Source: an uncultured Leptolinea sp.
GTDB taxonomy: Bacteria; Chloroflexota; Anaerolineae; Anaerolineales; Anaerolineaceae
Reading direction: 5' to 3'
Assembly (NCBI GenBank): GCA_903828565.1
Contig: CAIKMQ010000048.1
Span: 1 to 58,603 of the forward strand
DNA length: 58,603 nt
Below the pieces are notes generated by a model, which was not told where the DNA came from, did not search any database, and saw only the letters and a list, made by a program, of their open reading frames with translations. How positions within the stretch are numbered: position 1 is the first letter of the stretch; every line of letters starts with the position of its first letter. Below, piece by piece: positions 1 to 58,603 of this stretch. A program made the position numbers and the translations under genes.

Positions 1-32
1 AAATATACACTCGCGGTGGGATTTTTGGTAAT

Positions 33-56
33 AAAAAAAGCCGCGTAAGCGGCTTT
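33..56 (-). terminator. Intrinsic terminator of tRNA-Leu
   Basis: An 8-bp stem (37-44 pairs with 49-56) with a GTAA loop is followed, reading the minus strand, by a run of seven T. It lies directly downstream of the minus-strand tRNA-Leu gene. Confidence 0.85.
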
Positions 57-58
57 GT

Positions 59-139
59 GCGCTGGAGAGGACTTGAACCTCCACGACTTTCGTCACATGG
101 CCCTCAACCATGCCTGTCTGCCAGTTCCAGCACCAGCGC
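59..139 (-). tRNA. tRNA-Leu, anticodon GAG
   Basis: The minus strand folds as a class II tRNA. The 7-bp acceptor stem is GCGCTGG with CCAGCGC, and the D arm has a CTG/CAG stem. The anticodon stem CATGG/CCATG encloses the loop TTGAGGG, so the anticodon is GAG (reads CUC/CUU Leu). A long variable arm (GAC-GAAA-GTC) as expected for Leu precedes the T arm with TTCAAGT. CCA is not encoded. It has its own consensus promoter and terminator and so is a single-gene transcription unit. Confidence 0.95.
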
Positions 140-151
140 GAGAGTAGTGCA

Positions 152-179
152 ATTATAATCATCTCTTAAGGCTTGTCAA
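152..179 (-). promoter_or_regulatory. Consensus sigma-70 type promoter of tRNA-Leu
   Basis: On the minus strand a perfect TTGACA (174-179) and a perfect TATAAT (152-157) are separated by 16 bp, and the tRNA starts 12 bp further on. Two exact consensus hexamers fit a strong stable-RNA promoter. Confidence 0.9.
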
Positions 180-215
180 GGAAACCTATCTAAATTTTTT
201 TTTATTGGAGGAATG

Positions 216-1220
216 ATGACCCTGGTACTTGATGCAATGGGATCAGATAACTACCCGGATCCTGAAATCGAAGCTGCAATTCAGTTTGTTCGGCTCTACC
301 ATGAGCCCCTCCTTCTAGTGGGTCAGGAGGATATTCTTCGAGAGAAAATTAAATTGGCAGGCGGAGATGGATTGCCTATCGAGATCGTCCATGCAGCGGA
401 AGTGCTGGAGATGGGTGATAAGCCAGTAGAGAATGCCAGAAAAAAAGGCCAGAACTCTATGGCCGTGGGTATGGAATTGGTCAAATCCGGGCGAGCGAAT
501 GCCTTCGTAACTGCCGGGAATACTGGCGGTGCGATGGTGAACGCCCTTTTGAAATTAGGACGCATTAAAGGTGTCTTGCGCCCTGCGCTGGCGAGCTTTT
601 TTCCCGTGCGTAATGGGAAGTGCGTTGTGTTAGATATTGGGGCAAACGCTGAATGTAAGCCTGAATTCTTACTGGAATTCGGAGTTATGGGAAGCGTTTA
701 TGCACAGAAAGTTCTGAAAGTGGATCGGCCCCGGGTTGGCCTGATCTCTAACGGAGAAGAGGCTGGAAAAGGCAATCAACTTGTAAAAGATACACATCAT
801 TTACTTGCAGATAGTAAGCTGAATTTCATTGGCAATATCGAAGGCAAGGAACTTTTCGGCGGGGCGGCAGATGTGGCCGTAACGGATGGTTTTACAGGGA
901 ATGTCCTACTGAAATCCAGTGAATCTGTGGCGAAATTACTCATGGATACTTTGAAGGAAGCCTTCATGGCTTCCACGAAAGCAAAGATCGGCGCTCTCCT
1001 CGCGAAATCAGCATTACGCAGCGTAAAGAAACTTCTCGATCCATCTGAAATTGGCGCAGCTTTGTTAATAGGTATCGATGGGTTGGTTTTTGTCGGTCAT
1101 GGACGTTCTGATACCAGGGCAATGTTCAGCGCTCTGAAATTTGCCCGTGAGATGGTACAGGAAGATCTGCTTGGCGCATTGAAGTCATCCATTCAAGAGA
1201 ATATGGCCCATTTAGGATAA
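216..1220 (+). CDS. plsX: Phosphate acyltransferase PlsX
   Basis: PlsX makes acyl-phosphate from acyl-ACP at the membrane surface, feeding PlsY in phospholipid synthesis. The protein opens with the family signature LDAMGSDNYP and continues with ENARKKGQNSMAVG, TAGNTGGAMV, LDIGANAEC and VTDGFTGNVLLK, all diagnostic of PlsX. Length (334 aa) is normal. Two ATGs are adjacent at 213 and 216; GGAGG at 207-211 is too close to the first, so 216 is preferred. The usual partners (rpmF, fabD, fabH) are not next to it. It is followed after 7 bp by an unrelated membrane protein gene, probably in the same transcript, which ends at the hairpin at 1926. Confidence 0.95.
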   Translation: MTLVLDAMGSDNYPDPEIEAAIQFVRLYHEPLLLVGQEDILREKIKLAGGDGLPIEIVHAAEVLEMGDKPVENARKKGQNSMAVGMELVKSGRANAFVTAGNTGGAMVNALLKLGRIKGVLRPALASFFPVRNGKCVVLDIGANAECKPEFLLEFGVMGSVYAQKVLKVDRPRVGLISNGEEAGKGNQLVKDTHHLLADSKLNFIGNIEGKELFGGAADVAVTDGFTGNVLLKSSESVAKLLMDTLKEAFMASTKAKIGALLAKSALRSVKKLLDPSEIGAALLIGIDGLVFVGHGRSDTRAMFSALKFAREMVQEDLLGALKSSIQENMAHLG

Positions 1221-1227
1221 ATCTACT

Positions 1228-1920
1228 ATGAAGATCATAGCTAACGATCGCCTGATCAAACGCAATGTTCAGATCACAAAATATGCCACAGCCGGCAGCC
1301 TAATCATCCTTGGTGTTGGGATCTACTTCTCGATCGCTCAGGCTGAGAATCCATCCACTGTGTATATCACCTTTGCTGCACTTGTCGCCGGGTTTATAAC
1401 CAGTCAGGTGAGTGTCTATATGCAATTGCGCTGGGGAAGATCTCCTCGTCCTGACGAGATTATCCTTTCTGAGCTAAAAGGGTTGGATGACCGTCACACC
1501 CTGTATGTTTATCGTAGTGTAATTCCTTACCTGCTGGTAAGTCCAACCGGTCTCTGGGGTTTGATCCCTTATCATCATGAAGGTTCAATCACTTTTAATA
1601 AAGGCCGTTATCACCAGAAAGGTGGTAATACATTTCGCAAGATATTTGGTGGGGACGGTCTGGGTCGTCCTGACCTCGATGCTAAAAGTAATATGCAGTC
1701 ATTTGAAAAAGAGATCACGAAGCGTCTACCGGGTATGGAAAACCTCAATTACCAACCTGTTTTGGTGTTCACCAATCCGAAAACCCAGTTGGAATGCGAA
1801 GGAGCTCCGTATCCCGTCATTTCTACCAAAAAACTGAAAGACTTTATCCGTAAAAAGAATGGGCGTGAAGCCTTTGCGCCAGACTTGCTCGCTCAGATCA
1901 ATCAGAGTTTACAGAGTTGA
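1228..1920 (+). CDS. Membrane protein with a degenerate NERD-like domain
   Basis: The protein has 230 aa. Two hydrophobic segments lie at about residues 20-38 and 46-66, followed by a soluble cytosolic domain. That domain resembles NERD, a nuclease-related fold: PDEIILSELKGL, then a strand pattern around YLLVSPTGLWGLIP, a GxYHQ segment, and a C-terminal VFTNPKTQLE strand with a later STKKLKDFI helix. In NERD domains the central strand is usually followed by an E-x-K motif; here that position reads GLIPYHHEG, so catalytic residues seem lost. The gene sits 7 bp after plsX and is probably co-transcribed. Its function is unknown, and the NERD assignment is by eye. Confidence 0.6.
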   Translation: MKIIANDRLIKRNVQITKYATAGSLIILGVGIYFSIAQAENPSTVYITFAALVAGFITSQVSVYMQLRWGRSPRPDEIILSELKGLDDRHTLYVYRSVIPYLLVSPTGLWGLIPYHHEGSITFNKGRYHQKGGNTFRKIFGGDGLGRPDLDAKSNMQSFEKEITKRLPGMENLNYQPVLVFTNPKTQLECEGAPYPVISTKKLKDFIRKKNGREAFAPDLLAQINQSLQS

Positions 1921-1925
1921 TACAG

Positions 1926-1952
1926 AAAACCGCCCTACGGGGCGGTTTTTTT
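1926..1952. terminator. Bidirectional terminator between convergent genes
   Basis: A perfect 10-bp stem (1926-1935 with 1940-1949) with a TACG loop is flanked by A on the left and T on the right. It can end both the plsX transcript and the rluB transcript. The rluB stop codon (1935-1937) is inside the hairpin. Confidence 0.85.
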
Positions 1953-2660
1953 ACCGGTTAGCGCTGCTACCTCTTGTTTTGTCAGGTGGCGCCAGTCTCC
2001 AGCCTTCATATTTCCCAATTTTATTGTACCGATACGCACACGTTTGATCCGGTAAACGGGTAAACCCAACCTGCCGCCAATCTCGCGGATCTGGCGCTTT
2101 CGTCCTTCTTTCATGACGATCAGCAACCAGCTGGTATCGTTTGTGGAACGCATTACATCCACCCGAGCGGCTTGCGTCCGGTAGCCATCCTCCAGCACAA
2201 CGCCACGCCTCCAGATTGCCAGTTGTTCCTCATCCGGACGCCCTTTTACTTCCACGTGGTATTCTTTTTCGTGCCCGTAGCGAGGATGGGTCATTTTATT
2301 CGCCAGGTCGCCATCATTAGTCAACAGGATCAATCCCTCGCTATCAAAATCTAAACGGCCGATCGGAAAGACGTGTTGTTTGATGCCGATAATATCCCGC
2401 ACATTCGGTCTATCATCATTCTCATCGATTACTGACAGATATTTTCGCGGTTTGTACAATGCAATATATACTTTCTCCGCGCGGTCTTTTACTGTTTTCC
2501 CATCCAGCTCAATCCGGTCGATCTCACTATCCGCCTTGTCACCCAGGCTGATTACCTTACCATTTACTTTGACTCTGCCGGCACTGATCAATTCTTCACA
2601 GTTACGACGGGATCCATAACCCATATTTGCCAGTATTTTCTGTACGCGCTCTATCGCCAT
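1935..2660 (-). CDS. rluB: Ribosomal large subunit pseudouridine synthase, RsuA/RluB family
   Basis: This enzyme isomerises a uridine in 23S rRNA (RluB type) or 16S rRNA (RsuA type). An S4 RNA-binding domain is at the N-terminus (ERVQKILANMGYGSRR, VKVNGK). The catalytic domain carries the family motif GRLDFDSEGLILLTNDG with the catalytic Asp, then KEYHVEVKG and EGRKRQIREI. The open frame extends upstream, but the start at 2660 (MAIERVQ) fits the S4 domain and leaves 1 bp to the scpB stop at 2662. The pair scpB-rluB is a common arrangement. RluB is favoured over RsuA by this context only. Confidence 0.9.
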   Translation of the reverse strand: MAIERVQKILANMGYGSRRNCEELISAGRVKVNGKVISLGDKADSEIDRIELDGKTVKDRAEKVYIALYKPRKYLSVIDENDDRPNVRDIIGIKQHVFPIGRLDFDSEGLILLTNDGDLANKMTHPRYGHEKEYHVEVKGRPDEEQLAIWRRGVVLEDGYRTQAARVDVMRSTNDTSWLLIVMKEGRKRQIREIGGRLGLPVYRIKRVRIGTIKLGNMKAGDWRHLTKQEVAALTGKKTAP

Positions 2661-2661
2661 T

Positions 2662-3234
2662 CTAGTCCTTGAATACTTTCTCTTGAATTTCCTGAACTTC
2701 CCCTTCGGGGTTGATATCCAGTACTGGCAGGTCTTCAAGTGAAGATAATCCAAAGTACTGTAAGAAATCTGCCGTGGTTCCGTAAATGATGGGTCGTCCA
2801 GGTCCTTCAGTCCGGCCTATCTCTTCGATCAATCCTTTACTTAATAAGCTCTTAATCACACCATCACTGTTGACACCGCGAATCTCATCCAACTGTGGTC
2901 GGGTAATGGGTTGCTTGTAAGCAACAATAGCCAGTGTTTCGACCCCGGCTTTACTCAGTTTGGATGTGGCTTGTAATCCTAAGAACCGTTCGATAATCGG
3001 GCTTAACCCGGCTTTTGTTGTGAGCTGATAGCGATTCTTGTGTTCCTGTAACTCCAGGCCACCGGAAATGGCTAATCGTTCTTTTAGTGTTTTTAATGCC
3101 TCTTCAATTTCCCGGGTTGGCACATCCAATGTTGCAGCAAGCTGCTGAGCAGTTACTGGGCCAGGCGCAACAAATAACAGGCCTTCCAGTTGTTCAGGGA
3201 TGCTGAGTGGTGTATGATCTGTCAATTCTGTCAT
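2662..3234 (-). CDS. scpB: Segregation and condensation protein B
   Basis: ScpB is a winged-helix subunit that dimerises on the kleisin ScpA in the SMC condensin complex. The 190-aa protein shows the typical start IPEQLEGLLFVAPGPV and the core SKAGVETLAIVAYKQPITRPQLDEIRGV, followed by GPGRPIIYGTT. The reading frame stays open to 3414, but those extra residues would run into the divergent lipoprotein gene, so the start at 3234 is chosen. No clear Shine-Dalgarno precedes this ATG. scpA is not adjacent in this window. Its product should act with chromosomal SMC encoded elsewhere. Confidence 0.92.
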   Translation of the reverse strand: MTELTDHTPLSIPEQLEGLLFVAPGPVTAQQLAATLDVPTREIEEALKTLKERLAISGGLELQEHKNRYQLTTKAGLSPIIERFLGLQATSKLSKAGVETLAIVAYKQPITRPQLDEIRGVNSDGVIKSLLSKGLIEEIGRTEGPGRPIIYGTTADFLQYFGLSSLEDLPVLDINPEGEVQEIQEKVFKD

Positions 3235-3242
3235 GCTATAAT
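3234..3242 (+). promoter_or_regulatory. Extended -10 promoter of the lipoprotein gene
   Basis: TGC directly precedes TATAAT (3237-3242), an extended -10 element 20 bp before the ATG at 3263. It overlaps the start codon of divergent scpB. No good -35 is seen, as is usual with extended -10 promoters. Confidence 0.55.
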
Positions 3243-3262
3243 TAATCTCAAGGATATAAAAA

Positions 3263-3817
3263 ATGAAAAAGCTATTCGGAAAGTCACGAATTCTTATTAT
3301 ATCAAGCATTCTAGTGTTTACATCGCTAGCTTGCCTCTTGCCTTCAATATCCGGCCAAGAAGAACCAGCTGCCATTCCCGTACCCACATATTCTCCGGAT
3401 GATACTGTGATCACGATAACGGAAGCTCAATTGCTTTCAACCCTGATGACTTTTTCACAAGGAGAAAATCCCATAAAAATTACCGACCCAACTATTCAGT
3501 TGGATGACGGTGAATGCCACCTGGTCGCTAACATCAACATGCAACAAGCTGCTAATGGGACCATGCCGGCTGTTTCTATGCATGGAAAGGTAGATAGCCG
3601 CTTCAGCATCATTCTGGGTCCCCAACTTCAACCCGCAGTGAATTTCCATGCTTTGACTTTGAATGGAATTCCTGTCCCTAGTTTCTTGCTGAATGCACTT
3701 GATTCTATGATCAGTTCTGCCATTTCCGGACAACTAGACCTTGAATCGGGTAGTTTTGTCCTGAAGGACGTAAACATTGATAATGGACAAATGATTATAC
3801 GTGTGGGAAACCCCTAA
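3263..3817 (+). CDS. Small secreted lipoprotein of unknown function
   Basis: The 184-aa product has a lipoprotein signal: KKLFGKSR as the basic n-region, a hydrophobic core, and the lipobox TSLAC with Cys at about residue 24. A short linker rich in Pro and Ala follows. The mature part (ITEAQL, IKITDPTIQLDDGECHLVANI, SFVLKDVNIDNGQMII) is predicted mostly beta and looks like a lipid- or membrane-associated barrel or sandwich, but I do not recognise a named family. It is followed after 13 bp by a second lipoprotein gene, so the two products probably work together at the outer face of the membrane. Confidence 0.7.
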   Translation: MKKLFGKSRILIISSILVFTSLACLLPSISGQEEPAAIPVPTYSPDDTVITITEAQLLSTLMTFSQGENPIKITDPTIQLDDGECHLVANINMQQAANGTMPAVSMHGKVDSRFSIILGPQLQPAVNFHALTLNGIPVPSFLLNALDSMISSAISGQLDLESGSFVLKDVNIDNGQMIIRVGNP

Positions 3818-3830
3818 CGATCCAAAAATC

Positions 3831-5393
3831 ATGGTTTTACGCCGGCTCACCCTCCTGATCCTTTGTTGCCTGCTGCTGGTTTCCTGCCAACCGGTTCTTG
3901 TTTCATCTGCTTCCCAACTAGAAGTCACCATTCAGTATGATGGTAAAGAGATCATGCCTCTTGTCCCCGAGGGATCCACAGTAGAAACGGCTCTGCAAAT
4001 CGGGTCCATTCATCTGGGTTCAAAGGATTTCACGATACCACCGCTTTCAGAAACCATCTCGCCAGGAATGGTCATCCAGGTCACACGCGTTGAGGATGAA
4101 CTGTTCGAAAAAACGATTACGATCCCCTTCGAGAGACAGACTATTCGGAATGAAACCTTACAAGAGGGTGAAATCCGCCTTTTGCAGGAGGGAGTGAATG
4201 GTGAAAAGCACGTCACTTATCGGTCCACGGGTCTGGATGGCGTTGCTGGTGAACCTGTCGAAGTAAGCAGCGAGATCACCAAACAACCCATTCCAGAGAT
4301 CATCATGGTGGGTGTTCTTGCCCCAATCCAACCGGTGACTATTTCCGGCATCCTGGTATACATTGAAAACGGTAATTGCTGGATGATCGAAGGTAATACC
4401 GGCCAGCGGAGTCCTTTGATTACCACAGGAGATCTCGATGGACGTGTTCTGCGTATCTCACAAGACTACAAGTGGCTACTTTTTACTCGCGCACTACCCG
4501 TTGATAGCCCGGATATTAACTCCCTTTGGGTATTGAGAATTGATAATCCAAACAATCCACCGGTGGACTTACAGGTACAGAACGTTATTCATTTTGCAGA
4601 TTTTGTGCCGAATGCCAGTCAAACAATCATCTACTCCACTGTGGAACCTCGCGAAGCCGCCCCAGGTTGGCAGGCTAATAATGATCTAATTATGCTCAGT
4701 TTCTCTCCCGACGGACCGGCCGGACCACCGGCGGTAAAAGTAGATGTAAATTCAGGGGGTGTATACGGATGGTGGGGAACCCAATTTACGTGGTCGAGAG
4801 ATGGCTCTCACCTGGCTTACTCCCGCCCAGATGGCATTGGCCTGATTGATCTACCTCAGGGAGTATTTGAAGAACTTGTTTCCATAAACCCTTTCGAAAC
4901 TGGGGGTGATTGGGCGTGGGTACCCCCGCTTGCCTGGTCTCCCCTGGGTGATCTGCTTTTCTATTCCTTGCTCACACCTTCTGAAAATACTCAAAACAGA
5001 GTATCATTCGACCTTGCTGCTCTGGACAGGGTAATTCCCCTGAATATCACGATGGTGGAAGGTGCAGGCTTGTTTTCCAACCCCTCTCCATCCGGTATCA
5101 TGCCAGATGGTGGATATCAGGTTGGTTTCATGCAAGCTATTGATCCAGCAAGCAACAACTCGGGTTACCGACTTACAGTCATGGACCAGGATGGCTCCAA
5201 CCCTGAGGTTCTTTTTCCTCAAGCCGGTTCACTTGGTCTTACATCTCAACCTGTTTTCTGGTCTCCATCTTTCGATCATGGCAGCATGCTGGCAGTGGTC
5301 TATGGTGGCAACATCTGGCTGATCGATTCCGTGAGTGGTAAAGCCTTTCAGGCGACCGAAAGCGGTCTGATCACATCAATCTTCTGGCGATAA
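3831..5393 (+). CDS. Lipoprotein with DUF348-like and G5 domains and a beta-propeller
   Basis: A lipoprotein signal ends at LLVSC (mature Cys about residue 19). Next comes a ubiquitin-like DUF348 region (QLEVTIQYDGKEIMPLVPEGSTVETAL without its ending, through GMVIQVTRV) and a G5 domain (ITIPFERQTIRNETL through GEPVEVSSEITKQP). The C-terminal two thirds contain repeated W-S-x-DG blades (FTWSRDGSHLAYSRPDG, LAWSPLGDLLFY, FWSPSFDHGSMLAV) typical of a TolB/WD40-like propeller. DUF348-G5 pairs are known from YabE and Rpf cell-wall proteins, where they bind the wall. A GTG at 3801 is a longer alternative start. The start at 3831 gives a normal signal peptide. A surface-exposed, wall-binding sensor or scaffold is inferred. 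Confidence 0.7.
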   Translation: MVLRRLTLLILCCLLLVSCQPVLVSSASQLEVTIQYDGKEIMPLVPEGSTVETALQIGSIHLGSKDFTIPPLSETISPGMVIQVTRVEDELFEKTITIPFERQTIRNETLQEGEIRLLQEGVNGEKHVTYRSTGLDGVAGEPVEVSSEITKQPIPEIIMVGVLAPIQPVTISGILVYIENGNCWMIEGNTGQRSPLITTGDLDGRVLRISQDYKWLLFTRALPVDSPDINSLWVLRIDNPNNPPVDLQVQNVIHFADFVPNASQTIIYSTVEPREAAPGWQANNDLIMLSFSPDGPAGPPAVKVDVNSGGVYGWWGTQFTWSRDGSHLAYSRPDGIGLIDLPQGVFEELVSINPFETGGDWAWVPPLAWSPLGDLLFYSLLTPSENTQNRVSFDLAALDRVIPLNITMVEGAGLFSNPSPSGIMPDGGYQVGFMQAIDPASNNSGYRLTVMDQDGSNPEVLFPQAGSLGLTSQPVFWSPSFDHGSMLAVVYGGNIWLIDSVSGKAFQATESGLITSIFWR

Positions 5394-5411
5394 CAGAAAG
5401 GCGGCACAATC

Positions 5412-6368
5412 ATGCGGATTTTGATCACAGGCGCAGCAGGTTTCCTGGGCTCGCATCTCTGCGACCGTCTTCTGGAAGAAGGTCATTCAGTTGTAGGCAT
5501 GGATAACTTCATTACCGGCAGCCCGGATAATATCTCGCACCTTGCAGGTAACACGCACTTTGAGTTCTACCGCCATGATGTCGCCAATTTCATATACGTC
5601 CAGGGGAAGATCGATGCCGTGCTGCATTTTGCCTCACCAGCAAGCCCGAATCCCGGCTCACCCTATGGCTACCCAAACCTGCCTATTCAAACCATGAAAG
5701 CGGGCGCCCTTGGTACACATAATTCGCTCGGTGTAGCCAGGGCTAATTCTGCCAAATTTCTACTCGCTTCTACCAGTGAGATCTATGGCGACCCAGAGGT
5801 TCATCCTCAAAGCGAATCATACTGGGGACACGCAGACCCGATCGGTTTTCGCTCCGTTTATGATGAAGCAAAACGTTTCGCCGAAGCCCTCACGATGGCA
5901 TACCACCGCTATCACGGTTTGGATACGCGCATCGTACGCATATTTAATACTTATGGTCCGAGAATGCGCCTTGACGATGGCCGAGTTGTCCCAAATTTCC
6001 TCCAGCAGGCGATCAAACATCAACCACTCACGATCTATGGCGATGGCAGCCAGACTCGCAGCTTCTGCTTCGTGGATGATCTCGTCAGTGGTATCTACAA
6101 CTTACTTTTATCTGATGAACATTTACCAGTCAATATTGGTAATCCGCAAGAGACTTCCATCCTCGAATTTGCTGAAACCATTAATCGAATTGCCGGCAGC
6201 AGCGCAGGCATCGCCTTCTTTCCGGATAAGAGGCTCGGAGATGATCCCCAACGGAGACAACCGGATATCAACCGCGCACGGAACCTCCTTCATTGGGAAC
6301 CATCCACAGCTTTGGAGGATGGAATAAAGATGACATTGCAGTATTTCAAGGATCAGCTTGGGCAATGA
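5412..6368 (+). CDS. NAD-dependent sugar epimerase, UDP-glucuronate decarboxylase-like
   Basis: This is an extended SDR enzyme of 318 aa. The Rossmann motif GAAGFLG (residues 7-13) binds NAD, and the active site shows STSEIYG and Y150-x3-K154 (YDEAK). [27 protein letters not shown] and NIGNP are typical of UDP-xylose synthase and close relatives. The closest guess is UDP-glucuronate decarboxylase making UDP-xylose for surface glycans; dTDP-glucose 4,6-dehydratase is less likely. The stop overlaps the start of gtrA by 4 nt (ATGA), so the two are translationally coupled, consistent with cell-envelope polysaccharide work. Confidence 0.85.
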
Positions 6369-6832
6369 AAATACAGTTTTCAAAAGACGATAAAGCCAGG
6401 TTTATTCGATTTGCCATTGTCGGTTCTATTGGCGCAGTCATCGATTTTGGCGTTTTCAATCTGCTTACCCATGTTCTTCACCTTACCGCGGTCATCTCCA
6501 GCGTGATCTCTTTCGTCTGCGCAGTCTGCAGTAATTTTCTATGGAACAGATATTGGACTTATCCTGATTCCCGCAGCAAACATGTGGCTCACCAACTGGT
6601 CCAATTCTTGTTGATCAGCCTGATCGGGTTAGCTATACGCACCCCGCTATTTGCTTTTCTTGAAAGAGCGTTGGGAACTTTTTTCTCAAACAACCCGCTC
6701 CCTCTCCCGGTTACTCCTACGTTTATCGGGCATAATCTTGCGCTTGCGATAGCCATTCTGGTCATCATGCTGTGGAACTTTTTTGCCAACCGCTACTGGA
6801 CCTATGCCGACGTTCAGAGCGCGACCAAGTAA
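6365..6832 (+). CDS. GtrA family membrane protein
   Basis: The 155-aa product has four TM helices in the GtrA pattern: [23 protein letters not shown] in TM1, then [14 protein letters not shown] after TM2, and the paired ending [12 protein letters not shown]. GtrA proteins are thought to help flip or move lipid-linked sugars such as undecaprenyl-phosphate-glucose, though some relatives do other transport. The start at 6365 overlaps the upstream sugar-nucleotide enzyme by 4 nt, and the start upstream of it would extend into that gene. Confidence 0.85.
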
Positions 6833-6844
6833 AAAGGAAATCCC

Positions 6845-7417
6845 ATGCCTGGATTGAGAATAATCAGTGGAAAAGCCAAAGGGTATCACATAAAAGATGT
6901 ACCGGGAGATTCTACGCGGCCTATCACCGATATGGTGAAAGAAGCACTATTCAATATATTGGCGGATGATGTGAACGGAGCCACCTTTTGGGACTTATTT
7001 GGCGGTACAGGCAGCGTAGGATTGGAAGCCTTGAGCCGCGGAGCGAAATTCACTCAATTCTCAGATAACAATCGTCACGCAATTCTCACCTTACGGCAGA
7101 ATATTGCCACGACCGGTTTTGTAAATCAATCGAGGATCATTTCTGCTGATGCTTTCATGCTGCTCAGGCAAACACCAGCGCAATCGTTTGACTACATCTA
7201 TATTGCACCACCGCAGTATAAAGGCCTATGGAAGACAGCAATTCTGGCTCTGGACGAGCATCCAGGGCACCTTGTTGAGGATGGTTGGGCTATCGTTCAA
7301 ATTCACCCCAAGGAATATGAGGAAACTTCCCTCATGAATTTCACTCTCATCGAGGAAAGGAAATACGGGAACACGCTGCTGCTCTTTTATGAAAAGAAGG
7401 CTGCCGTATCAGGCTAA
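6845..7417 (+). CDS. rsmD: 16S rRNA (guanine-N2)-methyltransferase RsmD family
   Basis: RsmD methylates G966 of 16S rRNA in E. coli. The protein opens with LRIISGKAKGYHIKDVPG and STRPITDMVKEALFNIL, then the SAM-binding WDLFGGTGSVGLEALSRGA, all characteristic. The catalytic motif IV, normally D/N-PP-Y/F, reads YIAPPQYKG here, so the acidic or amide residue is replaced by Ala. The fold looks complete at 190 aa. GGAAA before the ATG at 6845 serves as ribosome binding site. Its stop overlaps the convergent Nudix gene by 4 nt. Confidence 0.85.
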   Translation: MPGLRIISGKAKGYHIKDVPGDSTRPITDMVKEALFNILADDVNGATFWDLFGGTGSVGLEALSRGAKFTQFSDNNRHAILTLRQNIATTGFVNQSRIISADAFMLLRQTPAQSFDYIYIAPPQYKGLWKTAILALDEHPGHLVEDGWAIVQIHPKEYEETSLMNFTLIEERKYGNTLLLFYEKKAAVSG

Positions 7418-7863
7418 GTGGATTTATCCTGTTCGTAGTGTAAACAAAAGAAATCTTCACATCGGTGCGATTTACTTACTCTCTCAACCAGGTCTGGAAG
7501 ATCCGGGAGCACCGACAAGTTCTTTAGATCTTTGATAGCCACCCATTCCAATTCCCCTTCTGGTCCTTGCTTGTATTTAATATCCGCTACATCGCACCGG
7601 ACCAAAAAAATACAAATACCAGGAGAATATACTCCATCGATCAGGATATTCCCCACAATCTGCATGGACTGGCCGGTTATCCCGGCTTCTTCCCATAATT
7701 CGCGGGCAGCACTGGATAGAACATCTTCCCCAGGTTCTATATGCCCGCCCAATGCGTTGAAGCGGTTGCGCCACTTGGCTTTCCGCATTAGCAGTATTTC
7801 ATTCCCGCAAAAAACGAAAATGAGGGTTCTGGGAATTACCTCGTACCGTTTCTTTTCACCCAT
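7414..7863 (-). CDS. Nudix hydrolase
   Basis: The 149-aa protein has a full Nudix box: GHIEPGED, seven residues, then RELWEEAGI, giving the Mg-binding helix that cleaves nucleoside diphosphate-linked substrates. The N-terminus (IPRTLIFVFCGNEILLMRKAKWRNRFNALGG) resembles the 8-oxo-dGTPase (MutT-like) subgroup, which often has an RNRFNALGG-type segment. The substrate cannot be assigned from sequence. It is transcribed away from phosphofructokinase after that gene's terminator, so it needs its own promoter. Confidence 0.85.
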   Translation of the reverse strand: MGEKKRYEVIPRTLIFVFCGNEILLMRKAKWRNRFNALGGHIEPGEDVLSSAARELWEEAGITGQSMQIVGNILIDGVYSPGICIFLVRCDVADIKYKQGPEGELEWVAIKDLKNLSVLPDLPDLVERVSKSHRCEDFFCLHYEQDKST

Positions 7864-7879
7864 GACTAGATTATAAAAT

Positions 7880-7907
7880 AAAAAGTGGAGCCAGGCTCCA
7901 CTTTTTT
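7880..7907 (-). terminator. Intrinsic terminator after phosphofructokinase
   Basis: A 7-bp GC-rich stem (GTGGAGC with GCTCCAC) is extended by A/T pairs, with an A run on the left and a T run on the right. On the minus strand it lies 10 bp after the pfk stop. Confidence 0.85.
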
Positions 7908-7916
7908 CATTTCAGT

Positions 7917-9086
7917 TCAACTCAGGAACATGGGAACACCCATGAAGTCTTTCACCCGGGGAAGGTAATGCTCCACATCATAATAACTGGGGACATCGAC
8001 TCGCTTCGTACCGGTCAGCAGCATGTCGATCGGTACGGTGGTGTATTTCCCGCCATGTAAAGCGACCATCTTACCGGTTTCATTGCGGCGGATCAATTGC
8101 ATTGCCAGGTTCCCATAAGACATAGCCACCATGCGGTCCAGTGAGTCCGGAGCCCCTGATCGCATTAGATATGCCACCTGTTGATACATAATATCCTGAC
8201 CGGTGCGCTTCTTGATCTCATCCGAAAGGATCTCACCCACACCGCCCAATTTTCGATGACCGTAGGCATCGGCTTCTCCAGTTTCCACCACATCCATCCC
8301 CTGGATGATCGCTCCCTCCGAAATCGTCATAATGGCATAATTGGAAGGATTATTGCGTTTATCCTCCATCAGGTAGGTACACAACCTCGTGATATCACAT
8401 GGTACCTCCGTGATGATCGCCCGGTCTACATAGCTCAGGTAAGCGCTGATCAAGCTTGTTTCGCCTGAATTGCGGCCGAACAATTCCACCACACCTATGC
8501 GCTCATGGGAACCAACGCTGGTGCGCATATTGGTGATGAATTCGACCGACCTCGTAACGGCTGTCGAAAAACCTATGCAATAATCTGTTCCAAAAACATC
8601 GTTATCCATTGTCTTTGGAATAGCCACAACAGGAACACCTTCTTTGTGTAGGCGCACAGAATAGGACAATGTATCGTCACCGCCAATCGTAATCAGGTTG
8701 TCGATCCCGAGGGCGTTGATCACGCTCAGAACATGGTCGGTGTAATCCATCACCCCTTCAGCATTGACCTTTTTACCCAACGATGAATTCTTTAAAAAAT
8801 CCGGTATCTTTTCGGCTTTGACTTTTTGGGGATTGGTTCGGCTTGTGTGAAGGAATGTACCTCCACTGCGGTCGATCGTCCGGACGTCATCCCTGTCTAA
8901 TTTGTAAATATAATAATCATGGGTAGATGGCTCATCGAGGTTATAGTGCAACAAGCCCGCCCAACCCCGGCGAATTCCCATCACCTTGTATCCGGAATCC
9001 AGGGCATTTAACACTACTGATTTCATAGCTGGATTCAGTCCCGGTACATCTCCACCTCCGGTTAATATCCCAAGTGTCTTTGTCAT
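7917..9086 (-). CDS. pfp: 6-phosphofructokinase with PPi-dependent signature
   Basis: The enzyme phosphorylates fructose 6-phosphate to the 1,6-bisphosphate. The start [14 protein letters not shown] and the catalytic PKTMDND are typical of PFK group A. Two residues decide the donor: ATP enzymes have Gly in GGDG and Gly in P-G-T-x-DND, whereas PPi enzymes have Asp and Lys. Here they are D138 (GGDDT) and K158 (PKTMDND), so PPi is the predicted donor. GRNSGE and MVAL motifs complete the site. Length (389 aa) fits the group. PPi use would be reversible and save ATP, matching the H+-pyrophosphatase at 12840-15143. Confidence 0.85.
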
Positions 9087-9202
9087 AATGAATACTCCTC
9101 AATGAAAAATGATTTCATAACTTCAAGTTCTTCACAATCGGTTTCCCGACATTATTTTAATGACAACTAATAACTTCTTATTATAACAAAAACCGCGGAT
9201 GT

Positions 9203-10447
9203 TCAGATGTCTGCAGGATCATGGATCAAACGGTCTGGTGAGCTCAGCATCCACCACCTGGACCACCAGAATCCTGCCAGCAGCAGGAAGGGTAATGGCA
9301 GCAGCATGGCATGGCTTTCCTGGATCCCATGCCTGGTGAGCAGGTACAACACCCACGAGCCGACCGCAATAAATGCCACCACGCCTATAGAAATCCGTTC
9401 TCCCCTTCGCCCAAATCGTGTCCGGAAAACTTGCAGCACCTGAATGATTGCCGGAAATAACAGCATCTGCATAACTCCCGAGCTGATGGGCAGCAGTAAA
9501 ATTGACAGGATCCATGTGATATTCAAACACCGCAGAACTTCAGCAAAGCGAGTGCTATCCGTCCTTGCCCAGTTATACAAAAGATACAATATGATCAGAA
9601 TCGTTGAAATGATCAAGACACGATCACCAATACCCGGTACCAGTTTCACCAGGGTGCGCAAGGCCTCACTCTTCCATTCCAGAATACCTGGGATGGCCCA
9701 GAGCTGTTTTAGCCAGTCAATAAACCATCCGGGGATTAAATACGTACCGATAGCAATCATTACCATTAGTGCTAACAGGTAAGTGATCCACAATCTATTC
9801 TTTTTCTGCCGGATCGACCAGATGAGGATAAATAGGTTTAGTAAAATCCCCACTCCTGGTTGAATGGTTGTCAATGCCAGAAAGATTCCGGCTATCCGCT
9901 CTTTGCCCATTTTGATAGCCCAGTAGAGAGCTGTATACATGAACAAAATGAGCGGGTAAATATCACCAGTGGAAAATGCCCGGATGGAGAAATAGCTTGC
10001 AGTTAGAAAACCAACGATCACTGCCTGGTACCACAACGCGCCTTTAGCGCCTGTTATTTCAAACAGAATAAGGATGGCTGCGACCAGTAGTATTTCACTT
10101 ATTGTCATCCACAATCCCATAGCTATGGGGAACTTCAAGAAACCGAAGATCGTATAGAAATAGATCGCATGGACAGGTTGAGTAAAGTGGAGCGGATCTT
10201 CACCGATACGGATTCGCGCTTCTCTTTGATAAACCAGTAATTGTGCTTGCCTGGATGTCTCCACCGAATAGGGTGAGTTTCCTTCTTCTATCCATGATCT
10301 TGCGGCATTCCACCCCGGCAAGAACTCATTGTTGGAAACCTGCCCTCCGGTTAGCCAGGTGTTCACTAAAGTTAATATCACCACGAGGAGAACAGGAATC
10401 AGAATGATAAGGAAGATTCGCCAGAGGATCTTTGGGTTATTGTTCAT
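9203..10447 (-). CDS. Polytopic membrane protein, GT87/DUF2029-like
   Basis: The 414-aa protein has about ten TM helices. The first large external loop carries NEFLPGWNAARSWIEEGNSPYS, which resembles the D/E-containing loop of the GT-C family glycosyltransferases of the GT87/DUF2029 (polyprenyl-phosphomannose) type, where the acidic residue is catalytic. FSTGDIYPLILFMYTALYWAI and TTIQPGVGILLNLFI also fit that family (the usual GQ-N and KP-Y motifs are modified). It is divergently transcribed from the nitrilase gene with 49 bp between. Membrane glycosylation is inferred; the substrate is unknown. Confidence 0.6.
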   Translation of the reverse strand: MNNNPKILWRIFLIILIPVLLVVILTLVNTWLTGGQVSNNEFLPGWNAARSWIEEGNSPYSVETSRQAQLLVYQREARIRIGEDPLHFTQPVHAIYFYTIFGFLKFPIAMGLWMTISEILLVAAILILFEITGAKGALWYQAVIVGFLTASYFSIRAFSTGDIYPLILFMYTALYWAIKMGKERIAGIFLALTTIQPGVGILLNLFILIWSIRQKKNRLWITYLLALMVMIAIGTYLIPGWFIDWLKQLWAIPGILEWKSEALRTLVKLVPGIGDRVLIISTILIILYLLYNWARTDSTRFAEVLRCLNITWILSILLLPISSGVMQMLLFPAIIQVLQVFRTRFGRRGERISIGVVAFIAVGSWVLYLLTRHGIQESHAMLLPLPFLLLAGFWWSRWWMLSSPDRLIHDPADI

Positions 10448-10496
10448 AGGTTATGTGTTTCAAAGTATACTAATAATATTCGTTTTAAGGAGGAAT

Positions 10497-11273
10497 ATGC
10501 GAATCAGCCTGTTCCAGTATCAGATCGATCCGTTGGACCCGACACGTAATCTGCAAAAAATCGACACCGCAGCCAGAGATGCTTCAGATACTGGCAGCCA
10601 CCTGCTCTTGCTCCCTGAACTCTGCTTGCATGGCTACAACTACAGGGATTTTCCCCGGATGACCGAATGGTTCCTACCCGAAGTAAACGCTGCTATACAG
10701 GCTATTTGTGACCGATGGCAGGTGAATATTTCTGGTACTTTTATTGAGAAAGAAGGGAATAGCTTCTACAATACCTTCGCTCTTTTCTCTGCAAATTCGA
10801 TTGAAAGCATGCGTTATCGTAAAACTCATCTCTTCAATCAACTGGGAGAAGGTGATTTCTTCACACCGGGGGATGGATTCGCACTCCTTGGCACAGACCC
10901 GCTTCCGATAGCAGCGGCGATCTGTTATGACATCCGTTTCCCTGAACAATTCAGAAAATTGACGGATCTGGGATGTCAGCTTTTTTTGATCTCTGCTGAG
11001 TGGCCTGCAGCGCGCGTGGATCACTGGCGGGCATTACTGATCAGCCGGGCGATCGAAAATCAAGCCTATGTGGTCGCAGTAAATTGCTGCGGTAAAGTAT
11101 TTAATACTGAATTCGCGGGAAACTCCATCGCAATCGATCCGTGGGGAACGATCCTTGGTGAGTTAGGAACTGTTGAAAGTTGTTTGAATTTTGATATTGA
11201 CCCCGGGAAAGTGAAGGATATTCGCTCCCGCTTCCCGGTGTTGGATGATATTCGGCGGGATCTGTACCTGTAG
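10497..11273 (+). CDS. Carbon-nitrogen hydrolase, omega-amidase-like
   Basis: A nitrilase-superfamily amidase of 258 aa. The catalytic triad is visible: Glu in LLPELCLHGYNY, Lys in YRKTHLFN, and Cys in AICYDIRFPEQFR. ISAEWPAARVDHWRALLISRAIENQAYV is close to omega-amidase/YafV proteins, which hydrolyse alpha-ketoglutaramate or similar short amides. The start at 10497 is chosen because AAGGAGG lies 7 nt upstream and the protein then begins at the first beta strand (MRISLFQYQI). It faces a membrane protein gene convergently (6 bp). Confidence 0.85.
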   Translation: MRISLFQYQIDPLDPTRNLQKIDTAARDASDTGSHLLLLPELCLHGYNYRDFPRMTEWFLPEVNAAIQAICDRWQVNISGTFIEKEGNSFYNTFALFSANSIESMRYRKTHLFNQLGEGDFFTPGDGFALLGTDPLPIAAAICYDIRFPEQFRKLTDLGCQLFLISAEWPAARVDHWRALLISRAIENQAYVVAVNCCGKVFNTEFAGNSIAIDPWGTILGELGTVESCLNFDIDPGKVKDIRSRFPVLDDIRRDLYL

Positions 11274-11278
11274 GATGT

Positions 11279-12769
11279 TCATTTTCGGGTCAGTACGATA
11301 GCGATTTTATCTTCGTAAAGTGTATTCCATGCTGAAGGAAACGTCCGCAATGCAGTGACAAGCGGTGCATCTGGGGGTAGGATCACCCAATTCACTGCAT
11401 ATTTATCCAGTAGCAATTCCCATCCGGGTGCTGCCTGCCGAATGGTTACGTACTCCCGCGCCAGCTTTTCTCCGTAGAAATCGGTCTGCCCATCGATAAA
11501 AACTTTCCCATTGGGAATCGACTCAAAAAGGATATACCCGCCCCACGTGAATTCATTGAACATGTTTCCACCCGGGGGTGCAGCCCTGATCGCGTTAAGA
11601 GCATTCACCGGAAAAGATGCCTCACTAAAGGAATAATCGGCCTTATCCGCCAATAAATACCCGCATCCGATCATACCAGCAATGATCAATCCATTAGTGA
11701 CTACCGATGGTTTTTTCAATTGCGGCATGGCACTACTCTGAAGAACACGATTACGTGTTGATACCGCTCCCTGGTCATTGGTGTGGCTCATCAGCTTTGC
11801 CAGGGTTGCAAGAAGGACCAATACAGCGATGGGTATGTGCCTTCCGCTCATTAAGCCCATCCCTGCCCAAACAAAGCCTTGCATAACATCAACTACCTGG
11901 AGTTTCTTTCGTTTGATCAGAAAAACAACAATAATCGCTGTTACGACCAGGAAAAAGATCCACCCGAAAGGATCAGCGATACCAGGGGGTAAATACTCCA
12001 CTGTATGTCTGACCAGGTAATTACTGGAAAGAAATCCAAAAGCGGTCTGATAAAGTTTCCACCCGACCGGATTGATCATCGTCCCTAGAATCGCTACCAG
12101 TAGATAGAAAAGTGTGTCTTTTCGAAAAGATTTCCACTTTCGTGAAAATGCATTGATGCATTCTGCAGCAAGAAGAATGCTCAAGTACAAAAGGCCATAC
12201 AAGAACCCTCCGTGGGTATTCGACCAGGTCATAAAAAGGATGAAAACGAGTGACCCGGTGAATACACTTTTTATCCGGGCTTGCAGGAGTAGCAGGAGAA
12301 GTGTGAAGAATAGATAAGAGAATATGTGCGGCCGGGTGAGGAAGTGCAGGCTTCCTACCGCAATGGCAATAATTACCAGTACTAACGTAATCCATACTCT
12401 TCGACTGATTATGTAAAGTAAGCGGGAATAGCTGGCGTATGCTGCTGCCAGGACAAGTGCAGTGAGCCAGACTACGCCCGAAAACATCTTTAACCGGTAC
12501 GCCAGTGCAAAAATCACCTCAGCCAGCCATTCATGGGGAGTAAATGCTGCTCCAGCCATCGTATGCGAGAAATGATCTATCAGCGGGATTTCCTGATTCT
12601 GTAATATATACTCACCAACAGTCAGGTGCCTGCCCAGATCGCCATCCATATTCATCATCCGCTGCCCGATAACAATACATGCGATGAAGACCGCTGTAAA
12701 AACAGCTGAGGGAGCAACACCACCTGATAGTGTTCTAGATTTTTTATCGATTGTAAATCGGGCAAGCAT
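11279..12769 (-). CDS. Polytopic membrane protein with C-terminal external domain
   Basis: The 496-aa protein has about ten TM helices. The first external loop reads MNMDGDLGRHLTVGEYIL, then PLIDHFSHTMAG and HEWLAEVIFALAYRL, which resembles GT-C/PMT-like membrane glycosyltransferases where an acidic pair acts in that loop. After the last TM a C-terminal domain of about 120 aa (NMFNEFTWGGYILFES, VFIDGQTDFYGEKLAREY, WVILPPDAPL) follows, as in many bacterial relatives. The frame extends to 12814, but that would overlap the terminator of the pyrophosphatase, so the Met at 12769 is preferred. The exact function is unknown. Confidence 0.6.
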   Translation of the reverse strand: MLARFTIDKKSRTLSGGVAPSAVFTAVFIACIVIGQRMMNMDGDLGRHLTVGEYILQNQEIPLIDHFSHTMAGAAFTPHEWLAEVIFALAYRLKMFSGVVWLTALVLAAAYASYSRLLYIISRRVWITLVLVIIAIAVGSLHFLTRPHIFSYLFFTLLLLLLQARIKSVFTGSLVFILFMTWSNTHGGFLYGLLYLSILLAAECINAFSRKWKSFRKDTLFYLLVAILGTMINPVGWKLYQTAFGFLSSNYLVRHTVEYLPPGIADPFGWIFFLVVTAIIVVFLIKRKKLQVVDVMQGFVWAGMGLMSGRHIPIAVLVLLATLAKLMSHTNDQGAVSTRNRVLQSSAMPQLKKPSVVTNGLIIAGMIGCGYLLADKADYSFSEASFPVNALNAIRAAPPGGNMFNEFTWGGYILFESIPNGKVFIDGQTDFYGEKLAREYVTIRQAAPGWELLLDKYAVNWVILPPDAPLVTALRTFPSAWNTLYEDKIAIVLTRK

Positions 12770-12786
12770 GTCCGTATTATGGCATA

Positions 12787-12824
12787 AAAAAAGAGACTTG
12801 CTTTTTGCAAGCAAGCCTCTTTTT
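12787..12824 (-). terminator. Terminator of the H+-pyrophosphatase gene
   Basis: On the minus strand a 10-bp stem (12811-12820 with 12792-12801) with one G-T pair is followed by a T run. It lies 16 bp after the pyrophosphatase stop. Confidence 0.85.
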
Positions 12825-12839
12825 GATTATTGAACCAAA

Positions 12840-15143
12840 TTACACTACAGCAGATACTTCTTTTTTACTGGTCACAACTGCCCAGACCAATACAGCAGCA
12901 AGCACTGCGGCGACAACCCAAAATACCGGGGTGGGATTCTGAAACTTGACGATGACCGGGGCGGCCAGCAGGGAGACAAGGTTCACGACCTTGATCATCG
13001 GGTTGAGCGCGGGGCCAGCGGTATCCTTCAGGGGATCACCAACAGTATCGCCTACCACACCAGCCTTGTGACGTTCTGAGCCCTTGCCTGTATTGGCAGC
13101 AACATTGCGCGGTTCATCTTCGATCGCTTTCTTGGCATTATCCCAGGCACCACCGGCATTGGACATGAAGACTGCCAACAGCTGACCTGAAAGGATGACA
13201 CCGGCCAGGAAACCACCCAGGGCTTCCACCTGCAAAACCATACCAACGAGCAAAGGCATGATCACAGCGATGGCGGCCAGAGGAACCAGTTCCTTCTGAG
13301 CGGAACGGGTGGAGATACCCACAACTTCCGCGTAATCCGGTTTGACTGTACCTTCCATGATCCCGGGTACTTTGAACTGCTTACGAACGACTTCAACGAT
13401 CTCACCAGCGGCACGGGAAACGGCACGGATGGAGAGTGAGCTGAACAACCAGGGTAAAGCGCCGCCCAGCAGGAAGCCGATGAACACGCGGGTATCACTG
13501 ATGCGGATGGAATCCATTACAGGAACATCCAATTGCGCCTGAACACGGCCAATGTCCATAATAAATGAGGCAAAGAGGCTGACCGCTGCGATCACCGCAG
13601 ATGCGATCGCCACACCTTTGGTGATGGCTTTGGTGGTGTTGCCTACTGCATCCAGGTCAGCCATGATCTGGCGAGCCTTGAGCGTGTTCTCATCATCCAT
13701 ACCGTGCCAGGACATTTCACCGACACCATTGGCATTATCAGAGATCGGGCCGAAGGAATCCATGGCCACATTATTACCAGTATGGCTGAGCATGCCGATA
13801 CCTACCATGGCAACAGCGTAGAGAACATAATTTGCGCCTTGAGCCTGGTAAAGTAGAAGCGAGAAAATAAAGCTGATAGCGATAACGGCTAATGCCCAAA
13901 CGCTGGATTCCATGCCTACCGAAAGGCCGGACAGGATCAAAGTTGCCGGGCCGGTGTTCGAGCTCTTTACAATTTCCTTTACCGGGGGTTTCCGGGTGGA
14001 AGTGAAGTAAGAGGTCAGCGGATTGAAGACAACTGCCAATGCTACGCCAATGGAAGTCAGCATTGCCAGCTTCCAGTCATGGGCATACAGGATTGCCACG
14101 AGGAAGGAGAAGAGAACTGTGTTCACACTGGATACTTCATAAGAGCGGAACATGGATTCTTCAGCGTCATGTGACCGCAAGAACTTGATTGGGAATTTTT
14201 CCCAGATCGGCACGGTGAAGGTACCCAGAATGGAGCTGATAACACCGATACCGCGGATGATAAGGGGATAGACGATCCATTTTAAACTATGGGCAGGATC
14301 GATTGCCATCAGGGAAAGGCCGAGGATCAGTGCGGAGACGATCGTCACTTCGTACGATTCGAAGATGTCTGCTGCCATACCGGCGCAGTCACCCACATTG
14401 TCACCCACAAGGTCCGCCACAACGGCTGCGTTGCGCGGGTCGTCTTCAGGTATATCTTTTTCGACTTTACCGACCAGGTCCGCGCCAACATCCGCAGCCT
14501 TGGTGTAGATACCGCCACCAACACGCATGAACAGGGCCAGCAGGGTACCGCCGAAACCAAAGCCAAGCAGGGCATCCGGTGCAGCCTTACCAAAGACAAT
14601 GAAAATCACCGTTCCACCGAGCAGGCCAAGCCCATCGGTCAGCATGCCGGTAATTGTGCCGGCATAATATGCGATCGATAAAGCTTCATTAAAACCACGG
14701 CGGGAAGCAGCTGCCGCGCGCACATTGGCTTCGATTGCCATGCGCATGCCAAGCTGACCGACCAGCAGGGAGAATGTCGCACCCATGATGAATGCAACCG
14801 TGCGTCCGATCGCGATGATCGTGGTGGTATTGTTGGGGAATTCCTCAAGGGCTTCCCGACTGGGTGGCACAACTGCCACGCTCAAGTAGAGAGCCACACC
14901 CAGGAGTACGATCGCGGGTAAGATGGTTTTAAGCTGTTTATTCAGGTAAGAATTGGCGCCTTCTTTGATGGCATTCCAAACTTCCTGCATCTTTTCGGTG
15001 CCTTTGTCTTTGCGCATGACCACATCTTTCAACAGCCAGGCATAGATCAGGCTGATGAAAGCAGTAATGAGCACGCCGATAATTGCCCATTGCTCAAAGC
15101 TGTTTAAGCCATGACGGGCGAGTCCGAGCAAATTTGTTCCCAT
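12840..15143 (-). CDS. hppA: K+-independent membrane H+-translocating pyrophosphatase
   Basis: This integral membrane enzyme hydrolyses PPi and pumps H+. The substrate-binding motif DVGADLVGKVE and the following DDPRNAAVVADLVGDNVGD are complete, as are the GNTTKA and DNAKK segments and DTVGDPLKDTAGPALN near the end. In this family the residue after GNTT is Ala in K+-dependent and Lys in K+-independent pumps; here it is Lys, so K+-independent H+ pumping is predicted. Length is 767 aa from the Met at 15143, which has GGAGGAAT upstream. It has its own promoter and terminator. It pairs functionally with the PPi-type phosphofructokinase. Confidence 0.95.
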   Translation of the reverse strand: MGTNLLGLARHGLNSFEQWAIIGVLITAFISLIYAWLLKDVVMRKDKGTEKMQEVWNAIKEGANSYLNKQLKTILPAIVLLGVALYLSVAVVPPSREALEEFPNNTTTIIAIGRTVAFIMGATFSLLVGQLGMRMAIEANVRAAAASRRGFNEALSIAYYAGTITGMLTDGLGLLGGTVIFIVFGKAAPDALLGFGFGGTLLALFMRVGGGIYTKAADVGADLVGKVEKDIPEDDPRNAAVVADLVGDNVGDCAGMAADIFESYEVTIVSALILGLSLMAIDPAHSLKWIVYPLIIRGIGVISSILGTFTVPIWEKFPIKFLRSHDAEESMFRSYEVSSVNTVLFSFLVAILYAHDWKLAMLTSIGVALAVVFNPLTSYFTSTRKPPVKEIVKSSNTGPATLILSGLSVGMESSVWALAVIAISFIFSLLLYQAQGANYVLYAVAMVGIGMLSHTGNNVAMDSFGPISDNANGVGEMSWHGMDDENTLKARQIMADLDAVGNTTKAITKGVAIASAVIAAVSLFASFIMDIGRVQAQLDVPVMDSIRISDTRVFIGFLLGGALPWLFSSLSIRAVSRAAGEIVEVVRKQFKVPGIMEGTVKPDYAEVVGISTRSAQKELVPLAAIAVIMPLLVGMVLQVEALGGFLAGVILSGQLLAVFMSNAGGAWDNAKKAIEDEPRNVAANTGKGSERHKAGVVGDTVGDPLKDTAGPALNPMIKVVNLVSLLAAPVIVKFQNPTPVFWVVAAVLAAVLVWAVVTSKKEVSAVV

Positions 15144-15164
15144 ATTCCTCCAATAATAAAAAAT

Positions 15165-15194
15165 ATTAAACACCTATGGACTTGCGAAAGTCAA
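15165..15194 (-). promoter_or_regulatory. Promoter of hppA
   Basis: On the minus strand TTGACT (15189-15194) and TTTAAT (15165-15170) are 18 bp apart, about 20 bp upstream of the hppA start. Confidence 0.65.
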
Positions 15195-15254
15195 TTTTAC
15201 CGTAAGAACCCACTAATTGGCAATAATTCTATACAATTAATGCATAAATTCCTA

Positions 15255-15284
15255 TTGACTCGTGTATATGGTTTAATGTAAACT
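15255..15284 (+). promoter_or_regulatory. Promoter of the Gld-like ABC operon
   Basis: TTGACT (15255-15260) and TAAACT (15279-15284) are 18 bp apart, 78 bp before the ATG at 15362. The leader between them contains GGATGCCTG/CAGGC-type inverted sequence but no clear terminator. Confidence 0.55.
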
Positions 15285-15361
15285 CTTACGGGTCATTAAA
15301 AAGTGGTTTTTATGGATGCCTGTATTCATTGCAGGCAATTCATTCTTATAAGGAGCAACAC

Positions 15362-16312
15362 ATGATCGAAGTAGCGGGATTATCGAAGGATTATGGCACC
15401 CGTCGGGCATTGGACGGGCTGAATTTCAACATCCATAAAGGTGAGATCGTTGGCTTTCTCGGCCCAAACGGAGCGGGAAAGACAACTACCATGCGTATCC
15501 TGGCAGGTTATCTTCCACCTACTTCAGGTATCGCAACCATAGATGGAAAAGACCTGATCAAAGATTCCTTAGCCATCCGCCGAATTACCGGCTACCTGCC
15601 GGAGACAGTCCCCCTCTACAATGACATGTCAATCCGTGGTTACCTGTCGTACATGGGAAAATTGCGTCACCTGAAGAAAGTGGACGACCTGGTTGATGAA
15701 GCATTGACCAGAGTCGATCTATCAGATCGCGCTGATGGATATATAGGCAACCTCTCCAAAGGTATGCGGCAGCGTGTCGGTTTTGCGCAAGCTATCCTTC
15801 ACGATCCCGAAGTTCTCCTTCTGGATGAGCCAACCATTGGCCTGGACCCATCGCAGATCCACGAGATCCGTAATTTGATCAAAGAATATGGAAAACAAAA
15901 AACCATTTTGTTCTCAACCCATATTCTTTCGGAAGTACAGCAGCTGTGCGACAGGGTTCTGATCATCAACAAAGGCCGCATTCTGGTAGAAGATTCGCCG
16001 GAGCAGCTGCAGATGAGGCTCAGTGGTGGGCGCAATGTGGTCATCCGTGTGAATGGTAATATTGCTCCTCTAATGAATGCTTTCAAGAAAGTAAAAGGCG
16101 TTACCGGTGTTACCCCTGTGGGAGATAACGCAGCCCAAGTAATCGTCCAACCAGATTTTGAAGCCCGTCCGGAGATCGCGCGTATTGTTCTTAAAGAAGG
16201 GTTGGATCTGATCGAGTTACGTGGAGCGGATCTCAGCCTGGAACAGATATTTATTCAATTGACCGCTGAGGACAAATCTTCAGCAAGTACAACTTCCACT
16301 CGTTTGGAATAA
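15362..16312 (+). CDS. ABC transporter ATP-binding protein, GldA-like
   Basis: The 316-aa ATPase has Walker A GPNGAGKTTT, the signature LSKGMRQRV, Walker B VLLLDEPTIGLDP and the switch His in LFSTHILSEVQQL. The C-terminal 80 aa form the extra domain seen in ABC-2 drug/gliding ATPases (GldA, NatA, CcmA type). AAGGAG lies 7 nt before the ATG, so the upstream start at 15329 is rejected. The next three genes encode the matching permease, a GldG-like subunit and a DUF4340 protein, so this drives a four-part complex. Confidence 0.92.
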   Translation: MIEVAGLSKDYGTRRALDGLNFNIHKGEIVGFLGPNGAGKTTTMRILAGYLPPTSGIATIDGKDLIKDSLAIRRITGYLPETVPLYNDMSIRGYLSYMGKLRHLKKVDDLVDEALTRVDLSDRADGYIGNLSKGMRQRVGFAQAILHDPEVLLLDEPTIGLDPSQIHEIRNLIKEYGKQKTILFSTHILSEVQQLCDRVLIINKGRILVEDSPEQLQMRLSGGRNVVIRVNGNIAPLMNAFKKVKGVTGVTPVGDNAAQVIVQPDFEARPEIARIVLKEGLDLIELRGADLSLEQIFIQLTAEDKSSASTTSTRLE

Positions 16313-16326
16313 GGGCAGGTGACACC

Positions 16327-17058
16327 ATGAGAAATATTTGGACCATATCGAAACGGGAGATCGAACACTACCTTGCCAGTCCGGTAGCCTATCTGGCAGC
16401 ATTTGCCTTGATGCTCATCATTGGATTGATCTTCTTTACGAATATTCAGGTGGCGTTTTTGTATACATCCGCGCCATCCCCGGAATTCATCATTGCACCC
16501 ATTGCTTTCCTCCTGATCTTCCTGGTGCCGGCAATCACCATGGGTTCAATTGCAGATGAGTATAAAACTGGCACGCTGGAAACTATCATGACCGCACCGA
16601 TCCGGGATTGGGAGCTCATAATTGGTAAATGGCTGGGTGGAGTTTTCTTCTTCAGCGCATTGCTCTTATTTACTTGGGTCTTTCCTCTCATCCTCAATCA
16701 ATTTATAGATCCGGGGATCGATCAGGGAATCCTCGTTTCGGGTTATCTCGGCGTTTTCCTGCTGATGGCAGCATTTGTTTCCATTGGAATCTTCACATCC
16801 AGCCTACTAAATAACTCAATCGCATCCTATTTCCTTACCTTTGCCATCCTGTTGCTCTTATGGATGATCTCTGCTCCCTCTCAGGCAGCAATGACAGCAG
16901 GAAATGAGATCCTGAAATATCTGGATTTCAGCGAGCATTTCTACCCGACTTTTCTCTCCGGGGTGATCGACCTAAAAGATGTGGTGTTCTATCTCAGTGC
17001 TACAGGTGTCATGCTCTTCCTTGGCACTGCCAGCCTGGAAGCTAGAAGGTGGAAATAA
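16327..17058 (+). CDS. ABC-2 permease, GldF-like
   Basis: A 243-aa protein with six TM helices. It starts with the typical MRNIWTISKREIEHYLASPVAYL, a conserved opening of GldF/NosY-like permeases (KRE-x-x-x-Y-x-x-SP), and has SIADEYKTGTLETIMTAPI after TM2, the ABC-2 coupling segment. It forms the membrane channel with the ATPase encoded upstream. The last base of its TAA is the first base of the next ATG, so translation is coupled. Confidence 0.9.
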   Translation: MRNIWTISKREIEHYLASPVAYLAAFALMLIIGLIFFTNIQVAFLYTSAPSPEFIIAPIAFLLIFLVPAITMGSIADEYKTGTLETIMTAPIRDWELIIGKWLGGVFFFSALLLFTWVFPLILNQFIDPGIDQGILVSGYLGVFLLMAAFVSIGIFTSSLLNNSIASYFLTFAILLLLWMISAPSQAAMTAGNEILKYLDFSEHFYPTFLSGVIDLKDVVFYLSATGVMLFLGTASLEARRWK

Positions 17059-18602
17059 TGGAAAAGTTCCGTAAGTTTTCGATTATTGGATTGTATTTTT
17101 CCGCGGTAGCGGCTTTCTCTCTCGGCATTTATTTTTTCCTCATCCGCAAAACCGATATACCTTTCCAGATCCTTGTTGTGCTGGTGGTTCTTGGCCTGGC
17201 ACTTTTTGCCATCCTCAATCCCGATGGAGTGCGACGTTTCTTTGGCGGCAGACAATTTAAGTATGGCGGAAATTCCATCCTGCTCATCGCGGGGATAATT
17301 GGAACCGCGATCATCATTAACATACTGGCAAACCAGTATTCACCCAATTGGGATCTCTCTGAAGATCAGACCAATACGCTGGCGCCGGAAAGTATCGCGG
17401 CGGCTCAAGCTGTTCCTCAACCCGTCAAAGCGTTGGCATTCTTCACACCGGCGATACCAACTGAATCTACGCAGAAATTACTACAGCTATACAAAGAAAA
17501 CAGTAATGGAAAATTCGATTATGAATTCATTGATCCTGATTCAGAACCCGCCAAAAGACAGGCATACAATATCACCAGAGATGGCAGCCTGATACTCGAA
17601 ATGAATGGCAGCTTTTTACCTGTCAGCGCCATTAATGAACAGGATGTGACCACAACGATTATCAAGTTGATCAACCCCGTTCAGCATGGAGTATATTTTC
17701 TAACCGGCCATGGCGAGCATGATCCATTTGGAAATGATGAAAATGGATACAGTTCACTCTCCACAGCACTGTCAGCCAAGAATTACCGGGTCGCAAGCCT
17801 GAACCTGATGGCTGCCGGTAGTATCCCTGCGGATGCGGAACAGATCATCATTGCCGGCCCGCAAAAACCCGTCAGCGCTGGAGAAGTAGAGCTACTGCGT
17901 AGTTTTATTTCCTCCGGACATTCACTTATCCTTCTGATAGACCCGACCGTGTTGAACCAGTTCAATGGCGCTCCCGATCCATTAGCTGCTTTCCTTGCGG
18001 CCGATTGGGGAATCATCATTAATAATGACTTTATTGTTGATCCGGGTGGTCAAAACCCGACCTACTCAATTGCAAGTGAATATGGGGATAGCCCCATTAC
18101 AGATAAATTGAACAAGATCATTACGATCTTCCCATCTGCACGCAGTATCTCACTATCTGCCAATGTGCCGGCTGGTGTAACCCTGATCGACCTGGTAAAA
18201 ACCTCTGCCAGCACCTGGGGTGAAACGGATCTGACTGGTCTCATTCAGAGCAATGTATCTTTCGACCCGGCTATAGATCATCCCGGCCCGGTATCCCTGG
18301 CGGTTTCAGCAGAAAATACATCCACCCGGGCGAGGGTAGTAGTGATAGGAAATTCGAATTTTGTCATCAATGATAATTTTTCTGCCTATGGCAACAGTGA
18401 TTTTATGATCAACTCCGTTGATTGGTCTGCTCAGGAAGATCAGATGATCAATCTGACTATCAAACCTCAGACGAAACGGCTGATCGTTCCCCCTCAGAGT
18501 ATTGTAATCAACGCATTACTGTTGTTTGTCGTTCTTCTGATCCCCCTCTCTATTGCCGGGGTAGGTGTCATCGTATTCCTCAGCCGTCGAAAAAAGGGAT
18601 AA
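17058..18602 (+). CDS. GldG-like ABC transport system protein
   Basis: The 514-aa protein has three TM helices: two near the N-terminus (about 10-27 and 36-50), one at about 70-88, and a further TM at the C-terminus (about 490-510). The large external domain in between matches the GldG/IFT52-like ABC component: YSPNWDLSEDQTNTLAPES, then KALAFFTP, YFLTGHGEHDP and LLIDPTV. In Bacteroidetes GldG works with GldF and GldA in gliding, but homologues occur widely in non-gliding bacteria with an unknown cargo. The ATG at 17058 overlaps the permease stop by one base. Confidence 0.85.
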   Translation: MEKFRKFSIIGLYFSAVAAFSLGIYFFLIRKTDIPFQILVVLVVLGLALFAILNPDGVRRFFGGRQFKYGGNSILLIAGIIGTAIIINILANQYSPNWDLSEDQTNTLAPESIAAAQAVPQPVKALAFFTPAIPTESTQKLLQLYKENSNGKFDYEFIDPDSEPAKRQAYNITRDGSLILEMNGSFLPVSAINEQDVTTTIIKLINPVQHGVYFLTGHGEHDPFGNDENGYSSLSTALSAKNYRVASLNLMAAGSIPADAEQIIIAGPQKPVSAGEVELLRSFISSGHSLILLIDPTVLNQFNGAPDPLAAFLAADWGIIINNDFIVDPGGQNPTYSIASEYGDSPITDKLNKIITIFPSARSISLSANVPAGVTLIDLVKTSASTWGETDLTGLIQSNVSFDPAIDHPGPVSLAVSAENTSTRARVVVIGNSNFVINDNFSAYGNSDFMINSVDWSAQEDQMINLTIKPQTKRLIVPPQSIVINALLLFVVLLIPLSIAGVGVIVFLSRRKKG

Positions 18603-18607
18603 TCTAC

Positions 18608-19117
18608 TTGCGAAGGACAACTCTAATTTCGCTGGCATTTTTCGGGCTGGTACTTGCTATTTTCTTTGGCTTACGGTATTTCGATAAACAGAAGACTGTT
18701 GAAAGTACTCCTACCCCCGGCTTGCCCCAGGTATTCCCTCTGGATCTCACTTCTCTTCGGGGATTGGATATAAAAACTCCGTTTATGAGCATTAGAGCAA
18801 AAACTGACGGGTACTCCTGGACTCTGCTTGAACCAAATGGATCTACTAGCGATACCTTACCGCAACTTGCCAACGAGGTGCTTGACCTGGTTATTTTACG
18901 GAAGCTAGATATATCAGTTGATGAGATCGGTCTGACGAATCCACCCAGGTTGGAAATATCGCTTACAGGTTTGGATGAGCAGATTTATTCATTGACGATC
19001 GGCAGCGACACTCCCACCGGGACTGGCACATATGCCAGAACTTCGGATGGAAGTGTTGTGATGCTTCGGACAGCAGCCGTACAGGCGATCGAAGCTCTGA
19101 TACTGCAGGTAAAATAG
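18608..19117 (+). CDS. DUF4340 domain protein of the Gld-like operon
   Basis: A 169-aa membrane-anchored protein with one N-terminal TM (LISLAFFGLVLAIFFGL) and an external domain with a DUF4340 pattern: FPLDLTSLRGLDIKTP, WTLLEPNG, VILRKLDISVD and YSLTIGSDTPTGTGTYAR. The reading frame has no ATG; a TTG at 18608 six bases after the gldG stop gives a protein starting with the TM, and an AAGGG precedes it. The long ATG-initiated frame at 18422 overlaps the upstream gene and is rejected. DUF4340 genes regularly follow gldG-like genes. Confidence 0.8.
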   Translation: MRRTTLISLAFFGLVLAIFFGLRYFDKQKTVESTPTPGLPQVFPLDLTSLRGLDIKTPFMSIRAKTDGYSWTLLEPNGSTSDTLPQLANEVLDLVILRKLDISVDEIGLTNPPRLEISLTGLDEQIYSLTIGSDTPTGTGTYARTSDGSVVMLRTAAVQAIEALILQVK

Positions 19118-19280
19118 CCGTAAACTGGGAATTGTTTGGAATACATTAAACATTCTATATATTGTATTTACCTAATTTTCGCGTTATTCTAAATTAGTGC
19201 CGTAAATCGACATCAATTGAAACGCCAATCTGGCAACCTGCAACGCGCGGGTTGCGATAATCAAAAGGATATTGATATTA

Positions 19281-20495
19281 ATGATGGATGATTTGATCAT
19301 ACACGCCACCGAAGAAGATGAAGATGAGTACTCGGCCATTGCCCGCCTGATAGAACTGGGCAGGCAGAAATCCTATGTGACCATCGATGACATCTTGCAT
19401 TTCTTCCCTGACGCCGAACAGGATGTTGAACAACTGGAAGAAGCTTTTGCCGCTCTGATGAGTGCTGGCATCCCCTATCTGGAGGATCATTCAACCATTG
19501 AAGAACCCTCAGAAGAGGAGTTAAGCGCGGATGAGGAAAAAGAAGAAGACCATATCATGCCCGCCGTGGATGATCTGGCTAATATTGACACAAGTGACAC
19601 CATTGGTCTTTACCTCAAGGAAGTCAGTCGCGTCCCTTTGCTCAATGCAGATGAAGAAGTCAGCCTGGCACAGCGCATTGAAAAAGGACGTGAATCGCGC
19701 GAAGAATTGGCCAGGGGTGCAACCAGCGATAAACGCCGACAGGATCTTCGCATGCAAATTGAGGACGGTTGGGAGGCTCGCGAGCACCTCATTACTGCCA
19801 ACAGCCGCCTGGTAATCTCCGTAGCCAAGAAATACATGGGCCGCGGCGTACCCTTTTTGGATCTGATTCAGGAAGGCAACATCGGGCTGATTCGGGCTAC
19901 CAAGAAATTTGACTATCGCCGTGGGCATAAATTCTCCACTTATGCCACCTGGTGGATTCGACAGGCAGTCACCCGTGCGATCGCAGACCAGGGCCGCACA
20001 ATTCGTGTGCCGGTTCACATGGGCGATCAGATCAATAAACTACTGCGGGTACAACATCAACTTACACAACGCCTAGGCCGTGAACCCAGCGTAGAGGAAC
20101 TGGCAGAAGCCCTGGATGTTCCACCTAAAAAAGTGGAAAACATGATCCAGGTTGCCCGCCGGCCATTATCCCTCGAAACCCCGACTGATGATGAAGAAGA
20201 TTCAGTTCTGGGTGACTTTATTGAAGATGATCAGGCACCTCCCCCGGATGAGACGGCTACATACAATCTATTGCGGGAACACATTGAAGATGTGCTCAAC
20301 TCATTACCCCCTCGTGAAGTCCGCATCTTGCAGCTGCGTTATGGCTTACTGGATGGACAGGCCTATACCCTGGAAGAAGTGGGACGCAAGATGGGTGTAA
20401 CTCGCGAACGTGTTCGCCAGATAGAGGCGCAAGCTCTTTCACGTTTGCGCCACCCATCCATCCGTAGAAAACTGCGCGATTACCTCGGCGATTGA
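19281..20495 (+). CDS. sigA: Primary RNA polymerase sigma factor
   Basis: The 404-aa sigma-70 protein contains an acidic region 1.1 (IIHATEEDEDEY) and the core regions: 1.2 (DTIGLYLKEVSRVPLL), 2.1-2.4 (LITANSRLVISVAKKYMGRG, FDYRRGHKFSTYATWWIRQAV), 3 (RVPVHMGDQINKL), and 4.2 (GVTRERVRQIEAQALSRLRHP). This is the housekeeping factor that reads the TTGACA/TATAAT promoters seen in this window. The ATG at 19281 is preferred with AAAGGAT upstream; ATG 19284 is equally possible. A strong terminator follows. A good promoter for it could not be identified in 19118-19280. Confidence 0.95.
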   Translation: MMDDLIIHATEEDEDEYSAIARLIELGRQKSYVTIDDILHFFPDAEQDVEQLEEAFAALMSAGIPYLEDHSTIEEPSEEELSADEEKEEDHIMPAVDDLANIDTSDTIGLYLKEVSRVPLLNADEEVSLAQRIEKGRESREELARGATSDKRRQDLRMQIEDGWEAREHLITANSRLVISVAKKYMGRGVPFLDLIQEGNIGLIRATKKFDYRRGHKFSTYATWWIRQAVTRAIADQGRTIRVPVHMGDQINKLLRVQHQLTQRLGREPSVEELAEALDVPPKKVENMIQVARRPLSLETPTDDEEDSVLGDFIEDDQAPPPDETATYNLLREHIEDVLNSLPPREVRILQLRYGLLDGQAYTLEEVGRKMGVTRERVRQIEAQALSRLRHPSIRRKLRDYLGD

Positions 20496-20513
20496 GACAA
20501 AATCCCTTTCCGT

Positions 20514-20546
20514 AAAACACAGAAGGAGAAATCCTTCTGTGTTTTT
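20514..20546 (+). terminator. Strong terminator after sigA
   Basis: A perfect 14-bp stem (20514-20527 with 20532-20545) with a GAAA loop, A-rich on the left and ending in a T run. Confidence 0.9.
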
Positions 20547-20560
20547 AGTAGGTATGATAC

Positions 20561-20589
20561 TTGCATTGTATTCTGAGAAGTTGCATACT
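20561..20589 (+). promoter_or_regulatory. Promoter of the TPR protein gene
   Basis: TTGCAT (20561-20566) and CATACT (20584-20589) are 17 bp apart, 21 bp before the ATG. AGGGAGG is the ribosome binding site. Confidence 0.5.
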
Positions 20590-20609
20590 TTTTAAGGGAG
20601 GTTCCCTTT

Positions 20610-22481
20610 ATGACTGCTATACCTTTACGTGAATATAACCAAGTGATTTCTACACTGATCGATCGTGGACTCACGGACGAAGCCAGTGATCATTGCCGAT
20701 TTATCCTCTCGAAGTACCCAAAGACACTGGAAACCTACAGGCTCCTGGGAAAGGCATATCTGGAAAGCAGCCGGTATCTAGAAGCTGGAGATACATTTCT
20801 CCGGGTTCTGGCTGTAACACCAGACGACTACCTGGCACATGCCGGAATGAGCATCATCCGAGAAGAAAGCGGCAACCTGCAGGCAGCTATCTGGCATATG
20901 GAACGGGCATTCGAATGCCAACCTGGAAATACCGCCATTCAGGCCGAGCTAAAACTATTATATGGAAAAAGGGATGGCTCTCAACCTGAAAAGATCCGAC
21001 TGACCCGCGGTGCCATTTGCCGTATGTACGCCAGGGGCAATCAGTACCGGCAGGCTATCGCGGAAGTGCGTGCGGTTCTTAAGACAACACCAGATCGTAA
21101 TGATCTGGATGTCCTCCTGGCTGAATTGCTCGCCGCAACGGATCAGAAAGATGAATGTAAGAACATCTGCTTGCGTATCTTGCAGAAATATCCCTTCTGC
21201 CAGTCGTGCAACCAATTAATGTTGAAGCTCTCCGTGCCGGGGAGTTCTGATGCGAGTAAATACGACCATCGCCTGACCGAGATCGATCCATATCATGCGT
21301 ACCTTTCGGCAGACTACCCGCAAGCAGACTCTGTCCCGGCCGACAAAGTAATGCTGGATAAGTTGGAATACTTCACCCCAACTGAACTGTCGATCGGTAC
21401 AGTATTGGACCATGAACATTTCGAAGAAGCACCCATGCCCGATGCTGAGATTGACATGGATGATACCCAACCCATCCTGTTGGAGGATGCAGATACTACA
21501 TCAGGTCCCGTGGAGATTCCGGACTGGCTCGAGCCGGAGGGAAATGAACAAATATACGAATCATCAGGTAGTGAATTGCCTGATACCTTTGAAGAAATAA
21601 AACCTGAATCCGAGTTGCCTGAGGTAGATAGCGAAGTTCCGCCCTCCATTCCCGATATCCCCGCCTGGGAGAGAGAAGAAGCTCCCCATCATCCAGATAT
21701 TTCAGCACCAGGCGACCAGATACCCCGAGAAGTTGAGGCTGCAGGCCAAGCTTCGATAAAAAAGACTACTGACGAAGTGGATGAAACACCCGAGTGGTTA
21801 AAGAATTTATTTGTGGATGATACGCCAAGGTCCACTTCGCCGATGTGGAGTACTCCCACCCCAGATGACTATCTAGCTGATGAGCCAGTTGAGGGTCAAA
21901 CCAGCACTGGGGATGTATCCGAAAATACAATATCTCAAGATGTCAGCAGTGGAGAAGAAAACAACATCCCCGATTGGTTGAATGAATTGGATGGCGATGA
22001 ATCTGTGATGCCTTCTGATCCGATCCTTCCGGATCCTGAAGTAGAGGAACCATCTGAAACCCCTCCGGTACTTGATATTTCAGAAGAAAGTGTGCCTGAT
22101 GCGACAACATCACCTTCAGTAGCTGCACCCCCACCCGTCAGCGAAAGTGACGAGTTTGAGATCCCTGAATGGCTGAAAAACATTCATGAGGATGATGGTG
22201 CAAGTGTACCTGAGCTGGCCCCGCCATCGGATAATGAGACATCCGCTGAAGGTCCAGTGGACCTTGTAACCCGGATTAAAGAATTAACTGCCCTACAGCG
22301 CTCTGGCTTGGATCCGACCCTCACCTGTCAGCAGGTGGAGGATCTACTATCGCAGCACTCAGACAACGCCTCTCTATGGCTTCTTGCCGGGGATCTGCGA
22401 AAGGAAACTGGTAACCTTGCAGGGGCAATTGAGGCATACACAAAAGCAGAAAGCATATTAAAATCATCCCAGGCTAATTGA
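20610..22481 (+). CDS. TPR protein with repeated acidic IP(D/E)WL motifs
   Basis: The 623-aa protein has an N-terminal TPR solenoid (about residues 1-210, e.g. YRLLGKAYLESSRYLEAGDTFL, GNLQAAIWHMERAFECQPGN) and one more TPR-like unit at the C-terminus (DNASLWLLAGDLRKETGNLAGAIEAY). The 300 residues in between are acidic, Pro-rich and probably disordered. They carry a recurring short motif: IPDWLE near 301, TPEWLK near 392, IPDWLN near 452 and IPEWLK near 517, plus IPAWE near 349. There is no signal peptide, so it is cytosolic. Spaced hydrophobic motifs in a disordered chain suggest multivalent docking of a partner. The function is unknown. Confidence 0.75.
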   Translation: MTAIPLREYNQVISTLIDRGLTDEASDHCRFILSKYPKTLETYRLLGKAYLESSRYLEAGDTFLRVLAVTPDDYLAHAGMSIIREESGNLQAAIWHMERAFECQPGNTAIQAELKLLYGKRDGSQPEKIRLTRGAICRMYARGNQYRQAIAEVRAVLKTTPDRNDLDVLLAELLAATDQKDECKNICLRILQKYPFCQSCNQLMLKLSVPGSSDASKYDHRLTEIDPYHAYLSADYPQADSVPADKVMLDKLEYFTPTELSIGTVLDHEHFEEAPMPDAEIDMDDTQPILLEDADTTSGPVEIPDWLEPEGNEQIYESSGSELPDTFEEIKPESELPEVDSEVPPSIPDIPAWEREEAPHHPDISAPGDQIPREVEAAGQASIKKTTDEVDETPEWLKNLFVDDTPRSTSPMWSTPTPDDYLADEPVEGQTSTGDVSENTISQDVSSGEENNIPDWLNELDGDESVMPSDPILPDPEVEEPSETPPVLDISEESVPDATTSPSVAAPPPVSESDEFEIPEWLKNIHEDDGASVPELAPPSDNETSAEGPVDLVTRIKELTALQRSGLDPTLTCQQVEDLLSQHSDNASLWLLAGDLRKETGNLAGAIEAYTKAESILKSSQAN

Positions 22482-22503
22482 CCCCTGATAATCGGAGATG
22501 GTA

Positions 22504-22956
22504 ATGGAGCGAACATTAATACTGATCAAACCAGATGGCGTTCAGCGTGGACTTATCGGCGAGATCATTAAAAGATTGGAAGCACGTGGATTAAAGATTA
22601 TTGGCGCAAAATTCATGCAGGTTGATGAGAAATTAGCTTCCACGCATTATGCCGAGCATATAGGAAAACCCTTCTACCCCGGGCTGATGCGATACATTTG
22701 CTCCTCTCCGGTTATGGCTATGGCCTGGGAAGGCCGGGATGCGATTGCCATTGTACGGCAAATGATGGGTAAAACCAACCCTGTCGAAGCGGCACCGGGA
22801 ACTATCCGCCATGACTTTGCCATGATTACCAGCAGAAACCTGACCCATGCCTCAGATTCACCTGAACGTGGTGAGGTTGAAATTGCTCTATGGTTCAAAG
22901 CGGAAGAATTGGTAACCTGGGATAGAACAGCTGATTCTTGGATTTATGATCTGTGA
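22504..22956 (+). CDS. ndk: Nucleoside diphosphate kinase
   Basis: Ndk transfers phosphate between nucleoside di- and triphosphates through a phospho-His. The 150-aa protein shows ERTLILIKPDGVQRGLIGEI, the catalytic His in NLTHASDS (the usual motif is NxxHGSDS, here Gly is Ala), and the conserved end ERGEVEIALWF. Two in-frame ATGs lie at 22498 and 22504; GGAG ends one base before the first, so the second is likely the true start. Confidence 0.95.
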   Translation: MERTLILIKPDGVQRGLIGEIIKRLEARGLKIIGAKFMQVDEKLASTHYAEHIGKPFYPGLMRYICSSPVMAMAWEGRDAIAIVRQMMGKTNPVEAAPGTIRHDFAMITSRNLTHASDSPERGEVEIALWFKAEELVTWDRTADSWIYDL

Positions 22957-22973
22957 AAATTCTACGAAATTCC

Positions 22974-23002
22974 TTGACGCCAGCACACCATAGTGATAAT
23001 AT
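22974..23002 (+). promoter_or_regulatory. Promoter of tRNA-Asp
   Basis: TTGACG (22974-22979) and TAATAT (22997-23002) are 17 bp apart and end 12 bp before the tRNA. GATAAT at 22995 is an alternative -10 with a 15-bp spacer. Confidence 0.65.
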
Positions 23003-23014
23003 TCATGCCGTTGG

Positions 23015-23088
23015 GGGGGCGTGGTGTAGCGGTCTAACATGCGGCCCTGTCAAGGCCGAGATCGCGGGTTCAAATCCCGTCGCTCCCG
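23015..23088 (+). tRNA. tRNA-Asp, anticodon GTC
   Basis: The 74-nt sequence folds with acceptor GGGGGCG/CGCTCCC (one G-T pair) and discriminator G73 as expected for Asp. The anticodon stem CGGCC... encloses CTGTCAA, so the anticodon is GTC. The T loop is TTCAAAT. CCA is not encoded. Confidence 0.95.
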
Positions 23089-23091
23089 CTA

Positions 23092-23117
23092 AAAAGACTG
23101 TGAAAGCAGTCTTTTTT
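23092..23117 (+). terminator. Terminator of tRNA-Asp
   Basis: An 8-bp stem (23093-23100 with 23107-23114) is followed by a T run, 4 nt after the tRNA. Confidence 0.85.
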
Positions 23118-23143
23118 CTTTTAACCATTTACGTGCGCCGTTA

Positions 23144-23152
23144 TGGTATACT
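23144..23152 (+). promoter_or_regulatory. Extended -10 promoter of the helicase gene
   Basis: TGG directly precedes TATACT (23147-23152), giving an extended -10. Transcription would begin near 23159, about 80 nt before the ATG. Confidence 0.55.
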
Positions 23153-23192
23153 TATTGGTAGATTTACGTCTATGATCTTGCAAGGTTTACAC

Positions 23193-23221
23193 AGCCCTGC
23201 CAGCAAAGGTAGGGCTTTTTT
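23193..23221 (+). terminator. Leader terminator (possible attenuator) before the helicase
   Basis: A 9-bp stem (23193-23201 with 23208-23216; one G-T) is followed by six T (23216-23221). It stands between the extended -10 promoter and the ribosome binding site (GGAGAG) of the helicase, with only 17 nt to the ATG. No gene precedes it after the tRNA terminator, so its natural role is attenuation of the helicase transcript. Confidence 0.7.
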
Positions 23222-23238
23222 GTTGGAGAGAAATAATT

Positions 23239-24945
23239 ATGTCGTCATCATTTGTTGAACTCGGATTATCCCCCGAATTATTAACTGCGGTCACAGAATT
23301 AGATTATGCCGCACCCACTCCCATCCAGGAACAAGCTATTCCATCCCTTCTGTCAGGTAGGAATGTGGTTGGCCAGGCACAAACTGGAACGGGTAAAACA
23401 GCCGCATTCATCCTGCCTTTATTGCAGCTTCTGGATAAACCCAGGGATGCTGCGCGAGCTTTGATCCTTGTTCCCACGCGGGAACTGGCATTGCAGGTAT
23501 CGGATGCCGCCCGGTGGTTGGCAGCTCATACCCAGCTGCGAATTACCTCTGTCTATGGTGGTCAATCCTATACGATCCAGATCCGCGCACTTAAAAAGGG
23601 AACTGATATCGTGGTGGGTACTCCCGGCCGCATTATGGACCTGATGCGTCAGGATATTCTGCATCTATCATCCGTCATGCATGTGGTTCTCGATGAAGCC
23701 GATGAAATGCTGGATATGGGTTTCTCGGAGGACGTCGACACTATTCTTTCAGCAATACCGGCAGAACGTCAGATTGCCCTCTTCTCCGCTACCTTCCCGC
23801 GAGCAGTTCAAGCCCTGGTCAATGCCCATGTGCCAAACCCGGATCATATCCGGATCAACCCTTCCGCAGTCACAGTATCAGATACCGAGCAGAGATATGT
23901 GTACCTGCGAGAGGAGAACAAACTCGCCGCGTTGACTCGTTTGCTCGAAGTTGAAGGCATACAATCTGCGTTAATCTTCACCCGCACCAAGGTCCGTGCC
24001 CAGGAAATATCAGATGCATTGAATAGCCGCGGAATACCTGCTGAGTCTTTACATGGCGATCTGAACCAGGCGCGCCGCGAAACGGTTTTACGTCGCTTAC
24101 GCTCTCGTGAGATTTCCATCCTGGTGGCTACGGATGTAGCCGCGCGTGGATTGGATATCGACGATCTGTCTCATGTGATCAACTTCGATATGCCTCAGGA
24201 TCCTGAGGATTACGTCCACCGCATTGGGCGCACTGGCCGTGCCGGTCGGAAGGGAATTGCCCTGACCTTTGTCACTGGCAAAGAAAAACATCGCCTTCGC
24301 CAGGTGGAAAACTTCACCAAGAAAGCTTTGAATGAAGTTCCCATCCCCAGTATCGAAGAGATCCGTTCTCACCGGGATCAGAAGTACATGGACCGGCTCG
24401 TGCAGGTTCTTGAGGAAAATGCTCTTGCGCCCGAATTATCGGCTGTCAAAACCCTCGGGGAGAAGTTTTCGCTGGAAACTATCGCTGCCGCAGCCATCAA
24501 GCTCTCGAGAGAAACTGAACCTGAACTACCCCGCGAACAATTTGTAGAACCGGCCCGACCGGCATTCCATGTCATCGAAGAACCCCCAAAAACTCATGGC
24601 AAGTACAGATCTGAGAATGCAGCCATGAAAGGCTCAAAGATCCGCAGTGATAAAAAACAATCATCCAGGTATGCCGGCTCTCCCCCAACCGAACACGGGC
24701 ATGAAGATATGGTCAGGCTGCGCTGCAATCTGGGGCATCGTCATGGCATTCGCCCCGGAGATATCGTTGGAGCCATTGCCAGCGAAGTCGGTATCCCCGG
24801 AAAATCTATTGGGGAGATCAAGATCCAGGATGATTATTCCTTCGTGGATGTGGACCGCCGCCATGCGAGCAAAGTATTGCGCCAATCCGCGGGGAAATAC
24901 GCTGTCCGCGGGAAAACCATCATCTTGACCAAAGATAGCAAGTAA
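23239..24945 (+). CDS. deaD: DEAD-box RNA helicase with DbpA-type RNA-binding domain
   Basis: The 568-aa protein has the full DEAD-box set: Q motif (APTPIQEQAIP), AQTGTGKT, PTRELALQ, VVGTPGR, VLDEADEML, FSATFP, FTRTK, ATDVAARGLDIDDLSHVINFDMP and HRIGRTGRAGR. A linker of about 200 aa is followed by a C-terminal RRM-like DbpA domain (LRCNLGHRHGIRPGDIVGAIASE, FVDVDRRHASKVL). Such helicases remodel rRNA and help in the cold. ATG at 23239 has GGAGAG 7 nt upstream. The leader terminator suggests self-regulation or a temperature response. Its family name (deaD/csdA) is assigned by domain layout. Confidence 0.92.
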   Translation: MSSSFVELGLSPELLTAVTELDYAAPTPIQEQAIPSLLSGRNVVGQAQTGTGKTAAFILPLLQLLDKPRDAARALILVPTRELALQVSDAARWLAAHTQLRITSVYGGQSYTIQIRALKKGTDIVVGTPGRIMDLMRQDILHLSSVMHVVLDEADEMLDMGFSEDVDTILSAIPAERQIALFSATFPRAVQALVNAHVPNPDHIRINPSAVTVSDTEQRYVYLREENKLAALTRLLEVEGIQSALIFTRTKVRAQEISDALNSRGIPAESLHGDLNQARRETVLRRLRSREISILVATDVAARGLDIDDLSHVINFDMPQDPEDYVHRIGRTGRAGRKGIALTFVTGKEKHRLRQVENFTKKALNEVPIPSIEEIRSHRDQKYMDRLVQVLEENALAPELSAVKTLGEKFSLETIAAAAIKLSRETEPELPREQFVEPARPAFHVIEEPPKTHGKYRSENAAMKGSKIRSDKKQSSRYAGSPPTEHGHEDMVRLRCNLGHRHGIRPGDIVGAIASEVGIPGKSIGEIKIQDDYSFVDVDRRHASKVLRQSAGKYAVRGKTIILTKDSK

Positions 24946-24959
24946 TCTACCTGAGTCTA

Positions 24960-25016
24960 CATACCAACCATATCAATAGCTGATCAAATCTGCTCTTGGT
25001 ATGGTTTTTCTTTTTT
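24960..25016 (+). terminator. Probable terminator after the helicase gene
   Basis: CATACCAA (24960-24967) pairs with TTGGTATG (24996-25003), with a long 28-nt loop, followed by TTTTTC and a T-rich tract. Confidence 0.5.
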
Positions 25017-25028
25017 ATTTACATTTAT

Positions 25029-25058
25029 TTGTTTTTATTTTTTGGAAAATACTATAAT
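25029..25058 (+). promoter_or_regulatory. Promoter of the Crp/Fnr-type regulator
   Basis: TTGTTT (25029-25034) and a perfect TATAAT (25053-25058) are 18 bp apart, about 35 bp before the ATG. Confidence 0.65.
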
Positions 25059-25092
25059 TCCCTTGGCTTTGACAAGTGCCCAGGAGTGTTAA

Positions 25093-25803
25093 ATGTACAC
25101 AAGATCGACATCTACACAAAAACCAGATTCGGTAAGATCTGCTTTTCAAACCTTTCCATTTTTTATCTCTCTGAAAACGGAAACCCAGGATGCGATCCTG
25201 AACCTCGCCATTCCACGCCACTTCTCCTCAGGCCAGGTGATCTATCTTGAAGGAGAACCGGCTGAGCATGTCTTCATCCTGACCAAAGGCTGGGTGAAAG
25301 CGACCAAGATAACAAAAGAAGGACGGGAACAGGGATTAATGTTCCTGAAGCCGGTGGAGATCTTCGGCGATATTGCTGTCTTTGCTGGCACCAGTTACCC
25401 CGGCACAACTACTGCGCTTGAAGATGCGGAAACATTAGCAATACCAGCTCCGGCTTTGCTCAAATTAGTTACCAGTCATCACGATCTGTCTGCCGCTGTG
25501 ATCCAAAGGCTCAGTCAGCGCGTTCTGGGTTTTATCGATCTTGTGGAAGATCTTTCACTCCGCAATGTGGAAGCTCGGTTGGCTTGCTCTCTTTTACGAA
25601 ATGTGCAAGTAGTAGATGGGCAGAATGTCGTTCCACGCCGCGATTGGACCACATTGGACCAGATGGCTGTACGCCTGGGAACAGTTCGTGATGTCATTAG
25701 CCGCGCCATGAAAAATCTTGAAACGGCTGGATTGATCCGCGTTGAGAAGAACACTATCTACCTGCTCGATCCCATAAAACTGGCTCAACGCGCAGAAGAA
25801 TAA
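25093..25803 (+). CDS. Crp/Fnr family transcriptional regulator
   Basis: The 236-aa protein has a cyclic-nucleotide-type sensor beta-barrel (RHFSSGQVIYLEGEPAEHVFIL, KGWVKATKITKEGREQGL, EIFGDIAVFAG), a dimer helix, and a C-terminal winged helix (TLDQMAVRLGTVRDVISRAMKNLETAGLIRVEKNTIYLLD). It has a single Cys (LACSLL), so it cannot hold the 4Fe-4S cluster of FNR. It is more like NO- or heme-sensing (DNR/NnrR) or effector-binding members. AGGAG precedes the ATG. The palindrome at 25878-25907 and the putative redox operon start right behind it, so it is probably their local regulator. Confidence 0.85.
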   Translation: MYTRSTSTQKPDSVRSAFQTFPFFISLKTETQDAILNLAIPRHFSSGQVIYLEGEPAEHVFILTKGWVKATKITKEGREQGLMFLKPVEIFGDIAVFAGTSYPGTTTALEDAETLAIPAPALLKLVTSHHDLSAAVIQRLSQRVLGFIDLVEDLSLRNVEARLACSLLRNVQVVDGQNVVPRRDWTTLDQMAVRLGTVRDVISRAMKNLETAGLIRVEKNTIYLLDPIKLAQRAEE

Positions 25804-25816
25804 CCCGCCAACTTTC

Positions 25817-25870
25817 AAGAAACCTGCTCTATGCGACTTAAGTCGTTGCGCCAAGAGCAGGATTCTTTAT
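25817..25870 (+). terminator. Long hairpin after the regulator gene
   Basis: A 14-nt arm (25817-25830) pairs with 25854-25867, with one mismatch. Its loop contains a perfect 12-bp palindrome (25834-25845). It ends in TTTAT. It is probably the terminator of the regulator gene. Confidence 0.55.
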
Positions 25871-25877
25871 ACTCCTC

Positions 25878-25907
25878 TTTGAAATGAATATTATTATTCA
25901 TTTCAAA
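25878..25907. promoter_or_regulatory. Perfect 13-bp inverted repeat, candidate Crp/Fnr operator
   Basis: TTTGAAATGAATA (25878-25890), a 4-bp spacer TTAT, and the exact reverse complement (25895-25907). The TTGAA/TTCAA outer halves recall the TTGAT-N4-ATCAA style of Crp/Fnr sites. TATTAT (25889-25894), a good -10, is at the centre, so a bound protein would block RNA polymerase. The palindrome is 25 bp before the ATG at 25932. Confidence 0.6.
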
Positions 25908-25931
25908 AATCTTGAATGCAACGGAGGAGTA

Positions 25932-26726
25932 ATGAAAAACACGCATCGCATTGGAGTTGGACTATCCATTTTTGGGATCCTGGCCGGCCTGCTCTTTTTC
26001 TACCTGATCACATTACAATACAATCCTGTGATCGATGCACATAAGCTAATGGGGCGGATAGACGAAGCCACCTCAGTCTCTATCACATTTGCTGTTCTGG
26101 GATGGTTAGGAATCTCAACCTGTGCAATTTGGGCGGTTGTCCTCTACGGTTTTGCTCAACGCCAGAAATGGGCCTGGTTCTGGGGTGTTGTCGCATCCAC
26201 TATTCAGCTTCTGACAGGCTTCTTCCCCGCCATCCCGGCATTGGATGGTGACCTCTCTGCCCCGACCCTGATCGTATTCGCGATCGCTGCTGTGTTGTGG
26301 TTTTCCATGCTGTGGATAGGAAAAGTTAAAGGGAAGATTATTGCATTAAGCTTCATTGCCGGTTTGGCTTTCGTCCTTACCTTTATTGATGGCGTTGCAC
26401 CCATCTCTAAATTTGTTTTCTCAAAAAGCTTCTCGTTTCGGAACGGTATGTACGTGATGACCCAACAGGTGAACTGGTGGGGCGCTGCTGCCTGGGCGAT
26501 CTTTATTTTTGCCTTGGTCGGAAAGAAGAATTGGGCCCTTCCCGTTGGGATCTTTGCAGCCGTTATGTCTATTGTCGCTGGATACCCGCTGGGCATTCAC
26601 AACGCTTTATTTGAAGCTCATCGCTTCTCCATGTTCCTGCCTGCTCCATTAATAAGTACTGGTTTGCTGGTTTACTTGGCATTACCGGGAACGCGGCGAA
26701 TGGTGGAAGCTTGGAACGCGGAGTAG
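25932..26726 (+). CDS. Seven-TM membrane protein, first gene of the putative redox operon
   Basis: The 264-aa protein has about seven TM helices, with no recognised family. Features include LITLQYNPVIDAHKLMGRIDEATS after TM1, a cluster of Trp in WFWGVVASTIQL, VMTQQVNWWGAAAWAIF, and GIHNALFEAHRFSMFLPAP near the C-terminus. The few His are scattered and form no clear heme motif. The start at 25932 has a strong GGAGG 6 nt upstream; the frame open from 25884 starts within the operator and is rejected. A 15-bp hairpin and 157 bp separate it from the NorB-like gene. Confidence 0.65.
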   Translation: MKNTHRIGVGLSIFGILAGLLFFYLITLQYNPVIDAHKLMGRIDEATSVSITFAVLGWLGISTCAIWAVVLYGFAQRQKWAWFWGVVASTIQLLTGFFPAIPALDGDLSAPTLIVFAIAAVLWFSMLWIGKVKGKIIALSFIAGLAFVLTFIDGVAPISKFVFSKSFSFRNGMYVMTQQVNWWGAAAWAIFIFALVGKKNWALPVGIFAAVMSIVAGYPLGIHNALFEAHRFSMFLPAPLISTGLLVYLALPGTRRMVEAWNAE

Positions 26727-26734
26727 ATTTTATG

Positions 26735-26767
26735 ATGCCGGGTCTGAATCCTATTCAGATCCGGCAT
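26735..26767 (+). terminator. Hairpin without T tract inside the redox cluster
   Basis: A 15-bp stem (26735-26749 with 26753-26767; one G-T) with a 3-nt loop lies just after the 7-TM gene. No T run follows (TCCTAATATAAAA), so it may be an mRNA stability element or partial terminator. Confidence 0.45.
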
Positions 26768-26883
26768 TCCTAATATAAAATAAAGCCGGAAATAATATTT
26801 GACTTGCGACAGCCTGGTTGGTCAAGTTGGCTAGTTCCTCTTCACATTCGAGGAAGCAAAATGATACAGGAGGATAATATTCC

Positions 26884-28359
26884 GTGAATATTTTAAAATC
26901 CCGATTGGATTATCTTTTTTCATCTACTAAAGGGTTAGTGCTGGTAGCCATAGCAATGATCGCTCTAACCTCCGCCATATGGGGGATGTTATCCGGTCCT
27001 TTGGCTGAAATGGGCATCCGCGAGGTGGTCATTAATACCCTGGGTATGGATATGGTTCCTGCAGAACGAGAAGGCAGAATCATCATACTTTACCATGCTA
27101 TTGCTATGGCTGTAGTTGCCATTGAAACCTATTTGATCAATGGGCTCCTGAAGATCAAACCTCTTTTGAAAACAATTATCAATGGATTGATCACAGTTGG
27201 TTACATTGTAACAATGATTTTTGGTCTTGGTTTTGCTTATTTCGGGCACAACTGGGCTTTTCATGGATTGTATATCGCAGGTTTGACACTGATCTTCGCC
27301 GCAGGAGTACTTTTGGTCATCGCCCTCTGGCCGTGGAACAAGGAAGTTCGGCAACCAGATATGGATTATGCGCGGACGAGAGGCGGGTTGGATCTTGAGC
27401 GTGTAGCATTCTTTGCAACAGCCGTTACCACTGTCATTTCAGCGCTGTTTGGTGCAATCCCCGGTTCATTCTTCGGTAATGGATTCGAAGTGTTTCTGGC
27501 TGAGAACATTATCCGATTCCCTGAAAAATCAACCATGGAGTATTCCATTATCGGTCACCTGCATATCATGCTGGCTTTGATCGCCGTAATGATCACATTG
27601 ATCATTGGAAGATGGTTGAATTTCAAAGGCATCTTACATAAGATCGCCATGCCACTGATGATCCTGGGGACTATCATCTTGAATTTAGGCGTGTGGGGTG
27701 TCGTTACTCCAATGGAACCCATTGCGCACATGGTCATCTATGTCGGTGCGACACCATCCATGCTTGCAGCGCTGCTGCTGTTGATCTGGAGCTGGCGCAT
27801 GCTCATCCATAACGGCACGGCGAAATTCGCGAAACCGACCATACTTCAAAAGCTGAAAGCATTGGTTGAAGACCCCCTGAAATTCGGGCCAACCTGGCAA
27901 ATGTTATTCATGAATTTCTCCACAAGTGGTCTCGGCATATTCATGGCTGTCAAGTTGGATGAGATCTTCCGTGTATGGCCAGCCCGTGAAGAACGGATCG
28001 AATTGACCGGGCATTGGCACGCATTGTCTCTGGTGATTGCGACCATCATCCTGATGTACTATGGGGATATTTCCGGGCTAAAAGGTAAAGTTCGCCAGGT
28101 ATTTGGTTGGGCAATCATATTCTTCTCCGACCTCGCCCTCGCAGGAATAACCTTTTTTGAGATGAAACGGCTCTTTGTAACAGAAGCCGAACAACAACCT
28201 ATTGTCAATGGATTGATGTTGGCAGTCGATACAGGCCTTGCGTTCCTTTTGGTCCTACTCGCAACTTTGATGGTCTGGAGATTGATCGATCTCTTCAATA
28301 AGAACGGCCGTTGGTCCGAAGAAAAAGAACAGGAATTAGATCAGGAGGTGGTTTCATGA
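26884..28359 (+). CDS. 12-TM protein, divergent NorB/heme-copper oxidase-like
   Basis: The 491-aa protein has about 12 TM helices, as in heme-copper oxidase subunit I and NorB. Intramembrane His sit near the outer end of helices: H71 (ILYHAIAM, TM2), H225 and H227 (GHLHIMLAL, TM6), H282 (PIAHMVIYVGATP, start of TM8), and H377/H379 (TGHWHALSL, TM10). Their spacing (154, 57, 95, 2) tracks that of P. aeruginosa NorB His60, 207, 258/259, 347, 349. The HH pair is reduced to one His, and the NorB Glu211 position is Met. No CXXCH is present. GTG at 26884 has AGGAGG upstream. The family call is inference; a different 12-TM fold remains possible. Confidence 0.5.
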   Translation: MNILKSRLDYLFSSTKGLVLVAIAMIALTSAIWGMLSGPLAEMGIREVVINTLGMDMVPAEREGRIIILYHAIAMAVVAIETYLINGLLKIKPLLKTIINGLITVGYIVTMIFGLGFAYFGHNWAFHGLYIAGLTLIFAAGVLLVIALWPWNKEVRQPDMDYARTRGGLDLERVAFFATAVTTVISALFGAIPGSFFGNGFEVFLAENIIRFPEKSTMEYSIIGHLHIMLALIAVMITLIIGRWLNFKGILHKIAMPLMILGTIILNLGVWGVVTPMEPIAHMVIYVGATPSMLAALLLLIWSWRMLIHNGTAKFAKPTILQKLKALVEDPLKFGPTWQMLFMNFSTSGLGIFMAVKLDEIFRVWPAREERIELTGHWHALSLVIATIILMYYGDISGLKGKVRQVFGWAIIFFSDLALAGITFFEMKRLFVTEAEQQPIVNGLMLAVDTGLAFLLVLLATLMVWRLIDLFNKNGRWSEEKEQELDQEVVS

Positions 28360-29249
28360 AACGGATCTGGTTCGTGCTTGTTATCGTATCTCTTCTCCTG
28401 GCTGCCTGTACTCCTGTCGATCTTTCTGCTCCGGTGCCATCGGTTGATACCGGCATAAATCCGAATTCCTGGGCGCTAATACCTGCAGGTGATTTTTACT
28501 ACGGACAATACAATACAGTTGAATATACGCCGGCTTTCGAGATCATGATTACCGATGTAACAACCAGTCAATATGCAGATTACCTCAATGCTGCCTTATC
28601 CTCAGATGCAATAAAAATAGGTGAATGGGTGATCACAGGGTACTATCCCGGAGACACTTATACAGGAAAGAAACACGAGGAGCGCATCGACGCGGGAGAT
28701 TGGCTGTATATCCCTTTGAATGACCCATCGCAACACATCTTATTTGATGGCACTTCGTTTTCGCCAGAACAGGGCTACGAAGATCATCCCATGACAATGG
28801 TCACCTGGTTTGGAGCGCTCGGTTACTGTGAGTATTTCGGTTATCGCCTACCAAGTGAAAAGGAATGGGAGAAATCAGCCCGTGGTACCGATACCCGCGC
28901 TTACCCCTGGGGTGATGATATCCAACGATCGAACGCAAACTATTACGCCAGCCGGGATCCATTCGAGAACATGAAAACTTTCGGCTCTCGTACCACTCCT
29001 GTGGGCTTTTTCAACGGAACAATCTATCCGGATGGATATGCCACTCTCGACTCCCGCTCCCCTTACGGATTGTTTGACATGGCTGGTAATGTTTGGCAGT
29101 GGACGGCTGATATCTACGAAGGGATGCATTATCGTTTCTTGCGTGGTGGATCAAAGGATACCTATGAAATGGACCTGCGTATCTTTGTCCGGAACAATGC
29201 CACTCCAACCTACTTTAGCCCTGGTGTTGGTTTTAGATGTGTAAGGTAA
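28356..29249 (+). CDS. Lipoprotein with SUMF1 (NirV-like) domain
   Basis: A lipoprotein signal ends at LLLAAC (Cys about residue 18). The mature part is a SUMF1/FGE-like domain: WALIPAGDFYYG, HPMTMVTWFGALGYCEYFGYRLPSEKEWEKSARG (in parts), YPWGDD, SPYGLFDMAGNVWQWT, FLRGGSKD and the end GFRCVR. In true formylglycine enzymes a Cys pair near the RGGSW segment is catalytic; here that stretch has none, so the domain is probably a binding or structural module. NirV, near nirK in denitrifiers, is a related accessory protein. The ATG overlaps the NorB-like stop by 4 nt, which ties it to that protein. Confidence 0.8.
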   Translation: MKRIWFVLVIVSLLLAACTPVDLSAPVPSVDTGINPNSWALIPAGDFYYGQYNTVEYTPAFEIMITDVTTSQYADYLNAALSSDAIKIGEWVITGYYPGDTYTGKKHEERIDAGDWLYIPLNDPSQHILFDGTSFSPEQGYEDHPMTMVTWFGALGYCEYFGYRLPSEKEWEKSARGTDTRAYPWGDDIQRSNANYYASRDPFENMKTFGSRTTPVGFFNGTIYPDGYATLDSRSPYGLFDMAGNVWQWTADIYEGMHYRFLRGGSKDTYEMDLRIFVRNNATPTYFSPGVGFRCVR

Positions 29250-29289
29250 ATCCTCCCTACAAGATCCTCAAAATGGAGATGTCTGTATT

Positions 29290-30153
29290 GTGAACCGCAT
29301 CACCCATCATATCAAAGAGTACGCACCACTTTTGAAAGGCCTACAAACCAGTTTACTGGTTTTCACAGGCCTGGCCGGTTACATGAGTGCCCGCTGTCCT
29401 GTTTTGAACTTGCCAACTCTGGCCGGCTTGTTTTTCTCTCTAGCAGCATCCATCAGCGGCAGTACCATCCTCAACATGTGGTGGGATCGTGACATCGATG
29501 CCCTGATGCAACGAACCTGCAATCGTCCGTTGGCGTCAGGGAAGATCCCGCCCCGTCAGGCTCTGGTGGTTGGACTTTTACTCTCCTTTCTGGGTGTTGC
29601 AGGTGCGTTTCTGCTAAATCCGCTGACAGGGTTGATCATTTTTTCCGGCCTTTTCTTTGATGTGGTCATATATACCATCCTGCTCAAGCGTAGGTCCTGT
29701 TGGAGCATCCTGTGGGGAGGAATTTCAGGTGGTATGCCGATACTTGCGGGCAGGGTATTGGCTGTGGGAGCACTGGATTTGGTTGGTGTATTGTTGTCAC
29801 TCGGTATCTTGTTTTGGATACCCACGCACATCCTCTCCTTCAGTATCCGAAATGCATCAGATTATCAACGTGCAGGTGTCCCCACTTTTGTCTCTGCTTA
29901 TGGTATTCATGCTACGCGGCTAACCATAGCTATCGCCAGTATTCTCGCTTCTATAGCGATGGTGGGTGCTGCAATCGGTATCGGTATCTCCTGGGGATAT
30001 CTCCGCTTGCTGGGTGTTCTATCTATAGGTTTACTGATCTACTCAGTAGCCGAATCTGTAAAACCTACAGAAAGAGGAGCGTTTGGCTTATATAAATTTG
30101 CTTCTCTTTATATGCTTTCTTCTATGTTCGTTATGTTTTTCGGGGGAGTTTAA
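29290..30153 (+). CDS. ctaB: Heme O synthase-like prenyltransferase (CtaB/CyoE type)
   Basis: The 287-aa UbiA-superfamily protein has about eight or nine TM helices. The prenyl-diphosphate motif reads NMWWDRDIDALMQRTCNRPL with GKI after it, which is the CyoE/CtaB version (N-x3-D-x-DIDA-x-M-x-RT-x2-RP). The second motif, IPTHILSFSIRNASDYQRAGVPTF, matches the CtaB stretch ending in DYxxAGVPM. Heme O synthase farnesylates protoheme for oxidases with heme O or A. Its presence beside a NorB/oxidase-like protein supports a heme-containing partner. GTG at 29290 with GGAG upstream. The next ATG overlaps its TAA. Confidence 0.85.
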   Translation: MNRITHHIKEYAPLLKGLQTSLLVFTGLAGYMSARCPVLNLPTLAGLFFSLAASISGSTILNMWWDRDIDALMQRTCNRPLASGKIPPRQALVVGLLLSFLGVAGAFLLNPLTGLIIFSGLFFDVVIYTILLKRRSCWSILWGGISGGMPILAGRVLAVGALDLVGVLLSLGILFWIPTHILSFSIRNASDYQRAGVPTFVSAYGIHATRLTIAIASILASIAMVGAAIGIGISWGYLRLLGVLSIGLLIYSVAESVKPTERGAFGLYKFASLYMLSSMFVMFFGGV

Positions 30154-30758
30154 TGCAATCTACAAAACTTGACCGAATTCTCTTTCTGGGAACCAGCTTA
30201 CTTGCTGCATACCAGGTAACAACCGGGATCGATAAACTATCACCCGGCCCGATCCTTGCCTTTACCATAGCATTTGGTATGCTGCTCCTCACTTCCCTTT
30301 TTTTTCTGATTTTCGGCCTGGACGGCTTTTCATCACCGATTCCGGGAGTGTCTTCCACCGTGATACCACTTTCCATGGGTTTAGGGTTGGTGCTGCAGCA
30401 TTTACCCAAATATGGCATACACTACCTGGTTTATACAGTCATTGGCTTGATACTTGTCCTGCTCACCAGATCGACCCGGTATCAGCTGCCCGTACACACG
30501 ATCACAGTTGCGGTTGTTCATGGTATTGCCGGATTTACGATCTGTATTATTCCATCTGCCATTGTGATCCTCGGACGAATGCAATTATGGTACATATTCG
30601 TGGCCATAGGAGGTGCACTTATCGGCCTGGGAGGTATCTTTTTCAGTATGTCTCGCTTCGAACCGAAAAAGTTACCCTTGAATGTCAATCTTCACTTCTT
30701 CCCGGCCCTACTATTCCTGATGACGCTTTGCTATGTGCTTGGCTTCCATTTCGGTTAA
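30153..30758 (+). CDS. Membrane protein of the redox cluster, unknown
   Basis: The 201-aa protein has about six TM helices and no recognised family. His residues occur in KYGIHYLVY, VHTITVAVVHGIAG and the ending FHFG, several near helix ends. It overlaps ctaB by one base (TAATG), showing tight coupling. It could be a small subunit or assembly factor of the NorB-like complex. Confidence 0.6.
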   Translation: MQSTKLDRILFLGTSLLAAYQVTTGIDKLSPGPILAFTIAFGMLLLTSLFFLIFGLDGFSSPIPGVSSTVIPLSMGLGLVLQHLPKYGIHYLVYTVIGLILVLLTRSTRYQLPVHTITVAVVHGIAGFTICIIPSAIVILGRMQLWYIFVAIGGALIGLGGIFFSMSRFEPKKLPLNVNLHFFPALLFLMTLCYVLGFHFG

Positions 30759-30793
30759 TTCATTAATCAAAAATTCATCAAGGAGCAAATAAA

Positions 30794-31474
30794 ATGTCTT
30801 CCGAACAGAAACTATCCAAATTCCTCCGTGCCATTGGTGTCATCCTGATGTCTATAACTGCCGGTTTCACCTTGCTGGGTGGAGCAGGCACAACCTGCGT
30901 CGCCCTCAACCCAACCGGCTTTAGCAGCAGTATGGCCGCACTGGCTTCCATGCAATGGTTGTACATTTTCTTTGTGCTTTCCGGTGTAGCCCTGGGGATT
31001 CTGGGTATCCGTGCTGTCATCGAGCTCATCCGGGGTAAACCAAACGCTTACAGGTTTTCTGTAGTTATCCTGGTAATTGGAACCATTTTGGGTTTAGTAC
31101 ACATGGTTACCTCCCGTGCCTTGCGCGGAAAATCGATGCCTGTGGATGCAATTGTCTATGTAACTGCATTCACTTTGGTTGTTTTCCTGATTTTCAAAAT
31201 ACCTGGGATATGGAAAATTGTTGATTTCTCCCGCGGGAAAACACCAGAAAATAAAACTGCAGGAGGGGCTGCATCCATTCTGCTCGGTATCCTTTCAATT
31301 TCCATCCAAAACCTGATGGGGGCAACCCATACGTGGGGTGGAATTAACTATGCCGATGCATTCCATCTATCCATGTGGATCATTGGAATTACCTGCTTCA
31401 TCACTGGGCTAGCTTTGCTCTCACCAATTTCTTTAAACCGGTTCCTCCGCCATCAATCTGTCAAAACACAGTAA
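30794..31474 (+). CDS. Membrane protein of the redox cluster, unknown
   Basis: The 226-aa protein has about six TM helices. It contains GATHTWGGINYADAFHLSMWIIG near the C-terminus and GGAGTTCVALNP in the first external loop. No family is recognised. AAGGAG lies 8 nt before the ATG. It is the last gene before the terminator at 31497-31525, so the operon probably runs from 25932 or 26884 to here. Confidence 0.6.
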   Translation: MSSEQKLSKFLRAIGVILMSITAGFTLLGGAGTTCVALNPTGFSSSMAALASMQWLYIFFVLSGVALGILGIRAVIELIRGKPNAYRFSVVILVIGTILGLVHMVTSRALRGKSMPVDAIVYVTAFTLVVFLIFKIPGIWKIVDFSRGKTPENKTAGGAASILLGILSISIQNLMGATHTWGGINYADAFHLSMWIIGITCFITGLALLSPISLNRFLRHQSVKTQ

Positions 31475-31496
31475 GATCTATCATTTCTTCCGCCTT

Positions 31497-31525
31497 AAAC
31501 TCCTGCCCAAAAGCAGGAGTTTTTT
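31497..31525 (+). terminator. Terminator of the redox cluster
   Basis: A 10-bp stem (31497-31506 with 31513-31522) with loop CCAAAA continues into a T run. Confidence 0.85.
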
Positions 31526-31600
31526 CTTGCTACATAACACTAGGATACTGCCTGTGAGCTTCTATATCTACTGTTACAATATTACTGAAATGAGGAAAGT

Positions 31601-32935
31601 ATGATCCTGACCATTTTGGGTGCAGCCGGTGTCCGTACCCCCCTGATAGTTCGTGAGATCCTGCGCAGGCAGAAAAACCTGCATATACAGGAGCTGCGCT
31701 TGATGGATATCGATGAGCATCATCTTGCACTCATTCAGGCCATCATTCATTCTGATCCCACTCTAAAACCTTCCTCTCTCCGGATGATCTTCACTACAGA
31801 CACGACTGCCGCATTGAAGGGGGCGGATTATGTCATTACGACTTTTCGCGTTGGCCAGGTAGAGGCCAGGGTCATTGATGAGACTGTCGCGATCGAATCT
31901 GGCTGTATCGGGCAGGAAACCACCGGCGCGGGCGGCTTTGCGATGGGATTGCGTACTATTCCAGTGATGCGGGAGACCATTCACATTATGAAAGAAGTAT
32001 GCCCGGATGCATGGCTCATCAATTTCGCTAATCCATCCGGAATGCTGACCGAAGCCATCAGAAATCACCTGGATTACAAGAAAGCGGTTGGCATTTGTGA
32101 TGGACCATCTTCCATGATCCAGTATATTGCTCGGCACTTGCATGTGCCTGAAAAGATGCTGCATGGTCATTACTTTGGCCTGAACCACCTGGGATGGTTC
32201 TCTTCGATCGATATAATGGGGAAAGATATTCAACCAGAATTACTAAGGAAATTGTCTCAAAAACCGGAGCAGTCGCCATTGAGCGTCTCTCTGGATATCG
32301 TTCTACAGTTGGGGATGATCCCCAATGAGTACCTTGCCTATTATTACCATCGTTCTCGCCTTTCGTTGATGCAGCAACGCTCCCCTCTCACCCGTGGACA
32401 GGAAGTATTGCAGATGAACACTGCTCTGTTCACTGAAATTGACCGCTTGGTTTCGTCAGCAGACCATACCCAGTTATTCACGACCTATCAACGCTATACC
32501 CAACTCCGAAACCAGGCTCACCAACGCAAAGACAGCGCCAGTGACCAGGGAATGGAAAATGGATATGCGGAGTTGGCATTGGATTTACTCGAAGCACTTG
32601 AAGGGAACAAACGAACTTCTCTCATTCTTAATATCCCAAATGATGGCGCAATTCCTGGGATGAGCTCCACAGATATCGTGGAAGTCACCACTCAAATTTT
32701 GAATGGTGAATTGATCCCTGAGGTGATGCAGCCGATTCCCCTTCACTGCCTGGCATTGCTGCAGCAGATCAAGAGTTTTGAAAAACTGACGATCGAGGCC
32801 GCTTTGGAAGGGTCGTACGATAAAGCTTTGTTTGCTTTAACCATACATCCACTGGTGGGTGACCACGATCTTGCCAAAAGGATCTTGGATGGTTATGTGC
32901 TGCGACATGGTCCCTACTTCCCGCTTCTGAGGTAA
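31601..32935 (+). CDS. Glycoside hydrolase family 4 enzyme
   Basis: GH4 enzymes cleave glycosides by NAD+- and Mn2+-dependent elimination. The 444-aa protein has the NAD-binding start LTILGAAGVRTPL, LINFANPSGMLTEAI, the Cys-containing motif GICDGPSSMIQ (the Mn2+ ligand site), and HYFGLNHLGW, all typical. CDGP and not CHEV or CHSV argues against alpha-glucosidase/galactosidase members and points to the phospho-beta-glucosidase (BglT/CelF) side. GAGG precedes the ATG. The PfkB kinase starts 5 nt after its stop, so the two share an operon for a sugar-phosphate pathway. Confidence 0.85.
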   Translation: MILTILGAAGVRTPLIVREILRRQKNLHIQELRLMDIDEHHLALIQAIIHSDPTLKPSSLRMIFTTDTTAALKGADYVITTFRVGQVEARVIDETVAIESGCIGQETTGAGGFAMGLRTIPVMRETIHIMKEVCPDAWLINFANPSGMLTEAIRNHLDYKKAVGICDGPSSMIQYIARHLHVPEKMLHGHYFGLNHLGWFSSIDIMGKDIQPELLRKLSQKPEQSPLSVSLDIVLQLGMIPNEYLAYYYHRSRLSLMQQRSPLTRGQEVLQMNTALFTEIDRLVSSADHTQLFTTYQRYTQLRNQAHQRKDSASDQGMENGYAELALDLLEALEGNKRTSLILNIPNDGAIPGMSSTDIVEVTTQILNGELIPEVMQPIPLHCLALLQQIKSFEKLTIEAALEGSYDKALFALTIHPLVGDHDLAKRILDGYVLRHGPYFPLLR

Positions 32936-32940
32936 ATGGC

Positions 32941-33867
32941 ATGAAATATGATGTTCTCGTAGTCGGCAATGCGACCATGGATCTGATCTTCGCGGGGTTG
33001 CCGCGTTTCCCCGTTCTGGGTGAAGATACCCTCGCCACGGATTTCGCGTTCATCCCCGGGGAAGCGTATACCAATGCAGTGGCTTTACACCGCCTGGGGA
33101 TCAGGGTAGCCTGGGCGGCGGATTTTGGTAACGATCCATTCAGTCAGTCCATTCTCCAATCTGCTCGAACTGAAAACCTGGATGAATCCTGGTTTGTGCA
33201 TCATGAAACATCTTTCCAGCGTGTCTCTGTTTCTGCTTCCTTTGCTCATGATCGCGCATTTCTCTCTTATTACGATAAAGAGCCGGTAATTCCTGCGGCT
33301 TTCAAGGCACTGGCACAGGTGGATGCCCGGATGATTCTCATACCTGGCCTGCTTTATGGCCCCCTCTTTACTTCCGCTATTCCCTTAATCCGCGCGAAGA
33401 AGATGCAGATCATCATGGATGGAAATTTTTCAGGGATCAAAAATCTATCCACCCGTTCCATCCGTAATGCCATCCGTAATACAGATGTATTCCTGCCAAA
33501 CAGCCGTGAAGCCCGCAGCCTGACCGGCATGGATGACCTGACTTCAGCAGCGTTCATGTTGTCCAGCCTGGTACCCCAGGTGGCCATCAAGGATGGCGCC
33601 AATGGCGCGTACGGAGCGACAGGCAAAACAATTACCCATGTGCCATCGATCCCTTCCACGGTCGCTGATACCACCGGTGCAGGTGATTGCTTTACTGCTG
33701 GATATATTTATGGCCTTCTTGCCGGAGCTTCTCAGGAAGATCGCCTGCGGTATGGTAATATCTGCGGAGCCCTTTCTACACAAAAACACGGGGGTACCGG
33801 TTTTCATGTGAATGCCGAAATACTACACGCGGCTTACCGGAAGTATTATCAACCACTTGATAAGTAA
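32941..33867 (+). CDS. PfkB family carbohydrate or nucleoside kinase
   Basis: A ribokinase-like fold of 308 aa. The N-terminal VVGNATMDLIF and the mid segment PGEAYTNAVALHRLG fit the first PfkB motif. The ATP-binding DTTGAGDCFTAGYIYGLL is the second motif with catalytic Asp. The substrate cannot be predicted; coupling to a GH4 glycosidase suggests a sugar or sugar-phosphate. It follows GH4 after 5 bp and ends at the start of dus (TAAATG). Confidence 0.8.
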   Translation: MKYDVLVVGNATMDLIFAGLPRFPVLGEDTLATDFAFIPGEAYTNAVALHRLGIRVAWAADFGNDPFSQSILQSARTENLDESWFVHHETSFQRVSVSASFAHDRAFLSYYDKEPVIPAAFKALAQVDARMILIPGLLYGPLFTSAIPLIRAKKMQIIMDGNFSGIKNLSTRSIRNAIRNTDVFLPNSREARSLTGMDDLTSAAFMLSSLVPQVAIKDGANGAYGATGKTITHVPSIPSTVADTTGAGDCFTAGYIYGLLAGASQEDRLRYGNICGALSTQKHGGTGFHVNAEILHAAYRKYYQPLDK

Positions 33868-34857
33868 ATGGCTATGCGCATTATCTCGCAGGATCAAATC
33901 ACACCACACTTCTATATAAAAACAGTCCCAATTTATGGGAACCTCATTTTAGCCCCCATGGCGGGTTATTCCGATTCCCCCAACCGGCTGATTGCCAGGC
34001 GCTTGGGCTCTGCTATGAGTTACACAGAGTTTGTTAATGCCATCGACATCACTCAGGATATCCGGCGGGTCTCAACCAAACTAACCTACCTCCCGGAAGA
34101 ACGCCCGGTGGTTTTCCAGGTTTTCGATAATGATTTGGGGCGCATCCTGTCGTCGGCTCGTATCCTCTTTCCGCTGCAGCCAGATATTCTGGATATCAAC
34201 CTGGGATGTTCCGCCCATTCAGTCTCCAACCGCGGTGCGGGGGCAGGCCTTTTAAAGAACCCAAAGCTGATCGCAGATATTTTTACCCAACTGGTAAAGA
34301 TCAGCCCTATCCCTGTGACCGCAAAGATCCGTCTGGGATGGGATGATGATTCCCGCAATTACCTCGAGGTCAGCCATATTCTGGAGGAGTGCGGCGCTGC
34401 TCTCATCGCGGTCCATGGGCGCACAAAAAAGCAGGCCTATAACGGCCGGAGTGACTGGCAAGCCATCGCGGAGGTCAAAGCCAATGTAAAAATCCCTGTC
34501 CTGGCGAATGGGGATGTCTGTACACCGGACGATATCACGAACATCCTTTCCGTCACTGGTTGCGACGGCGTGATGATCGGACGGGGATCATTCGGGAACC
34601 CATGGATCTTCTCCCGGCTGGTAAGAGATGATGTCACGCTGACTGAAACGCTGGATGTCATCTGGCAGCATCTTGAGCTGATAGAGAACTTTTATGGCAG
34701 TGAGCGTGGCTATATCATCTTCCGCAAACATCTCAAAGCATATCTTCTGCCCTTCTCCATCGAGCGGCCTTTCCTTTATGCTCTGATGACGGCGGAAAAC
34801 TCTGAAACTCTACATGCTTTGATCATGGATATACCGCTGCACATCCAAGGTGCTTAA
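33868..34857 (+). CDS. dus: tRNA-dihydrouridine synthase
   Basis: Dus reduces uridines in tRNA D-loops with FMN. The 329-aa protein has the usual opening LILAPMAGYSDSPNRLIAR, the NLGCSAHSVSNRGAGAGLLKNP segment with the active-site Cys, KIRLGWDDDSRN, VHGRTKKQAYNGRSDW and ANGDVCTPDDI followed by GVMIGRGSFGNPW. The subtype (A, B or C) is unclear. Start ATG 33868 directly abuts the pfkB stop; ATG 33874 is an alternative. Confidence 0.92.
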   Translation: MAMRIISQDQITPHFYIKTVPIYGNLILAPMAGYSDSPNRLIARRLGSAMSYTEFVNAIDITQDIRRVSTKLTYLPEERPVVFQVFDNDLGRILSSARILFPLQPDILDINLGCSAHSVSNRGAGAGLLKNPKLIADIFTQLVKISPIPVTAKIRLGWDDDSRNYLEVSHILEECGAALIAVHGRTKKQAYNGRSDWQAIAEVKANVKIPVLANGDVCTPDDITNILSVTGCDGVMIGRGSFGNPWIFSRLVRDDVTLTETLDVIWQHLELIENFYGSERGYIIFRKHLKAYLLPFSIERPFLYALMTAENSETLHALIMDIPLHIQGA

Positions 34858-34897
34858 TCAGGTACAATAATCCTATTCTTTCCCGGAGGTGACCCCC

Positions 34898-35818
34898 ATG
34901 TCTCGTTACTATATCATCCTCAACCCAATTTCAGGACGAGGTTCAGGCCTTCAGCATAAACAGCAAATTGAACAATTCTGTACCGAGAACAAACTGGATT
35001 TTTCGCTGGTGGTCACAGAACGACCCGGGCATGCTCTGGAACTGGCGAAAGCTGCCGTAAAGGCCGGGGTAGAAGTCATCGTTTCTGCCGGCGGTGACGG
35101 AACTGCCAATGAAGTGATCAATGGTATTCTTCTCGGCAATAAAGAATACAAACTGGATGCAGCGATGGCGGTAATCCCCGTTGGACGCGGCAATGATTTT
35201 GCGTTCAGCATGGGCATACCGGTAGACTTCCTCGCAGCCTGTCAATTACTTTTAACCCCAGAAAATCCGCACAGAGTGGATATCGGTTCGATCGTCGGCG
35301 GCAACTTCCCCACAGGCCGCTTTTTTGGCAACGGTGTTGGCATCGGTTTTGATGCGGTAGTCGGATTTGAAGCAGTCAAGTTGAAATACCTAACGGGAAT
35401 GCCTTCCTATCTCGTAGCTGCGCTTAAAACCATTTTTCTCTACTTCAAAGCTCCTCACTTACGAGTGGAACTCGATGACAAAACCATCGACGGACGCTAC
35501 CTGATGGTTTCCATCATGAACGGCATCCGGATGGGTGGAGGATTCTTTATGGCGCCTGCGGGTAATCCCTCTGATGGCCATTTCGATCTCTGCGTTGTGG
35601 ATGGCATGGGCAAACTGGCTACCTTCCCCATGATCATGAAATTCATGAAAGGCACCCAACCTGGCGATCCTCGCGTCCAAATGCTCTCCAGCAAGACGAT
35701 CCATGTCACTTCATTGACCGGGGGTATTCCCTGCCACGCGGATGGTGAAACTGTTTGTGAAAATGGCCAGAAGGTGGATATTTCCATCTTGCCGGCAGCG
35801 TTACGGCTGCTCGCCTGA
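34898..35818 (+). CDS. Lipid kinase, diacylglycerol kinase family (YegS/DgkB-like)
   Basis: The 306-aa protein has the DAGK catalytic features: IILNPISGRGSG, the nucleotide-binding SAGGDGTANEVINGI, and PVGRGNDFA. It ends with AADGETV-type CHADGETV. Family members phosphorylate diacylglycerol or related lipids. A GTG at 34889 is possible, but GGAGG is 8 nt before the ATG at 34898. plsC follows after 3 bp, so phosphatidate metabolism is the likely shared task. Confidence 0.88.
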   Translation: MSRYYIILNPISGRGSGLQHKQQIEQFCTENKLDFSLVVTERPGHALELAKAAVKAGVEVIVSAGGDGTANEVINGILLGNKEYKLDAAMAVIPVGRGNDFAFSMGIPVDFLAACQLLLTPENPHRVDIGSIVGGNFPTGRFFGNGVGIGFDAVVGFEAVKLKYLTGMPSYLVAALKTIFLYFKAPHLRVELDDKTIDGRYLMVSIMNGIRMGGGFFMAPAGNPSDGHFDLCVVDGMGKLATFPMIMKFMKGTQPGDPRVQMLSSKTIHVTSLTGGIPCHADGETVCENGQKVDISILPAALRLLA

Positions 35819-35821
35819 GGT

Positions 35822-36499
35822 ATGATGACCATTGCCCAGCAGCTGGTGAATTCGGCTATCAAGTCAATCACCCGCACAGCCTGTAAAGTAGATGATGCTG
35901 CACTCGCGCGCGTACCCCTGCACGGGCCGCTGATTCTGGCTGCCAATCATGTGAATTTCCTCGATATCCCTTTGCTTTATACCCACCTGTTGCCGCGAAA
36001 GATCTATTCCCTCGTCAAAGAAGAAACTTGGAATAACCCGGTAATGGCAAGACTCTTCGATATGTGGAATGGCATTCCCATCAAGCGTGGTGAGAATGAT
36101 ATGGCAGCATTATCCAAAGCCAGGCAGGTACTGGCCGATGGGAATATTCTGGCCATCGCCCCGGAAGGAACCCGCACCCGAACCGGGATCCTTCAACCTG
36201 CGCATCCCGGCCTGGCAATACTTTCCCAGAAAAGCGCAGTACCAATCCTGCCTATGGCGATTTACGGGGGTGAAGTCATCTGGGATAACCTGCACCGCCT
36301 GGAGCGAACATCCTTTCATATTCGGGTGGGTACTATGGTCCGGTTAAAACCGGGTGTCAGCGTTTCTGACCGGGAGATTCGGCAGGATGTTGCCGACCAG
36401 GTAATGTATCTAATTGCCGCCCTGTTACCTGAACAGTATCGGGGGGTATATTCAGATCTCACCCAGCAACACCTAAGGTATTTTGATATTGTGGCCTGA
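35822..36499 (+). CDS. plsC: 1-acyl-glycerol-3-phosphate acyltransferase (PlsC family)
   Basis: The 225-aa protein has the acyltransferase motifs: NHVNFLD (HX4D), GIPIKRGENDM and APEGTRTRTG (EGTR), then VPILPMAIYG. It acylates lysophosphatidate to phosphatidate. It starts 3 bp after the lipid kinase. ATG 35822 and 35825 are both possible. Confidence 0.88.
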   Translation: MMTIAQQLVNSAIKSITRTACKVDDAALARVPLHGPLILAANHVNFLDIPLLYTHLLPRKIYSLVKEETWNNPVMARLFDMWNGIPIKRGENDMAALSKARQVLADGNILAIAPEGTRTRTGILQPAHPGLAILSQKSAVPILPMAIYGGEVIWDNLHRLERTSFHIRVGTMVRLKPGVSVSDREIRQDVADQVMYLIAALLPEQYRGVYSDLTQQHLRYFDIVA

Positions 36500-36505
36500 T
36501 AAATA

Positions 36506-37144
36506 ATGCAAACTTACAGCTATGTTCAGTGTGTAAGGAAAGCCTGTTCCTTTCGCTTTCCATCACCAGAAACGGATCCTGTGGATCTTCGCTGCCCCAA
36601 GTGCGGTGCTGGTACGACCATTGTTGCCAATGGTATGGATGCATCTCCCCACCCTTTAGAAAGGGATGATTCCAACCTGCACCTTGAAGGATTCTTGGAT
36701 AACATCCGCTCCATCTTCAACACCGGTTCGATCTTCCGCACCTCAGAGGGCTGCGGCATTTCCAAACTACACCTGGGGGGTATCACGCCAGCCCCATCCC
36801 ATCCCAGGATGCATAAAACCTCTCTCGGTTCGGAAAACATTATCCCCTGGGAACAGCACTGGAATGGGCTGTCAGCCATCCAGCAACTGAAAGCCAATGG
36901 GTATCAGATCATTTCGCTTGAGTACAATTCGAACAGCGTGCCATTATTCTCCATACGGTCCATACCTTCCCCCGTGGTCCTGGTAGCCGGAAATGAGAAT
37001 TTCGGCATCGATCCAGCCATTTTGGCAGAAAGCTACATCGTGACCCACCTGCCAATGACCGGAAAAAAAGAATCGTTGAATGTGGCGATCGCGTTTTCCA
37101 TTACTGCATATTGGTTACGGTTTGGGATGAAAAATGAACCCTAA
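36506..37144 (+). CDS. SpoU/TrmH family RNA methyltransferase with N-terminal zinc ribbon
   Basis: A 2'-O-ribose methyltransferase with an added N-terminus. Residues 1-40 carry C-x4-C (VQCVRKACSF) and CPKCG, a likely zinc ribbon. The SpoU fold follows: DNIRSIFNTGSIFRTSEGCGI, LVAGNENFGIDPAIL and LPMTGKKESLNVAIAFSI, giving the SAM-binding knot. Length is 212 aa. The substrate RNA is unknown; the ribbon may help RNA recognition. The next gene starts 11 nt before its stop. Confidence 0.85.
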   Translation: MQTYSYVQCVRKACSFRFPSPETDPVDLRCPKCGAGTTIVANGMDASPHPLERDDSNLHLEGFLDNIRSIFNTGSIFRTSEGCGISKLHLGGITPAPSHPRMHKTSLGSENIIPWEQHWNGLSAIQQLKANGYQIISLEYNSNSVPLFSIRSIPSPVVLVAGNENFGIDPAILAESYIVTHLPMTGKKESLNVAIAFSITAYWLRFGMKNEP

Positions 37145-37574
37145 ACAAGCCTTTTCGATCTGGCTATCCAGAACATTGATCCTCCCAGTGTTGGCGATGA
37201 ACTTATACTGTGCTTTGGTTTTTATTTTATCCCCACAGGCTTATGCCCCGGCTTTCGAATTATCCGGGCTTCCCGGGCAGGTTGCCATACGCTCAGTCGG
37301 CATCCTTTTTGTGATGTGGAATATTCCGTATGTCATTGCCCTGCTGGACCCCTTAAATAACCGCACTACAATGCTCGCTTCACTCATGATGCAAATGACT
37401 GGCGTGATCGGAGAATCCTGGCTTTATACTACCATCCCTGAATTAACAGTTGCCCGTAGTACCATCCTCCGCTTTGTGATCTTTGATAGCCTGGGAGCGC
37501 TTTTCTTAGTGGCTGCATACCTGCTGATTTCCCAAAGGAGACAGAATGCCAAATTATCTGCTGGCAGTGAATGA
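37134..37574 (+). CDS. Small four-TM membrane protein, unknown
   Basis: The 146-aa protein has about four TM helices (SRTLILPVLAMNLYCALVFIL, VAIRSVGILFVMWNIPYVIALL, MLASLMMQMTGVIGE, VIFDSLGALFLVAAYLLI). No family is recognised. It overlaps spoU by 11 nt upstream and the sulfurtransferase gene by 29 nt downstream, so it is part of the same tight unit. Confidence 0.6.
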   Translation: MNPKQAFSIWLSRTLILPVLAMNLYCALVFILSPQAYAPAFELSGLPGQVAIRSVGILFVMWNIPYVIALLDPLNNRTTMLASLMMQMTGVIGESWLYTTIPELTVARSTILRFVIFDSLGALFLVAAYLLISQRRQNAKLSAGSE

Positions 37575-38406
37575 ACTTGCCCACCAGTTAGGCCAACCCG
37601 ATCACCTGATTTTGGATTGCAGCTTCTCGCTTGCCCAGCCGGAGCAGGGATTTGAGGACTATCTTCGCGGGCATATCCCGGGGGCTGTATATGCCCACCT
37701 TGAAAGAGACCTTTCAGGTGGCGTAACACCCACTTCCGGGCGGCATCCATTGCCGGAGTTGGATCATTTCTCCCGAACCCTGGCTACCTGGGGATGGCAG
37801 CCAGGGATGAAGCTGGTGGTGTATGATGCCACAGGGGGAACCATGGCAGCCGCCCGCGCCTGGTGGTTATGCAGGTATTATGGGATCGATCAAGTCTACC
37901 TTCTGGATGGCGGGCTGAATGCCTGGATGCAGGCAGGTCTACCGCTGGAAACAGGTAACACCCACCGACCACCCGCATCTGTGCCTGTCCACCTGTCTAC
38001 CGATACAAGTCTGTTGATCACAACTACTGAAATGCGAAATATCATCAGGCAATCGGGAACGGTTCTTCTGGATGCCAGGGCGGTGAATCGATACAAAGGA
38101 TTGGAGGAAACAATCGATACGACCGCCGGGCACATTTCTGGAGCGATCAGCCTGCCAGTTACTGCTTTTCTACAAGAGGACCTGCACTTTCTCCCTGCGC
38201 CAGAGATTTCCCGAATATTGAGTGAAATACTCCCGCCTGATATTGATCAGATCGTCTATTACTGCGGTTCTGGCGTAACATCCGCTCTTGGTATTCTGGC
38301 GATGGAAGCCGTCGGACATACGGGTATCAAACTCTATGCCGGCTCTTTTTCAGAGTGGATCCGGCAGCCCTGGGCGGAGATCGCCTCTTTGAACAGCCAC
38401 CGGTAA
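37546..38406 (+). CDS. sseA: Sulfurtransferase, tandem rhodanese
   Basis: The 286-aa protein has two rhodanese domains. The first lacks the active Cys. The second has YYCGSGVTSALGILAM with catalytic Cys in a CGSGVT loop, typical of 3-mercaptopyruvate sulfurtransferase (rhodanese proper has CRxGxT). It makes protein- or thiol-bound persulfide. AAAGGAG precedes the ATG. A CstR-like persulfide sensor operon starts right after it, with its own promoter. Confidence 0.88.
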   Translation: MPNYLLAVNELAHQLGQPDHLILDCSFSLAQPEQGFEDYLRGHIPGAVYAHLERDLSGGVTPTSGRHPLPELDHFSRTLATWGWQPGMKLVVYDATGGTMAAARAWWLCRYYGIDQVYLLDGGLNAWMQAGLPLETGNTHRPPASVPVHLSTDTSLLITTTEMRNIIRQSGTVLLDARAVNRYKGLEETIDTTAGHISGAISLPVTAFLQEDLHFLPAPEISRILSEILPPDIDQIVYYCGSGVTSALGILAMEAVGHTGIKLYAGSFSEWIRQPWAEIASLNSHR

Positions 38407-38410
38407 ATGA

Positions 38411-38448
38411 TTGCCCAGGTTCCAGATTTATGCTATACTCCAGTATAG
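38411..38448 (+). promoter_or_regulatory. Promoter with an operator on its -10, before the fmdB-type gene
   Basis: TTGCCC (38411-38416) and TATACT (38434-38439) are 17 bp apart. A perfect 7-bp inverted repeat, CTATACT-CC-AGTATAG (38433-38448), covers the -10. Such a site suits a repressor; the CstR-like protein encoded downstream is the natural candidate. Confidence 0.65.
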
Positions 38449-38474
38449 TATATTTAATCAGGAGATTTTACTGA

Positions 38475-38675
38475 ATGCCTATCTATGAATATCAATGTAT
38501 GGATTGCGACAGCGGTTTCGAACTGCTCGTAGGGTTTAGCGAAACGAAAGACCACAAAACCTGCCCGGCCTGTGAAAGCACTAACACCACCCGACTGATC
38601 TCTGTCTTCGCTTCAAGCGGCAGTAGCGTTTCATCCTCTTCCGGTAGTTGTTCTTCGGGCTCAAGATATACCTGA
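38475..38675 (+). CDS. FmdB-type zinc ribbon protein
   Basis: A 66-aa protein with MPIYEYQCMDCDSGFELLVGF, then CPACE, i.e. the CxxC...CxxC zinc ribbon of FmdB putative regulators. A Ser-rich tail (SSSGSCSSGSRYT) follows, also typical. AGGAG precedes the ATG. It is the first gene of the operon with the CstR-like sensor and OsmC. Confidence 0.85.
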   Translation: MPIYEYQCMDCDSGFELLVGFSETKDHKTCPACESTNTTRLISVFASSGSSVSSSSGSCSSGSRYT

Positions 38676-38706
38676 GGTTAGGAGGCCTGGTAGTTTACCA
38701 GAAGTT

Positions 38707-38961
38707 ATGCAATACTCTCAAGAGATCATTAACCGGCTCAATCGCATCGAAGGTCAGACCCGAGGTATTCAGAAAATGATTACTGAAGGCCGTGAATGTC
38801 TGGATATTGTTCAGCAACTAAAAGCACTGCAATCTGCCGCCCGTTCGGTCAGCCGGGAACTGGTGCGTCAGTACCTGGGGGAATGCCTGGTGCGGCAACC
38901 ATCCGGCGGAGACACGGATATCAACAGGCTGCTGGCGCTGATAGATCAACTGGAGGAATAA
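38707..38961 (+). CDS. cstR: CsoR-family repressor of the CstR (persulfide-sensing) type
   Basis: An 84-aa DUF156 protein (RLNRIEGQTRGIQKMI, then CLDIVQQLKALQSAARSV) of the CsoR/RcnR/FrmR fold, a four-helix tetrameric repressor. The ligand set decides the sensor: copper CsoR has Cys-His-Cys. Here C31 and C60 are present, but the His position (56) is Tyr (QYLGEC). C31 and C60 are exactly the residues of persulfide-sensing CstR of S. aureus. Neighbours (sulfurtransferase, OsmC) support sulfur stress. The stop overlaps the osmC ATG by one base. Confidence 0.8.
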   Translation: MQYSQEIINRLNRIEGQTRGIQKMITEGRECLDIVQQLKALQSAARSVSRELVRQYLGECLVRQPSGGDTDINRLLALIDQLEE

Positions 38962-39377
38962 TGGCACAGGCTACGGTCCGCCGTATTACCGGCAAACAAT
39001 TCATTGGTATCGATTCAACCAACCATTCGGTGGTACTCTCCACACCCGACGAAGGTGTCGGGGTGAAACCCAGTGAGATGATGCTTGTCGCCCTGGCATC
39101 CTGCACTGCAGTTGATGTTGTTGAGATCCTTGAAAAGAAAAAGGTTGACCTGCAATTCCTTGAGATCAAGGCAACTGCAGAACAGGATCAGGATCCCCCC
39201 TGGACCTTTCGCAAGATCCACTTGCTCTACCGCCTATCCGGAAAAGGAATGACGCCCAAAGCTGCAGCGCAGGCTATAGAACTCTCTGAATCGAAGTACT
39301 GTTCGGTAGCATCCACTCTTCGGGGTGTAGCCGAGATCACCACCTCATTCGAGATTATTCCGCTTTCCTCAGAATAA
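38961..39377 (+). CDS. OsmC family protein
   Basis: The 138-aa protein has the two OsmC cysteines, LASCTAVDVVEIL and SKYCSVASTL, and KPSEMMLVALASC, typical of thiol-dependent peroxidases or YhfA-like members. It probably reduces organic hydroperoxides or handles persulfides under CstR control. TGGAGG lies 7 nt before the ATG. The longer frame from 38796 overlaps the sensor gene and is rejected. Confidence 0.85.
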   Translation: MAQATVRRITGKQFIGIDSTNHSVVLSTPDEGVGVKPSEMMLVALASCTAVDVVEILEKKKVDLQFLEIKATAEQDQDPPWTFRKIHLLYRLSGKGMTPKAAAQAIELSESKYCSVASTLRGVAEITTSFEIIPLSSE

Positions 39378-39545
39378 AGTTATTCATATTCAGTTAGACA
39401 GTTGTACCAGGAAGATTGGGACGAATGTCACCCCCTGTTTATTTACTACCTACAATAGGAAATTTTGGATAGTAACTATAAAATATGGAAGTGACTTGTC
39501 CTGGCTTTCTTTTTGCTGCCAGAAAATCCTATCAGGAGGACCTTT

Positions 39546-41657
39546 GTGAAAAAAGATCAGATCAATGCGTTGCTTGCTCCTTCATCCATTGCCATTATTG
39601 GCGCTTCTGCCACACCCGGAAAGATCGGTTACACCGTTATCAAGAACTTGCTGGATAGTAAATATTCCGGCAATATCTACCCGGTAAACCCCAAAGATGA
39701 TGAAATTCAGGGATTGAAGAATTATAAGACCCTCGCCGAGATCCCTGGTGAAGTGGAAGCTGCGGTTATTGTGGTGCCCGCAAAATTTGTTTCGGATGTC
39801 ATTGATGAATGCGGAAAAAAAGGCATCAAAGGCCTCATCATCATTACTTCAGGCTTCAGCGAAGTCGGTGATAAAGCCCTGGAATTGGAGATCGTAAGCA
39901 AGGCTCACAGCTACGGTATGCGCATCCTAGGCCCGAATATCGTCGGTACCCTGACGAATTCAACCAAGCTGAATGCATCCTTTGCTCCTTACCTGCCCTT
40001 ACCCGGTAAAGCCTCCCTGATCACCCAAAGCGGCGCTTTGCTGATAGCGATCGATGCCATTTCTTACACACGTGGCGTTGGCTTTGAAAAACTAATCTCC
40101 ATTGGGAATATGTCCGATGTGGATTTCGCTGACCTCATCACCTGGCTGGATGATGACCCCAATACTTCCTGCATCTCTCTCTACGTGGAAGGTTTCAAGG
40201 ATGGGCGGCGTTTCATTGAAGCCGTTCAGAAAACCAATAAACCCGTTATCGCGCTGAAATCGGGAGTATCCGCTCACGGCGCTGCTGCTGCCGCCTCCCA
40301 CACCGGGTCACTCGCTGGCTCCGGCAAAGTATACGATGCAGCCTTCATGCAGGCCGGCGCTTTACGCGCTTCAGACCTGAACAACCTATTCGACCGCACC
40401 CTGGCACTTTCCCTCCAGCCGACCATGAAGGGCGACAATATGCTCGTCCTCACAAACGGTGGCGGCGTGGGCGTGCTTGCCACCGATGCAGCTGAAAAAT
40501 ACGGCGTCCCGCTGAAATTCGCTCCCGAAGATGTTCAGGTTGAATTAAAGAAACACATGCCCGACTTTGGCTCCGCTAAAAACCCGGTCGATATGACGGG
40601 CATGGCCGGAACTGATTGGTATTACAAAACCACCCTGTTCTCATACGGCCACAAATGGGTGGACGGCCTGGTAGTTTTGTACTGCGAGACCGCGCAGACC
40701 AATCCGGAAGAGATCGCCAAGTCCATCCGCAAGGCTGTGGATGAGTCCGGCGTCAAAGGTAAACCCATTACGGTATCTTTCGTAGGCGGAGAACGGTCCG
40801 ACAAGGCCATGCGCTGGCTGGTGGAACAAGGCGTCCCGGCCTACAACGCCCCCGATCTGGCGGTGAACGCCATGGCGGCTTTGCGTGAATTTCACCTGCT
40901 GCGTGAGATGGTCGGCCATAAACCACGCGGCACCAACCTGCTGGATGATAAGATCGCTCGCACTATCATCGCCAAGGCCCGCAAAGAAGGCCGCGGCGCT
41001 TTGACCGAGATCGAATCCAAACAGGTATTCGAAGCCTACGGATTACCAACTGCTAAAACAATCCTTTCAACCACGGAAGAGGAAGCTGTCTCACAGGCGA
41101 AGAAGATTGGTTTCCCGGTGGTTATGAAGATCGTTTCCCCCGACATCCTACATAAATCGGATGCTGGCGGCGTGAAAGTGAATATCAAGGATGAAGCAGG
41201 TGTTCGGGAAGCTTATAATACCATCCTGGCTAATGCCCTGAAATACAAAGCTACCGCCAACATTCACGGCATCGCGATCCAGGAAATGGCACCCTGGGGT
41301 ACTGAAACGATCATCGGTTCTGTCAATGATGCCACCTTCGGGCCTACGGTCATGTTTGGCCTCGGCGGTATCTTTGTTGAAGTCCTGAAAGATGTCACCT
41401 TCCGGGTCGCGCCAATCTCTGAATCTCAGGCTGTAAAGATGCTCGGTGAGATCCGCGGCGCACCGATCCTGGCTGGCGCGCGCGGTGAAGCCCCCCGTGA
41501 CCGTAAAGCCCTGGCGGATGTGCTTAGCAAATATGCGGCCATGATCCATGAGCTGGGTGATGAGATCGCTGAAACCGACGCCAATCCGGTCCTAGTCTAT
41601 GAAGAAGGCAAAGGACTGAAGGTCGTTGATGCCCGCATCATCTTGAAAACCAAATAA
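39546..41657 (+). CDS. ADP-forming acyl-CoA synthetase (acetate-CoA ligase)
   Basis: A single-chain NDP-forming acyl-CoA synthetase of 703 aa. Alpha part: IGASATPGKIGYTV, LITQSGAL, and ASHTGSLAGSG with the phospho-His. Beta part: ATP-grasp, with GFPVVMKIVSPDILHKSD and GVKVNI, ending ETDANPV. The enzyme turns acetyl-CoA (or other acyl-CoA), ADP and Pi into acid and ATP, a fermentation energy step known in archaea and some anaerobes. GTG 39546 with AGGAGG upstream is the start. A clear terminator follows. Confidence 0.92.
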   Translation: MKKDQINALLAPSSIAIIGASATPGKIGYTVIKNLLDSKYSGNIYPVNPKDDEIQGLKNYKTLAEIPGEVEAAVIVVPAKFVSDVIDECGKKGIKGLIIITSGFSEVGDKALELEIVSKAHSYGMRILGPNIVGTLTNSTKLNASFAPYLPLPGKASLITQSGALLIAIDAISYTRGVGFEKLISIGNMSDVDFADLITWLDDDPNTSCISLYVEGFKDGRRFIEAVQKTNKPVIALKSGVSAHGAAAAASHTGSLAGSGKVYDAAFMQAGALRASDLNNLFDRTLALSLQPTMKGDNMLVLTNGGGVGVLATDAAEKYGVPLKFAPEDVQVELKKHMPDFGSAKNPVDMTGMAGTDWYYKTTLFSYGHKWVDGLVVLYCETAQTNPEEIAKSIRKAVDESGVKGKPITVSFVGGERSDKAMRWLVEQGVPAYNAPDLAVNAMAALREFHLLREMVGHKPRGTNLLDDKIARTIIAKARKEGRGALTEIESKQVFEAYGLPTAKTILSTTEEEAVSQAKKIGFPVVMKIVSPDILHKSDAGGVKVNIKDEAGVREAYNTILANALKYKATANIHGIAIQEMAPWGTETIIGSVNDATFGPTVMFGLGGIFVEVLKDVTFRVAPISESQAVKMLGEIRGAPILAGARGEAPRDRKALADVLSKYAAMIHELGDEIAETDANPVLVYEEGKGLKVVDARIILKTK

Positions 41658-41670
41658 CCCTCACAAAATG

Positions 41671-41709
41671 ACAGGTGCATGGGAAACATCCATGCACCTG
41701 TTTTCTTTT
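41671..41709 (+). terminator. Terminator after the acyl-CoA synthetase
   Basis: An 11-bp perfect stem (41672-41682 with 41690-41700) with a 7-nt loop is followed by TTTTCTTTTT. Confidence 0.9.
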
Positions 41710-41722
41710 TAACCCAGTGGTA

Positions 41723-41728
41723 TATAAT
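41723..41728 (+). promoter_or_regulatory. -10 element 6 bp before a start codon
   Basis: A perfect TATAAT ends 6 bp before the ATG at 41735. Transcription would begin at or next to the ATG, giving a leaderless mRNA. No good -35 is seen. Confidence 0.45.
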
Positions 41729-41734
41729 AAGGCT

Positions 41735-41977
41735 ATGACGAACAATGATGATTGGGTTTGTATCGAAGAATGCCGCGGTTATATGGAAGGGGAGATTCTG
41801 CGGGCAAAGCTGGAAGCGAACGGGATTCCGGTGCAGGCTATTCAAGAGAGTGCTGGCCTTACCTACGGCATGACCGTGGGTTCCCTCGGCATCGTGCAGA
41901 TCTTTGTCCCGCTGGAATTCGCGGAGGACGCAAAGGTACTAATCACCCCCGTTGAGGATGACGAAGCCCCGGCATAA
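41735..41977 (+). CDS. DUF2007-like small protein
   Basis: An 80-aa protein with GEILRAKLEANGIPVQAIQES and IVQIFVPLEFAEDAKVLI, the pattern of DUF2007 (a putative signal-transducing ferredoxin-like fold). There is no good ribosome binding site, only AAGG 2 nt before the ATG. It follows the terminator of the synthetase gene and faces an SDR gene. Confidence 0.7.
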   Translation: MTNNDDWVCIEECRGYMEGEILRAKLEANGIPVQAIQESAGLTYGMTVGSLGIVQIFVPLEFAEDAKVLITPVEDDEAPA

Positions 41978-41998
41978 CCCCCCGTTCGATACGAACGC

Positions 41999-42799
41999 TC
42001 AGGAGGGCTGCTTTTTTACCCGCAGCAGTACCGGGCCCAGCAGATCGATGATCCACCCGAGCCAGCGTTCAATCAGCGGGAAGAAACCATAATAAACAGG
42101 GATAAAGAAGGTGCCTTGCCTTATCTCGGCGCTGATTCTAACCAATCTTGCGGCAACCCGTTTGACGGGGATGGCCATCGCTTCCCCCGGGATGTGCAGG
42201 CTGCCGGCAGTTTTCATCCTGCCAAAGAAATCCGTGCTAACAGGGCCAATCTTGCAGAGGGCCACCTGCACACTGCTTCCGTGAGTTTCCCGTTGGATCG
42301 CCCGGCTAAATGCGTTCACATAGGCCTTGGATGCCGCGTACAACGCCACCCCCTGGACTGCCAGGTCACCAACGATCGAGCTGATGTTCAGGATCTTGCC
42401 GCGTCCGCGGGTAAGCATCCCGGGTAATACCGCCCAGGTGATCTCAGTAAGTGCACAGATATTCACAGCCAGCAGATTCTGGACGCTCGCCAACGGCATA
42501 TCTTTGAATAGACCGTACCAGCCTACTCCCGCGTTGTTCACCAGGATATCGATTACCGGGAAATCCCGCAGTATATTTGCCATGCCGATCCGTAAAGCCT
42601 CCCTATCGGCAATGTCCACAGTGTAGAAAGCTGCTTTCCCCCCTTCACGAGCTATCTGATCGCAGAGTTCTTCCAGTTTGTCGGAACTGCGAGCCAGCAG
42701 GATCACCTGAGCACCGGTCCGGGCAGCTTCTATGGCAAGCGCGCGGCCGATACCCGCTGATGCGCCTGTGATGAGCATAACTTTACCTGCCAGCATCAT
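41999..42799 (-). CDS. Short-chain dehydrogenase/reductase
   Basis: A classical SDR of 266 aa. It has ITGASAGIGRALA for NAD(P), NNAGVGW, ISSIVG with catalytic Ser, and YAASK with catalytic Tyr and Lys. The C-terminal 40 residues (PLIERWLGWIIDLLGPVLLRV) are hydrophobic and may bind the membrane. Substrate unknown. Its start overlaps the upstream epimerase gene by 17 nt (14 if ATG 42796), and the three genes TetR-epimerase-SDR form one operon. Confidence 0.88.
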   Translation of the reverse strand: MMLAGKVMLITGASAGIGRALAIEAARTGAQVILLARSSDKLEELCDQIAREGGKAAFYTVDIADREALRIGMANILRDFPVIDILVNNAGVGWYGLFKDMPLASVQNLLAVNICALTEITWAVLPGMLTRGRGKILNISSIVGDLAVQGVALYAASKAYVNAFSRAIQRETHGSSVQVALCKIGPVSTDFFGRMKTAGSLHIPGEAMAIPVKRVAARLVRISAEIRQGTFFIPVYYGFFPLIERWLGWIIDLLGPVLLRVKKQPS

Positions 42800-43790
42800 G
42801 CCAGGCTTCCTGCATCTTACGATCCTCGTTCAACCAGTGGACGGTATCTGCCAGCGCCTGGCGGATGCCGCGGGGTTGATACCCTAATTCGCGCGTGGCT
42901 TTCTCATGGCTCACCACGGCATTGCTCTGCACCGTATCGATCGAGTACCGGGTGAACTGGGGCTTTGAGCGGATCAATTGATAGTAATATGGGGTGAAAT
43001 TAGCCGCGGCTTTAGCCAGCCAGGTGGGGATCTTCAAGATCGGCCCTTTTTTATTCACTACTCCGCGAACGACTTGCAAAATATCGTGTATCTTAATCCA
43101 TTCACCTGAAAGGATGTAGGTCTCGCCTTTTCGCCCGTAGGTTCCCGCCAGGATCTCTCCCTGGGCGACATCACGGACATCCACAAAATCGTATGCGCCT
43201 TCAATGGAAAACGCTGCCCGTTTTTTGAGCGCGTTCAAGATCAAGGTGCCTAATTCGGACAGTTTGTAATCATACGGGCCGATTACTCCGGTCGGGCAGA
43301 CAATGACAGCATCCAGGCCTTCATCAGCTGCTTTTCTCACTTCGAGCGATGCCAGCGCCTTGGAGGTGTCATAACCTTCCACCGTGGTGCCCGGCAAAAA
43401 GCCCGCGTTTTCCACCACAGTTTCTCCGTGCGGCCGGTGTGCCAGAGCATGGATCGAGGATGTATAAACAAAACGCCGCACACCCTGCCTACGGGCAGCA
43501 ACCAGCATATTCCTTGTGCCTTCCAGATTCACCCGGCGAAGTAATTCATTATCCCCCGGCAGAATGGAGATTATCCCTGCCAGGTGGTAGACTGTATCCA
43601 CCCCACGCATGGCCCGCATCAGTGATGCCGGATCCAGCACATCGCCGATGCAAAGTTCAATTTCCTGATCTTTCAGCGGTGTCAGGTCATCCCTGGGAAT
43701 GACCATGGCGCGAACCTTCTCCCCTTTTTTGATCAACTCCCGAACAAGAACATTCCCAATGTGCCCCGTTGCTCCGGTCACAAGAATCAT
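42783..43790 (-). CDS. NAD-dependent epimerase/dehydratase (extended SDR)
   Basis: A 335-aa extended SDR with VTGATGHIGNVLV, TVYHLAGIIS, TSSIHAL and the YDTSKA (Tyr-x3-Lys) active site. CPTGVIGPYDYK resembles dihydroflavonol 4-reductase-like or 3-beta-hydroxysteroid-dehydrogenase-like enzymes rather than sugar epimerases. Its ATG overlaps the TetR stop by 4 nt. Confidence 0.85.
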   Translation of the reverse strand: MILVTGATGHIGNVLVRELIKKGEKVRAMVIPRDDLTPLKDQEIELCIGDVLDPASLMRAMRGVDTVYHLAGIISILPGDNELLRRVNLEGTRNMLVAARRQGVRRFVYTSSIHALAHRPHGETVVENAGFLPGTTVEGYDTSKALASLEVRKAADEGLDAVIVCPTGVIGPYDYKLSELGTLILNALKKRAAFSIEGAYDFVDVRDVAQGEILAGTYGRKGETYILSGEWIKIHDILQVVRGVVNKKGPILKIPTWLAKAAANFTPYYYQLIRSKPQFTRYSIDTVQSNAVVSHEKATRELGYQPRGIRQALADTVHWLNEDRKMQEAWHDAGR

Positions 43791-44383
43791 TTTTTCTCCT
43801 TTTCCACTTCCTTCAGCACCATACCAATGCCCGTCCCGGCGACAGCTTTCCAGTCTGTACCGTTTTTATCCAACAATCCCTGTAACAACACCCCCATGGC
43901 CAGGGAAAGGATGATGCGCGCGATCATTTCCGGTTGATCCGTCTGTACCGAACCTTCACCCACGCCACGTTCAATCAGGGAGGTGAAAAACCGGGTGTAC
44001 TTCACATACGGGCGGATCAAAGCCTGGTAAATCAATGGATCGCGGGTTGCCTGTGTCCAAAACTCCAGGTACATTCTCACCTGGTCTTCCGCTTCCGCGA
44101 AGATAAATGGCAGCACTTCGGTCATCGACGACAATCCCGAAGGAACATCGCTGGCATTCAGCGAAATATCTCTCAGGCGATTATCAAGGTTTTCCAGCCA
44201 TCCTTCGAGCAATGCCATAAAGATGTCATGCTTGCTGGGGAAATGATGGTAGAGGGCTCCCTTGCTGATGCCGGCCTCTGCGCAAATCTCCGCCACACTT
44301 GTGGCTTCATAACCTGTGCGGCTGAAGCAGCGGGTAGCGGATGTTAGGATCTCTTGTCGGGTGGCGAGGGCTCTTGTTTGCAT
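43787..44383 (-). CDS. TetR family transcriptional repressor
   Basis: The 198-aa protein has the N-terminal HTH: RQEILTSATRCFSRTGYEATSVAEICAEAGISKGALYHHFPSK in parts, the TetR signature. The rest is an all-helical ligand domain with no defined ligand. It heads an operon with two SDR genes. A 14-bp palindrome (44392-44405) lies between its promoter and start, so it probably represses itself and its neighbours. Confidence 0.92.
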   Translation of the reverse strand: MQTRALATRQEILTSATRCFSRTGYEATSVAEICAEAGISKGALYHHFPSKHDIFMALLEGWLENLDNRLRDISLNASDVPSGLSSMTEVLPFIFAEAEDQVRMYLEFWTQATRDPLIYQALIRPYVKYTRFFTSLIERGVGEGSVQTDQPEMIARIILSLAMGVLLQGLLDKNGTDWKAVAGTGIGMVLKEVEKEKK

Positions 44384-44391
44384 AGTATCAT

Positions 44392-44405
44392 ACCGAACGG
44401 TCGGT
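44392..44405. promoter_or_regulatory. TetR-type operator
   Basis: ACCGA-ACGG-TCGGT, an inverted repeat with 5-bp arms, of the usual TetR operator form. It sits just after the -10 of the tetR promoter. Confidence 0.65.
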
Positions 44406-44408
44406 TTT

Positions 44409-44437
44409 ATATTACCACAATTATAACCTTACTTCAA
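44409..44437 (-). promoter_or_regulatory. Promoter of the tetR-SDR operon
   Basis: On the minus strand TTGAAG (44432-44437) and TAATAT (44409-44414) are 17 bp apart; the operator lies between this and the tetR ATG. Confidence 0.55.
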
Positions 44438-44477
44438 GTACCCCCCAACTCGGAAAAATCTGTCCGTTCCCAGCCGT

Positions 44478-44506
44478 TTGACTTCACCCCGTCTCTGTTA
44501 TAGAAT
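44478..44506 (+). promoter_or_regulatory. Promoter of the ABC exporter operon
   Basis: TTGACT (44478-44483) and TAGAAT (44501-44506) are exactly 17 bp apart, 39 bp before the ATG at 44546. Confidence 0.75.
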
Positions 44507-44545
44507 GAACAGGTTTTCGCATATTAAAGGAGCAGTAGATCTCAA

Positions 44546-46348
44546 ATGGTGAACACATCCGAGTTGGATATTAGATCCACTATCTCAAATAATCGCCTGA
44601 AAGGTTTGTGGAACCTGATGGCCGGGTACCGTTGGCAATACTTGGCTGCAAACCTGGCTCTCGGCGGCAGCGCGCTATCCAAGACCTTTACCTACCTGCT
44701 ACTGCGCTATTTCGTAGATGATGTCCTCACTCCGGGGGTATACCGCCTTGTCCCTCTGGTTGCAGCCGGATTCGTCGCGCTGGCAGTTTTTGAGGGTTCC
44801 ATGACATTTGCCAGCGGTGCATTGGCATCACGCAGCGCTGAGGGCATTGCCAGGCGTTTGCGGAATTATCTCTATGATCACATCCAACACCTGCCATTTA
44901 GCTTTCATGCCGGCACCTCCACGGGAGAATTGATCGAACGCTGTACATCAGATGTTGATGCCGTCCGCCGCTTCTTCGCGGACCAGGCAGTCAATGTGGG
45001 GCGTGTCGTCTTGCTTTTCATCATCAATTTCACGGCTCTCTACAGCCTGAACGGGAAACTAGCTCTCACCTCGATCATCGTGGTTCCTTTTGTGGTGGCT
45101 TCAGCCATTTATTTCTTCAAACGGATCAACACGGCTTATGAAAAATATCAGGAGCAGGAAGCCGTTCTTTCCACTACCGTGCAGGAGAACCTCACGGGTG
45201 TCAGAGTAGTGAAAGCATACGCCCGGCAAGATTTCGAGATTGGAAAGTTCGAAACCGTCAATGAGACCAAATACCGCAAAGGCCGCCACCTGATGATGCA
45301 GCACGCGCTTTTCTGGCCGATCAGTGATATCTTCTGCGGCATGCAAATCCTTGCCGGAACGTACATGGGAGCCCGCATGGTCATGGCGAATACGCTTTCC
45401 CTCGGCAGCTTCCTGGCTTATGGTGGCTTGATTGTCTGGCTCATCTTTCCCCTGCGTACGCTTGGACGCATGATCGTGCAAATGTCCACCGGCCTGGTGT
45501 CATACAGCCGTGTTGCCAAGATCATCCAGGAAGACCGGGAGGATTTGGAAGCAGGCAGTTCCCCACAGGCTGGTATTCAGGGTGATATCCAATTCGAGAA
45601 TGTCAGTTTTCAATATGAAGTGGGAAGCCCCATTTTAGGGGATGTTAGTTTCTCCTGTTCTGCGGGGCAAGCGATTGCGCTGCTTGGTTCTACAGGATCC
45701 GGAAAAACATCTCTGGTCAACCTGCTTCCCCGTTTTTATGAAGTGAATTCAGGTACGATCCTGCTGGATGGAAAACCGCTGCCTGAGTATTCCAAAGGGT
45801 TTTTACGCTCCCAGATCGGTATAGTAGAGCAAGAGCCTTTCCTCTTCTCACGCACGATTCGCGAGAATATCACCTATGGCTTGAATCGCAGTGTGTCTGA
45901 TGAGGAAGTCTACCAGGCTGCCCGTTCGGCGGCCATCCACGATGTCATCCTTTCCTTCCCGCACGGCTACGATACCCTGGTAGGCGAAAAGGGGGTCACC
46001 CTCTCGGGTGGGCAGAAACAGCGCGTCACGATAGCCCGGACATTGCTGAAAGACCCCCGCATCCTCATTCTGGATGATTCCACTTCCAGCGTAGACCTGG
46101 AAACAGAGGCTGTCATTCGGAGTGCCCTGGAAAACCTGATGCGTGGACGAACAACGTTCATAATCGCCCACCGGATCCAAACAATCATGACCGCCGACCT
46201 CATCCTTGTGTTCGATAAAGGCGCAATTATCCAGCGTGGTACCCACGAACAACTGGTCGCTCAGGACGGCATGTACCAGAAGATCTATCATTTACAGACC
46301 AGCATAGAAACAGAATTAGAGAAGGAAGTAAAACGTGCCCGAATATGA
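44546..46348 (+). CDS. ABC exporter half-transporter with degenerate Walker B
   Basis: A 600-aa type IV ABC half-transporter: six TM helices, then an NBD. Walker A is GSTGSGKTS (about 381-389), the signature is TLSGGQKQR and Walker B is ILILDDS, with Asp511 in place of the catalytic Glu. This is the pattern of the degenerate subunit of heterodimers such as TM287 or BmrC. The partner gene overlaps it by 14 nt. Cargo may be a drug, lipid or peptide. It is divergent from the TetR operon and has its own strong promoter. Confidence 0.92.
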   Translation: MVNTSELDIRSTISNNRLKGLWNLMAGYRWQYLAANLALGGSALSKTFTYLLLRYFVDDVLTPGVYRLVPLVAAGFVALAVFEGSMTFASGALASRSAEGIARRLRNYLYDHIQHLPFSFHAGTSTGELIERCTSDVDAVRRFFADQAVNVGRVVLLFIINFTALYSLNGKLALTSIIVVPFVVASAIYFFKRINTAYEKYQEQEAVLSTTVQENLTGVRVVKAYARQDFEIGKFETVNETKYRKGRHLMMQHALFWPISDIFCGMQILAGTYMGARMVMANTLSLGSFLAYGGLIVWLIFPLRTLGRMIVQMSTGLVSYSRVAKIIQEDREDLEAGSSPQAGIQGDIQFENVSFQYEVGSPILGDVSFSCSAGQAIALLGSTGSGKTSLVNLLPRFYEVNSGTILLDGKPLPEYSKGFLRSQIGIVEQEPFLFSRTIRENITYGLNRSVSDEEVYQAARSAAIHDVILSFPHGYDTLVGEKGVTLSGGQKQRVTIARTLLKDPRILILDDSTSSVDLETEAVIRSALENLMRGRTTFIIAHRIQTIMTADLILVFDKGAIIQRGTHEQLVAQDGMYQKIYHLQTSIETELEKEVKRARI

Positions 46349-48149
46349 TGAATTCGCAGAGGAAGAATACTCTTCCCGCCTGGACAGTAAGACTTTTCGG
46401 CGCATTTTAAAATTACTTGCGCCGCACAAAAGCTGGGTCATTGGTTTCCTGGTGACCATTGCCATTGTATCGATCCTGGATGGATACTTCACCTTTCTGA
46501 ATAAGAAGATCATTGATGAAGCTATTGTTCCCAGGCAAATTGATGTCTTAAACCGGTATGTCTTCAGATATGGGCTGTTATTGTTCTTGCAGGCTTCCGG
46601 AGCTTTCACGTTTATCTATTTAGTGGCCACACTCGGCGAGCGCATCCGCTATGATCTGCGGAAAGCCATGTTTAACCACCTTCAGGATCTGTCTCTTTCT
46701 TATTACAGCCGCACGCCGGTAGGCTGGATCATGGCGCGGGTGACATCAGACTCCGAAAAAGTATCGGATATGATGACCTGGGGAGTTTTAGACTCGACCT
46801 GGGCTGTGATAAACATTCTCACATCAGCGGTCTTCATGTTGATCATCAACTGGAAACTGGCTCTGATCGTACTGCTGGCGATCCCAATCCTTCTCTTCAT
46901 CGCTTACCAGTTCCGTAAACGCATCATCCTTCAGTTTCGCACCGTTCGAAAGACGAATTCGCGAATCACCGCATCGTACAATGAATCCATTACCGGCGTA
47001 AGGGTAATCAAAGCCCTCGGGCGTGAACGCGATAATTTGGCAGAATTCAGCCAGTTGACCGGTACGATGTTCGCATCCTCCTACAAAGCAGCCTGGCTTT
47101 CAGCGTTGTTCCTGCCAATGGTCCAGATCGTGAGCAGCATTGCCCTGGGGGCCATCATCTGGTACGGCGGGTATCAAAATGAACTGGGATGGATCACAAT
47201 CGGTGGTATTCAGGCGTTCACCGCCTATGTGACGTTTATGATGTGGCCCATCCAGGACCTTGCCAGGGTATATGCTGAGCTGCAGCATTCCATCGCCAGT
47301 GCTGAACGGATATTCTCCCTGTTGGATGCCAGCCCTGAAATTCAGGATCGCCCGGATGCTCTTCCTGTCGACACCTTGTTGAAGGAGATTGAGTTCGACC
47401 ATGTGGATTTCTACTATGAACAGGACAAGCCGGTTTTATCTGATTTCTCTCTGACGGTAAAACCAGGTGAAATGATCGCCCTGGTCGGCCCGACCGGAGG
47501 GGGTAAATCCACGATCATAAACCTGCTTTGCCGCTTCTATGAACCCAAACGGGGTACGATCCGGTTCGGCGGTGTCGACTACACCACCCTGAAAATGAGA
47601 GCTATCCAGTCCCGGGTGGGAATTGTTCTGCAAACTCCGCATCTTTTCTCCGGCAGTATCCGCGACAATATCCGCTACGGTAGCCTGGAGGCTACTGACA
47701 GACAGGTGGAAGACGCAGCGCGTCTCACAGGCGCACATGAGTTCATTGTTCACATGGAGAAGGGGTATGACCAACAGGTTGGTGAAGGCGGAAATCAGTT
47801 ATCGGTTGGCCAGAAGCAATTGGTCAGCCTGGCACGCGCTGTTCTGTCCAATCCTGAAATCTTCATCATGGATGAAGCTACCAGTTCTGTCGATACCCTC
47901 ACCGAATCCCTCATCCAACAGGGTATGGAAGAGTTGATGAAAGGGCGAACCAGTTTTATCATCGCCCACCGCCTTTCCACCATCCGCCGGGCAGACCGGA
48001 TTATCATGATCGATAATGGCCAGATCGCTGAGATGGGTACGCACAGCGATCTGCTGCGCGCTGAGGGGCATTATTATCGGCTATACACGCAACAATTCCG
48101 CCACCAGGCTGAAGGGCAAAGCGAGATCCTTTCAGGTGAAGAGATCTGA
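46335..48149 (+). CDS. ABC exporter half-transporter, catalytic partner
   Basis: A 604-aa half-transporter: six TM helices with an NBD. Walker A is GPTGGGKST, Walker B is IFIMDEA with Glu514 intact, and the signature is QLSVGQKQL (Gly to Val at position 3), i.e. the partner whose altered signature faces the degenerate ATP site. The pair therefore forms one active and one non-canonical ATP site. It ends at a bidirectional terminator. Confidence 0.92.
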   Translation: MPEYDEFAEEEYSSRLDSKTFRRILKLLAPHKSWVIGFLVTIAIVSILDGYFTFLNKKIIDEAIVPRQIDVLNRYVFRYGLLLFLQASGAFTFIYLVATLGERIRYDLRKAMFNHLQDLSLSYYSRTPVGWIMARVTSDSEKVSDMMTWGVLDSTWAVINILTSAVFMLIINWKLALIVLLAIPILLFIAYQFRKRIILQFRTVRKTNSRITASYNESITGVRVIKALGRERDNLAEFSQLTGTMFASSYKAAWLSALFLPMVQIVSSIALGAIIWYGGYQNELGWITIGGIQAFTAYVTFMMWPIQDLARVYAELQHSIASAERIFSLLDASPEIQDRPDALPVDTLLKEIEFDHVDFYYEQDKPVLSDFSLTVKPGEMIALVGPTGGGKSTIINLLCRFYEPKRGTIRFGGVDYTTLKMRAIQSRVGIVLQTPHLFSGSIRDNIRYGSLEATDRQVEDAARLTGAHEFIVHMEKGYDQQVGEGGNQLSVGQKQLVSLARAVLSNPEIFIMDEATSSVDTLTESLIQQGMEELMKGRTSFIIAHRLSTIRRADRIIMIDNGQIAEMGTHSDLLRAEGHYYRLYTQQFRHQAEGQSEILSGEEI

Positions 48150-48200
48150 TCATCCACAATAATGCCTTCTGCATGTAAGCGATAGATAGCAGCATAATAA

Positions 48201-48226
48201 AAAACCAGGGCATAGACCCTGGTTTT
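48201..48226. terminator. Bidirectional terminator between ABC exporter and typA
   Basis: CCAGGG (48205-48210) pairs with CCCTGG (48217-48222), extended by A/T pairs. It lies between two convergent genes. Confidence 0.85.
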
Positions 48227-48247
48227 TACTACATTCAACTATCTGGC

Positions 48248-50101
48248 TTAATCTTCACCCTTGCGGGCAGCTTTATCCACTTTCCCGCGGTCTTCTGTGT
48301 TCAAGATGCGTTTGCGGATACGGTAATTCTGCGGAGTCACTTCCAGCAATTCATCTTCAGCGAGGTACTCGATCGCTTCATCCAGGCTGAGATTGCGCGG
48401 GGTGGTTAACCGCACCTCGATATCTTTGTTGGAAGAGCGCATATTTGTCAGGTGCTTCTTCTTACAGACATTCACTGAAATATCCATCGGACGGGTATAT
48501 TCGCCAATCACCATGCCCTCGTAAACATCGATCCCCGGGCCGATGAATAAAGTCCCGCGTTCTTCGGCATTTTTGAGGCCAAAATTATTGGTCGTTCCAT
48601 CTTCCCATGCTACGATCGAACCGGTATTGCGGGATGCGATCACTCCGGCATACGGCAGATATCCCTTGAAGAGGGTATTCATCACGCCATTCCCGCGGGT
48701 AGCGGTGAGGAACTGGTAACGGAAACCGAGCAAACCACGTGTGGGTACCGTATAACGCATGTAGACGGTATTTTCGGTGGTGTTCATCATCTCTTCCATC
48801 TGCGCCCGACGTGAGCCCAGCATTTCAACCACAACTCCAACGGTTTCCTGGCTGGTGGTGATGGAAAGGTCCTCGAATGGTTCGAGAACTTCACCATTCT
48901 CACCTTTTTTCAGGATCGCCTCTGGTTTCGAGACCTGGAACTCATACCCTTCGCGGCGCATGTTTTCGATCAGAATGGCCAGGTGCAGCTCACCACGTCC
49001 GGATACCAGGAAGGTATCAGCAGATTCTGTTTCAGCTACGCGCAAAGCTACGTCTTTTCTTAATTGATCGAAGAGGCGCTCACGCAGCTTTCGGGAGGTT
49101 CCCCATTTCCCTTCTTTACCCGAGAATGGAGAAGTGTTTACACCAAAAGTCATTCGGACGGTAGGCTCTTCCACATTAATGCGAGGCAGTGCCACCGGGT
49201 TGATCGGGTCTGCCAGCGTATCCCCAATGCGGATCTCTTCCAGCCCGGCAACGGCAACTATATCCCCTGCCTGAACTTCATCCACCTCTACTTTTTCCAA
49301 TCCCTTGAAGACATACAGGTAAGGTATCTTATCCATCTTAACACTGCCGTCTTCCACCATCCGCGCAACCTGCTGACCGGCTTTCATCGTCCCGGCAAAA
49401 ATACGCCCGACTGCTGTGGTACCGCGGTACTCATCATAACCCAGGTTCGTCACCAGTAATTGCATGGGTGCGTCAGGTTCAACGGTCGGTCCGGGGATGT
49501 AGTTCAGGATGGTATCGAATAGCGGCATCAGATCCGGGCTGAGTGCCGGGGTCATCCCTGCCTGGCCGGAGATACCATTGGCATAGATGATGGGAAACTC
49601 AGCCTGGTGATCGGAGGCTCCAAGTTCGATGAACAGATCAAAAGTATTATTGACGGTCGTTTCGTGGTCGGCATCTTTCCGGTCCATTTTATTAACGACC
49701 AAGATCGCCTTATGCCCCATCTCTAGAGCTTTTTTCAGCACAAAACGGGTTTGGGGCATGGGACCTTCGGCCGCATCCACTAATAACAGGACACCGTCGA
49801 CCATATTCATCACGCGCTCGACCTCCCCGCCAAAATCAGCATGCCCGGGTGTATCCACAATATTGATCTTGACGGGTTTACCGGTTTTCGGGTCGATGAG
49901 CGTAATTGCAGTATTCTTCGCCAGAATGGTGATGCCGCGTTCTCTTTCCAGGTCATTGGAATCCATCACCCTCTCCATGACCTGCTGGTTAGCGCGAAAA
50001 GTGTGGGCTTGACGGAGTAAACCGTCTACCAGGGTGGTTTTTCCATGGTCTACATGCGCTATAATGGCAACATTCCGGATATCTTCACGTACTACAGTCA
50101 T
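48248..50101 (-). CDS. typA: GTP-binding protein TypA/BipA
   Basis: A 617-aa translational GTPase of the ribosome-binding TypA family. It has G1 [10 protein letters not shown], the switch [12 protein letters not shown]3 [16 protein letters not shown]4 NKMDRKDA, and the BipA C-terminal core ending [12 protein letters not shown]. It is thought to help ribosome assembly under stress or cold. It reads away from the protease gene. Confidence 0.95.
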
Positions 50102-50424
50102 TCATTATCCTTTCAAAAATACATCCCCTCGCTAAAGGGGGACAACAAGTAATTTTATCACAGGTAGCTCAAGGTCACCGGTAGAATTCGTTATAATGGG
50201 CTTCTGGTCAAAAACAAATGAAATTGAATAAATTTACATGCCTCATCTAATGGATAGTTTCCACCAGACTTTCATCGGGGTTGTAAGTCTGTTATCTCGT
50301 GCTATAGTTAGTTATCGGATAGCGCTTCTATTCTATAGGGATAATGATTCTTGTCCAGGCACATCTTGAATATTAATAGTACATTTCTGAATCACTTATA
50401 CACATAAAGGAAATACAGGCACTA
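50102..50424. other. Intergenic region between typA and the giant protease
   Basis: This 323-bp stretch has no gene. It should contain the minus-strand typA promoter and the plus-strand promoter of the protease, but no convincing hexamer pair was found. TATAAT occurs near 50190 on the plus strand without a good -35. A short CCCCT/AGGGG hairpin lies at about 50125-50140. AAAGGAAA precedes the protease ATG. Confidence 0.5.
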
Positions 50425-53400
50425 ATGGAAAACACTAAAAGAAATCGCCTTTCTTACAACATACTCCTGACGCTGGTTTTGGTATTTACATTCTTATTAC
50501 CTTCTTTGTCTGTCCGCGCTCAGGACGTTGTTACAGAAACTCCATTAGCCACTGAAACCCCCATCCCGTCCCCAACTTCAACTGAGGTCGGAGTCGATCA
50601 GCCTATTCCAACTGATGTTCCGACTGAAGAACCGACTCTCACCCCCATGCCTACTGAAATCCCTACTGAAACGCCCACCGCAACCCTTGAACCGGCTTTC
50701 ATTTGGCAAATGGATATTCACCTCAGTGGGGATCAAACCAGTGCTTTATACTCCGGCTCATACGGGATTTACGAAAAACTAACCCAACGCAATGTCACAT
50801 ACTCTCTGGAGAACGAACACCTGATCTTATCGGGCTCAGAAAACCTGGATCAGTTACGGCTGGCTGCCTACGAGGATCTGTCACCAGTGGTTGATTTTCT
50901 GGGAGGCCATATTCAGCTTTCCATAAATATGCCCACCATTCAGGGGGATGTAACCATCCTCCACGTGGAAGGACGGAGTGGCACAGGTTACTCCTGGTTC
51001 TCACCGACCTCTAATTCATTTATCCAAGAAGGTGACCCTGATATTGAGCAGAGGTATGCGGGAGTTAGTAGCCCATCCCGCCAATCGCTGCGAATGCGTG
51101 CCATTGATCCACTGGCAGGCCCACTGACCCTTGATTACGCCCGCAGCTGGGAATCCTCCCCAGTCTATATCCTTGTAACGATCTCTATGCCTGCGTATCA
51201 GGCTGAAATTGACCTGTCTGATCCCAATCCGCTCATTCTGGACATGGCTCAATCCCAGGCGAATCCGGATTCCGGTGCCTACGACAGCCTAACCGCCCTG
51301 GCGGTCCCATCAGAAACGAATTTCGAGTGGGGCGCCGGGATCGTGCCTGCTGTCAGGAATCAGGGAAGTTGTGGCAGCTGCTGGGCATTCGGCACGGTCG
51401 GTATTATGGAATCTGCCATAGCGAAAGCTGGCGGGCCACTGACCGATCTCTCAGAGCGCTATCTGGTAGACTGCAACAAAGAAGGTTGGGATTGCTGGGG
51501 TGGGTTGACTGCACATGCCTATCATTACGATACCCTTGGTAAAAATCAGAGCCAGATCGGTGCGGTTCTGGAGAGTGAGAAGCCTTACAACACAAATATT
51601 ACCCTTTCCTGCCCCTCGGCATATAACCATCCATATAAGCTGGATGGCTGGCAGTTCATCACCAGCGATGAGTGGACTGTGGCAACGGTCGACCAGATTA
51701 AAACAGCCATATACAATTACGGCCCGGTCACTGCCGCTGTTTGTGCTGGTCCGAAATTTGATGCGTATGACGCAAATTACTTATCCTATCCCGGGTACGT
51801 GCTACCCCAGGGAGATAACCCTGCCACTGTATGCAATGGCTATACAAACCATCAGATCATCCTGATTGGCTGGGGTGTGGATGCCACCGCTGGCGGATAC
51901 TGGATTCTGCGCAACAGTTGGGGCAGCGATTGGGGCATGGATGGATACATGCGTATCAAATGGAATGATATTTCGCGGGTTGGCGAGGGAACTTCCTGGG
52001 TTACCGTGGATCCCGCTGCTTTCGGTGTGACCGGCCCGACCCTCACCGCTCCTGCTGCTGGTTACATCACTGGAACGACATCAATGGATTTCGCCTGGAA
52101 CAGTGTGGCTGATGCTACCTCATATGAAATTCAAATCGATGATGCCTCCAGTTTCACCAGTGTCAATTACTCCTCCTCCAGCCTCACAGCATTGACCTAC
52201 AATCAGGCATCCCTGACAGGCGGAGCATGGTACTGGCGGGTGAGAGCGGCTTTTGCAGATGCGACAAAATCCAATTGGAGCGAAACCCGTACCTTTACGA
52301 TCGATCTGACACCACCCGCTATACCTTCACTTTCCTTGCCGGTTGTGGATGCAATCACACGCAACAAGCTAGTTACATTTAATTGGAGCACTCCTACCAG
52401 TGCTACCCAATTCCGCCTGCGAATCGATTCGGGCGGAATTACCGTGCATACATCCGATATCTTGACATCCGCCTCTTACTCATCACCGACGCTTGACTAT
52501 GGAACTTATTACTGGCAAGTTCAAGCAGCAGATGCGTATGGCAACTGGTCAGCCTACAGTTCTCCTCGCAGGCTTTACTCCAATTCACCCCTGCCGCTTG
52601 CGCCCACGCTTCTAACCCCTGATCATGCTGCTTTACTCTCCACCAATGACCCTGAGTTCACCTGGTCAACAGTGGAGAACGCTGCGACTTACGAGATCCA
52701 GGTGGATTCTTCCAATCCATTCACCCTGCCGTACGATGCCACCGCCAGCGGCTTATCTACCAGCTACCAGGGCACAGACCTGGCTGAAGGCATTAAATAC
52801 TGGCGTGTCAGGGGAGTCAATTCTTCTGGTGAAAGTGGTACCTGGAGCATGATCCGATCGATCACGATCGATACGGTCGCTCCCTCTGTGCCAGGGTTGA
52901 ATACACCAGTGGACAATGCAGCCAACGTTCGCGGCACACCTACCTTCACCTGGTACACCGTATCAGGTGCTGCCCAATTCCAGCTGCAGGTGGATGATGC
53001 AACTGATTTTGAAACACCAGTCTATACATCTGACCCGACAACCAGCCTAAGCAACAAACCCAGCCCGGACCTTGCAATTGGCACTTATTACTGGCATGTT
53101 CGCGCCAGGGACGCAGCGGGGAATTGGGGCTCATATGGCTCATATCGTACGATTAAGATCCTACCATCTTTACCAACCGCGCCTGTCTTGTCCGCGCCAT
53201 CCAATGGAACTGCCACCAATGATCAAACTCCTGATTTTTCGTGGAGTCCTGCATCCTATTCTGTATCTTATGAGATCCAGATAGATGATTCCAGTTCCTT
53301 CACATCTCCAATCCTGCAATCCGGAACCTCCGCGACAACCTCATATACCGCCACAGAGTTATCCTCCGGTACCAGGTATTGGCGTGTTCGTGGAGTGAAT

Positions 53401-56400
53401 TCGGCGGAAGAGAAAGGCACCTGGAGCGGATACCGGTCGATCACCATTGATCTGAACCCTCCGGCTGCCCCGACGTATTCCTCACCTTCTAATGGCGCAT
53501 ATGTGCGAACAAGCACTCCCAAACTCGTGTGGCTGGCATCCTCATCTGCAACAGCTTACAAGGTCTACCTGAATGATACGGCAGATTTTTCGAATGAAGT
53601 TGAAATTGCATACATTTCTACTGAGATCTCATCCCTCTCGCACACATTACCGTCCCAGGATTTGGGTGTTTTCTACTGGTGTGTGAAAGCGCGGGATGCT
53701 GCCGGTAACTGGAGCAATTGTAATTCGCCCCGAAGTTTCGAAATTCGCCTGCCTGTTCCAACCGCCCCGTCCCTGAGCAGCCCTGCTTCCGGTTCCTCCA
53801 CCAACGATACGACCCCAATATTTACATGGTCAGGCACCCCCAATGCGGTAAGTTATCAATTCCAATTAGATAATAGCTCCACCTTTGGTTCTCCGATCGA
53901 TTTTGATCAAACAGGGTCTGATACGATTTACACAATTTCGGATAGCACCCCTTTACCCAATGGCACTTTTTACTGGCGGGTGCGAGCTACTAATATCCAT
54001 GGTGAAACAGGCTCCTGGAGCAGTGTCTGGAAATTAACAGTGGATACAGTCAACCCGGCTGTACCGGTAGTAAGCACTCCATCCAATGGAGCAATTCTTC
54101 GCAGTACACCCACTTTTTCCTGGCTGGCTGCCTCCGGGGCTAACGGATACCAGTTCCGTTATGATCAGGAGAATACCTTCCCTGACCCGGACTACACTTC
54201 GCCATTTGTCAACAGCCTAAACCATAAACCTCCAACGATGGCTGTTCAGGTGCATTACTGGCAGGTACGGTCACGAGACGCGGCAGGCAACTTCAGTGAC
54301 TGGTCCATTCCCCGGCAGGTGGAGATCAGGCAGCCTATCCCTGCTGCCCCGGTCCTCCTGCTTCCTGCTGATAAGAATAACACCAAGGATGTAACACCTG
54401 ATTTCTCCTGGAATTCAACATCCTACGCCACCTCGTATGAATTGCAGATCAGCACCTCATCCACGGTTTCCGGAACCCCGTTATTCACGGCAACAACTAC
54501 AGGGTTATCTCTGACGCTTCCTGACGAAAATTCTCTGGTGGATGGAACCAAATACTGGCGTGTCCGAGCGATCAATGTTCATTCCGAACCGGGCTCGTGG
54601 AGTGTGATCAGGTCACTGGTAATCGACACTGCTGCCCCGAACCCTCCGCAACTTTCGGGACCGGCAGATGGCGCAACCGTCCGTGGAACCCCCACTTTCA
54701 CCTGGCTGGCAGCCAGCGGTACTTCCAAATACCAGATGCAGCTGTCAGTGGATATAGATTTCACCGATCCCTGGGAGTCAGCCTGGAGCACATCCCTTTC
54801 CGCCAAACCGCAAGATCAACCACTAGGCACCTACTATTGGCGCGTTCGCGGAAAAGATGCTGCGGAAAATGTGTCCACCTTCAGTGTCAGTCGCTCTGTG
54901 ATCGTAGACTCCCCCGTACCACCTGCTCCATCGCTCAGTTCACCGGCTGACGGGTGGTTGACAAATAATTCCACAGTTGATTTCAGCTGGGCAGAAGTAT
55001 TCTACGCGGAAGGATATGAGATCCAGGTGGATAATTCCACTTACTTCACCAACCCGGTTGATATCACGCAATCCGTTTTGGAAGATTCTGAAGGGAATCT
55101 GGCCGATGGAATTACAATCATTGGTATACCCGATGGAAAACGCTACTGGCGGGTCAGATCGATCAATCTGTACGGCGAAAAAGGTAGCTGGTCAAAGGTC
55201 AGATCAATCAACGTAGACACCAAAGCACCCAACCCGCCTTCTCTCTATTCACCCGGAACAAATACCACCATCCGTTCAGGCAGCGCAAAATTCACCTGGT
55301 TGGCAGCTTCTGATGCCAACGCCTATCAATTTGCATACAGCACGGCAGGGAATTGTTCCAGCCCATCTTATGAATCCCCGGTAACATCATCCCTCTCCTT
55401 TACGACCCAGGGAATGGCAACTGGTGATTACTTCTGGTGCGTCAGATCACGAGATTCGGCCCAAAACTGGTCGGCATACTCAACAGGACGCGCCTTTTTT
55501 GTCCGCCCTCCGCTATTAATTGCACCATCCCTGATCTCCCCAGCAAATGGCGTACTCACTATGGATTCCACCCCGGAGTTTTCATGGAACGCGGTGGCAG
55601 GTGCTGCTGATTATGAGTTTCAGATCGATGATCAAAGCACCTTTCTTTCACCTATCGAGACAACCGTTGTGGCTGCAACAGTTTACACGCCATCCACACC
55701 GCTGCCTTATGGTGTTTTTTTCTGGAGGGTACGGTCACGCAACAGCTCTCAAGAGGGCGGCTCATGGAGCGGGTATCGCAGTCTGACACAAAACAGCTTT
55801 GATTCACAATTCAGTGGTTCAGCCGAGGGATGGACCTCCTATCCATCCGGTTCGTATACAACCGAATACGCAGGTACCCTTACCAGCCATGGGGTGGGTG
55901 ATAAGTGGGCCAATGCATATCACAACTCCACTCAAACCAACTTTATATACGAAGCCAGGTTATTCAGGAGTGAAGCTGCCCAGAACTATTCCTCCTTTGG
56001 GATGTACATCCGTGGCAATTCGACCTTCAATACCGGTAATTACTACAACAATGACATAGAATTTCTGATAAAGAATTCCGGTGTCTTCAGCATCTGGAAG
56101 GTTGTGAACGGTGTGGACGTGAATATTGTTCCCTGGACAGTTTCCGCAGAAATTCAACCCAACAGCTGGAACACATTGAAAATCATCGCGAATGGATCAA
56201 CGGTTACTTTTTACATCAATGGTACCCTTGTCTACAGCGGATCCGGATACCCCACAACCGCCGGCAAGGTTGGTATTCTTCAGTACCGGTTATCGCAAGT
56301 GAGCGAATCCATTCAAGTGGATTACGCAACGCTGGGCCCATTATTACCATCCAGCGCAGATACAGGCGGCATATATACCCTGTTAGAACCGCTTGCCGGT

Positions 56401-56421
56401 GCGCCGGCAGGAAAGAAATAA
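50425..56421 (+). CDS. Secreted papain-family protease with 13 fibronectin-like repeats
   Basis: A 1998-aa protein with a signal peptide (about 1-33) and a Pro/Thr-rich linker (TETPIPSPTSTE and similar, about 36-90). An uncharacterised region follows, then a C1A peptidase domain at about 302-535. The active residues are C319 (GSCGSCWAF), H476 (NHQIILIGWG) and N497 (RNSWGSDWG), with the oxyanion Gln in RNQGSCG. Thirteen roughly 95-aa fibronectin-like beta domains occupy about 539-1790, and a C-terminal jelly-roll-like domain ends the protein. No cell-wall anchor is seen. It is probably a secreted adhesin-type hydrolase. Confidence 0.85.
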   Translation: MENTKRNRLSYNILLTLVLVFTFLLPSLSVRAQDVVTETPLATETPIPSPTSTEVGVDQPIPTDVPTEEPTLTPMPTEIPTETPTATLEPAFIWQMDIHLSGDQTSALYSGSYGIYEKLTQRNVTYSLENEHLILSGSENLDQLRLAAYEDLSPVVDFLGGHIQLSINMPTIQGDVTILHVEGRSGTGYSWFSPTSNSFIQEGDPDIEQRYAGVSSPSRQSLRMRAIDPLAGPLTLDYARSWESSPVYILVTISMPAYQAEIDLSDPNPLILDMAQSQANPDSGAYDSLTALAVPSETNFEWGAGIVPAVRNQGSCGSCWAFGTVGIMESAIAKAGGPLTDLSERYLVDCNKEGWDCWGGLTAHAYHYDTLGKNQSQIGAVLESEKPYNTNITLSCPSAYNHPYKLDGWQFITSDEWTVATVDQIKTAIYNYGPVTAAVCAGPKFDAYDANYLSYPGYVLPQGDNPATVCNGYTNHQIILIGWGVDATAGGYWILRNSWGSDWGMDGYMRIKWNDISRVGEGTSWVTVDPAAFGVTGPTLTAPAAGYITGTTSMDFAWNSVADATSYEIQIDDASSFTSVNYSSSSLTALTYNQASLTGGAWYWRVRAAFADATKSNWSETRTFTIDLTPPAIPSLSLPVVDAITRNKLVTFNWSTPTSATQFRLRIDSGGITVHTSDILTSASYSSPTLDYGTYYWQVQAADAYGNWSAYSSPRRLYSNSPLPLAPTLLTPDHAALLSTNDPEFTWSTVENAATYEIQVDSSNPFTLPYDATASGLSTSYQGTDLAEGIKYWRVRGVNSSGESGTWSMIRSITIDTVAPSVPGLNTPVDNAANVRGTPTFTWYTVSGAAQFQLQVDDATDFETPVYTSDPTTSLSNKPSPDLAIGTYYWHVRARDAAGNWGSYGSYRTIKILPSLPTAPVLSAPSNGTATNDQTPDFSWSPASYSVSYEIQIDDSSSFTSPILQSGTSATTSYTATELSSGTRYWRVRGVNSAEEKGTWSGYRSITIDLNPPAAPTYSSPSNGAYVRTSTPKLVWLASSSATAYKVYLNDTADFSNEVEIAYISTEISSLSHTLPSQDLGVFYWCVKARDAAGNWSNCNSPRSFEIRLPVPTAPSLSSPASGSSTNDTTPIFTWSGTPNAVSYQFQLDNSSTFGSPIDFDQTGSDTIYTISDSTPLPNGTFYWRVRATNIHGETGSWSSVWKLTVDTVNPAVPVVSTPSNGAILRSTPTFSWLAASGANGYQFRYDQENTFPDPDYTSPFVNSLNHKPPTMAVQVHYWQVRSRDAAGNFSDWSIPRQVEIRQPIPAAPVLLLPADKNNTKDVTPDFSWNSTSYATSYELQISTSSTVSGTPLFTATTTGLSLTLPDENSLVDGTKYWRVRAINVHSEPGSWSVIRSLVIDTAAPNPPQLSGPADGATVRGTPTFTWLAASGTSKYQMQLSVDIDFTDPWESAWSTSLSAKPQDQPLGTYYWRVRGKDAAENVSTFSVSRSVIVDSPVPPAPSLSSPADGWLTNNSTVDFSWAEVFYAEGYEIQVDNSTYFTNPVDITQSVLEDSEGNLADGITIIGIPDGKRYWRVRSINLYGEKGSWSKVRSINVDTKAPNPPSLYSPGTNTTIRSGSAKFTWLAASDANAYQFAYSTAGNCSSPSYESPVTSSLSFTTQGMATGDYFWCVRSRDSAQNWSAYSTGRAFFVRPPLLIAPSLISPANGVLTMDSTPEFSWNAVAGAADYEFQIDDQSTFLSPIETTVVAATVYTPSTPLPYGVFFWRVRSRNSSQEGGSWSGYRSLTQNSFDSQFSGSAEGWTSYPSGSYTTEYAGTLTSHGVGDKWANAYHNSTQTNFIYEARLFRSEAAQNYSSFGMYIRGNSTFNTGNYYNNDIEFLIKNSGVFSIWKVVNGVDVNIVPWTVSAEIQPNSWNTLKIIANGSTVTFYINGTLVYSGSGYPTTAGKVGILQYRLSQVSESIQVDYATLGPLLPSSADTGGIYTLLEPLAGAPAGKK
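52039..55794 (+). repeat. Thirteen tandem fibronectin-like repeats with a two-unit period
   Basis: Units of about 95 aa alternate between two types. Type A has TPDFSW, YWRVRGVNSSGE and GTWS..RSITID; type B has TPTFTW, YYWRVRARDAAGNWS. All 13 units follow A-B-A-B order, so the repeat unit is a pair of about 190 aa. Confidence 0.8.
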
Positions 56422-56528
56422 GTAGCCAAGAGCATGGAATTTGAAATATATGGTCCTGGAGTGCTTAAACCAAACACTGCTTGGTCTACCGATAACTCTC
56501 CCTGGTGCAGGTTTGGGTACGCGTTCTC

Positions 56529-56557
56529 TTGACACCTGCCTGTACACACCGTAGAAT
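56529..56557 (+). promoter_or_regulatory. Promoter of the glycine cleavage operon
   Basis: TTGACA (56529-56534, perfect) and TAGAAT (56552-56557) are 17 bp apart. Predicted start is near 56564, the first base of the riboswitch. Confidence 0.85.
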
Positions 56558-56564
56558 CTAATAG

Positions 56565-56724
56565 CTCATGGGAAGAGCCCTGTACTCAGGCACCGAAGGG
56601 GCAAGCTACTTTAGCGAATCTCTCAGGTAAACGGACCCATGCGCTGTTACCTCTGGAAAGCATGATATCACCGACGGGGCAAACCCGCTTTTTGCGGGCG
56701 AATCTCTCAGGTTTCAAACAGAGG
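56565..56724 (+). ncRNA. Tandem glycine riboswitch
   Basis: Two aptamers are in tandem. Aptamer 1 contains GGCACCGAAGGGGCAAGC and GCGAATCTCTCAGGTAAA, with P1 CATGGG (56567-56572) pairing CCCATG (56636-56641). Aptamer 2 has TCACCGACGGGGCAAACCC and GGCGAATCTCTCAGGTTT, with P1 CCTCTG (56650-56655) pairing CAGAGG (56719-56724). Its P1 shares three bases with the terminator stem, fitting an ON switch when glycine binds. Confidence 0.92.
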
Positions 56725-56748
56725 CACACGATATTTGTGTGCCTTTTT
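56722..56748 (+). terminator. Riboswitch expression-platform terminator
   Basis: An 8-bp stem (56722-56729 with 56737-56744) with a 7-nt loop is followed by a T run. It overlaps aptamer 2 P1 at 56722-56724, so the two structures compete. Confidence 0.85.
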
Positions 56749-56783
56749 GTTTTAATTCATAAAATTTAATAAGGAGCGTATCA

Positions 56784-57176
56784 ATGAATATTCCGGCCGG
56801 TTTTAAATTTGCAGCAACTGATGAATGGGTTCGGGTGGAAGGTACCATTGCCACTATCGGAATTTCGGACTTTGCGCAAGACCAGCTTTCAGATGTGGTC
56901 TTTGTTGAGATAGCTGTCAGCGTTGGCGATAGCGTCACAAAAGGTGGCTTGCTCGGTACAGTTGAATCTGTCAAAGCCGCTTCTGATATTAACCTCCCTG
57001 TCAGCGGGAAAGTCGTTGAGACTAATGAATCCCTCTCTGATACACCCGAACTGGTCAACAGCGACCCCTATGGAAAAGCCTGGATGGTCAAGATCGAACT
57101 GAGCAACCCGGCTGAGGTGAATGACCTGATGGATGATAAAGCCTATGGTGTGAACTGCGCCGGACGGGAGCACTAA
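56784..57176 (+). CDS. gcvH: Glycine cleavage system H protein
   Basis: The 130-aa lipoyl carrier protein shuttles the methylamine of glycine between the P and T proteins. The lipoylated Lys is in VESVKAASDI, after DQLSDVVFVEI and GDSV; NSDPYGKAWMVKI is typical of the C-terminal half. AAGGAG precedes the ATG. It follows the glycine riboswitch. gcvT is not next to it in this window. Confidence 0.97.
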   Translation: MNIPAGFKFAATDEWVRVEGTIATIGISDFAQDQLSDVVFVEIAVSVGDSVTKGGLLGTVESVKAASDINLPVSGKVVETNESLSDTPELVNSDPYGKAWMVKIELSNPAEVNDLMDDKAYGVNCAGREH

Positions 57177-58522
57177 TGTTCATTCCACACACCGACCAGG
57201 AAACCAGTGAAATGCTGGAGGCGGTTGGTGTTAAGGATATGGCAGAGCTGTTTACAGCCATCGCTCAAAAACACCGCTTCCCGAAACTAAACCTGCCACC
57301 TGCCCTTTCCGAAATGGAGGTCATGGCAGAATTGGAAAATTACGCCCAGGCGAATGAATCCACCAAGGATATCATCTCTTTCCTCGGTGCTGGTGCTTAC
57401 AATCATTATTCACCTGCGGCAGTAGATATGCTGCTTCGCCGGGGTGAGTTTTACACTGCATACACACCATACCAGCCAGAGATCTCCCAGGGAACCCTGC
57501 AGGTCATCTTTGAATACCAGAGCCTGATCACTGCTCTTACAGGGATGGAAGCCAGCAATGCTTCACATTATGACGGCGCAACCGCAGCAGCGGAAGCAGT
57601 CATCATGGCATACCAGAATTTCCGCGGTAAGCGTAACAAGATCATCCTGTCACCCTCCCTCCACCCGCAATACCGTGCTACCATCCGTACTTACACACAA
57701 GGGCACGCGGACCTGAAACTCACGGGGGATCACCTGGATCCACAAGCTAGTCCCGAAGGGCTCCTCGCTCAGGTGGATACAGATACCGCTTTGGTAATCG
57801 TCCAGTATCCCGACTTCTTCGGCAGGCTGTACGACTACACAGATTTCATTGCAAGAGTGCATGAAACTGGCGCACTGGTGGCAGTCTCGGTCAACCCGAT
57901 GGCACTCGCCCTGCTTAAATCGCCGGGTGAAATGGGCGCGGATATTGTGGTTGGCGAAGGCCAGCCGTTAGGGCTCCCACTTTCCTATGGCGGGCCGTAC
58001 CTGGGCATCTTTGCCACCCGCAAGGAATACATCCGTAAAATATCAGGCCGGCTGGTTGGGGAGACTACTGATGCCAACGGTCGTCGGGCTTATGTACTTA
58101 CCCTGACAGCTCGGGAGCAGCACATCCGCCGCGAGAAGGCTTCTTCTAATATCTGTTCCAACCAGGGGCTGCTTGCGCTGGCGGCTACCCTGTATATGAG
58201 CTTGCTCGGCAAGCATGGCCTGAAAAAAGTGGCTGAATTGAATTATCATAAAGCTCATTATGCAGCCGCACAGATATCCAAGATCAAGGGCTATTCTCTG
58301 GTCAGTGATGCGCCTTTCTTCAATGAGTTTACGATCCGTTGCCCGGGTAATGCAGCGGAACTTGCAGCCCATCTTCTGGATCATGGCATCATTGCTGGAT
58401 ATGTGGTGGGCACCGATTATGCCAAATACGATGATCAACTGCTGGTGGCAGTCACAGAAATGAACACCAAAGAAGAAATTGATCTGCTTTGCGAGACCCT
58501 GGCGGAGGGACACCATGACTGA
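57176..58522 (+). CDS. gcvPA: Glycine dehydrogenase (decarboxylating) subunit 1
   Basis: The 448-aa N-terminal half of the split P protein. It opens MFIPHTDQETSEML, then SFLGAGAYNHYSP and YTAYTPYQPEISQGTLQ, with ASNASHYDGATAAAEA and EGQPLGLPLSYGGPYLG, all typical of GcvPA. It decarboxylates glycine with its PLP-bearing partner GcvPB. Its start overlaps the gcvH stop by one base. Confidence 0.96.
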   Translation: MFIPHTDQETSEMLEAVGVKDMAELFTAIAQKHRFPKLNLPPALSEMEVMAELENYAQANESTKDIISFLGAGAYNHYSPAAVDMLLRRGEFYTAYTPYQPEISQGTLQVIFEYQSLITALTGMEASNASHYDGATAAAEAVIMAYQNFRGKRNKIILSPSLHPQYRATIRTYTQGHADLKLTGDHLDPQASPEGLLAQVDTDTALVIVQYPDFFGRLYDYTDFIARVHETGALVAVSVNPMALALLKSPGEMGADIVVGEGQPLGLPLSYGGPYLGIFATRKEYIRKISGRLVGETTDANGRRAYVLTLTAREQHIRREKASSNICSNQGLLALAATLYMSLLGKHGLKKVAELNYHKAHYAAAQISKIKGYSLVSDAPFFNEFTIRCPGNAAELAAHLLDHGIIAGYVVGTDYAKYDDQLLVAVTEMNTKEEIDLLCETLAEGHHD

Positions 58523-58603
58523 ACCAACCATCTTTGAACTCTCCTCTCCCGGCCGTAAGGGTGTTTCCTACCCGGATGCGGATGTTCCGCTCTCCAAAAT
58601 GCC
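58515..58603 (+). CDS. gcvPB: Glycine dehydrogenase subunit 2, 5' end only
   Basis: The first 29 codons (MTEPTIFELSSPGRKGVSYP, then DADVPLSKM) match the start of GcvPB, the PLP-binding half of P protein. It overlaps gcvPA by 8 nt and runs out of the window. Confidence 0.9.
   Translation, partial: MTEPTIFELSSPGRKGVSYPDADVPLSKM

Follow-up and report, generated by a model that had tools for sequence, protein, structure and literature searches.

The window, by which we mean the whole stretch of 58,603 nucleotides that was analysed, holds a gene for a membrane protein that we assign with high confidence, on the strength of predicted structures, to the heme-copper oxidase (HCO) fold, as subunit I of a branch hidden from sequence methods. 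We consider it quite likely that this protein is loaded with heme O from the CtaB encoded in the same operon, and have similarly good confidence that it has no canonical heme/metal-B binuclear centre; that all three statements hold jointly seems to us moderately probable. The HCO fold, as predicted, is known; the rearranged ligand plan would be new. The gene and its neighbours are the following:

25093..25803, + strand: Crp/Fnr-family regulator; 32 of 97 loci have a same-strand homologue at most 6 kb away
25884..26726, + strand: membrane protein; 55 of 97 loci have a same-strand homologue at most 6 kb away
26884..28359, + strand: gene of the HCO-fold membrane protein, 491 aa, predicted to consist of three repeats of four helices, with 12 long TM helices in all
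28356..29249, + strand: FGE-fold (SUMF1-like) lipoprotein, in ATGA overlap with the HCO-fold gene; C18 (lipobox), C158, C295
29290..30153, + strand: CtaB/CyoE heme O synthase, the genome's only match above the TIGR01473 cut-off
30153..30758, + strand: membrane protein, H123 conserved
30794..31474, + strand: membrane protein, C35, H103 and H179 conserved

The 97 loci are those that hold the gene, the window's own locus excluded, and some of them represent one genome taken from two collections. The open reading frame at 26884-28359 begins with GTG and has AGGAGG just upstream; the genome measures 2.2 Mb at a completeness of 99%. Elsewhere in the window, a tRNA-Asp (GTC) gene at 23015-23089 lies within a mechanically called ORF (22953-23258).

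AlphaFold2 prediction on 43 sequences gave a model with 12 long helices, a pLDDT of 82 and a pTM of 0.88. Foldseek returned 299 matches to this model at E ≤ 10, none of them at E ≤ 0.001; the best was a ba3 oxidase (E 5.4e-3, probability 1.00), and unrelated membrane proteins ranked lower, at smaller probability. A second look at the Foldseek matches with VIA-align found HCO-type entries in all 50 of the matches listed, headed by cbb3 (8smr_E) with Z 22.9, 401 residues aligned and an rmsd of 4.0, and including cNOR at Z 20.8 (4xyd_A) and 19.7 (3o0r_B). A model of the relative L074 (pLDDT 75, pTM 0.80), built on ten rows of the first alignment and hence a subset of it rather than independent, gave 50 listed matches that were again all of HCO type, with Z 22.7 to cbb3 and 21.2 and 20.6 to cNOR. 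Both predicted models display the 12-TM subunit I fold of the HCO superfamily, and the NorB/HCO-like fold proposed in a sequence-only reading of this gene is borne out by them in all 50 matches listed for each.

Sequence comparison returned no such kinship. The window protein had no match in Pfam, NCBIfam or the PDB sequences and did not match PF00115, the HCO family; none of 45 family members scanned matched the COX1 Pfam family, and a family profile found no match among the PDB sequences. Scanning 43 members against Pfam brought up 17 families, each in 1–7 members and with a best E of 0.00098 (one DUF2214 match); these scattered families, weak and in few members each, were taken as chance. 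Local HMM-HMM comparison by hhalign with NorB-, FixN-, gNOR-like- and COX1-anchored alignments gave P values of 0.04–0.14, which are not significant. The FixN and NorB anchors are proteins that we take to be those of S. meliloti, recognised by motif in a record without annotation, and COX1_L152 and COX1_L155, which were in the wrong frame, were excluded from the HCO set. In the literature we recognised no description of the protein family.

Peptide patterns of the window protein used as query retrieved 91 relatives, from which 78 distinct loci were kept; all were titled Chloroflexi or Anaerolineae or belong to genera that we take to be Chloroflexota. It was solely by this pattern search that other phyla were covered, the search for deeper relatives being confined to Chloroflexota, where 28 of 400 genomes had matches at E ≤ 1, 11 of which, short and weak, were discounted. 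The gene is present in 23 of the 101 genomes searched (own included), in 13 of 48 genomes of one order, at E ≤ 0.1 in 69 of 396 genomes of the class (including three weak matches, E > 1e-3) and in 17 of 400 genomes of the phylum Chloroflexota. This patchy distribution suggests loss or transfer. A plasmid search for relatives gave no match, and the gene was not found in G001 (85% complete), the one congeneric genome searched besides that of the window.

The window protein contains ten His (71, 122, 127, 225, 227, 252, 282, 309, 377 and 379), seven of which are conserved throughout the family. In a set of 87 distinct sequences, window included, from which partial hits, identical rows, L077 and L079 had been dropped, H71, H127, H282, H377 and H379 occur in 87/87 and H225 and H227 in 86/87 (one gap), while 90% of them keep H122, 93% H252 and 1% H309. 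The set was extended to 107 rows by 20 further sequences, namely 9 divergent ones (33–37% identity) and 11 more, 8 of them divergent, which makes 17 divergent sequences; the partial L143 was left out. All seven His, that is the six named in the sequence-only reading, each found where it had been placed, together with H127, are kept in 106 of the 107, some only ~33% identical, which puts their conservation far above chance; the HxH formed by H377 and H379 in helix X is retained to the same extent, and relatives have not lost the named His. L059 (1239-2534), with a gap over H225–H227, is the sole exception and reflects an assembly error or a broken gene. M229 is likewise kept in 106/107, and R65, R211, E207 and E370 are invariant or nearly so. 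The positions of the seven His are given below, where first and second register denote equivalence to H377 and H379:

27094..27096, + strand: H71, in helix II and there probably in the second register; by pseudo-C3, on the pore A side
27262..27264, + strand: H127, at the start of helix IV, the equivalent of H282 in its own repeat
27556..27558, + strand: H225, helix VI, first register (= H377), without canonical counterpart
27562..27564, + strand: H227, helix VI, in the second register, where canonical HCOs have their metal-B ligand
27727..27729, + strand: H282, start of helix VIII
28012..28020, + strand: H377-W378-H379, HxH of helix X

Repeats 2 and 3 are homologous. Aligned by hhalign, they gave a P value of 5e-7, with H225 on H377 and H227 on H379, against a background of 0.055–0.57 in 18 hhalign comparisons of repeats with neighbour families; repeat 1 against repeats 2 and 3 gave 0.055 and 0.073, within this background. 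In an ungapped profile scan, the offset of 152 between helices VI and X ranked first of 462 (17.6, median -14.3), was still first with the seven His masked (11.1) and beat 154, the sole alternative tried, in 100/100 bootstraps. As canonical controls we used three HCO profiles, with FixN, COX1 and a gNOR-like gene as their anchors, the FixN- and gNOR-like-anchored ones coming from one shared 11-sequence alignment. In canonical HCOs, the helix-II His is equivalent to the first His of the HxH in helix X (rank 0 in each profile) and the helix-VI ligand to the second (FixN, rank 1; COX1, rank 2 with a shift of one residue; gNOR-like, rank 0). Since H225 stands in the first and H227 in the second register, it is H227 and not H225 that occupies the metal-B register, and the earlier assignment of H225 as metal-B ligand with H227 as an extra His is not supported.

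For helices II and X, the best offset was 308 (rank 1 of 462), which equates H71 with H379 and places it in the second register. This offset prevailed over 306 and 310 in 100/100 bootstraps with His unmasked; with His masked, 310 won in 84/100, 308 in 16/100 and 306 never. Residues 67-95 of helix II follow 308, not 306 (unmasked). Speaking against the second register, the stretch 58-72 favours 306, the first register for H71 (5.2 vs -2.4), and offset 156 between helices II and VI is weak (rank 8 of 462). Offsets 308 for III-XI and 156 for III-VII are local optima when all sequences are used (ranks 6 and 5), but not within the Anaerolineales-type subset. The predicted ends of helices II, VI and X at 88, 244 and 396 and starts of III, VII and XI at 93, 250 and 401 agree with the offsets 156/152/308. 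For helices IV and VIII, offset 155 (H127 = H282) was the best of 460, a rank lost with His masked. H71 had been read as the helix II ligand: it does lie in helix II, and judged by these offsets it is probably in the second register, two residues off the low-spin heme position.

Helix VII ends in V-W-G-V-V and lacks the His pair. The proposal that this pair is reduced to one His is an alignment statement that the register does not support, and H282, which had been taken for the helix VII ligand, lies four residues into helix VIII (278-311) in the model. In P. aeruginosa NorB numbering, Glu211 was said to be replaced by Met; counted from H227, its position corresponds to residue 231, with 75 A and 27 T among 107 sequences, so that, given the H227 register, A or T replaces the Glu of the NorB FeB site in 102/107. 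Three of the six His in the HCO signature, as given in PMC3413370, are in canonical register (H227, H377 and H379), as assessed by sequence register rather than coordinates. With half of the sextet in place and both helix-VII His gone, a canonical binuclear centre is not to be expected, and filing the protein as NorB is not supported. What stands of the altered metal centre proposed before is a binuclear centre that is changed or missing; its residue equivalences are not supported, and the accompanying alternative, a heme-only or non-catalytic member, comes nearer than a changed binuclear site.

HCOs have pseudo-threefold symmetry, with pores named A, B and C, and one of the three pores is empty in known HCOs; residues of the first register face the preceding pore and those of the second register their own arc. 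On this symmetry, H225 and H127 would be directed into the pore left empty in known HCOs. The position of the conserved His off the usual active-site plan suggests that the heme groups are placed differently. In what we infer about heme number, heme type and pore, the His may, by pseudo-threefold symmetry, form two similar sets, with H225, H71 and H127 in pore A, H377, H227 and H282 in pore B and H379 directed toward pore C, an arrangement that we regard as possible, just short of an even chance. Five of the six threefold inner-helix ligand positions carry His (H71, H225, H227, H377 and H379), the only missing one being the helix-II first register (L69). Heme ligands might on this basis occupy all three pores and make the protein a near-symmetric three-heme-o relative of HCOs, which we hold to be unlikely.

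CtaB lies on the same strand within 6 kb downstream of the gene in 84 of the 97 loci, and in 67 of the 68 with at least 1.5 kb of downstream sequence; in the exception, L026, the gene is present and CtaB was not detected. By the same limits of strand and distance, the FGE-fold lipoprotein lies downstream in 89 of the 97, and in all 87 loci with at least 700 b of downstream sequence. CtaB of the window scores 213 bits against a TIGR01473 cut-off of 210.3, and D66, D68, D70 and R75 of its Asp-rich motif are conserved in at least 90% of 66 sequences; two further TIGR01473 matches in the genome are weak. Among the Cys of the lipoprotein, only C18, C158 and C295 reach 90% (84 sequences). FGE catalysis uses a Cys pair, which is not conserved here, so the lipoprotein is presumably not a working formylglycine enzyme. 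The invariant His together with CtaB in the operon make it very likely that the protein binds heme, and its mode of working is likely that of the predicted HCO-type heme protein.

The genome itself has no Pfam PF00115 match, and thus no Pfam-detectable HCO. PF00115 matched (E ≤ 0.001) in 48 of 101 genomes; among the 53 without it, own included, CtaB (E < 1e-30) was present in 10/10 genomes with the gene (the gene of G025 being a fragment and two of the CtaB matches partial) and in 4/43 without, of which two (L159, L160) resemble cox operons by eye. CtaB of the operon type is kept without the HCO-fold gene in three genomes, G007, G027 and G055, the last with only a weak PF00115 match. The loci with operon-type CtaB and no HCO-fold gene are L156, L157, L158, L166 and L167, with a Crp gene alongside in L158 and the 201-aa membrane protein in L166; these are perhaps remnants after gene loss. 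No hidden relative was found next to CtaB in the 12 regions where the gene had not been found, several of which resemble ordinary cox operons by eye, while others hold an orphan CtaB. The genome of the window encodes CydA and has no ferrochelatase (PF00762) match; with CydA and CtaB present, heme would be imported or made by another route.

The surroundings of divergent members bear on function. CtaB directly follows the gene in three divergent genomes (L217-L219), and in L139 a CopD-like protein, whose CopD match is just under the Pfam cut-off, lies between the gene and CtaB. A COX1-family gene adjoins divergent members at five places:

L135:10319-11944: COX1-family (gNOR-like) gene
L136:3573-5198: COX1-family (gNOR-like) gene
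L140:1599-3476: COX1-family (gNOR-like) gene
L142:4496-5221: COX1-family (gNOR-like) gene
L220:6073-7686: COX1-family (gNOR-like) gene

These neighbours, Pfam-tested in L136 and in L118, which represents the same place as L135, have Asp in place of the helix-VI metal-B His (register from the L135-anchored set), which we assume to be the substitution that the name 'gNOR' denotes. A ~140-aa protein without Cys precedes the COX1-family gene in L136 and L220, the one in L136 being without a Pfam match. Divergent members with a COX1-family neighbour are also near NDH-2, DUF438-hemerythrin or Crp-like genes, a DUF438-hemerythrin protein occurs in L221, and an ODP/flavodoxin (flavodiiron-like) protein stands beside L117/L134; in the surroundings examined of L138, L141 and L222-L224, no NO/O2-related neighbours were seen. 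The COX1-family, flavodiiron-like and hemerythrin neighbours favour NO/O2 chemistry, and a candidate activity on NO or O2 is probable from this gene context.

Biological reduction of O2 and NO proceeds mainly through HCOs. As to substrate and electron donor, we infer a mechanism in which (i) paired His would hold two six-coordinate hemes that pass electrons, (ii) a heme open on one side, in the simplest case that on H379, would bind and reduce NO or O2, (iii) this reduction would take place in microoxic or nitrosative stress and (iv) the FGE-fold lipoprotein would be the outer-face partner of the HCO-fold protein. As a whole, this mechanism is the one that we favour, but it is put forward tentatively, at less than even odds. 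The same core would be shared by an HCO-fold cytochrome with several hemes that serves electron transfer alone, say between quinol and a partner on the outer side, and performs no gas chemistry. Such a carrier would account for the incomplete metal-B His set, for two His pairs that suit six-coordinate hemes and for the constancy of the downstream lipoprotein, but among the divergent members examined a lipoprotein homologue was found beside L225-L227 only, several divergent members have the NO/O2-related neighbours described above, and H379 would be left without an evident partner; we judge it somewhat unlikely.

A NOR-like enzyme with a changed binuclear site is improbable. Here H71 and H379 would bind the low-spin heme, the reactive heme would be carried by H377 and metal B by H225, H227 and H282, in keeping with the HCO fold of both models, with the first register of stretch 58-72 and with the hhalign comparison with NorB, which at no significance sets H225 on the helix-VI FeB ligand. 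However, H225 and H227 (i,i+2) are equivalent to H377 and H379, which face two different HCO pores, helix II follows offset 308 over 67-95, H282 is on helix VIII in the model and H127 is given no role. A circularly permuted HCO, with repeats shifted by one, would have its active site in pore A (H225 proximal, H71 and H127 near metal B) and a bis-His heme in pore B (H377, H227). Helix VI of our protein indeed matches canonical helix X best, with H225 on the first His, for the FixN-, NorB- and gNOR-like-anchored profiles (three of four comparisons), and canonical helix X is second best for the COX1-anchored profile; the VI-like second register of H71 agrees. We nevertheless consider permutation quite improbable, because the helix-matching scores are low, helix X would in that case pair not with canonical helix II but with the one that follows canonical X (HFW motif), Z is ~23 even when the structures are aligned in their natural order, and H379 and H282 are left over. 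That the protein binds no heme and its His serve metal transport or structure, as the predicted status of heme binding and the CopD-like neighbour in L139 might suggest, is highly improbable in view of the CtaB linkage across divergent lineages and the HCO fold.

The predicted HCO-fold heme protein shares with cbb3 CcoN/FixN, its best VIA-align match, the 12 TM helices and the helix-X HxH, but its His sextet is out of register, there is no sequence match, and neither CcoO nor CcoP is among the seven window genes scanned. With cNOR NorB it likewise has the fold and the helix-X HxH in common, whereas it lacks the helix-VII His pair, carries H71 probably two residues off, has A or T at 231 and no Glu four residues after the helix-VI ligand, and has no NorC among the same seven genes. 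To our knowledge, HCO families have one common ligand plan with single substitutions. The E. coli bo3 oxidase operon cyoABCDE, as described in one source, includes a heme O synthase (PMC9145763) and so resembles the present operon in combining a subunit-I-fold gene with heme O synthase; here, in contrast, the genes scanned include no recognisable subunit II or III, and the COX1 Pfam family does not match subunit I. eNOR, a NOR-type HCO, is reported from Chloroflexi, the phylum of the window protein, and in that account (PMC8756737) is recognisable as HCO and has a cupredoxin subunit II; no such subunit was found among the genes scanned here.

A family that shares the predicted HCO fold without detectable sequence kinship, and whose ligand plan differs and is more symmetric, would provide a test of how fold and cofactor sites evolved. 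It would add to the Anaerolineae a hidden candidate NO/O2 enzyme that family models miss, and the three-heme arrangement, if true, would be a living model of the origin of the HCO fold by triplication.
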